Shown in pieces: positions 1-64,000 of a stretch of DNA of 64,000 nucleotides; the first letter of the stretch is position 1; each line of letters opens with the position of its first letter. This DNA is from Agelas oroides (lineage: Eukaryota; Porifera; Demospongiae; Agelasida; Agelasidae). The translations under genes and the position numbers were made by a program. The notes under the pieces are model-generated. The model was not told the DNA's origin. It was given only the letters and a program-made list of their open reading frames with translations, and did not search any database. The DNA lies in the NCBI GenBank assembly GCA_949130485.1, contig OX422186.1:69501-133500 (forward strand), given 5' to 3'.

Positions 1-2180
1 GCACGGTCGAAAGCCACCTCCGAGGGATTACGTAGCGGAGGAGTCGAGGTAACCACTGCATTGTGGACGCCAGTAGCTCTTTGAGGCAGCAACTGCCGCC
101 TCTATGACGCCATGGCCTAAGTACTGTTGTTGACGTTGCGCATTATTTGGAATGCTACCGCGACTTGCGTATTCATTAGCCGTCAGGAATTTATTATGCC
201 GTCGACGAGCGCAGAGCATCCATTCGGGGAAGCAGTGGAGCGTCCAGACAAAGTGTAAGTCTCAGCGTCTGAATACTTAAATTTTTAGTAATAATTTGCA
301 GCTATTTGCACTTTGAGCAATAACAAACATGTGTGCAGTTAGCTAGCCTACCTAGCTAACTGTTAGCTAAAATATGTGTTGCAAGCTACAATTCTTTTGC
401 GGATTGCAATAAGTCGTATAGTAGCATTTGCTTGTCCTGCACCAGTGTATGTATATACTCCAATTTTGTACATAACAAAGAGTATCGCAATAAATAACTG
501 CAACATTGTGCTTGCATGCTGGTTACTAGAGTTGCAGATGTTTGAGTAGTAAAGTTGTTCCACTGGGAAACAAGATATCCTTGTACCTGTCTATAAAATT
601 CATAGTAACAAATTGTCTGAATTATTTTCTTACTACGATATGCCAGTTATCTAGTGAAAAAAAGGTGGAATGTTCATTCCACACAATTACAAGGACCATA
701 AACCTGGTTATTAGCAGAGCACATAGCTAGACAGTTTACTGTCTGCTCGACTCCTTCCATAGACAACCAGATGTGTGGTGCAGTATGATGGCCTTGAATA
801 TACTTCTTTCAGCATCCCAGTGTACAGTTCTTGTACCACATTCTAATGTGTCAAGTTATTCTGGTGTATTTCTGTGCCAAATCCTACACACCCTTGGTTC
901 AGAGTGGTATATACAAGCAGATTCTTGATTAGGATGACCTCAAATGAACAAGCTCTAACTCTAATGCAGTTATTGCCTTGAGGGGCCATTGTTGACTCTG
1001 AATCTCCAGTTACTGCATCCATTATCTGTAGCTAACTCATGGTACTGTACAGACTTCAGCAGTTACTCCAATGCTCCAGCTGCATTCATCACCTGTCGCT
1101 AATACATATAATTTAACAAGACTATTGTTCTGCCTGGTACTCATGCATTCCTGCAAATAACATGGAATCTGTGATCCCCCCAATTTTCCATTGCTAGCTA
1201 GTGGAGTGTGTAGAACTTCAGTTAAACTTTCAACTCTGTGCCACCAGAAAGCTCGACTGCCTGCTGACTAAGCCCATCAATCAAAGGCCAAGCCCAGCGG
1301 TATCTCCATAACAAAGCACCTAATGTGGTTACATTAAATTAAGTTCTTGGCTAAAGCCTGAAGGGCATAAAAAGTACCATTCATCTTTCATGCGCTATAC
1401 CTGCCTTTGTAATACAGTATTAGAGCTCATCTTTCATGACATGTTTTGTTAATGGAATTAGATATGCAACCACCAATTTCCCAAGTTGCAGTTAAGTAGC
1501 TCCCATTGTCTTCTCCAGACGAACTTTACTGCTGTTTGTCCATCCGACTGAACTCTACACAGGCACCATCACTGACCACAAACAATCATGTATCAAACTT
1601 TGTGTAGGAGGTTGAGAAGAATGACCAAAGCATACAATATCACTTTGTATGCAGGTTGCATTGGGTGTATTGTATGCATGCACGTGCTGGAATGTGTAAA
1701 CAAATTAGTCTTCATGAAAAGTCAGCCTGCGAGTTCACTGAAGCAAGTCTATAGTGGGTTCGAGTATGATGCGCATCTTTCAACACAGCATTCCTTATAT
1801 GCACGCACTTGCTATGACTAGGACTAATGATATCTCCACTAGATGCCTGGTCTTAGTCACAACGTCAAATATTCCCTGCAGCACCACCCTGCTGCTGACT
1901 GAGTTACTACAAGTTTGTTAACTAAAATATTTAGTATTTAGAGTTGATTTGAGCATTGTAAGTGATGAGTGGGGTGTGTAGTAGGCGAGATTGTATTCCC
2001 AAAAACATTTCATGTACACTTGGTATGCTGTCCTCGGTGTATCGTAATGTGAGATGAAAAGGCATTGAATGGGTAAGATTTAGAGGGACTCTGAGGGAAG
2101 GGTGAGGGCAGAAGAGGAAGAGTTACTTGGCTCATGTCTTGATTTTGTAAATCTTCCACAATCTCACAGCCTCCTCTGTC
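1..2180. other. No confident gene; 5' flank
   Basis: I see no recognisable coding region here. A short ATG-initiated stretch at 196-251 ends in a good donor (GTAAGT at 252) and could be a first exon on the plus strand, but I find no in-frame partner exon. An acceptor-like CTCACAG at about 2161-2167 sits just before the ATG of the next gene, so a non-coding 5' exon for that gene may lie in this stretch. The remaining short ORFs have no recognisable composition or domain. Confidence 0.4.
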
Positions 2181-4373
2181 ATGGGCATTGTCGCAGGATA
2201 TCACTGCTTGATTCATCTTCTAGTTTTGGTAGCACTCTCCACCCCCCTCTCACCCTCCCTGTCCACGACCAAGGGTCCACAACCAACCTCCTTCCACTCA
2301 CAAACTAATATCATTGAACTGCCTACAGTAATAAGCAGTCCAGAAGCAGCAGAAATTCCACAGCAAACCTCCACCAGCAATCTTGTTGAACTGCCTGCAA
2401 TAACAAGCAATCCACAACCTACAGAAAGTCCACAACCAAGTTCACAAACCGATATTGTTGAACTGCGTACAGTCCCACAAGCAACAGAAAGTCCACAGCC
2501 AACCTCCACCAGCCTACAAGCCAATACTGTTGAACTGCAGTTACCTACAGTAACAATCCGTCCACAAGCAACAGAAAGTCCACAGCCAACCTCTGTCAGC
2601 AATCTTGTTGAACTGCCTCCAATAACAGAAAGTCCACAGCCAACCTCTGTCAGTTATCTTGTTGAACTGCCTACAGTAACAAGCAGTCTTCTGGCTACTG
2701 AAAGTCCACAACCAAGTTCACAAACCAACACAGTTTTACTGCCTACACTAACAAGCAGTCCACAGCCAACCTTCATCAGTTCACAAACCCACACAGTTTT
2801 ACTGCCTACAGTAACAAGCAGTCCACAAGCAACCTTCATCAGTTCACAAACCCACACAGTTTTACTGCCTACAGTAACAAGCAGTCCAGAAAGTCCGCAA
2901 CTGCTGGACTTGACCTCAAGTGAAGCATTCAAGCAAACGTCAGATCTTTTAAGAACAGTACAAGTGATACATTCTTCCACCATAGAAAGTTTACTGCCTT
3001 CTAGTTTCGATACACAGCTGCAAACTGGTGTCACACAGCCTCCACAATTGGTTACCATGGAAACAACGATAGTACCTTCAACCACACTTCCACTCTCCCC
3101 CTCCGCAAGCACTATCTTGTCCTCCATTATGCCAACGTTACTTCCATACACTGTTTCTATACAAGCATTCTCTTCTCCCTCGCTTTCTCCCACTCCACCA
3201 CCAACCATACCCACAACTTCTTATGGAGGTGACGTAAGTTGTACTGCAAACCCTTATGATGTCCCAACACAGGAGTAGTACATATACCAGTGAATTATGA
3301 CTAACCATACCAACTGTTACCTTCTGAGCTACAATCATGTTACTAATATTGAATGGGTCAAGTACTTGAGTGGCCCCGGAATACAACTAGTGTCCAATAC
3401 CAGCCACTAGCCTCATTCCCAGATTTTATCTCGCAGCTGTGGGGAAAAATTGGGAGAAGGCCTAGTACCAATACTATGTCACGGATCAGAAATGGTGGAC
3501 TCGGTTTTGTAATGATAGCAACGTGCCCACACAATATGCTACCAGTACAGCAAGCGATCGAAAGTAAAGTTTGCTTAGATGCTTTGCCAACAACTGCAGA
3601 CTTCACAAGTACCTAGTCGCTAATGAATGATTTTTCTCCACAGCTGCAAGATAAATCTGGGAGTGGCCTGGGAACAAGAATGCCAGATACTGGCATGGCC
3701 ATCTGTGCCAATAAATATACACTGACACCGTTGACCGTTTGATGTGGAGATTAGGCACAATTAGAAAACTTTATAACGCCCATCAATGATAATAGTTTCC
3801 ATAGGAATAAATTCAAACGGTGGCACATGGGCCACTATTATTTACATAACGTAATGCAATGCACAAACTATTGTCTACTCCAAGTGCCACACGCCAGATA
3901 TTGGCACAGCACTGCATGCAGCCTGCATGAGGGCCACATAGCTATACATCCAATAGTTTATTCTGTGAGAAAGAACTTTAACATAATTTTTGATTCAATT
4001 GCTTACTATTTCTTTCTCTCTTGTGCAGCCATTGTCTGTCCTGCCCCTGGGAGCTGTCATTGCTGTAGCAGCAGTTGGAGCTGTGCTGCTGTTAGCAGTG
4101 CTAGTCGCCCTTCTTGTCTGTGGCTGGTGTTGTCTGAGACGGCGCAGGAGGTATGAATACAGCACTGGAGAGTATCGAGTCACTGTGCAGACTTGGAACG
4201 CCACCAACCCAATCCATTACACCGTGTCTAAGTCAGGGTCATTCTCCAGTCGAATGTCTAGCATTCGCAGCTCCTTTGGACTAAAGCCAAAGGTCCTGAG
4301 TAATAGCTACAAGGAAAAACAAGACCACTTGTATCGCAATGCTACTACAGATATTTACAGCACTCCACTATGA
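2181..4373 (+). CDS. Mucin-like type I membrane protein (family member A)
   Basis: Two-exon model, 2181-3233 and 4029-4373, joined in phase 0 (donor GTAAGT, acceptor TTGTGCAG), giving 465 aa. Residues about 8-22 form a signal peptide. The ectodomain to residue 351 is almost entirely Ser/Thr/Pro with degenerate repeats built from LVELP, PTVTSS and TESPQPTS, as in O-glycosylated mucin stalks. Exon 2 supplies a transmembrane helix (about residues 357-382), an Arg-rich stop-transfer (RRRRR) and a cytoplasmic tail with several tyrosines (YSTGEY, YRVTV, YTVSKS, IYSTPL) and the motif SSIRSS. I do not recognise a named family. Domain order and exon phase match the genes at 20890 and 24961. An AATAAA lies at 4481-4486, only about 117 bp before the STAM start codon. 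The intron carries a foldback element. Confidence 0.7.
3402..3680. mobile_element. Foldback MITE in intron of mucin-like gene A
   Basis: The left end reads TAGCCTCATTCCCAGATTTT and the right end is its imperfect reverse complement (ATAAATCTGGGAGTGGCCTG then GGAAC). The inner arms around CAGCTGTGGGG and CTCCACAGCTG also pair. The ends match the TAGCCTCGTTCCCAGG family found elsewhere in the window. No transposase is visible inside. Confidence 0.6.
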
Positions 4374-4480
4374 TACACTATGCATTGTTTTTACTTTTTA
4401 TGCAATTTAAATTTCCCGCCAACATTTTATAACAATTTGGTTGGTCAATAGTTGTCTCTTTTTAGACGAATTAATGACAA

Positions 4481-4486
4481 AATAAA
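4481..4486 (+). terminator. Poly(A) signal AATAAA of mucin-like gene A
   Basis: A canonical AATAAA lies about 110 bp after the stop codon at 4371-4373 and shortly before the next start codon at 4603, implying very tight gene spacing. Confidence 0.5.
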
Positions 4487-4602
4487 GTATTTTTGAAATT
4501 CAATTAAGCTTCCGGGTCTGGTGACAAAAGGATTGCACAGTGTCACACTATCCCCTAGAGACTAAAGATTGTAGAGATCGTCTGAGTGCAAGGCTTGGAG
4601 CC

Positions 4603-6115
4603 ATGAGCTACGATACAGATGTTGGTAAGTCGTGAGAAAAATACTATACAAATACGGATGTTGTGCAGTCTAGATAGCGATGTCAGAGTTTCCAAAAGTA
4701 TGCAAATGCTCTTCTACCCAGGCCATTTCTCCACAAAGTCTTAATGTATTCACATCAAATTTAGTATAGAGGTTCCTTAGAGGCTTGGGTATATTTCCTT
4801 GCACAGCTTTGTTAAAAATATCCGCCTCGATCAGAACTGCACACAATTTTTTGTCACATCTCGCTACTTTTCTGCAAATTGTTGAAGTATTAAGACATTT
4901 TGTAATGCTGCTCACAGCTACTTTAATATTCAACAAAGCACAACCAGTTCTGTATACTAGAGTAGTTGCCCAATGGGATGGTACAGGTTTTTGATTGGAA
5001 TCTTACTCCAACTTCCCCGGAAATGCAACTATTTATGGCCACAAAATGCCGTTTTTTAAGCATTTATCAAGCCTAGTGCAAGGATTATACTAGATATCTA
5101 AAATCCACAACCTTCATTGGACTGAATAGGTACAGACTATCTTTCACAGCGAGTTTCATTCTGATCGGGCTTACAGCGGCTTCCGGAAAGGTAGTGACCG
5201 GAATATTGCGCTAAAATGACGTAGAAAAAATTTGGTAAACCAGTTACATTTCGAAGACCGTACCGCTTGCTGTATTCACCCAATCCCATTGATATGGGTA
5301 CCGTTGGAATCGCCATATTATGCTCTTTTCAAAAATAAAGGTTGTTGTTGTGATAAACGAATTTTGATTTTCACCCCGACATCGCTAGTCTAGAGTACAT
5401 TGTGTACCATCTGTGTCTTTGTGTGTGTGTAGTGGCGGCGACCAGTGGGCGTGGTGAGGCGAACTGGGACCAGGTTATCAAACTGTGTGACCGCATTCAG
5501 CAGTCAGTGGGACCCACATCGTGAGTTCCGTCTGCCCGTACTTTGTGACAACTTGTCTAAGCATCTCAATGTCTGTATGAGTCATGGTAGTATGTCATAT
5601 TGGAGGTCACCCAAATACTAACCATGTACGTGCTTAAAGAAACCAGAAAGGAGTGTAGACCCTATGCGATGCACAGGTCATCTTCAATCAGATCCGTAAC
5701 ACATGAGTGACGAAAGGCACAGTTGAACAGTGCAGTTGAACACACAAATTCTCTAAGAGTACTCGTCCATTTAAGTTTCGACAGTCTCCGAGACATTCTA
5801 AGGCAAATTGCAGCCCGTTGACGTCTTATCACTGGATGTTCTCTTGACTGTCTAGTTTGTGGACTGTAGGAATGTCACGTGATGTGTTGCATATGGTCTA
5901 TTGGCAGGATGTGCGTTGCCAGTTGACACACACATGTAAACAGGGCTCACACAGTTTCGTCCTCAATATTGACACAATGCAGCTCTATTCACATGTTGTT
6001 CAATGATACTCCAATTAAGGGCACTTTGGTGGGAACGGCAAAGTCGGCAATGTAGCAATATTTGGGTACATATTGGTACGTGTTTGTGCATTATCCAAAT
6101 ATTTCTACTGTCACA

Positions 6116-6149
<34 letters not shown>

Positions 6150-7481
6150 TATGACTCAGGCAATGGGGTCAGTAATGAAGCGCGTTCGACACAGTGACCC
6201 ACACGTCCAACTACAAGCACTCACGGTACATTGACCAAATCCCCACCTCCCCCCCTCTTTCCTCCAAGCACAGCTGTGTTCCCAGGCCAGCTTTCTTCTA
6301 GTTTGGTGCTTTTTCATACTATGACAAAAGTCTGGACAGAGGGCCTGGAACGAGGTCCCTGGTAGTTTGTGTCACCAAACATCCAGCACACTGAAAGCCT
6401 TCACTGACCGCCCATAGTTGAAACATGTTGAAAGTGACATGCCTTTTGGTTGAAAGAATGTCCATAGAACCATACAAAAAGGCGACTTGTAGGCCTTCAG
6501 TATAGTTAGTGTGTAGGAGGACACAAGTGGCACTCACCCTGTCCCCAGGCTGTATACATTAACAATGAGGTACCTGATGGTGCTTGGTGAAGCTGCTGTG
6601 AGGTATACATTGTGTCGTTGTTGTTTGTTTGTGTGCAGCTGTTGGAGGCTTGCGTCAGCAACTGTGGTAAAGATTTCCAGTTGGAGCTCACCAAGCCTGC
6701 GTTTCAGTCTGACGCCAGAGCCATCCTGACTGGGGTGAGTATTGGAGTGACATCACTGGTCAGACAGTGGTGCTATTAGTCCCTTGTGTACCCTTCTTTC
6801 TCCCCTCTCTCCCCTCTCCCTCTCTCCCCTCTCCCTCTTTCCTCTCTCCCCTCTCTCCCCCTCCTCCTTCTCTCCCCTCTCCCTCTCTCGTCTCTCTCCA
6901 CTCCCTCTCTCCCCTCTCCTTCTCTCTCCTCTCCTCCACCTCCAGCCATACTCAGATCCCCGAGTGACTCAGCGCTTGAAGGAGCTCCTAGCGAGCTGGG
7001 CCAACGAGTTTAGGAGTGAGACCAGAATGAGGTGAGGAGACCAAACTGTCTCCTAGCTGTTTGGGTCTCACATTTTACTTCTGTCTTTCTTCACCTCCCA
7101 CCTCTTCCAGTGGGCTGCTTCGATTTGTTGATCAGCTACGTCAGGATGGTATCAACTTTTCAGGACTACAGCAGTCAGCACCCTCCTCCAGACCTCCCCC
7201 CGCCTCTGCCCCTCCTGTCAGTGGTGATGAGTTACATGCCACCTTAGCAAATGATATTAAACTCTCTTTTCCCTCCCTCTTCTCCTCTTGATATTCGCTT
7301 CTTCCTTCCCCCTCTCCTCCCCCTTCCTTCCCCCTCTCCTCTCACTGTGTAGACTGCATCTTCAAGAGAAGAGGAAGATTTGAGGAAAGGTAAATGAGTC
7401 TGGTATATTTGGGGAGTGAAAGAATTTGGTATTTGGTGGGTGAAAGTAAACACTGTTGTGATTTATGCCGAAATGTACACA

Positions 7482-7525
<44 letters not shown>

Positions 7526-10500
7526 GCCATCCAACTGTCTCTGAATGAGCCACAGGCTCCACCCACTTCCTCCCTCTATCCCTCATTTCCAACTGCCTCC
7601 ACCTCGTCTACACCTAAGCCACAAGCCGTCAAGTCAGAAGTAAGCTTTTTGGAGCATTACCCTAGTTGTATTTAGCGCAGCACCACGCTTAATTTCTTCC
7701 TTCCCCTCTCTCCTCCCCCCTCTTCTCCCTCCCTCCTCTCTCCCTCCCTCCTCTCTCCCTCCCTCCTCTCCCTCCCCCCTCCCCCTCCCTCCTCACAAAA
7801 GGAAAGGAAGGTTCGAGCAATCTATGATTTTGTTGCAGCTGAGGACAATGAGTTATCATTCAGAGCTGGAGAAATTGTTGTCCTTCTGGACGACAGGTAA
7901 GGAGTGAGGGAGGAGGGAGAGTATGTCACTGTAAATATGTATCCTCACGCACTCTTCACATACCTCACATCACACACCCTCACATATCACACCCTCACAT
8001 ATCACACACCCTCAGTGATGAGAATTGGTGGAGGGGGAGGACGCACATGGGAGAGGGACTGTTCCCTGCCTCCTTTGTATCCAAGAACCTCAACGTGGAC
8101 CCGGAGCCATGTAAGAGAGCGGAGTTGGGTCGAGTAAGGGGTATAAGGAGCGGGGTTGGGTCGAGTAGGGGGTATAAGGAGCGGGGTTGGGTCGAGTAAG
8201 GGGTATAAGGAGCGGGGTTGGGTCAAGTATCAAGGGTATAAGGAGCGGGGTTGGGTCGAATAGGGGGTATAAGGAGCGGGGTTGGGTCGAGTAAGGGGTA
8301 TAAGGAGCGGGGTTGGGTCGAGTATCAAGGGTATAAGGAGTGGGGTTGGGTCGAGTAGGAGGTATAAGGAGCGGGGTTGGGTCGAGTAAGGGGTATAAGG
8401 AGCGGGGTTGGGTCGAGTAAGGGGTATAAGGAGTGGAGTTGGGTCGAGTATCAAGGGTATAAGGAGTGGGGTTTGGTCGAGTAGGGGGTATAAGGAGTGG
8501 GGTTGGGTCGAGTAGGGGGTATAAGGAGCGGAGTTGGGTCGAGTAGGGGGTATAAGGAGCGGAGTTGGGTCGAGTAGGGGGTATAAGGAGCGGGGTTGGG
8601 TCGAGTAGGGGGTATAAGGAGCGGGGTTGGGTCGAGTAGGGGGTATAAGGTCACCAGACACAGCTGCATGCAGGGTTTTTCACTGAGCCAATTGTTACAC
8701 TGTTTGGTTAATTGCTGACCTGGCAATATTACCTACTATCACAGTCAATATTACATCAGGCACTATTAGAACTGCTTACCTACAGGTCCTACACACTGTT
8801 ACAAACACACACACATTACACACACATCACCTATCACACACATCACCTGTCACACACATCACCTGTCACACACACACATGCAGCTAAACGCGAGAAGAAG
8901 GAGAAGAAGTCAAAGAAGGGAGTGAAGAAACACGCTGCGGCAGCAGAGATTGCAAAGGTAGGCGTGAACGAGGAGAAGTTGGACCTTCTGTTGGAGATGA
9001 TGAAGGGAGCAGACGTGACCTCAGAGGAGAACGAGGCTGAGAACCAGACACTGTTGGAGCTGGAGGGTATGTGGGTGGGAGGAGGGAGGGTGGAGAGGGA
9101 GAAGGAGGAGAACAAGGCTGAGGAGGGGGAGGGAGTGAGGGGAAGAGGGTAGGGAGAGAGTGTGGGATGGAGGACATGGGAAGTGGGGCAGGTGAAGGAA
9201 GTGTGCAGTGAGGGATGGAAAGGTAATGTGGGGGGATGATGAGCTTGTGTTGAAGTTTCTCCCTGTCACCACCTCCCACAGAACAATGTAAACGAATGAG
9301 ACCAGCCGTGGAGGAGAGCATTGCCGCTCTACAGAGGTAGGACCCTTCCTCACTCCCTCACCTCTCATCCCTCACTCCCTCACTCCCTCACCTCTCATCC
9401 CTCACTCCCTCACCCTTCCTCACTCCCTCATCCCTCCCTTCCTCACTCCCTCACCTCTCATCCCTCACTCCCTCACCCTCCCTCTACTCCCTCACCTTTC
9501 ATCACACAGGGATGAGGATGAGATGCAGGCAATCAACCAAAAGTTTCAGGAGGCATTGGCAATGTACCGAAAGTACGTCAGCTGAAAACACCCCTCCCCC
9601 CACCCACCCTTCCCACACATACACCCTAACACATATACACCCCTATACACTCCCACTCCTCCCTCCTCCCCACACACACACAGGATGCTAGCAGAAGGTC
9701 CAAAACTGTCTACTATTGCTGTAGCTCAGCAACAACCTCCACCCCCTCATCCCACACCTCCCTCCCACCCTCCCACCAATGTCCCCCCTTCCTCACACCC
9801 CTCACACCCTCATCCGTCCACCTATCACCCTACCACGAGTGTTGCTACAGGATATGCCAACACACCAGGAACATTGTACGGAGCAGAGGTAAGCGATGAA
9901 TCTGATTGGTCAGCTTAGACACAGGTTATAACCACTTGGGTAGTCTAGTCTAGGAGCTGACATTTCTCTTTCCTGATAGTCCAAAAATTCATTTGCCTCT
10001 ACCTCGCTCCCCCTTCCCCCCCTCCATTACACACACACAGGTATGTATGGTCCCACCAATGCAGGCCCCACCCACTCACCCATTCACACAAACACAACAG
10101 CCAGGGTGCGTACGATAGATGAGTCACTAATTCAATTGATCTTACTATGACTATTAATGTGTGAATTGTCATACCGTATAGCGGGTATTTTTTGCGGGGG
10201 TGTAATTTTCGCATTTTTCGCGGTCGAATGGGATCCACGAAAAATTCACCCGCAAAAATTTATGACTCATATCCACGTGCATGTAGTTCTACAGACAGTT
10301 CTGTCCATGAAACACGTCACTGCTACAATAGCCATCCCGCGAAAACAGTTACCAAACTCCAAGGGCCCACTCTCTTTCTTGGTTTAGCCTGCTGCTGTCC
10401 GTGCCTAGTCTTGCGCAAGCCAGCCCACTTCTGCTAGCGATACTAGTCCGCATGCCGCTAACGAGTGTGTCCATAACCATAATACTGCATAACTTGACAA

Positions 10501-10933
10501 GGATCTCCGTTGTGAGCACCTCTGGTATAAACTATAGCTAGCTTCGCGCTTGTCAATATCATGTCAATAAAGGAATTTCGAAAATTCGCTTCCGTGAAAA
10601 TTTTCTGTAATACAATAGATCATGGTTCCGCAAAAATTTTGCCCCACGAGAAATACCCACTATACGGTACATAGTATATAGTGATACATGTGTGCTTAGA
10701 GGGTACATATTATGAAGCATTGCCCCCTCCCTCCTCCTCCTCCCCACACACACTTACACTCCTATAGTTTCTATCAGCCACAAGTACATCCAACACAGCA
10801 GCACCCTCCACTAATGACAGGGGCATCCCCCAACATCTCCCTGGCAGCTCAGCCTGTCCCGCCCCCTTACCAGCCATCCCTCTATCAACCCCAGCCAGTG
10901 CACCCCTCATTAATACAACAACCCCTTCTCTAA
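4603..10933 (+). CDS. STAM: STAM, signal-transducing adaptor molecule (ESCRT-0)
   Basis: Sixteen exons: 4603-4624, 5433-5520, 6150-6225, 6639-6734, 6946-7031, 7111-7216, 7353-7389, 7527-7639, 7802-7896, 8016-8110, 8884-9066, 9282-9336, 9510-9572, 9684-9888, 10041-10105, 10768-10933. They give 516 aa with consistent phases. Known role: STAM with HRS forms ESCRT-0, which binds ubiquitinated cargo on early endosomes. Seen here: an N-terminal VHS domain ([35 protein letters not shown]), a ubiquitin-interacting motif ([15 protein letters not shown]), an SH3 domain ([33 protein letters not shown]), a coiled-coil GAT-like region (exons 11-13) and a Pro/Gln-rich tail ending at TAA 10931-10933. Length and domain order match animal STAM. 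Introns carry pyrimidine tracts, a minisatellite and a MITE. The first exon encodes only seven residues, so the exact start is the least certain part. Confidence 0.93.
4664..5397. mobile_element. Non-autonomous DNA element in STAM intron 1
   Basis: A left terminal segment (AGTCTAGATAGCGATGTCAG, about 4668-4687) and a right segment (CCGACATCGCTAGTCTAGAG, about 5376-5395) are reverse complements with few mismatches, about 730 bp apart. A short antisense ORF at 4670-4936 has no recognisable transposase motif. I infer a degenerate or non-autonomous element. Confidence 0.5.
6767..6945 (+). repeat. Pyrimidine tract (CCCTCT)n before STAM exon 5
   Basis: Almost uninterrupted C/T with CCCTCTCTC units runs up to the acceptor CTCCAG at 6940-6945. 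Similar tracts precede other STAM exons (7260-7350, 7690-7800). Confidence 0.8.
8111..8650 (+). repeat. 30-bp minisatellite in STAM intron
   Basis: About 18 tandem copies of a 30-bp unit containing GTATAAGGAGCGGGGTTGGG then TCGAGTA, with some 33-bp variants carrying GTATCAAGG. The array begins right at the donor of the SH3 exon (8110). Open frames through it are a consequence of a unit length divisible by three. Confidence 0.9.
10170..10671. mobile_element. MITE with TA target duplication in last STAM intron
   Basis: Terminal inverted repeats: left CCGTATAGCGGGTATTT (from 10174), right AAATACCCACTATACGG (to 10667), each flanked by TA. The subterminal parts (GTGTAATTTTCGCATTTTTCG; GAAAATTTTC, CGCAAAAATT) also match in inverted order. 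There is no transposase. TA duplication and end structure suggest a Tc1/mariner-type non-autonomous element. Confidence 0.75.
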
Positions 10934-12113
10934 TTAATGCACACCAAAATAATGTTAGTATATAATATTATAGTCCAAATCCTCCAGCAATTGAACATGT
11001 TAAGCACCCGTGTTTAGTTGTAGTTTGTATAATACGTTGCCATACTATCTGTTTTGTACAGTCAATTTTGAAAAAAATATTGATGCAGGTCTTGTTCCCA
11101 AATCCTTTATCCAATTTCCCCAAGACGAGTTACCTCTGGCTACGAGACCCATTCACTCACTCCCAGGCCCAGGACAGTTGTTCATTCAATATTGACCTTT
11201 CACCTCACAAAGTAAATGCTGGAACGCTATGTACTCACTCACAGAACCAGCAGTGGTTAGGTTTGTAAATATAAAACCCACAGCCAATTTGATCATAAAT
11301 AGCCATGCCTTATAAACAAGCCCCTCCTTTCAGCAGTAGTATGTGATACCAGTGAATGGAGTAGCCTTGTTCCCAGGCCATTCCCGCCTCCAGTTTTTGA
11401 TCGCTTGCAGTATGCAGTATATACTGCAAGCGATCAAAAACTGGAGGTGCATACTGCAAGCGATCAAAAACTGGAGGTGCATACTGCAAGCGATCAAAAA
11501 CTGGAGGTGCATACTGCAAGCGATCAAAAACTGGAGGTGCATACTGCAAGCGATCAAAAACTGGAGGTGCATACTGCAAGCGATCAAAAACTGGAGGTGC
11601 ATACTGCAAGCGATCAAAAACTGGAGGTGCATACTGCAAGCGATCAAAAACTGGAGGCGGGAATGGCCTGGGAATGAGGCTAGGAAGGGAGAGGTAGTAG
11701 AGATGTAGCCTTGCTTCCACACCTTACCACCGCCTCAATCCCAGTCCCAGGACAGTTGTTCAATATTGACCTTTCACCTCACAAATTAAATGCTGGAACT
11801 CTATGCACTCACTAGCTGACAGAGCTCGAGTGAATAATGATATGACACAATATAGTTATGACGGATCACTGTCCAGGCACTCATCAGTCCCACCTTACCA
11901 CAACTACTGGAACTCCTCAGTCCTCACTCACTGACATTCTTACCATGCCAGGTGATGGATGGAAAGAGAAGGGTCTAGCTCTGATACCAACTTATGATTG
12001 AAACTAATTGCCACTGACTGCTGGTATCATACAACCTTCCCTCTCCACTGTTGCAGGAGCCACTGAAAGTGAATGATAATACAGATATACACAATCTTGA
12101 TTTGATCACATGA
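10934..12113. other. Intergenic repeats between STAM and ITIH-like gene
   Basis: Contains two direct copies of a segment of about 75 bp (around 11161-11240 and 11742-11812, sharing GGACAGTTGTTC, AATATTGACCTTTCACCTCA and AAATGCTGGAAC). These bracket the foldback element at 11362-11682. I see no coding region. Confidence 0.6.
11362..11682. mobile_element. Foldback MITE with internal 30-bp expansion
   Basis: Outer arms TAGCCTTGTTCCCAGGCC (left) and GGCCTGGGAATGAGGCTA (right) are inverted. The left inner arm reads CTCCAGTTTTTGATCGCTTG. The right inner arm, its reverse complement, is present as eight tandem 30-bp copies (about 11424-11655). The flanks GAATGGAG and GAAGGGAG are a possible imperfect target duplication. 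Compare the unexpanded copy at 31502-31610. Confidence 0.8.
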
Positions 12114-13666
12114 CTAGTATTTTTTGAAGTGTGAGAACTTGTAACTTGTGGCTAGAATGTGTTCCACAATGTACTCGTATGCAAAGCCTTCGATTGCACT
12201 CGCATTGTCCAGTGGGTACCAGCACGTTCTCCCCTGATATTCCTTCTCCCTCACACTGTCCCACACCTTCCCCTCCCGCACAGGGACGGGAGAACCTTTC
12301 TGTCTCATCAGTCGTCTTTGAGCTGTGTTGATTCGCACTTTGTAAGAAAGAAACTGACCTGTGTGTGTGTGTTATGTGTGCAGAGGGAGGGAGGGAGAGG
12401 GGGTTCCTGCATAAGGTCTGGATAGATTCTCCAGAGCATAAGGAACCACTGAATATGCAGTAATATGAAATAAAATTGAAGAATCAAGGATCTGGGGAGG
12501 GAGGGGAGGGATTTGCAGAGTGTATGTAGTAGGCTTGAAGCTTCAACATGGACAGTTCTATTGTGTTGGGTGATTACAAATGAGAAATCTACAATGTCTG
12601 TATATATATGTAGTATATACTTGTGGTACAGATTATGTAGCATGGTACTGAAAGGAAAGAACAGGGCTCATTTGGTGTGTGTGTTTGTGTGTAAAAGCTG
12701 AATCACTTGAGAGCATGCTACATCCATGTCAGCCTACTGTTGGCCACTTACCAATCAGTCCATGTACTGCCATGTTGTTATTGTTGAACAGCCCGGAGGC
12801 ATCCTCCACGTACACTGTGTAGAACCTGTCATCAGACATGACGGCCCAAATGTCAACCTTGGGTCGGTCCAGGACGACTCGGAACTGTTCACGATTAGCA
12901 CCTTGACTCTCAATGTCAGAGTGTCCCTGGAGGAAGGAGGGAAGATGAGGTGGAGTGGGAGGAGGGAGAGAGGGAGATGAGGTGGAGTGGGGGGAGGGAG
13001 GGAGGAAGATGAGGTGGAGTGGGAGGAGGGAGAGAGGAAGATGAAGTGGAGTGGGGGGAGGGAGGGAGGAAGATGAGGTGGAGTGGGAGGAGGGAGAGAG
13101 GAAGATGAGGTGGAGTGGGGAGAGGGAGAGAGGAAGATGAGGTGGAGTGGGGGGAGGAAGGATTCAAGATGGTGTCACTGATAATCTCTTACCTGGTTTA
13201 CAGAGAATGTGACTGATCCCTTTTTCATGTCGACCTCTCCAAAGTTCTCCATCAATGCCTTCTTGTTCCTGCCGTCCACAACTGCCTTAAACAGTCTCTT
13301 CCCACTCTTCACTCTGCTATCAAGAGCCTTAATAGTGAACCCAATGTCTGTGTGGCCCCGCCCCCAGCTACCGTCCTCATACTGACTCACATTGATAAAC
13401 GTATTCACAGAGATGTAGCTACAGGTCAGGAGGTTGTAGGTGAACAGTTCGTACCCTTCGATAGCAAAACAGAATAGATTGCCGTCTGACAATTTCACAA
13501 CAAAACGAGGAGTGTAATCGTCGATATTTCGGATGGGAGAGGCGTCCACCGGCTCCCAATCCTCCTCCTCCACGCTATCATCTTCTATCTCCCCCTCGGG
13601 TTGTGAGAGAGTCATCTGAGCTGCTAGAAGACACATTACCAGAACTGCTGTTCTCAAAAGCTTCAT
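12114..13666 (-). CDS. Secreted protein with ITIH C-terminal-like domain
   Basis: Three exons on the minus strand: 13666-13193, 12926-12752, 12358-12114, phases 0 and 1, giving 297 aa. The start at 13666-13664 was chosen because it opens a signal peptide (MKLLRTAVLVMCLLAA). An acidic stretch follows, then a region resembling the C-terminal domain of inter-alpha-trypsin inhibitor heavy chains. Matching landmarks are RFVVKL-LCF-like LFCFAIEG near the front, HGLIGQF in the middle and RTCWYPLDNASAIEGFAYEYIVEHIL-type ending (CW then an ID/IEG-Y-YIV pattern). The usual VIT and von Willebrand A domains of ITIH proteins are absent, so this is a stand-alone domain protein. The family call rests on recalled similarity and is moderate. 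It is divergent from ADHFE1, with about 440 bp between start codons. Its first intron holds a G/A-rich (sense-strand pyrimidine) tandem tract. Confidence 0.72.
12927..13165 (-). repeat. Tandem GGTGGAGTGGG-type tract in intron
   Basis: Repeated GAGGAAGATGAGGTGGAGTGG blocks (units about 50 and 27 bp alternating) fill intron 1 of the ITIH-like gene. On the coding strand this is a pyrimidine-rich tract preceding the 3' splice site. Confidence 0.75.
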
Positions 13667-14106
13667 TGCTACCTCCTGTGCATGTGTGTGGAGTGTGCGC
13701 ATAATGTATTAAACACACACATGTAATAAACTCACACGTGGACATTCATATAAGCATACACCTATATACAGTCATACAGTAAAAGGGCACTACTATGTAT
13801 ATCCATAGATGTCACTCTACTATCTATGGTATATCACAGCTTCAATTCAACGTGCCAAATTATTCTACTCCACAGAAAGATTCTATAAATAACTAACCTT
13901 CTAACGTGGTTCATGTTAAACCTAGGAAACGGCGTTTGATCGCTTTCTCTCCTTCTCCCTCTCTGTTCGAAGACTGCACAAGGCGCCTGTTGCCAGTGTT
14001 TTCCCAGGTAACAAACTCGAGCTTCAGACATCCCCATGTTTGCAATTTTTCTTATTAGCGCCTTCGAGCAATCGCTTAATTAGAGCACAGCTCCGCCTAC
14101 TAAACT

Positions 14107-17100
14107 ATGGCTGCCGCTGGTCGGGGTGCAGTGAAGCGTGTTCTACAAACAGTAGCTGGCTCTGGGTGAGCGGATACGCAGATGTACAGTAACTATACCC
14201 ATGTTAATTATTTAATGCATTGAACCTTGCTTTGTGAACGTGATCACAGCTGCTCCTGCCCCGCCCACTCGCAGGCGTTCAGTGGGTACAGGATACTACC
14301 ACGTAATGGTAAGAGTTGCGTGCTGCAGAGAGAATGTGTGTTCTGTTTCCTAATGAACCCTCTTTTCTCTCTCCACTTTCCCTCCTCCTCCTTTTCCCCT
14401 ACTCTCGCAAGCCACATCCTTCGCAGAGAGAGGAAGGGTTTAATTGGTCACGCTGCAACCATCGAGTTGTCACCACGGCAGAAACTTGCTGTGATCAATG
14501 AGATTCGCACTGTTCATAGATTGCATTTATTGTCATGGAGTCGCAATTATGTCACAACATGTTTAGTGGATGTCAGTATCTTATTATCTAACCACACTCT
14601 TTATAATTGCATTCCTCGGCGACCACTCGTCAGCTGCAGCGTGACCAGACCCTTCCTCTCTGTGAAGGGTGTGGCTTGTGAGACTCTTTTCCCCCTCCCC
14701 CACTTCCTCATCCCTAGTTTCCTCCATGTCTTCTTCCTCTCCTCAGTGTCAGCTTCCCGTCTCCGACAGAGCTCCGCCCACCCTGGGGCAGCTGCGGACA
14801 GGGAGTATGCATTTGAGATGGCGTGCTCAAACATCCGGTATGGGGAGGGGGTGACGAGGGAGGTCGGGATGGACCTGGAGAACCTTGGAGTCAGGAACGT
14901 CTGTGTCTTGACAGATAAAAATGTGCATCCAGAACTGTGTGTGCATTCAGTTCAACTTTTTACCCTCTTCCTACTCTGCCACCCTTCTTCCATGTCCCCC
15001 TCATCCTCCCATTCTCTCTCTCACTTTCCCTACATTTCTTTACCATCCCCCACCCTCTCCGATCCCATCTTCAGCTGGCCAAGCTCCCCCCACTCAAGGC
15101 TACCCTAGACTCCCTACACTCCACCTCAGTACAGTACAGTGTGTACGACAATGTCTCCATAGAACCCACCAATGAAAGGTAATGTAGGTCCAGCAAATGT
15201 CCTCGTTGCTTTGTTGCAAGAAACAAGAAATAGAGAAATAGAAATTAATGTTTTGATTCAGTTGGTGAGTCGCTAGATCTACTAGCCTCTTTCCAGGCCC
15301 CCGTTCCGTGTTCTGTTGCTTTCTGAACAGCAAGGTCCAGAGGAACTGGGGATCAAGCTAATCTAATGTTCAAATACGGAGAGAGCCTGGGGACGAGGCT
15401 ACTTACACCCATACACACATACATGTATGCATACTCACACACATGCACACTTACACCCATACACACACACACATGCACACTCACACACATGCACATCACA
15501 CCCATGCACACCCATGCACACTCACACACATGCACACACACCCATGCACATGCACACTCACACATGCACACACACCCATGCACATGCACACTCACACCTA
15601 TGCACACCCATGCACACTCACACCTATGCACACCCATGCACACTCACACTTATGCACACCCAGCTTTGAGGATGCCATTACTTTTGCTCGCAAAAACCAG
15701 TTTGACGGGTTTCTGGCAGTGGGTGGAGGGTCGGTGATGGACACAGCGAAGGTCGCCAATCTTCTGTCTTGCTCTCCGGAGAACGAGCTACTGGACTTCA
15801 CAAATGCTCCTGTCGGCAAGGGCCAACCCGTCACAAAACCCCTCAAGCCGCTCATTTGCAGTAAGTAACATCTGACCTACAACACAACATAGAGGGCATG
15901 AAATACATGTCCCTACCTCTCCCAGTGAGATGTGATAGAACTCCTTCCCTCCTTCCCTCCTTCCCTCCTTCCCTCCTTCCCTCCTTCCCTCCTTCCCTTC
16001 TTCGATTCTTCCTTTCTCCTTCCTTTCCTCACTCTCTTCCATGATCCCTCTCCCTCTCTCTCCTTCCTCCCCCTCCTCCCCCCCTCCCCCCTCTCCCCCT
16101 CCCTCCTTCCTCTCACTTCCTTAGTCCCAACTACTGCTGGCACTGGCAGTGAGACAACTGGGACGGCTATATTTGACTACAAACCACTCAGAGCAAAAAC
16201 AGGTGCTGTATTTTAACCCAGGAGCCGTCCAGCTAACATTGACTCCTCTCTACCCTTCCTTCCTCCGATCCCTTTGCCATTTCTCCCCTCACCTCTCCTA
16301 CCTCCCCTCCTTCTCCCTCCCCTCCTTCCCTGCTCTTCCCCCCTGCCCCCCTCCCCCCCCCCACAGGTATTGGTAGTCGTGCATTGCGCCCTCTCCTCGG
16401 GATCGTTGACCCTCTACACGTGAGACACATGCCAACAAATGTAGCCGTCTTCAGTGGATTTGATGTACTTTGGTAAACTTAGCTGAGTATGACTACCACC
16501 CACACACACTCACCATCCCTCTTTCCTCCTTTCCCTCCCTCTCTTCCTATCCCACCCCTCCCCCCTCTCTCTTCCTGTCCTCTCACATTTACTAATCATC
16601 CTCCCCTCTCCTTCCCTCTCTCTCCTACCTCCTCCCCCTCCCCTCCTTCGCATCCACTACAGTCATGCATTAGAAGCCTACACAGCCATTCCTTATAAGG
16701 AGCGGACACCACGCCCCTCAAACCCCATCTTGCGCCCGTCCTACCAAGGGAGCAACCCCATATCTGACATTTGGTCCCTCCATGCTCTCAGAATCATGAG
16801 ACAGTACTTCAAGAGGTGAACATGCGTTTGTCAATGTCATAACATTGTGTGTGTGTGTGGAGTCTCCTTCTGCTGTTGTCTAGGGCGGTAAGAGATGCTG
16901 AGGATCAGGAGGCACGCTCTGCCATGCACCTCGCTAGCGTCTACGCTGGAGTGGGGTTTGGGAACGCTGGAGTGCACCTGTGGTGAGTCACATCCTCACA
17001 CCCTCACCATACACTTGTACTCCCTCATAAAACTGCATAGTCACACACCTTCACATTTCACACTCACATCACATGTAGCATATGCAATTCAGCTTCCTTT

Positions 17101-18437
17101 CACGAGATCAATTCTCACAAAATCAATTCTCACAAGATCAATTCTCACGAAATCAATTCTCACGAAATCAATTCTCATATTCACATCCCCCCACATATTC
17201 ACATCTCACACAAATACATCTTTCTCTTTCACACAGTCATGGCATCAATTCTCATATTCACATCTCACACAAATACATATGTGGCAGTCCCGGGTAGAAA
17301 TCGAACATTATTCCATTGCACAATTCGACTGTGTTACTGGGTTTGAAGAGCTGTAGCACAAAACTTCCGTTAAGGGCGGGGCTCATACGCACGGCAAAGA
17401 TGCATGAATAAGTCTATGTAGTGCAAATACATTAACATCTTCCTCTCTCACACACAGTCATGGCATGTCCTATCCGATATCAGGCCTAGTGAAGTCGTTT
17501 CAATCAGAAGATTATGACCAAACTAAACCGCTAGTGGTGAGCAGTGTGTGAATGTTCTTAGCAACCACACACACAGTGGCTGTGGTGACCTTAGCAACCA
17601 CACACACAGTGGCTGTGGTGACCTTAGCAACCACACACAGTGGCTGTGGTTACCTGTGTTTACAGTTATCACTGTAGAGAGACGGTTGCATTGTTGCAGC
17701 ATGATGTGAATATTGTACATACTATTGTGTTCATACTCTTGGTACTGTGTATGGGATGCTTCACACACACACACAAACTCCCCTTCCCTCCCTCCCTCCC
17801 TCCCTCCCTTTCCACACACACAGCCACATGGTTTGTCTGTGGTCCTAACTGCACCAGCTGTGTTTCAGTTCACGGCTCCGCTCTGCCCAGAAAGACACCT
17901 TCATGCAGCTGAACTACTGGGTAATACCTCCCTCCCCTTCCACACTTTTCCTTCCTCCAAATGTTTCCTTTCTACAATCTGCAAATAACTCTGCCTTCTT
18001 CTCTCCCCCTTCCCTCCCTTCCTCCCCCTCTCCCCCTTCCCTCCCTTCCTCCCCCTCTCCTCTTCCCTCCCTTCCTCCCGCTTTCCTCTTCCCTCCCTTC
18101 CTCCCCCTCTTCCCCTTCCCTCCCTTCCTCCCCCTCTCCTCTTCCCTCCCTTCCTCCCGCTCTCCTCTTCCCTCCCTTCCCCCTCTCCCCCTTCCCCCTC
18201 TCCCCCTTCCCTCACTTCCTCCACCTCTCCTCTCTCTCTTCAGGAGCTGATGTCAGCTCTGCCCGACTGGAGGATGCAGGGAAGATCCTGGCAGATGTCT
18301 TGAGACAGTATATGGCTGAGATGAGGATAGTGGATGGACTGCAGGCCGTGGGCTACTCCAGTGAGGACATCCCTGCGCTTGTTAAGGGAACTCTACCCCA
18401 GGTGTGTGTGTGTGGGTGTGTGTGCATGCGTGCGTGC

Positions 18438-18477
<40 letters not shown>

Positions 18478-18772
18478 CGTGTGTGGCGTGTGTGTGTCGG
18501 TGTGTGGAGAGGATCCCATTTATTCCATTTATACTACTTTTGTGGCTACCTGAGAAATCTTTGTTGTTATAGTCAAAAATCTGCATTCAATCTATCCACC
18601 TGTCTACCTGTCTGTCTGGCTTCTGCCTGTTTGTCTGCCTTGTCTATCTGCCTGCATGGCCTGTCTCTTGCTCTGCCTGTTGCAGCACCGTGTGACCAAG
18701 CTCTCTCCCAGGAAATTCACAGAGGAGCAATTGGCAAAGATGTTTGAAAACTCGCTGACAGTTTACAAATAA
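14107..18772 (+). CDS. ADHFE1: Hydroxyacid-oxoacid transhydrogenase, mitochondrial
   Basis: Thirteen exons: 14107-14165, 14250-14308, 14747-14922, 15075-15178, 15664-15860, 16125-16202, 16367-16472, 16663-16815, 16884-16982, 17458-17536, 17824-17920, 18244-18401, 18686-18772; 483 aa. Known reaction: couples oxidation of 4-hydroxybutyrate to reduction of 2-oxoglutarate to D-2-hydroxyglutarate, in mitochondria. It belongs to the iron-dependent group III alcohol dehydrogenases. Seen: an Arg/Ser-rich N terminus without acids, fitting a transit peptide; the cofactor-loop [31 protein letters not shown] and [16 protein letters not shown] with the metal-binding histidines; a C-terminal [18 protein letters not shown]. 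Length is close to the human protein (467 aa). Many introns have CT-rich tracts before the acceptor. Intron 4 holds a foldback element and a CA-rich tandem array. Confidence 0.96.
15283..15401. mobile_element. Foldback element in ADHFE1 intron 4
   Basis: Begins TAGCCTCTTTCCAGGCCC and ends GAGCCTGGGGACGAGGCTA, an imperfect inverted repeat of the same family as the elements at 31502 and 33364. No clear target duplication. Confidence 0.55.
15412..15662 (+). repeat. CA-rich tandem array before ADHFE1 exon 5
   Basis: Interleaved units of CACACCCATGCACA and CTCACACCTATGCA run up to the acceptor at 15662. Confidence 0.8.
17546..17650 (+). repeat. 33-bp tandem repeat, three copies
   Basis: CTTAGCAACCACACACACAG then TGGCTGTGGTGAC recurs three times just downstream of the donor of ADHFE1 exon 10. 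Confidence 0.75.
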
Positions 18773-20889
18773 CTTAACCATAAAGAGCAAATAATTTGTG
18801 TGTCGTATAATTGTGTGGGTGGATTATAATTGTGAGGATTCTTCTAAGTACATAAATACGTTAGTAAAACATTCTGATGTGCTTCATGAATCATTAATAA
18901 GTTGAATTCTGACTTGCATGTAAAAACCAGCAAGATGTAAACCGGAAATCCCTCCCAAATACCGGAAATAATCACCTTGGTCTGTGGTCATTTGAATTTT
19001 GAGTGGACATTGCCGGAGCCCCCGCCTTAGCCTTAGGACGATTTTACCGCAGGCGACTAGTGTGTCTGCAGACGTTACCGCGCCCAAGCTGTGCCCGAGC
19101 TAGAAGATTTCAAGTTTACGAGTGAGTTGTGTATCCACTGTGCGTCAGCTAGCTACGTGAGGGCGGTAGCATATAGCGGGATAATGTGGGTGTGTTTAGA
19201 TAGTGTTTGTATAAGAACAGGCAAAGGACTGTTTTCTGACCAGGTAGCTACATACTTCACAAACCAACCTCGTTACATAATAGATGTTGATTATATCGAG
19301 GAGAGAATACAGTATATGCTGCAGCATGTACGGCAGCAGATCATTCAAAATGGTGTTGAATCGCAAGCACACTGTAAATTTAATTTGCATAGTGAGAATA
19401 CTTCACTGTTGAGAGAAGTTGCTATTAGTTGTGTTATGAGCTGTTAATATGGACTGGCTGCAGCCTCATCTCCAGATCCACACTCGTTTTTTTTTGCTTG
19501 CAGTATAGAAAGGGGGAGCGTTGAAAACCTGGGCAGGGCCTGGGAACAAGGCTAGGCAGGTTGTGTGTGAGAAATCTTGAACCGAGAGCTCCTGCGGATG
19601 CTTGCAGCAATTCTCATTCAGTTTAATGCTTTATGGTGCTGACCTTGAAAAACTGTTTTGTGGCAGTGTTACAGCATTTCTGTGAACAAATTAAACTTTA
19701 ATGATCCCATGTGGCTCATGTTTCTCATGTGGCCCACAGTCTGCAGTCATTGAGTAATACGATAGTTTCTTATGGGAATAGCCACCCCCTCACTCTGTCA
19801 CTCTACACAGGGCGGACTTAGAACTTAGAGAGACGTTGTGCCCAGCATGTGTATTCAGGCAGGGTATATGGAGGCAATTGAGGTTTCTACAATGCCAAAC
19901 AAAGGCCACTCCTTGGTTTAGGCTTCTCTCGATAACCAAATTGCTTCTTAAAGTCAATATTTACAAGTTTGGATCTCTCTTCAATCTTTTGTTCAATCGC
20001 TATTCAAAAAACAAGTGCCCTTTTGCACGATCATAGTGACAGCACTAGATATACCAGAGGGTATGGTGGTTACCTTCTCCTTCGTCATCATCCTCTACTG
20101 CTTTCATAAACGTACACAAACGTGCATGATATGTGCATAAGCGTACACAAAAGTCTAGACGTACATCACTGTGTCGGAGCTAGCCTCATTCCCAGGCTCT
20201 CTCCTGTGAAAGAGAGACGGAGGCAGCATCAGTGTGGTTGAGCATAGTAACCCAAGGGCACGTTGACCAAGGGCACGTTGACCAAGGGCACGTTGACCAA
20301 GGGCACGTTGACCAAGGGCACGTTGACCAAGGGCACGTTGACCAAGGGCACGTTGACCAAGGGCGCGTTGACCAAGGGCACGTTGACCAAGGGCACGTTG
20401 ACCAAGGGCGCGTTGACCAAGGGCACGTTGACCAAGGGCACGTTGACCAAGGGCGCGTTGACCAAGGGCACGTTGACCAAGGGCACGTTGACCAAGGGCG
20501 CAGCATGGAATAGTCAAGTTTGCAGGTGATTTGGTTAGTAAAAGAAGCTGTGGTAAACAGCTGAGTGTCATGTGGTGTATTCAACAGCAACTACCTCTGT
20601 GGGTGCTGCTGGCACATGCACAAACACCCTCACCTCCAAACAGCAGCTGTAGTCTCAGCTAACACTGGTATCCAAAACAAATACTGTCTGTGTTGGCTGC
20701 CTTGCATTCTGTCTCTCGTAATAGCCTTATGTCTGTGTCCCTCCCTACCTCCCTCCCTTCCTCCCTCCCTCCCTCCCTTCTTCCCCCCTACCTCCCTCCC
20801 ACCCTACCTCCCTATCTCCCTCCCCCTCTCTCCCTCTTTACTAACATTACTACATGTATTTCTCCCCCCCTCCCCTTTGCAGATTGAAA
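18773..20889. other. Gap between ADHFE1 and mucin-like gene C; possible 5' exon
   Basis: No coding region is recognised. A G/C-richer stretch around 19000-19121 ends in a donor-like GTGAGT (about 19122) and may be a non-coding first exon of the next gene, whose coding exon begins right after an acceptor TTTGCAG at 20876-20882. A degenerate end of the TAGCC foldback family (GGCCTGGGAACAAGGCTA) lies near 19537-19554. Confidence 0.35.
20254..20502. repeat. 15-bp minisatellite (GACCAAGGGCACGTT)n
   Basis: About 17 tandem copies with a few GCACGTT to GCGCGTT variants. It is preceded at 20181 by TAGCCTCATTCCCAGG, a foldback-family end, so it probably expanded from within or beside such an element. 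Confidence 0.92.
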
Positions 20890-21350
20890 ATGGTTCGGTC
20901 ACTACTACTCTCCTTTCCCTCCCCCCTCCTCCTCCTTCTTCTGGTTCTATGCCCAGTCATCCTAGCCCAGAACGATACATCTTCTATGCCCAGTCCCACC
21001 TCCACACAAGCATTCTCACCTACCATCTCACCAACTCCTTCTGTTGAACCTACAGACAATATGACGCTCATGGACAATATGACAGTGTTCATGAACGTGA
21101 CTAGTTCAGGGGATTTTTTCAATGAAAGTTCCACGGTTGAGCCCCTCATGGCATCAACACCTTCCCCCTCACTCATCCTCTTCCCTGCTACACCCTCCTC
21201 CTCCCCTTCATCCTCCCCTTCACCCTCCCCTTCCTCCTCCTCACCAATCGTCACACAGCAAGAAACTACCAGCATTGCTCTCCCTCCTCCTCGCTCCACT
21301 TCAGAAGCACCATCACCAACCACACCCACCGAAACACCAACAGTGAGTAC

Positions 21351-21393
<43 letters not shown>

Positions 21394-24300
21394 AGACCCT
21401 GCCATTAGTGGTTCTAATTAGTATGCAAAGTATTGGTTATGTGAATGTCATTTTAGAAACTAAATAATAAATGCTCTTCAATTAAGAGCAAACAAAGGGG
21501 TGGCCCCTCTCATTACCGTTGTAATAATGTCTCTAGCCATTACAGTGGTGGGTGTGGCTTTTGTGCTGCTTGTTATGGTACCAAAGGTCAAAACGTTACA
21601 AGTAACAACACTTTTGTCAAAGGGTGTCACAAAAGCAACGTCACATTTTGGCAGATTGTGTCTCTTCCATGACTGCCAACTGAAGTACCCCACCCCCTCA
21701 TTGAGTCTGCCTGTCTACACCTGGTTGCATTGTTATGTAGCCTCACATTTTGGCTCTTTCTGTGCACAGTAAAGGGTCTGGGTACAAGGCTAAACCTCCA
21801 AGTGGCAGCTTATCAGCTCCTGCTAGACAGAAAGGGTTACCAGCTACAAGATTAAGTTTGAATGAACTCCCTATTCTGCCTACCTTAGTCTTGTCCCCAG
21901 GTGCACGGAAAAATGTCCTGGAGTGAGCTACTACCAGCCTACGTGTTAGCCTCGTCCCAGTCCTCCATTGTGCTCATTGCTTGCAGTACAAAATTCGTGA
22001 GGCTTCAAGCTTGCTTCTTGACCTAGCAACTATGCTAGTACTAACCTATGCATTAACCTCGTTCTACGTCCTCCAACTATGCTATTCCATTAACCTCGTT
22101 CTACGTCCTCCAACTATGCTATTCCATTAACCTCGTTCTACGTCCTCCAACTATGCTATTCCATTAACCTCGTTCTACTTCCTCCAACTATGCTATTCCA
22201 TTAACCTCGTTCTACGTCCTCCAACTATGCTATTCCATTAACCTCGTTCTACGTCCTCCAACTATGCTATTCCATTAACCTCCTTCTACGTCCTCCAACT
22301 ATGCTATTCCATTAACCTCCTTCTACGTCCTCTGGAGTGGTAGTCGCTTGCAGGACAACAGTTGTGAGGGTACTATTTATCCTGTGCAGTTGCATCATAA
22401 TCCTGAAGCTCACTGTATGCCATAATGGGGCATGTTCTGTGTGTAGAGTAAGGTATGTGCAGACAGGAAGAGAAGGCTATGGGAGACACTTGGGAGCACA
22501 AGGATGTACACTTAAGGTCGTCCCACTGACACTGGTTGCTTGCACCTCAGAAGCTGTACAAGTGACACAAACAAGCCTTATAGCTAAGGATATGGTGGTG
22601 CCACTAATGGTCGACCTTTTGTTAGCTCATCCCTAAATAGGAGTGGATGTCGCTCACTCATAGTCACTCCACTTTAGTTGAAGCCACATTGTTCTAGTAT
22701 CACCTTGTGATCACTCTAGTCTGAGGAAGGGGGACTACCTCACGCCTCATTGAGCTGGTGGTATGAACTAGAGTAGACATTGCTGATTGAACAAGATTAG
22801 CTATTTCCATGACTGGACTAGCCCATGACCGGACTGGTCCTCGACTGGACCAGGCCTCGACTGGACCAGACCTCGACTGGACCAGGCCTCGACTGGACCA
22901 GACCTCGACTGGACCAGACCTCGACTGGACCAGACCTCGACTGGACCAGACCTCGACTGGACCAGGCCTCGACTGGACCAGGCCTCGACTGGACCAGGCC
23001 TCGACTGGACCAGGCCTCGACTGGACCAGGCCTCGACTGGACCAGGCCTCGACTGGACCAGGCCTCGACTGGACCAGGCCTCGACTGGACCAGACCTCGA
23101 CTGGACCAGGCCTCGACTGGACCAGACCTCGACTGGACCAGACCTCGACTGGACCAGTCGAGGCCTGGTCCAGTCAAGGTCTGGACCAGGGCTGGAATCT
23201 TGATTTTCAGAGGGACTTAGTAAAAGCCAAGATGTTAGCCTTGCACAAAGCTTCTCTCTCTTCTCTTTTCTACCTCCAGTCCACCATTGCTCACAGTGTG
23301 AAGAAATCAACCTGGGAGCAAGCGTAGCATTCCAAGCTGACCAGTGTAATCTTGGTCCCAGACGCCAAACCCCAGCATGCAGCTCCTTAGCATCATACCT
23401 GCACATTATACACACGTTATACGCGCCTGCACTTATCATACCTGCACATTATACACACGTTATATGCGCCTGCACTTTAACAAGACTAAGGGCAGTCGTA
23501 ATGACTCTTGAGTACTGGTCTTAATTAGGCCAGAGACAAGTATGAAGTGCTGGTCACAAGTATGAAGTGTGTTGACACAAGGAGACCAGCGAGTGTTACT
23601 ACCCTACTTAACTGATCTGCCCACCTCATTACTGCGGCCAGAGGAATGCGGAGAATGCCCAAATATGTGTGTTCAGTGAGCCAGCACCCACATGAAGCTA
23701 TGCCAATTTGATTACACGTGAATCGTGCGAGAGTTTGTGAGTGTGTGTGTTGATGGTTGTGGCTAGCAGCAGTCACTCCACGTTTTAGTGTGTGTGTGTG
23801 TGGTGGGGGGGGGGAAGGGAGGAAGGGAGGGGGGACTCACTATGAAGGTTGATACTAGCACCACCTCATGTACCTCATCTCAAAGGAGCACAAGACAGGT
23901 TCACTGTAGCCTCGTTCCCAGGCCTTCCCACCGCCCAGTGTTTGATCGCTTACAAAACTGAACAGTGGGAAGGCGTGGTAGTGATTGCTGCACATGCTGC
24001 GTTACCATTTTAGCCTCATCTCCAAAACCATCTCTTGTCAGTGTGTACAAGACAGTGGATTGGACGTGAGACTCTTTTCTTGACACACACACACAGTCTC
24101 CCACCACACAGTCTCCCACCACACAGTCACCCAGTCCGGTGCCTCTCCCAATTGGAGCCATCGTTGGAGGTGCAGTCGGTGGAGTGTTGCTGTTGGTCGT
24201 AATCGTGATAGTAGCACTACTGTTGTACTTCTGTTTGCGTAGCAAGAAGAAGGGAGAATACGTCACTGGAAGTGAGGGACGACCGTGGATGGTGGTACGC

Positions 24301-24510
24301 CGATGGGACCCACGATCAGACCACACGGCAGGTCGCGGTGATTCCTTAAGAGACAGTCGTGGAAGTCATAGGAGTCGCACTAGCTCGATCGCTAGCAGCA
24401 TCCGTGAGAGCATTCGTGAGAGCATCCGAAGGTTGAGTGGGCGACGAAGAAGTGGAAAAGGCGGAGAGCCCTCAGAGGACCAAGTGGCTATGAAGGTCAC
24501 CCCCCTCTGA
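20890..24510 (+). CDS. Mucin-like type I membrane protein (family member C)
   Basis: Two exons, 20890-21342 and 24097-24510, joined in phase 0; 288 aa. Exon 1 encodes a strong signal peptide (LLLSFPSPLLLLLLVLCPV) and a short Ser/Thr/Pro ectodomain with N-glycosylation sites (NDT, NMT, NVT, NES). Exon 2 begins with two SPTTQ repeats, then a transmembrane helix (about residues 169-193), the basic stop CLRSKKKGEY and a Ser/Arg-rich tail with VVRRWD, GDSLRDSRGSHRSRTSSI and SIRESIRESIRR. The tail closely parallels that of the gene ending at 25810. No named family is recognised. The 2.75-kb intron holds two minisatellite arrays. A hydrophobic ORF at 21500-21772 lies in this intron but in an incompatible phase. 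Confidence 0.68.
21955..22331 (+). repeat. 37-bp tandem array in intron of gene C
   Basis: About eight copies of a 37-bp unit (CCATTAACCTCGTTCTACGT then CCTCCAACTATGCTATT) from about 22047. The upstream TTAGCCTCGTCCCAGTCCTCC (about 21956) resembles a foldback-family end, and the unit contains the related CCTCGTTCTACGTCCTCC, suggesting origin from that end. Confidence 0.85.
22840..23160. repeat. 15-bp minisatellite (CTCGACTGGACCAGG)n
   Basis: About 21 copies, with CAGG/CAGA variants. A short inverted copy follows at its 3' end (CCAGTCGAGGCCTGGTCCAG). All frames are open because the unit is 15 bp. Confidence 0.92.
23911..23978. mobile_element. Degenerate foldback element
   Basis: TAGCCTCGTTCCCAGGCC followed by CTTCCCACCGCCCAGTGTTT and an inverted AAACTGAACAGTGGGAAGG. 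It resembles the copies at 11362 and 31502 but has lost its right end. Confidence 0.5.
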
Positions 24511-24960
24511 ACCACCATATACTACCTCCGAGCCGACAAGACTGTCGTTAGTACCACTTGTTTTACTTTTCTACCTCCGTCCAATCGTCTAGTAACAAGG
24601 AACTGAAAATGAATGCACAAGTCAATACTTCTGCGCACAATGAACTAACTACTGGTTAAAAAATTAGTTTGTTAATCAATTATTATTGTAACAAAAATTC
24701 AAATTAATTTTATTTTGTTATCTTTTCCCTGCATTCCTGTGGCTGGTATGTTGATTGTACGAGGTGCAAACCCTCAGTTCACCACAAGATATTTGAGACT
24801 GTCTGTCATATTTTGTAAACAATTGAACTTGGAATGCAAGTTATGTCAGTTTTACAGTTATCATGTACCACAGGATGTCGAGAGGGAGTGCATTGTGGGT
24901 GATGGTGGAGGGGGGAGTGGAGAAATAACCCACAGCACCCACGGGGAACTAGTAATATTA

Positions 24961-25810
24961 ATGGTGGTGCTAGTATCATATCTGTGCTCAATCTTGGGTT
25001 CTGTTTTTTTTGCCACGTAACTTAATTGTAGGAGCCCCCCCCTCTCCATTTCAGTCTTCTGTGTACTTGTTGTGACCACATTCTATTCTGTGCCCACAAT
25101 ATGCAAACAAGAATGTCCTGTAGGAGACTCATTAAACTTGGGGAACGTCCTGTAGGAACACTGTCTAGACCATGAAAGTTGGGGAACCTCCCCCTGGGTG
25201 CTGTGGATTAACATTTCTGTCTCCCCCTCTCCCAAACACACACACACTAATGTAGAGTACACCCTCTCCTTCACCTGTCACTGGCACTGGCCCTCCCACT
25301 GGCCCTCCCATTGGCCCTCCCAACGGCCCACTCACCACCTCTCCCACCCCCTCCCCCACCACCCCTCCCACCACCCCTCCCACCACCCCTCCCACTACCC
25401 CTAGTGGCCTTCCTATGGCAGCCATAATTGGTATAGCAGCCGGAGGCGGGGTCGTTGCCCTGATTGTCCTGGTCCTCCTCCTAGTCTGCTGCTGTTGGTG
25501 TTGCTACAGATCTTCCCAGAAAGTCAGCTATGATGTAAACTACAGCCATCAGAACCCAGCCAATCCCACCGGCCTCGTTGTCCGTAGATACGACCAACAC
25601 CTGGTCCACCCAACATTTGACCAGCAGAACACCGGGGGTGGATCACTGCGTGGTAGTCGTGGTAGTAGGCGAAGTCGAAGCAGTATTCGCAGTTCAATAT
25701 CAAGTATTGCATCGAGGTTGAGTCTACGACGAGGGGGAAAGGGCGGAGGGAAGGAGAAGGACAAGGACGAACTCTTGCGGCAGGATCCCATGATGGTTTC
25801 CGCTGTGTGA
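24961..25810 (+). CDS. Mucin-like membrane protein (family member D)
   Basis: Preferred model: exon 24961-25016 and exon 25258-25810 (donor GTAACT, acceptor TGTAGAG), 202 aa in frame. Exon 1 gives a signal-peptide-like start (MVVLVSYLCSILGSVFFA). Exon 2 encodes a Thr/Pro-rich stalk (TGPPTGPP, then TTPP repeats), a transmembrane helix (about residues 72-98) ending in CCCWCCYR, and a tail with VVRRYD, GGSLRGSRGSRRSRSSI and SSIASRLSLRR. Alternative: with the acceptor at 25255, exon 2 is phase 0 and could splice to the 20890-21342 exon, making the two tails alternative last exons of one gene. The sequence alone cannot decide this. The family is unrecognised. Confidence 0.58.
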
Positions 25811-26580
25811 TGATTGATATCTGCAATCTGATTGGTTAATGTTGATGATGTATGGATGATTCTATTGTGAGTGAATGCATCACTTAGGTCTCAAGCCACA
25901 ATTCACAGTTCAGTTAGTACCGCACAGCATAGAACACATCTCTAATTTTTAGCTCAAATTTTTACAACATTGTGTTCGTTGTTTTTAGACTGAAGCCTGC
26001 TACAAGTGTAACTTTGTTTTTATTTACATGACATGTATTGTCCTACAACGAACTAACACTTTCATGCGTTTATGGCCATAATCGTACTATCATGGCAAAC
26101 ACAAAGCCTAGTTGGCAAAATGGCACAAGATGGTGTGAATGTGTTGTGGTGTCGTTCCCATCTTGTTTGCCTTCCTACATTCGGAAAACTTTTTGTGACT
26201 TTATATAGAGAACTACTACTACAAGCAAATAGCAGCCTGCAAATGGTGTCTGCTTAACCTAACACCTAACCACATTTACTGCAGCATAAGTAGGTGGGCA
26301 AAAGCAATAACTTCATTTAAACAGGGGTGGGCTTATTTTCGAGGGTGAATTTCAGAGATTATAGTTGTATGCATGTGGAACCTCCTGATCAGGCAGGGCA
26401 TACGACACAGGAAGGGGAAGGAGTGCTACAACTTATAAAAGCTCTCACTTTCAACCAGCTCTAACAGACTGAGCACACTAGTGAGCAGGTGGCTAATTTA
26501 TGACCACCATTCTTAAAATGTGTAATTTCAGTGAACAGAGCATGTACAAATGTTCCATATTCCAATCATTGCCCACTCTG

Positions 26581-29370
26581 CTACTTGGCTGTCTTTGCTG
26601 CTTCGTCCTCCTTTGCATACTGTTTGAGCAGCTCCTCCTTCTTCTGTCGCTGCCGCTCCTCACGACGAAGACGACTCTGTTTAACACGGTTCCTCCTGGC
26701 CTCTGCCTGGTCGCTATAGCAACACAGAAATCAGAGAGAAGGAATTAGAAGCTAGTCTCAAAATATAATTTTTATGAACAGTACTTGCTAGGATGACTTA
26801 CGCAAGTTGTTTTGCCCGGAGGTTCTCTGCCTTCTTCTTGTGAATGTGCTCCATCAGCACACGCTTGTTCTTGAACACATTGCCCTTTACTTGCAGGTAT
26901 AAGCGGTGGTATCTGGGAGGAGGGAGGGAGGGAGGGAGGGAGAGGGGAAGTGATTATACACATATTACGCTGAAATGCATAACTTATTTGTGTGCCAAAC
27001 ACCTAATGATGTCCAAGGGACATGACAGTGTGCTGCAAGTGATTGCTGACTTTGTGAGAGACCACCTCCCCGAGTCTTTCGAGATGAGTGCTGACCTCCC
27101 TGACCTCCCCTACAACTTTCCTCTCATGATCACCCCTACTGACCTGCGACCAGACATTGTACTATGGAGCCAGACTCTGCAATCAGCCACCCTGGTAGAA
27201 CTGACTGTCTGCTACGAGACCAACTACGTTCAGGCACAAACTCGCAAATTGGATAAATACCAGGACCTGGTTGATGCAGGGGAGGCCAATGGGTTCACCA
27301 TGGAAGTTATCACACTTGAAGTTGGAAGCCGGGGCTTTCTGAACCTCCAGGGATTTAAAGCTCTTTTTCAAACACTAACAAGATGTCCCCGGAAAAACAC
27401 GTGGAACTTCTTAAAGACCATCTGCAGAATAACTATACTCCAATCACAAAGAATCTGGACTACGAGGAACATTATAACTTAGTTCATATACCTCCACTAT
27501 GTATTTAGTTATCAGTTATACAATCTTAGTTGCCCCTAGGTCCAGAGCATAATCCTGTGCCATGTAATAGCTCAACATGTATTGACAGGTCTGGCAAACC
27601 TAGGCCTCCTGCTGTTTTGTACTCTCGTACATGCAATAAAAGGAGATGTTTTCAAAAAAAAGGGAGGGAGGGAGGTCGGAGGGAGGGAGGGAGGTCGGAG
27701 GGAGGGAGGGAGGGAGGTCGGAGGGAGGGAGGGAGGTCGGAGGGAGGTCGGGAGGAAGGGTCGGAGGGAGGTCGGAGGGAGGGAGGGAGGTCGGAGGGAG
27801 GTCGGAGGGAGGGAGGGAGGGAGGGAGGGAGGAAGGGTCGGAGGGAGGGAGGAAGGGTCGGAGGGAGGGAGGGAGGAAAGGTCGGAGGAAAGAAGAGGAA
27901 GAAGTGAAGTCTAGAATCTAGACTCAGGTAGTGAATATTTTCAGTGCAAAGATGTACATGTACATGTACCATGGGTAGCAAAACAATATAAACACAGGGG
28001 TTTAGGGGAGGAGAGGTAGGGGATTTCAGTTTGTATATAGGATCCACTATCACATGCTCAACTCACAGATGGCTGTCAATCTTCTTGGATTCGCGATACT
28101 TGCGGAGCAGTCTTCTCAATGTCCTCATCCTCCTCATCCAGATTATCTTCTCAGGGAGTCGGGCATTTGCTGTACCCTTCCGTTTACCATAGCCTGGAGG
28201 AGAGGAGGGGGGTGTGGCAGGGAAGGAAGAGGGAGGAAAGAGAAATGGAGGGCGAGGGAAAGGGAAGGAGAAACAGAGGAAAAGGGAACAAAGGAGAGAG
28301 AGGGAGAGGAGGGGTGGTGGAGAAAATACAAATGGTATACAGTCACACAGTAAAACACTCAATATGTCAATGGCCATCTTAAACTACACAAGCGTCACAA
28401 TAACTAGCCCCTCCCCCTTTTTCCCCTCAGAAGCACAAGCACTTATGGTCAGCGGTTTCCAACATTTCACTTGCATTGTAAGGACCACTAATGCTAGTAC
28501 ACACATACACTCCTCACTCACCTGAGTGTCTTCCTTTTCTCTTAGCCTCCAGCGCTCGCCTCACTCGAGATCGTGAGTGGATTGTCGTGGGTTTCTTGAT
28601 AATAAGACCATCTTTGACAAGCTTACGAATGTTCTGACGAGAGTTGGCGTTAGCGATCTCTGTCGCCTCATTTGGGTCCAGCCAGATCTTGCGCTTACCA
28701 CACTTGAGTACTGAGGCAGCCAACCGTTTCTGCAGCCTCAGAGTACTGGTAACGTGAGTGTGTGTGTGGGTGTGGGTGTGGGTGTGTGTGGGTGTGGGGA
28801 GGGGGAGGGATTGAAATGCCTCAGTTAATGGCATATAGACCCCTTTCTAAGCCATCATAATACATTGTAATGGAGTTCAAGAACAATGATTGCAGTGAGC
28901 ATGTAAAAGTCGGTGAAAGTTCAACGCCCTCCGACTTTCATGTAGCACTACATGGTCGTATGACCGCATCCTTCCAAAGTCACTGTACTCCACGTTGCCT
29001 CATACTAACAAACCAGTACTGACCTCTACTAGTACTTGACTTCTAATACCAGTCAGAAAGGATGAATGATGCATACTCTAATTAAAGCACTCCATGTCAT
29101 TGACTTGTACACAAGTTGCAAGCTATCCTTCTCGATACCCATGCCATGTAATTACTCCCATCTATCAGCCACTACTGACTATCTTAATGTGATCTCTCTT
29201 CGTAGAATAACGCACATACTGGACCACCCAGTCAGTACCACGTCAGGCACGTGGTCAAACACTAGAGTCATTCGTGTATTTCTACCTCTACATATCAAAT
29301 CTGTGTAACCGTGAGTAAATAGCACATTAGTGGAGTGGGAATGAAAACACAACAGCATATCATACCTCAT
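26581..29370 (-). CDS. RPL19: 60S ribosomal protein L19 (eL19)
   Basis: Five exons on the minus strand: 29370-29366, 28745-28522, 28193-28067, 26912-26802, 26713-26581; 199 aa (human 196). It is a large-subunit ribosomal protein. Diagnostic stretches: [94 protein letters not shown] and a basic helical C terminus [12 protein letters not shown] to TAK. The first coding exon is only ATGAG, the same tiny first exon as in vertebrate RPL19, which supports the model. A pyrimidine run CCTTTC on the coding strand about 55 bp upstream of the ATG (29421-29430) fits a TOP-type start site. Intron 3 carries a retrotransposon-like ORF and intron 1 a small hairpin. Confidence 0.96.
26929..27485 (+). pseudogene. 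Retrotransposon-like ORF fragment in RPL19 intron 3
   Basis: An ORF antisense to RPL19 encodes, from about 27004, a segment with [40 protein letters not shown] and [11 protein letters not shown] recall this combination from C-terminal parts of pol-like proteins of non-LTR elements in cnidarians and sponges. The D...ELT spacing also looks like a PD-(D/E)XK nuclease core, which is inference. The ORF ends at 27480-27482. No reverse transcriptase is present, so it is a fragment. The first 77 bp (about 26939-27017) recur almost identically at 44764-44840. Confidence 0.6.
27656..27900 (+). repeat. (GGGA)n with GGTCGGA interruptions
   Basis: A long purine tract of GGGAGGGAGGTCGGAGGGAG type in RPL19 intron 3. 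On the coding strand this is a pyrimidine tract. Confidence 0.85.
28898..28944 (-). other. Small hairpin in RPL19 intron 1
   Basis: CATGTAAAAGTCGG (28900-28913) pairs with CCGACTTTCATG (28931-28942) with a two-base bulge and a 17-base loop. A second short stem GGTCGTATGACC follows. Ribosomal-protein introns often host small RNAs, but I see no box C/D pair and no clear H/ACA tail, so this is only a candidate. Confidence 0.2.
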
Positions 29371-29516
29371 TGCGAGTGTAGAACCTACAGAATGCTACGA
29401 CCTTGTACAACAGGCAACGTGAAAGGACCAAATTTCTGCGCATGCGCAGTATGTATTCGCAGCAACGATCGTGACTCTCCGGTCCAGTTCAGCAGCTCTA
29501 CACACTAACAGCCACC
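29371..29516. promoter_or_regulatory. Bidirectional RPL19/MAEL promoter with NRF-1-type site
   Basis: Only about 146 bp separate the start codons of RPL19 (minus) and MAEL (plus). The palindrome TGCGCATGCGCA at 29437-29448 matches the NRF-1 consensus (YGCGCAYGCGCR). No TATA box is evident. Confidence 0.65.
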
Positions 29517-32500
29517 ATGAGCAAGAAGAAGCAACAGCGTAATGGCTTTTACTACTACATGCTGGATATGCAGCAAGACCTCCGCGAGCGAGGTCGCTTC
29601 GTCCCTATGCGCGACATGCCTCTGCTGGCCGGTCCCTCGTGGTCGAAACTCGCAGACGGACAGAAACAAGCGTACAACCAGCGTGCAAAACACGAGAAGC
29701 GAGCCGGGCTAGTTCAAGGCGGGTCTTCCCTGCCGCCCGCCGTGGCCAGCATGCCGCTTCCCGCTAGTAGAGAGGGCCGTATGGATTGTACTGGCGTCCT
29801 TCTGTCGGTGAGTGTCGTGTGTGTGTTCGACCACTGTGTTCCATGAGCAGTGGTGTCAGATCTAGCATCATATACCGTCTTATTAGGACAGTGTTAGGCC
29901 TACTTTCATCTTGCTTAGGTGATAATTAACCAAAGGGGAACACAATCTCTGTTTAGTAAGGTGGGTAGTCACTTGCAACCTCGATCAAAATGTTTGATCT
30001 GCAAAATGTGTGCTTAATCACTTGATCGTTCCCTTCTGAGGGTCTTGAGCGCTTGATTTTCAGGGTCAAAGATCAAATTGCAGCTATGAATTCTTGATCT
30101 GTTGATTTTAGCAGTTCGGAGATCACCTTGATCCCTTGATCGGCCCCCAAAAAGGGCTTTGATTGCTTGATTTAATTTTGATCCCAGTCGCAAACGCATC
30201 TACATGGGACATATAAGTGACTACCCCTTGTATCCTTTAATTTTGACTCCTCCTGCACAATCTTAAGTTGGTAACAACCCACTTTCAACATCCTCCCTCC
30301 CTCCCTTCTCCCCCCTCCCTTCTCCTCCCTCCCTTCTCCTCCCTCCCTTCTCCCCCCCTCCCTTCTCCCCCCCTCCCTTCTCCCCCCCTCCCTTCTCCCC
30401 CCCTCCCTTCTCCCCCCCTCCCTTCTCTCCCCCTCCCTTCTCCCCCCCTCCCTTCCCCCCTCCCTTTCCCCCCCCAACCACACACACACACTTCACAGGA
30501 ACGTCATGATCTAGCTGCAGAAATGGAAGAACGCAGACGCCATGAAAGTGAGCTCTTACGAGCTTCCTTCCCACCAGGCAAGGCAGTATCCTTGACAAAA
30601 TTCTACCTGGTGGACATCCAGTCACTCTGTGAGATACCAGACAAGAAGGCAGAGCGGTTTTTGCCATGTGAGCTGGCAGCCATTGAGTTCTCCCTCCACT
30701 CAGGGGTCCACAAGTCCCTGCACAAGTTCATCCATCCAGGTATACAATACTGTGTACATGTGAAATTGTGTGTGATGTTATAAGCATAAGTTCAATCAAG
30801 AGCGCATGAGAACGGGTGGCTCGAGTAAGAGTGTGTAACTCCAATAGAAGCCCATAGCCCGGTCAAAATAGAACACCCGGTCACATGCTTAGCAACAATG
30901 GCTTACATGTATGTCTACATGCAGCTGCGTATTATGTGTTACTATTTTAGAGTTACACATTCTTACTCAAGCCGCCTGTTCTTGTGCGCTCTTGGTTCAA
31001 CCCAAAGCTCCTGGCCAGTGCTCTGAGCTAGATTGTGTGGGCTGGTGGTTGTCTAGTAGCTCAAGCACAGGAGCCCTGGGTTTGATTCATGATAACTGCG
31101 GCTTTTCACTTTGCTCTATATGCACACACACACACACACACTCTCTCTCTCTCACAAGGTAAGATTCCCATGGGGTATCGCTTCCTGGCCAAGAACAGCA
31201 GTGAACAGTCCCACGAGATTCCCATCGAAGGATTTGAGCTGGCAGAGAAAGACTACCGTCTGGTGTTGAGTGAGCTCGAAAGATTTCTCTGTCCTGACGG
31301 AATCCAACTACCCCCAGTGTTTGCAAAGGTACTGAACTTAAGTGAGAGGTGGAGGTGGGAGGGAACATTTTATATGTATAGGGAGTATTGTATACATATT
31401 GTATTTTTGTTTCCTGACGTACACCGTCATATATTCTGTGTACCATGTGGTGCGCTACCTCTTTACGCACGCCTTTTTTATCACACAACATGTATCTTGG
31501 CTAGCCTCATTCCTAGGCCTTCCCCGCCTCCAGTTTTTGATCGCTTGCATTTTATTGCATACTGCAAGCAATCAAAAACTGGAGGCGGGGAAGGCCTGGG
31601 AACGAGGCTATACCTTGGCTAGGTAGAGGGGAGGGCTTGAGGGAGTACACCAAATTCATAACTTCAGTCCTAATGTGCTGTTATGGTATATCCTGTGTAC
31701 AGTTAGTGAGGGGTACTACAAACTTGCAGCTGATTGTATGCGTATAGGAGAGATACATATAGGTTTTCTTGTGCACACACACACACACACACACAGCGTG
31801 ACAATGCAGAGCGTGTGGAGTGGTGTCTGCAGTGGCTAGCCGACAAGGCTGGGGTGGAGAATCTGCTGCACAGGGTGTACGAGGTTGAGGCCCTCCTGTG
31901 TGAGCTATCTGCCCACCTGGATGGTAGAGCCCCCACACTGTACCAGGCCCAAGATCTGCTGAAGACCTCGGCGTATGACCACGAGAGAGGAACAAGGTGA
32001 GGAGGGAGGGGCTAAGGGGATATAGGTTGCTTAGGAAGGAAGAAAAGGTAATTCAACGGAAATGTTAGAAACTGATGTTATATTCTCCCTCCCTCCTCCC
32101 TCCCTCCATCCCTCCCTCTATCCATCCCTCCCTCCCTCCCTCCCTCCCTTCCTCCCTCCCAGGTGTGGCTGGCACGAAGAACGTGAGAACAAACACTGTT
32201 CCCTCGGCACCATCAACATCTACTCTTTTGTCCTCTCAGAGTCTCTCTGTCCAAAGTATGGCATCTCTCTCACCAAGAACCATCTCCCTGAGACCCCCTC
32301 AGACCCACCATGTAATGTCGTCAACCCCCGGACTGCCACTCCCTCCCTCCCCCCATCCTCCCATACTATCACCCCCTCACCAGCTTTCTCTACAGGTTAG
32401 ACAGCAACAATACTCTTCTTTAGACTGTAATAAATGCACCTTACTAGTTACCCTGTTCATTATACACTCCTCATATGTCAGATAGAAATCAAGCATTATT

Positions 32501-32773
32501 CTGTCGTGTGCTTGTTCACATTGCCACATATTGCACATCTTCTGTGGGGAAAGTTTGTCATCGTCTAAGGACACACTCACTCCCACATGCCACACACACC
32601 ATTACACACACACTCCTGTAGGTTCTCTGAGTAGTATTGGCTCACTTCCTGATCAATTTGGCCAACTTTCAGTGGGTGGTGGGCGTGGCAGGGGGCGGGG
32701 CTTTGCCTATGGTGCTGTGAGACAACCCAAGACTGTTGGGGGGCTGCAACAGAGCGCAGTGAGCAGACAGTAG
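29517..32773 (+). CDS. MAEL: Maelstrom, piRNA pathway protein
   Basis: Six exons: 29517-29807, 30499-30739, 31159-31328, 31797-31996, 32163-32395, 32622-32773; 428 aa (human 434). Known role: Maelstrom acts in nuage and nucleus in piRNA-guided transposon silencing. Seen: an N-terminal HMG-box (SKKKQQRNGFYYYMLDMQQD, GPSWSKLADGQKQAYNQRAK), then the Maelstrom RNase-H-like domain (AERFLPCELAAIEFSLHSGV, GYRFLAKNSS, SHEIPIEGFELAEKDYRLVL, RFLCPDG, RVEWCLQWLAD). The WHEERENKHC segment supplies the His and Cys expected of the family's conserved Glu-Cys-His-Cys set. The C terminus has a GRGRGRG stretch, as many piRNA factors do. Introns contain a MITE (29958), a C-rich tract (30296-30480) and a foldback element (31502). 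Confidence 0.95.
29958..30229. mobile_element. MITE in MAEL intron 1
   Basis: Inverted ends AAGGTGGGTAGTCACTT (29958) and AAGTGACTACCCCTT (to about 30229) enclose about 270 bp with many TTGATC/GATCAA motifs. No coding capacity and no clear target duplication. Confidence 0.65.
30296..30480 (+). repeat. C-rich tract (CTCCCTTCTCCCCCC)n before MAEL exon 2
   Basis: Tandem CCCTTCTCCCCCCCT units upstream of the acceptor at 30498. Confidence 0.85.
31502..31610. mobile_element. Foldback element in MAEL intron 3, 9-bp TSD
   Basis: A near-perfect hairpin: TAGCCTCATTCCTAGGCC ... CTCCAGTTTTTGATCGCTTG, a short loop, then the inverse ending GGCCTGGGAACGAGGCTA. The flanks TATCTTGGC (31493-31501) and TACCTTGGC (31611-31619) form a 9-bp target duplication with one mismatch. 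Confidence 0.8.
32085..32162 (+). repeat. (CCCT)n tract before MAEL exon 5
   Basis: CCTCCCTCCATCC-type units end directly at the acceptor CCCAG (32158-32162). Confidence 0.8.
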
Positions 32774-32994
32774 GAGGAGGAGGAGGAGGAGAAGGAGGAG
32801 AGGGGGGGAGGTTGAATGGGCACTGTTTTGTTTTGTGCTTCAGTACGTTTTCTATCAGCTATCAACATTTTCTTCAACTGCCACTCAGACAGTCACATCA
32901 CTGTATATATTTTCTTTATATTCTGCCACTGCATGTGTGATTCTTGACATTTGATTTATCAACATGTTTCCATCAATGGTTATGACTGTCTCCT

Positions 32995-33042
32995 TAGTCT
33001 CGGAACCAGACCCTCTGCATGTGAGGGTCTGGTTCCGAGACT
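32995..33042. mobile_element. 48-bp perfect foldback with 10-bp TSD
   Basis: TAGTCTCGGAACCAGACCCT pairs with AGGGTCTGGTTCCGAGACT around a tiny loop (CTGCATGTG region). The direct flanks ACTGTCTCCT (32985-32994) and ACTGTCTCCT (33043-33052) are identical, the hallmark of insertion. Confidence 0.8.
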
Positions 33043-33363
33043 ACTGTCTCCTATACTAGTATTGTCAACTTGGTATCTACTGGGAACACGACTGCTCTCA
33101 TGCGGTATAATATTGTCATAGAAGGCAGTATACAGTGAACTGTACACCTTGGCCTTGTTCCGTCTGGGGAATGTAACTCAATTTGTTTGATGTTATCCCT
33201 AGCCACCTACAGTCACACCCATTATCACCTCCACCATTCCACCCATTTCACTTCAAGTTCCAAGATTTGGTTGCTAAACAACATCTAACAAGCATTGCTC
33301 CAATACACTCAATGATACATTACCTCCTGTAGGCTGTAAGTATTGCTATAATACATTCAATCC

Positions 33364-33440
33364 TAGCCTCGTACCCAGGCCACGTGGTCAGAGGGAAAAG
33401 TGCTTTTCCTTCCGACCACGTGGCCTGGGTACGAGGCTAG
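33364..33440. mobile_element. Foldback element, 8-bp TSD
   Basis: TAGCCTCGTACCCAGGCCAC (33364) and its reverse complement GTGGCCTGGGTACGAGGCTA (to 33439) form a long stem with an inner GGTCAGAGGGAAAAG / CTTTTCCTTCCGACC pairing. TTCAATCC flanks both sides (33356-33363; 33441-33448). Confidence 0.8.
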
Positions 33441-33778
33441 TTCAATCCCAGCTGTCTGTGAACAGTGTCCATTCAACCTCCTCCTACTGTTGAATACTGT
33501 TTTGTTTTGTGCTTCAGTTGCCACTCAGTCACTTGTTTTATTTTTGTGATTCTTGACAATGTCAACAACTTGTCTCCATGCATCTACAGTTTAGTAACCT
33601 TTGCTTGGTAATTGGTATTAAATGGTAGCTACTTGCATTACTTCATATTACATCACAAATTCACAAATACAGTAATCACAAAAACATCAGAAACAGGTAG
33701 AGTTCACACAAACACTACATGTACAGTTATCATGGGTATTTTTTGTGGGTGTGTACTCAGAAATAAATCTCACTCATA

Positions 33779-36700
33779 CTAAAACCTCACTCGGCTGTCC
33801 ACTACTGGCAAAGATCTCGAGTGTCTGGGAAGGAGTAGACTTTCCACTGTTGTATTGTGTGTCATAGAGTCAATCAGTTTCTGAATGCCTTCCTCACCTC
33901 TGGAATCATCAAATTGTAAGTTCAGGAATTTCAATGATTTGTTTGTAAGCAGCATGTCAGCAAGTGCTGCAGCTCCTTTGTCTCCAATTGGGTTCCGATT
34001 CAGCCACAACTTCTGAAGTGTGTTATTTGTGCATAGAGCATTTGCCAAATGACATGCTCCATTCGAGTCAATGTTGCATCCTCCTAGGCCAAGGCCAACA
34101 ACTAGGGTGTGATTTATCTTTAGCATATCAGCAAATGCAGCAGCTCCTTTGAATCCAATTGGGTTGTCTCTCAGGTTAAAATCATGCAGTGTGTCATTTG
34201 CACACAGAGCACTTGCTAACTCACATGCTACATCTGATTTAATGTCACAGTCACTCAGCCAGAGGCTAACAATTGTGTGATTTGTCCTCAGCATATCAGC
34301 AAATGCAGTAGCTCCTTTGACTCCAATTGGGTTGTTCTCCAGGTTCAACTTCTGCAGTGTATGATTTGTACACAGAGTACTTGCCAATTGACATGCTCCA
34401 TCTGAGTCAATGTCGCATTCCATTAAGTCTAGATTAACAAGGGTTTGGTTTGTCCTTAGTAGCTCAATGAGTGCAGCAGCTCCTTTGACTCCAATTGAGT
34501 TGTTTGCTAAGCTCAATGCTTGCAGTGTATGATTTGTACACAGAGCACTTGCCAATTGACATGCTCCATCTGAGTCAATGTCGCATTCCCATAGGTCGAG
34601 GTCAACAAGGGTGCGGTTTTTCTGTAGTGCTGAAGCCAGTGAGATGACATTCTGATGAGAAAAGTATGAGCAACTCATGTGCAACATCTTGAGTGTGGTG
34701 TTGTGATGGAGTCCACAGATGATCAGTTCAATAGCTTCTGGAGGGAGGTGATTAAAACTGATGTCAAGCTCCTTGAGACTTGTGGATAATGACAGCAGTT
34801 CACTCAGAGCTCGGCAGTCCTCCATACCTATTCCAGTGTCACGCAACCACAGCTTCTCAAATGAATTATTAGCTGTCAAAGCTGTAATTGCCGGAACAGC
34901 CCCTCCTGGGCCAATGTTGTAACCAACAGACAGACTGAGTATTTTCAACTTGTTTATCAATTGCTTTGGAATGCTAACTAGATGTTTCACTGCCTCTGCT
35001 GTGATATCACTTTTTTCCAAGTTTATCATAGAGATCCCTCCCGTGCAGTATGCTTCCTCCTCCAATGTACCTTGCACTAACATTTCCACTTCCTCATCTC
35101 CAATGCCACAGCAGTGAAGGTCAATATTCCAGGCACAATTGCTATGAGACACACAGTAGCCCAACACAAAGCAGTCAGACGGTGTCACTATCCTTTGCCA
35201 ACAGGGCTGAATGTAAGATGATCCTAGCACTTTAGCTATGACATCTGCTTCAAATAACCAGTGCAGAATATCAAAGGTGACTTCATGTAGTGGTTTGTCA
35301 TCAGTTTCAACATTACCAGGTTCTATGTCAAAATCGTCAATGTGTTTCTTCACACACAATGTGTTCATCACCTCACAAGGGTACTCACTGAACTTCTTTA
35401 TTCCAGATAGGAACCACAGCACCATCTGAAGGTGGTTATTTGCTTGTTTATCTTCTCCGGAACAGTACTGCTTATAAAGTTCAATCTGTTCCTCCACTGG
35501 CTGCTGTGAGAGGTGAAATGCAGCTAGATACTCTTGCACAGTCAAGTGCAGGAAGTTGTAGGAAACCATTGCATCTTCACCCGCATACAGTTCTGGGACG
35601 CATTGCATCAGACCCAGGGTTTCAAAGTCCTCTGAGAGATCAGAGAAAATCACCTGCTGTTTGTTAATTATTCCTTTGTACGCTATTTTGCCTAATTCAC
35701 ATAGCTGTTGGTAGACATCTTGGGGTAGGTCACTAAAACTGCGTATCTTCCAGTTGCGCCGTAGCAGATCACGAATTAGAGAAAAATACAGCTCCGTGGT
35801 GGTTTTTGGGACCAGGGCCTTGTTCCTGTTGTTGCGGTAGATTTCAACCACAAAGGTAGAATAGAGAGGAATATACATTAAACTACCAATGTGGGGGTAA
35901 CACGAGATGTATTTTTTCAACCCTTCCAACAGTGAGGGGTCATCAGCTGTGGTGCTCTCTAAATAGGACTGGATGTTGGCTTTGGTGAATCCCAGGATCT
36001 CAATATGTTGGGATATGCGGCTCTTACATTCTCTGTGGAGGAACTCACTTGCCCATGGGCGGCTGGTGATGAGGACTGTGGCCTCTGGTAACTCCCTCCC
36101 TGTGATGATGTCAATAAAAATGGAATTCTCAATTCGCAATTCCTCTGGGAGTTCATCATATCCCTCAAACAGAAGGATTACCCTTTTACCCTGTGTTCTT
36201 TGGATCTCCTCAACTGCTGCTTGCTGAATCTGATGGTTATGGTATCGAAAGAGGTCAGATATTTTCTTCGCAGCTCGCACACTCTTGTCTCGGAACCTAA
36301 GGAGAACAACCAGCTGGTACTGCCAGAGTAATTTCCCCTTCCCCCACTTGCGGCAGAGTTTCCAGGCAAAAGTGGACTTTCCCACACCTGGCGCCCCCTC
36401 TACAAGGATGCACTTTGGTTGTGATCCATCTGGCAGCTGGGCAATTTGGCCAATGTTCATGGCTCGCTTTGACTTCTTGATGTCATCAATGTTCCCACGG
36501 ATTGTAGCTCTCATAAACTGATCTGCCTCTTGCTTTGTGATGTCCTCCTTTTCAATGAGGGCAAGGTTGATGTATTTCTTGGATTTCACTTGCGGCCATT
36601 TGTCATAAATTGGTAGTTTCTCTCGTGTGTAGACAGACTTGAGGTAGGAGGCATAACTATCAACTGCAAACAATCGACAACAAGGAGTTGTACACTGCAT

Positions 36701-37195
36701 GAAGCATACCTGTGTTTGGTGATTTTGCTGGAAGTGGATGGGGTGTTCCAAGTGATATCGATGGTGGGATTGCAAGACATTGTCTATTCTAGGTCGTTTA
36801 GCAGATGGGAGTGGTAGAGGGGAAGTGACATCCACCAAACTGGGCAGTGGGCTGGGTGGGGTTGACATGGACGGTCGTATGCTTGCCAACTCACGGTGTG
36901 TATTCTCCAGCCTTGTTGCCAGGTGCTGCAGTGATGGCTCGTTCTGAAGAACATCCAGGAATTCCCTGAACTTGATGGCAGGACTAGGCACAATCTGGTC
37001 TTCAACTGCTGACAGGAGCGTCACAATCTTGACTCTCTCTTCAATACCTGACTTCTGAGCCTCTGTACGTAGCTCTCGTCCAATCAGCTCCTTTGAGTAC
37101 AGTTGAACAGCCAGCCACCCAGGGTCCGATATCCCATCAGCTAGGTCAGCAAAACACTTACGAAAAGCGTGACACTCCGCTGGCTCGCGAGACAT
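33779..37195 (-). CDS. NACHT-LRR (NLR) receptor with CARD-like N terminus
   Basis: Single exon, 1138 aa, minus strand, start 37195. Residues about 1-100 are helical and CARD/death-fold-like (VKIVTLLSAVEDQI, FREFLDVLQNEPSLQHLATR). A Pro-rich linker (about 107-135) follows. The NACHT NTPase has Walker A GAPGVGKST (about 267-275), Walker B VILLFEGYDELP (about 339-350) and TSRP (about 377-380), then winged-helix and helical parts (FLHLTVQEYLAAFHLSQQ near 548). Ribonuclease-inhibitor-type leucine-rich repeats of 28 aa (NHTLQ-L-L-NNPIGVKGA-ALADML) run from about 690 to 1110. By family knowledge this is a cytosolic sensor of microbial or danger signals. Bipartite death-fold NLRs are expanded in sponges. 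The lack of introns beside intron-rich neighbours is notable. I cannot settle CARD versus DEATH versus DED. Confidence 0.9.
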   Translation of the reverse strand: MSREPAECHAFRKCFADLADGISDPGWLAVQLYSKELIGRELRTEAQKSGIEERVKIVTLLSAVEDQIVPSPAIKFREFLDVLQNEPSLQHLATRLENTHRELASIRPSMSTPPSPLPSLVDVTSPLPLPSAKRPRIDNVLQSHHRYHLEHPIHFQQNHQTQVCFMQCTTPCCRLFAVDSYASYLKSVYTREKLPIYDKWPQVKSKKYINLALIEKEDITKQEADQFMRATIRGNIDDIKKSKRAMNIGQIAQLPDGSQPKCILVEGAPGVGKSTFAWKLCRKWGKGKLLWQYQLVVLLRFRDKSVRAAKKISDLFRYHNHQIQQAAVEEIQRTQGKRVILLFEGYDELPEELRIENSIFIDIITGRELPEATVLITSRPWASEFLHRECKSRISQHIEILGFTKANIQSYLESTTADDPSLLEGLKKYISCYPHIGSLMYIPLYSTFVVEIYRNNRNKALVPKTTTELYFSLIRDLLRRNWKIRSFSDLPQDVYQQLCELGKIAYKGIINKQQVIFSDLSEDFETLGLMQCVPELYAGEDAMVSYNFLHLTVQEYLAAFHLSQQPVEEQIELYKQYCSGEDKQANNHLQMVLWFLSGIKKFSEYPCEVMNTLCVKKHIDDFDIEPGNVETDDKPLHEVTFDILHWLFEADVIAKVLGSSYIQPCWQRIVTPSDCFVLGYCVSHSNCAWNIDLHCCGIGDEEVEMLVQGTLEEEAYCTGGISMINLEKSDITAEAVKHLVSIPKQLINKLKILSLSVGYNIGPGGAVPAITALTANNSFEKLWLRDTGIGMEDCRALSELLSLSTSLKELDISFNHLPPEAIELIICGLHHNTTLKMLHMSCSYFSHQNVISLASALQKNRTLVDLDLWECDIDSDGACQLASALCTNHTLQALSLANNSIGVKGAAALIELLRTNQTLVNLDLMECDIDSDGACQLASTLCTNHTLQKLNLENNPIGVKGATAFADMLRTNHTIVSLWLSDCDIKSDVACELASALCANDTLHDFNLRDNPIGFKGAAAFADMLKINHTLVVGLGLGGCNIDSNGACHLANALCTNNTLQKLWLNRNPIGDKGAAALADMLLTNKSLKFLNLQFDDSRGEEGIQKLIDSMTHNTTVESLLLPRHSRSLPVVDSRVRF

Positions 37196-37400
37196 GACTC
37201 ACTGCAAAGCTCGAGTAGGGAAACAGCTTCAAAAATGGGGGAGGGCTGAAGCATAGACTCTCACGCAAAACGAGCCGCTCGTTTACGTCATCGTGGTGAA
37301 GTCCCCTTTTTTTAATTGCGCATGCGTAGTCGGAAATCCACCTCCGCTTTATTGGGACATTACCACTTCATACCCGTCACTGTCCTACTGAGTTAGGTCA
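37196..37400 (-). promoter_or_regulatory. Candidate NLR promoter
   Basis: Upstream of the NLR start are a CRE-like TTACGTCA (37283-37290) and an NRF-1-like TGCGCATGCGTA (37317-37328). Assigned by motif only. Confidence 0.35.
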
Positions 37401-37711
37401 GGTATTTAGAAACACATAACTCATACACAGACATATCAAACAGTACAAAACATGCATGCACAAAATGTGACTACTATATTCTCTGTACAAACAAGAGTTG
37501 CATGTGCAGTGACAAAACCATATAGAACATCTACAGTGTTTAAATACAGCTGAATCCGGTGCTATTGAATACAAATGTATTCTCCTTCAAAGGAGGAGAG
37601 AAATATTGAAATTGGGAAGATATTTGCATAAAAAGAAAAGGAGCTGAAAGAAGGTGGACAAGAAAGGTGGATATTTCCACCATTAGTTGCCATGGCAACC
37701 CAGTTTACATA

Positions 37712-57201
<19,490 letters not shown>

Positions 57202-57607
57202 CAGCCAGTGACAGTTAACCGCACAGGAAGAGAGAGGGGAGAAAGGTCACAGCTGATCCGGTCAGTGCTACGGGCACAGGACACAAAAGGCAGGGAGCTA
57301 GCTATACTGATCACGCCTTCACCCAGTTTGGTTGTGGTCGAAGTATCCCATCTTTGGTAGAACGTTCACGATCAAGAATAAGGTATCACTTCAAAAACCA
57401 CGCCTTCTTCTTTGTTGAGCGTAAAATTAATTATCTGGTTTCGCTAATTTAAGTTTACGGTAAGCACATGACCGCAATAAAACGAGCCCCGCCCACTTTT
57501 CCACGGCTTACACAAGTCTATTATCCATACTTGCATAAAGCTCTTGCCACTTGCATTTACCTCGTTCCCCCGCCTGTGCACGAAAACTCGAGATATCTTG
57601 CAGAAAG
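57202..57607. promoter_or_regulatory. Divergent DYRK / LPMO-like promoter region
   Basis: About 406 bp between the two start codons. No strong TATA box. The assignment rests on gene orientation. Confidence 0.4.
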
Positions 57608-59472
57608 ATGAAAGTTCTGCTCCTGATTGCAGCTCTGTTGGTGGCGCAGGCCCACCTCTGCCTCCTGTTTCCTCATCAGCGTGGCTCTGCGCAGGGGCTC
57701 AACATGGCTGGTATAAATATGTTATTGTAGACAACATCGTAGGGCGAGAGGGTAAAACAGGATGCAAGGGGGCACGTAGAGTTCTTGAAGAAAAAAAAGT
57801 TTTAATTAATCCACCTAAATTGATTGAAAATGGGTGCAGGGAAGGTCAATACCTACACGTCGCTGTCTCATGCACACCATATCCAACTTCATTCCATGGG
57901 GAAAAAAAAAAGCCGAAAAGGGAGGGACAGGGGAGTGATCAAGACTACCCAATATGCAACAAACAAGTGCATAATATTAAATCTGCTTCTCTCATGCAAC
58001 ACCACTTGACTGTGTATGCAGGAGCGAATGACTGCAAGCTGGTGATGGATGCTCCTTGTGGTGGTCGCCCAGCAGAAACACCACAAGTTATGTTCAAGTG
58101 AGTTGATGCTTCATGCCCCAATTCGTTGATTATTAGTTTCTCATCGGCCGCCCGCATGAATTTTACTTCGATAGAATTTATCACCATTATTTTATTTTCG
58201 CATATTAACGATATACAAACGACCTCGGATAAGCATAATGATGAAAGTAACACTATCAAATGTGTCTGTCTACTGCACAGCATCCAAAAGAAGCCTTCGT
58301 ATAACTAGCCTTGATCCTCCTGGCATCATGTTTTTCGAGTTCGTTTGTGAAAAATATCTGCCAGCTATGGATAAATACATAATGGTAATATCAGCCCACC
58401 CACATTGTGTGCAGGTAAAACACCTGATGAGGAAACTAAAAATCAACAAATTAGGGCCTAACTGTTGGTACTAGTGTGCACAACTGTTCTATTTAACGAT
58501 GCTTCCCTGCATGGTACTCGACGTACCTTCTCTCTCCCCCAGGCCTGGTGAGAATGTCTCCATCATCTTTCAGAAGAACTTGAACCACTTCAACCCCCAG
58601 AAGCCAGTGAGTCAATTAACCCTCACTTCTTTATGCAGTGTAGTGTAGTGGTTGTTGAATTCTGCATTTTTCCTCCCTGTCCTCTGTTCGTTTCCCCCTC
58701 CATCCTCCCTCCCTCCCTCCCTCCACATCTCACTCCCTCCTCCCTCCCTCCCTCCCTCCCTCCCTCCCTCCCTCCCTCCCTCCCTCCCTCCCTCCCTCAC
58801 AGGGCTCCTTTGAAGTGATGATTGGTGAGATGGCCACACCCATCAAGTTCACCACCCTCCTCACCATCAAGGACACCAACTCGACCTCCCCCATTGACTA
58901 CTCCCCCTACGTTGTCATGCCAATGTGAGTACCAACATGCGACAAACCCTTTCTATCCAACTGTCATACTAATCTTGTTATTATCTGTAGGATGCCCATG
59001 AAACATGCTGTCTTGCAGGTAACCGGGACAAGTCTAGCTTTCGTATTCTGTACTGTTGCATATCATTCTCGTTCCTTTCTTGCTCCCTTCCCCTTCTCCC
59101 TCCTCTATCCTCCTCTCCTATCCTCTTCTCCTCCTCTCCACCTCCTCCTCTCCCTCTCTCTCTCTCCTTATCCCTCTCCCTCTCCCTCTCCCTCTCCCTC
59201 TCCCTCTCCCTCTCCCTCTCCCTCTCCCTCTCCCTCTCCCTCTCCCTCTCCCTCTCCCTCTCCCTCTCCCTCTCCCTCTCCCTCTCCTCTCCCTTTCCCT
59301 CCCTTTCCCTTTCCCTTTCCCTCTCCCTCTCCCTCCCTTTCCCTTTCCCTCTCCCCCTCCCCCCTCCTCCCAGATGATATACAACACCAGCAACCCTCAA
59401 GCTCCACCTGCCTTCTATCAATGTGCTGACATCAGCATCTTGGATATGAAAGACCACGCCAACTGGATGTGA
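57608..59472 (+). CDS. Small secreted protein, LPMO/BIM1-like layout
   Basis: Six exons: 57608-57710, 58022-58097, 58543-58606, 58803-58924, 58991-59018, 59374-59472; 163 aa in consistent phase. The signal peptide MKVLLLIAALLVAQA is followed directly by a histidine (HLCLLFPHQRGS), so cleavage would expose His at the N terminus. Four cysteines (CLL, NDCKL, APCGG, YQCAD) suggest disulfides. Later landmarks are FQKNLNHFNP, MKHAVLQ and PAFYQCADI. I recall similar uncharacterised secreted proteins in invertebrates. N-terminal His plus an internal KHAVLQ histidine and a late YQCAD-type tyrosine resemble the copper histidine brace of lytic polysaccharide monooxygenases and BIM1-like copper proteins. 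That link is inference, and at 163 aa it is near the small end for such folds. Introns carry CCCT and CTCCCT arrays. Confidence 0.72.
58688..58800 (+). repeat. (CCCT)n tract before exon 4 of the LPMO-like gene
   Basis: About 25 CCCT units ending at the acceptor CACAG (58798-58802). Confidence 0.85.
59085..59373 (+). repeat. (CTCCCT)n array before last exon of the LPMO-like gene
   Basis: More than 20 perfect CTCCCT hexamers (about 59168-59288) inside a longer pyrimidine tract that ends at the acceptor CCCAG (59369-59373). Confidence 0.9.
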
Positions 59473-60119
59473 AACTGTTAGATACGGAACTGTTGGGTTT
59501 TCCCCTCACTTATAAACTATGATACGTATGGAACTGTATGGCCCCTCACATGTACTTGAGTTTACTAGTCTTATGAAATATTAGTTATCAATATTGAATG
59601 ATTTCTTCCTAGCTGATAATGAATCCTAGCTTAGTCTTCAAACAATTTCATACACACCAGGTGACTTGCACTGAATACAGAACACCATGTGACTCTCGAG
59701 CTCATGAATACTGTAGCACACATTGCTACTATAGCTATAGTCTTCCCACTCTCCAGTTTTTGATCGCTTATAGTATGCAGAAAAACTGGAGGGTAGGGAA
59801 TATAGGTGTCTGCAAATGCCTTCTAATATTATATAAGAGCATTACCTGCTGGGCATAGAGTGCTTACCATGCACAGTTTATGTGCATGTCTACATACGAT
59901 CAAAAGTCTGCCATGCAATACGCTGTATAGGCTACATGTGAACAGCTTGACAAGTCCCATATATAGTGTCCACTATACAGCCAGCATCCCAATAATTGTT
60001 TATGAGGAAGAAGTTACCATTGCATTTCCAAAGTGTATGTGCACATAATTCATCTGAGAAGGAAAAATAGCACTCTACATAACACAAAAAGATAACTATT
60101 AAGAAAATACACACAACAT
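59473..60119. other. Convergent 3' flanks of LPMO-like and KCTD-like genes
   Basis: No coding sequence. It contains a worn foldback copy at about 59743-59803 (CTCCAGTTTTTGATCGCTTA and an inverted AAAAACTGGAG). Confidence 0.5.
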
Positions 60120-60693
60120 CTAAAATCTGTACAGTCTGTATATGTGAAAGTGATGTGGGTTGTCATGGTTACACATAAACACTCCACTGCCACTGGTGCA
60201 GCTGAAGCTGGTGACACAGAGTGTTGTCTGGTCTCGGCCGAGAGTTGCAAGGTGTTGTCGGTGGGAGGTCGGAGAACTGCCCGGGAGAGTGATGATTAAA
60301 CCCTGAAGTGAGTGGGATACAAGGAAAGGGAAGGAGGGGAGGAGGGGAGGGTTAGGAGTAAACTTCTGCAAAGGCTAAGGCTTTACATAAGCACACAATT
60401 CCTGAGTATCCTCCTTCTCCCCATAAAATGTTTCCATTCCTCTCCTCTCTTCCACATAATAGGTAATTTTTTGACCATAACATGGAAGAGCCTACCCTTC
60501 TTCCTCCCCCTTCTTCCCCCTCCATGCCTACTACAAAACTTCCCTCCCCTCCACCACTCCTACCCTTCCCTCTGAGTTCATTTTGTATGTTCCCTTCTGG
60601 ATGTGGCTCTGATAAAACAGGGCAAAGCTTCTCTCGTGAGTCTGATCTTTCTTCCACTCTGCAGGTACTTGAGGATGGTTGTAAATCACCTAC

Positions 60694-60730
<37 letters not shown>

Positions 60731-62073
60731 GGGGGGGGGGGGGTAGCAGTGTGCTGCTTCAAGCTTCTTGCTGCAATGTGCTTGACAAGCAGACACTCAC
60801 CATGGCCTGGGTAGACGCCTCATCTCCGGATATGAAGGTCAGTTTTCCTTCCTGAGCGAACATGAAGGCGTGTTTATTGTCTTCATCCACATAACATCCC
60901 ACCTCCTTAGACAATGGGAGAACTGGGGAGTGATGTGGTATGTGTGTAGCAAGGGGAGGGGGGGGGGGGGGGAGGGTGAAAACGTTTATTTTATTGGTTA
61001 AAAGTCTTTCGAAAGAAGGAGTGCAGGGGCGAAAAGGAGGGAGAATAGGAATTCCCACTCTCACTTCCTCCCCTTTTGCCCTCTCCTCTCCTCCCCTTTC
61101 CTTACTCTTCACTACTGGCTTCTCCTTCTCCTCCTCCACCTCCTCCCTCTCCTCCCCCTCTCTCCTCCTCCTCCCCCTCCCTCCCTTCCTTACCCTTCAC
61201 TACTGGTTTCTTCTTCTTCTCTGCCTCAATATGTTCAATGTGTGTCACAATCGTCTGTAGTCCATAGAACTCTGCTTCCTTCAGCAGTGTGGTCCGACTG
61301 ATACCAGGTGGGATCTCCAACACTCCACTGCGAAGGTAGTGCAGGATAGGGTCAAAGTACTTGGGAGATCCTAAGGGAGGGAAAGGGGGGAGGAGGGGGA
61401 GGGACAAGGTGAAGGGGGGATGAGGGGGAGGGACAAGGTGAAGGGGGGATGAGGGGGAGGGACAAGGTGAAGGGGGGATGAGGGGGAGGGACAAGGTGAA
61501 GGGGGATAAGGGGGAGGGAGGCACAAGGTGAAGGGGGGATGAGGGGGAGGGACAAGGTGAAAGGGGGATGATGGGGAGGAGGGGAAAGATCACAGTGAGG
61601 GAGGCATGCTAGCAAGACTTTGGAAATGAAGCTGCCGCAACCAGCACAAAAGTGGTCTGTGCCTAATCATGCAATTCCAGCTAGCTTGCAAAGTTTGGTA
61701 TACAGAAACACTAGACAATGTTACTCCTGACTCTAGTGGGGCATAGTGTTGATAGGCACATGTTAAACTCTATTCCTCTCACTGTCAATGAAGAATGCTC
61801 CGCTCTCGTCTCGGACGCTCTCGTGTCTGTCAGAGAGAAGAGAGGAGAAGAAACTCTCTCCAGATGAGAGAAGGGTCTCACGAGATGTGGCAAATATCTC
61901 CTGTGAGAGGGTGTGTGTGGAGGGGTGTGTGGAGGGGTGTGTGGAGGGGTGTGTGTGTGGATGGAGAGATGGGTTATGGGTACTATGCTTTAACATGCAC
62001 AAGGAGTTACGTAATCACAGGAGCTCACCCCTCCAACGTTTAGCCTCACGATTTTGCTTTGCCGCTCTGTCAT
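60120..62073 (-). CDS. KCTD-like BTB (T1-type) protein
   Basis: Six exons on the minus strand: 62073-62029, 61900-61783, 61370-61194, 60922-60801, 60656-60564, 60302-60120; 245 aa, all phases agreeing. The BTB/T1 domain fills the first half: VRLNVGG, EIFATSRETLLS, SFFSSLLSD, GAFFIDRSPKYFDPILHYLR, LEIPPGISRTTLLKEAEFYG. These residues are typical of KCTD proteins, which usually pentamerise and recruit CUL3 for ubiquitination or bind signalling partners. The C-terminal half (EVGCYVDEDNKHAFMFAQEG, WKKDQTHERSFALFYQSHIQ, ending HHFHIYRLYRF) is a compact domain I cannot assign to one KCTD subgroup. The second exon donor was placed at GTGAGA (61777-61782) because only that joins FID to RSPKYF. Divergent from ADRM1. 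Confidence 0.85.
61375..61590 (-). repeat. Tandem GGGGGATGAGGGGGAGGGAC repeat in KCTD-like intron
   Basis: Six or seven imperfect copies of a unit of about 29 bp ending ACAAGGTGAA, starting at the exon 3 acceptor. Confidence 0.85.
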
Positions 62074-62204
62074 GTCAATTTTTGTGCTGAGTCAGCAAAA
62101 AATGTTCCAGTTCCATTCCAGACGGAATGACATCAAATCAAGTTAGTTTGATTTTTCATACAATTCGATTATTTAGAGATCCAGCTGTGTACTTTTTCTT
62201 CCAC
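62074..62204. promoter_or_regulatory. Divergent KCTD-like / ADRM1 promoter
   Basis: Only 131 bp separate the start codons. No TATA box is apparent. A shared promoter is inferred from spacing. Confidence 0.5.
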
Positions 62205-63532
62205 ATGGCGGCTTTATTCGGGCAGAGTAGCGATGGGAGGAGGGAGCCCAAGAGTCTGGTGGAGTTTCGCGCGGGCAAGATGAAGCGGACGGGCTCTACA
62301 GTCACGGCGGACACCCGGAAGGGCCTGGCGTTCATGAAGATGGAGGACGGTCTGTTACACTTCTTGTGGAAGGACAGGAAGAGCGGGGAGGTCGTGGATG
62401 TGAGTGGAGGGAGGAGGGAGAGGGAGGGGGGAGAGAGAGAGGAGGATAGGAGAAGATCTAAGGGAATAGGGCTAGGGGAGGGTGGAAGGGAGGGGTGTGA
62501 TTAGAAACAGGAGAGGAACTTATGGATGAGCAGACTCAGTCGAGAAAGGAGGGTGTGGGTAAAGGGAAGGGAAGAGGGTCTAAATAAAGGAAGGAGAGTG
62601 TAAGTAGAGGGAGGGGGGAGGTGGTGGGTCATTGAAGTCCAATACGAGTTGCCTCTAAGTGCGTGACTTTCTATCGTTCTATCCCCGCACACACACGCAC
62701 AAAGGACTTCATCATCTTTCCTGGAGATGCAGAGATGAAACGTGTACCACAATGTACTACTGGCCGAGTGTTCCTACTCAAGTTTCGAGACTCTACGACA
62801 CGGCGGTTCTTCTACTGGCTACAGGAGCCAAAGGAGGACAAGGATGAGGACCTGCTGAAGAAGGTGTGTTCATCACTTACATCTCCAGCGCTGGTTGCTC
62901 TTCATAATTGTGTTTTGTACTGAAAGCACTGGTGAAAGAATACTGTAGTATCTACTGTAGTTGGATGATAAACAAGTAAGCACAAAGTAACTGGACTAAA
63001 ATGACCCTGACAACAACACATGCACAAACAGGCTGAGCTGCAGGGGGTAGTACATGTCACACATGACCAAACTATCTGATGTACCAAACATCACTGAGAC
63101 ATAAATACCATCTCCAGCTTGTTGACCACCCATGAGGGAGAATATTAGTTAAGGCAGATAGTTGTCTTCATACTTTTTATGAATCTGGAATTGCAATAAC
63201 ATTTAGAGTCAGAACTTGCTGCAAGTTTCAAACATTGAGTACAACAGCTATGATGGCATGTGTTACTAATTAGGTAAAACCTCTTGTACATTTGAAGCCT
63301 TGAGACGCAAGGAGTATGATCTGCCACAAGGAATCAACTTGCTGGACTCGTCTCTCCCCTCCAGGTGAACGAGCTCATTGATAACCCACCGGACCCCTCC
63401 CAGGTGGCAGCAGGTGAAGTAGGGGGACACATGCACGGACTACCACAAGCACTCGTCGGTAAGAATTGATGCGAATGGTTTAAACTATTGATTGGGAAAG
63501 TGTTACATTGACTGTTCCTTGGCACACACGCA

Positions 63533-63595
<63 letters not shown>

Positions 63596-64000
63596 CACAG
63601 GGGCACACGGCTCCCAGCTACAAAGCTTGCTAGGAGTGGGGAGTCCACAGCAACAGCAGCTGATGGAACAGCTCATCAGTTCCGGAGCTCTTGGCAGCAT
63701 GCTCCACCCCTACGAGACTGGGAGATCACCAAAGTACGTAACAACTAACCGTGTCAAACGTATTATGGTAGCATTCCTGTCATTTTTGACCACAGCAAGC
63801 AGTCATGTAGGAAGGTCAGGAATGAGGACTAGCCTCTTACCCAGGCCCTGTGAATGAGGCTAAATGAGGATATGCTTGTAGCAGTAGTAAGCTGTTGACA
63901 TTTCGTCTCTACAGTCGTGGTAGCAGTGCTACCGGAGGTACCAGGTCCTCGCCAGGTGTCACTCCTTCCAATAGCAGTGCTCCCGGCACTACCCCACAGG
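62205..64000 (+). CDS. ADRM1: Proteasomal ubiquitin receptor ADRM1/Rpn13 (partial)
   Basis: Five exons in the window: 62205-62399, 62705-62863, 63365-63458, 63601-63733, 63915-64000 onward. Rpn13 sits on the 19S regulatory particle, binds ubiquitin through its PRU domain and recruits UCH37 through its C-terminal DEUBAD domain. Seen: the full PRU domain (SLVEFRAGKMKRTGSTVTAD, RKGLAFMKMEDGLLHFLWKD, DFIIFPGDAEMKRVPQCTTG, RVFLLKFRDSTTRRFFYWLQ, EPKEDKDEDLLKKVNELIDN), then a Gly/Gln/Ser linker (LQSLLGVGSPQQQQLMEQLI). The DEUBAD domain lies beyond the window. Start 62205 (MAALFGQSS) is preferred over an upstream in-frame ATG at 62127 because it gives the expected short leader. The plus-strand intron 1 is purine-rich, unlike most introns here. 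Confidence 0.95.
63525..63592 (+). repeat. (GCAC)n(CA)n microsatellite in ADRM1 intron 3
   Basis: ACGCACGC units followed by a CA run up to CTCACAG acceptor at 63594-63600. Confidence 0.9.
63830..63862. mobile_element. Minimal foldback element, 9-bp TSD
   Basis: TAGCCTCTTACCCAGGCC joined almost directly to GTGAATGAGGCTA; 33 bp in all. The flanks AATGAGGAC (63821-63829) and AATGAGGAT (63863-63871) form a 9-bp duplication with one mismatch. Confidence 0.65.

Follow-up and report, generated by a model that had tools for sequence, protein, structure and literature searches.

The window, a 64,000-nucleotide stretch of the Agelas oroides genome analysed at its full length, contains very short palindromes with similar ends, which raises the question of whether these are insertions of mobile DNA and, if so, how units of little more than two paired arms came to be there. 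The original prediction described a family of foldback transposons and named eight places. The elements have common ends and a 9-bp target duplication, are abundant genome-wide, and have longer relatives with the same ends as well as a member in a sponge-like contig of other source. The reading we favour, with a probability of about 0.55, is that they are non-autonomous MITE/foldback transposons moved by a transposase with a 9-bp stagger, likely a Mutator-like transposase (MULE), and that the shortest members are mostly remnants of collapse.

Elements and target duplications in the window

The 18-mer TAGCCTCGTTCCCAGGCC occurs 15 times in the window at up to 3 mismatches, against 0.02 expected from shuffles. 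Four of the eight places named are convergent end pairs with 9-bp duplications:

31493..31501, + strand: left 9-bp target duplication TATCTTGGC of the 31502 element, 8/9 against the right copy
31502..31610, no strand: 109-bp palindromic element, arms of 48 nt, 94% complementary
31611..31619, + strand: right 9-bp target duplication TACCTTGGC
32986..32994, + strand: left 9-bp target duplication CTGTCTCCT of the 32995 element, 9/9
32995..33043, no strand: 49-bp perfect palindrome with a 7-nt loop and TAGTCTCG ends
33044..33052, + strand: right 9-bp target duplication CTGTCTCCT, 9/9
33355..33363, + strand: left 9-bp target duplication ATTCAATCC of the 33364 element, 8/9
33364..33439, no strand: 76-bp palindromic element with TAGCCTCGTACCCAGGCC ends
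33440..33448, + strand: right 9-bp target duplication GTTCAATCC
63821..63829, + strand: left 9-bp target duplication AATGAGGAC of the 63830 element, 8/9
63830..63862, no strand: 33-bp element, each end with 1 mismatch to TAGYCTCG
63863..63871, + strand: right 9-bp target duplication AATGAGGAT

Both the 49-bp (9/9) and the 33-bp (8/9) element carry duplications, though they may not have moved at that size. The foldback potential of the window palindromes is very strong. The remaining four places stood less well, as listed here together with further single ends:

3408..3682, no strand: degraded longer element (earlier given as 3402), a weak pair with a good left end and 3 mismatches at the right end, duplication absent (1/9)
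11362..11682, no strand: 321-bp element of the 31502 family, convergent pair, flanks 7/9 at 9 bp
11421..11657, + strand: 30-bp tandem array within the 321-bp element, 7.9 copies, 100% match
15283..15401, no strand: 119-bp convergent end pair, target duplication absent (2/9)
23907..23924, + strand: lone perfect end TAGCCTCGTTCCCAGGCC (earlier given as 23911), without a good or intact partner
19537..19554, - strand: single end
20181..20198, + strand: single end
21775..21792, - strand: single end
48042..48059, - strand: single end, 26 bp identical to the 34-bp element L006
51958..51975, - strand: single end

Sequence comparison matches the 31502-31610 element to the one at 11362-11682, whose array units derive from its own arm sequence, and by eye the ends of a longer element elsewhere (L019:245-639) resemble those of 31502-31610.

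With at most 1 mismatch to TAGYCTCG (66 ends in the window), four duplications are found at length 9 and none at 7, 8, 10 or 11. Allowing a second mismatch raises the number of ends to 595 and brings in noise, with counts of 9, 8, 6, 0 and 0 at lengths 7 to 11. The 8-10 bp duplications originally described are real, but their size is exactly 9 bp where both flanks survive; the quoted flank ACTGTCTCCT is longer than the duplication, including a shared A, TTCAATCC covers the 8 bases out of 9 that match, and the remaining two quoted flanks are 9 bp. Over 264 kb, a 9-bp duplication matching in at least 8 positions flanks 12 of 541 convergent end pairs, compared with 2 of 20,339 for flanks of mismatched pairings, so that duplications no commoner than chance, which had been named as grounds for abandoning the insertion view, are not what is seen. 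The reading as foldback insertions that duplicate their target also holds genome-wide and beyond this assembly, where the sponge-like contig of other source has a 147-bp member flanked by a perfect 9-bp duplication. This contig, together with a NACHT-LRR gene of a kind associated with sponges, fits a sponge as the host. That the palindromes are conserved hairpins, serving as regulatory or RNA structures, would accord with their strong folding, but we find it scarcely credible given exact 9-bp duplications far above chance and places numbering in the thousands. When the two flanks of one element (L015:5463-5564) are joined, the sequence spanning the junction aligns with nearby tandem units at 82-91%, as empty sites would; an alignment of this sort comes easily, however, in a tandem array.

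A weak target signature is common to tiny and longer elements. R1/Y9 is present at 52 of 70 positions, comprising 33/44 for elements of at most 50 bp and 19/26 for longer ones, while Y2/R8, a second target position, falls short of significance among 13 longer elements (16/26, p 0.33).

Abundance, length and related systems

Places of 20-50 bp bounded by exact 8-bp ends number 1,779 genome-wide (6 in the reversed control), and those of 51-81 bp number 3,056 (1 in the reversed control), both counts including copies carried within larger repeats. Longer members of 329-639 bp have the same ends as the tiny elements, and three of them (L024:6086-6724, L013:5890-6361 and L027:5729-6057) have 9/9 duplications. 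Elements supported by duplications span 24-639 bp, too short for a whole transposase. MITEs are short, non-coding elements with inverted ends, a target duplication of fixed size and thousands of copies, usually about 50-600 bp long. The same traits are found here, with inverted terminal repeats common to many dispersed copies, a duplication of one fixed size (9 bp) and no transposase coding capacity, as judged from element lengths, although members of 24-50 bp fall below the usual MITE sizes.

Single elements show traits that may be of foldback type, with arms of more than 100 nt in L019:245-639 and the tandem array in 11362-11682. Drosophila Foldback (FB/NOF) and Tetris-type elements have inverted ends and tandem repeats inside their arms, and Drosophila FB makes 9-bp target duplications. 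Inverted ends, tandem repeats within an arm (11421-11657) and, for FB, the 9-bp duplication are held in common, but of the elements examined here only 11362-11682 contains such an array, and much shorter members are frequent.

Another comparable system is Tm1, a Mutator/Foldback family of root-knot nematodes, which likewise has 9-bp target duplications and foldback ends of variable length, with MITE-like members typically below 0.5 kb beside others that encode a transposase (PMC3169594). Tm1 differs in its end motifs, having asymmetric 7-bp tips, and in its Phantom-type transposase; it has coding members, where none are seen here, and the parts of that report drawn on mention no element of tens of bp (PMC3169594). 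The internal eliminated sequences of Paramecium offer a parallel at the lower size limit, as they are shrunken transposon remnants of tens of bp, with a 26-bp minimum, that keep both tips; however, a domesticated piggyBac enzyme removes them in every generation, and their sizes recur with a period of about 10 bp (PMC3464196).

No such periodicity is seen in the present family between 50 and 69 bp, and helical phasing of lengths is rejected. Whole-genome bins hold 630 places at 50-54 bp, 798 at 55-59, 456 at 60-64 and 274 at 65-69, and single lengths, extrapolated from the 50 places that come first in each bin and including copies inside larger repeats, peak at 52-53, 55-57, 61 and 67 bp, which look like family sizes. 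A first impression of phasing among shorter elements (a cluster at 24-32, a gap at 33-37 and a peak at 47-48) was not upheld at genome scale, and the supposed gap contains elements of 33, 34 and 36 bp. A contig scan with a 17-mer also matched cyanobacteria, among 46 stretches in all, some by chance; a link to bacterial hairpins was rejected, the cyanobacterial hairpin CTCGTTCCCAGGCTCCTGCCTGGGAACGC being without the CGAGRCTA right end. Among the matches listed in the open-access literature, no paper on a TAGYCTCG-ended family was found.

The candidate transposase

The mechanism we propose begins with a transposase, most likely a MULE, that would act in trans to mobilise non-autonomous elements, cutting a target of weak symmetry with a 9-bp stagger, so that insertion would duplicate 9 bp of it. 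Members of about 50-640 bp carry TAGYCTCG, a 3-5-base spacer and CCAGRC at both ends, and in several of them the CCAGRC part recurs subterminally as an inverted copy. In line with the original guess of a Mutator-type enzyme, the 9-bp duplication falls in the MULE range of about 8-11 bp, and MULE transposases are present in the genome; of 194 genome-wide candidates for the domain PF10551, 150 were scored and 119 of these matched, several in open frames of about 470 aa. Matches with open frames include C10:5055363, C1:21933146 and C2:11977162. None of the matches, however, could be tied to TAGYCTCG ends, and no transposase was seen between two such ends in 321 kb, with 99 of 412 open frames compared against Pfam. 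A decayed ALS2CR8/MULE-like relic (L027:1802-3608, MULE motif by eye) was set aside as the autonomous element, as no TAGYCTCG ends were seen to bound it.

Other superfamilies with 8-9-bp duplications exist, among them Merlin and Rehavkus, and one of these or another of the kind could be the driver instead. With no transposase linked to the ends, this has a real though minor chance of being right, set against the abundance of MULE domains with long open frames in the genome and the occurrence of foldback structure together with 9-bp duplications in the MULE-related Tm1 family (PMC3169594).

Origin of the shortest elements

Most of the tiny hairpins are probably shrunken leftovers of larger mobile elements. 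The shortest members, of about 24-50 bp, would mostly have lost their interior after insertion, the two ends being joined at repeats of 3-8 bp such as ACG, TACC, GGCC or CCACGTGG; incomplete repair after excision or slippage across the hairpin are possible routes, and either would leave both tips plus the original duplication. Among the tiny elements, 9 of 11 insertion events have a 9-bp duplication of at least 8/9 (20 elements examined of 50 listed), counting one 27-bp event in which it is present only in the best of six copies. Junctions read by eye illustrate how collapse may have proceeded. The first 47 bp of a 53-bp element (L024:9319-9371) are 98% identical to ends at L024:6724(-) and L027:6438(-), past which it joins the other tip at ACG, and a 34-bp element (L006/L007) joins the end at window:48059(-) at TACC. 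The 40-bp element L051 is identical to the first and last 24 bp of window:33364-33439, the difference being a loss between CCACGTGG copies. These few junctions suggest that the tiniest elements collapsed at short repeats once they had inserted, the cases numbering four, with parents chosen afterwards and the fourth, of 32 bp, a reading of its own sequence alone.

The perfect 32-bp palindrome is found in identical form at 10 independent sites, of which 8 have a 9-bp duplication of their own, 1 has one of 8 bp and 1 has none, a pattern that a self-mobile element would also give and that weighs against collapse. We think it unlikely that the palindromes of 24-50 bp are themselves mobile, with a transposase excising and reinserting a unit little more than two fused terminal repeats, even though their R1/Y9 signature is that of the long elements and many retain both arms in good condition (near-complete palindromes make up 18 of 38 distinct short elements). 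GGCC is present in both arms, and therefore independent collapses would yield the same 32-bp product; other multi-copy tiny elements checked (24, 27, 41, 45 and 46 bp) are single insertions copied within larger repeats; lengths of 50-69 bp show no helical phasing; and for bacterial cut-and-paste elements the lowest in vivo size given, in the part of the source used here, is 64-70 bp (PMC3464196). It is rather doubtful that the perfect 32-bp palindrome, two fused tips with no interior, moves by itself in an animal genome, but if it does, it would be among the smallest transposable units known, and a transposase would be able to work on a pair of ends that directly adjoin each other.

Palindromes could also be made directly, if one end folded back and was copied upon itself in repair or replication, giving an inserted inverted dimer of that end. 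The many near-complete palindromes with small loops (18/38, and 33364 and 32995 in the window) would fit, but we consider this quite improbable. Parents with two similar ends exist, such as L019:245-639, and therefore simple loss of the middle suffices; moreover, substitutions separate the two arms in both 31502 (94% complementary) and 33364 (95%). Within the collapse reading, the idea that short elements have usually lost one arm was dropped. Perfect outer arms end within 11 bp in 20 of 38 distinct short elements, but because arms are at most 13 bp in only 8 of 38 once two mismatches are allowed, clear loss is a minority, a point against collapse.

Insertions of 24-80 bp at thousands of places form a natural series on the minimum size of a mobile transposon, and bear on the collapse of palindromes in animal genomes. 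A further lesson is one of caution, as a short hairpin in a genome of this kind may be what is left of a transposon and not a regulatory or RNA structure.

A 45-bp element with a private mark, present in 23 copies, had itself been a candidate for self-mobility, rejected when the flanks (examined for 21 of the 23 copies) showed a single insertion site in a larger repeat. The left flank of the L064 copy carries a short deletion. No longer version was found in the carrier repeats, where the 21 left-flank sites are known 45-bp copies, which weighs against collapse. A search for the empty site returned 0 matches at up to 2 mismatches, which says nothing either way.

An abundant family with very short members

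The palindromes listed in the original prediction are present in the window, where an 18-base end motif (≤3 mismatches) occurs 15 times vs 0.02 expected. The family ends are TAGYCTCG on the left and CGAGRCTA on the right.

Family elements and ends in the window (n/9, matching positions between left and right 9-bp flanks)
31502-31610: element with both ends and a 9-bp duplication (8/9 or 9/9)
32995-33043: element with both ends and a 9-bp duplication (8/9 or 9/9)
33364-33439: element with both ends and a 9-bp duplication (8/9 or 9/9)
63830-63862: element with both ends and a 9-bp duplication (8/9 or 9/9)
11362-11682: fifth element, flanks 7/9
15283: convergent pair (both ends facing inward) without duplication
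3408: degraded pair of ends
23907: single end

The genome-wide search for inverted end pairs that had been proposed bears out this picture. In the whole genome (259.3 Mb, 141 contigs), exact TAGYCTCG...CGAGRCTA places far exceed a reversed-pattern control, with 1,779 vs 6 at 20-50 bp and 3,056 vs 1 at 51-81 bp, counts that take in copies riding inside larger repeats and do not equal the number of insertions. The family of 9-bp-duplicating foldback/MITE elements is real and abundant. This kind of element is already known, and the new part is its extremely short members.

Other features of the window were also recorded. Adjoining the elements is an NLR-type gene, a 1138-aa open frame at 33779-37195 (minus strand) with NACHT (E = 2e-20) and leucine-rich repeats. 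A 16-bp tandem array (~20 copies, 22839-23189) passes into an inverted continuation, creating nested inverted repeats of up to 100 nt, and an inverted repeat at 30790-31001 (55-nt arms, 84% complementary, spacing 102 nt) lacks TAGYCTCG ends. Minisatellites and CT/GA-rich simple arrays are abundant throughout (164 entries).

Duplication size and target preference

Duplication statistics were drawn from the window and 20 evenly spaced 10-kb stretches (264 kb in total). Here, 12 of 541 convergent end pairs (≤5 kb apart) have 9-bp flanks that match at eight or more positions, vs 2 of 20,339 pairings of left and right flanks that do not belong together; this control excludes the true pairs, which a figure of 14/19,040 for crossed flanks had included. 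At other lengths, with one mismatch allowed, the same 264 kb gave four duplications at 6 bp, one at 7 bp, one at 8 bp and none at 10-12 bp. Target duplications are far above control, and the 8-10 bp originally given for them narrows to 9 bp. Within the window, ends with ≤1 mismatch gave no duplications at 7, 8, 10 or 11 bp; at ≤2 mismatches (595 ends) chance pairs enter, with nine at 7 bp, eight at 8 bp and six at 9 bp.

Target preference was assessed with one 9-mer from each of 35 events picked for ≥8/9 identity (one from L081, a contig from another source, with a 27-bp event excluded), where random 9-mers give 50%. A purine at position 1 or pyrimidine at position 9 fills 52 of 70 positions (p ~6e-5). 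Split by length, the bias is present at ≤50 bp (22 elements, 33/44, p = 0.0013) and is weaker above that size (13 elements, 19/26, p = 0.029); its occurrence in both suggests a common type of insertion machinery. A pyrimidine at position 2 or purine at position 8 is likewise favoured in elements of ≤50 bp (34/44), and is non-significant in the 13 longer elements (16/26, p = 0.33).

Longer relatives and candidate drivers

Longer members were found in stretches read outside the window, with coordinates local to each.

Longer members of the family
L024:6086-6724: 639 bp, perfect 9-bp duplication
L013:5890-6361: 472 bp, perfect 9-bp duplication
L027:5729-6057: 329 bp, perfect 9-bp duplication
L019:245-639: 395 bp, flanks 7/9, arms >100 nt

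Read by eye, their common end layout is TAGYCTCG, a short spacer and CCAGRC, and several continue with a stretch that varies and then GYCTGG in inverted orientation; some also have TCACGTGA-like and GGTAGA-like words. The same ends bound a 147-bp palindrome with a perfect 9-bp duplication, GTATGCACC, in L081 (LWTN01000165.1; 42% GC), a contig whose record assigns it to a Poecilosclerida-sponge symbiont. Because its broken open frames resemble, by eye, immunoglobulin-type animal exons, L081 is probably sponge host DNA. It is a contig of a Cycloclasticus MAG, probably mis-binned. The window, too, is probably sponge DNA. A short hairpin, CTCGTTCCCAGGCTCCTGCCTGGGAACGC, repeated in Microseira wollei (loci L086, L088, L090, L091, L095, L103, L105, L110, L113, L119 and L123) and found at other cyanobacterial loci, resembles half of the end motif, a likeness that is probably convergent.

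The genome-wide transposase search covered one domain, PF10551 (MULE), which has at least 119 matches at E ≤0.001 (150 scored of 194 candidates; best 3.3e-17). An equal-scoring group has open frames up to 474 aa, and the equal scores and long frames possibly reflect recent activity. By their presence in the genome, these genes are candidate drivers of the family. A decayed relative at L027:2637-3608, in which an ALS2CR8 domain is recognized (E = 8e-23), lies 2.1 kb from family elements and is not bounded by family ends.

Insertion and origin of the tiny elements

Twenty elements, fetched out of 50 listed in the 20-50 bp class with short and repeated ones favoured, represent 11 insertion events. 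That very short elements carry insertion duplications was confirmed in nine of the 11 (9 bp, ≥8/9), at sizes including 24, 29, 38, 40, 41, 42 and 43 bp; among the nine, a 27-bp event reaches 8/9 in just one of its six copies. The two remaining events, of 38 and 46 bp, lack a duplication. Further duplication-bearing elements of 34, 36, 50, 51, 94 and 106 bp occur in other loci read, the two 34-bp copies (L006, L007) having common flanks and representing one event. With the exception of the 32-bp palindrome, the repeated tiny elements checked ride within larger repeats, which makes copy counts a poorer measure of mobility.

The tiny members may have lost their middle at short repeats after insertion. 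In the 53-bp element L024:9319-9371, the first 47 bp are 98% identical to the ends at L024:6724 and L027:6438, with a joint at ACG to the final six bases of the other tip. The 34-bp element matches the end at window position 48059 over 26 bp, with a joint at TACC, and a 40-bp element (L051) corresponds to the 76-bp element at window position 33364, matching it over 24 bp at either tip, with the stretch between CCACGTGG copies lost. These junctions were read by eye and the parent ends picked afterwards. Near-complete palindromes make up 18 of the 38 distinct elements in the 24-50 bp range, and in eight the arms stay at ≤13 bp even when two mismatches are tolerated. These observations fit post-insertion loss of the interior at short repeats. 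Microhomology at gap-filling joints is described for animal TIR elements (PMC8277862).

Eleven exact copies of a perfect 32-bp palindrome fall at 10 independent sites, L031 and L032 being the one pair with common flanks. Of these sites, eight have a 9-bp duplication of ≥8/9, one has 8 bp and one has none. The palindrome would be the product expected from a join at GGCC; that it moves by itself is less likely, though this reading gains somewhat because loss of one arm is the minority state among the short elements. The same point slightly lowers our grading of the best explanation, a MITE/foldback family mobilized in trans by a MULE-like driver with collapsed tiny members, to which we assign a probability of roughly 0.55. 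Helical phasing of element lengths was looked for between 50 and 69 bp and not found, and searches for an empty site or longer allele of one carrier repeat were uninformative either way. A 45-bp element at L011:8578-8622 and 22 other places sits inside a dispersed repeat, and the flanks of 20 further fetched copies match those at L011 save for small differences.
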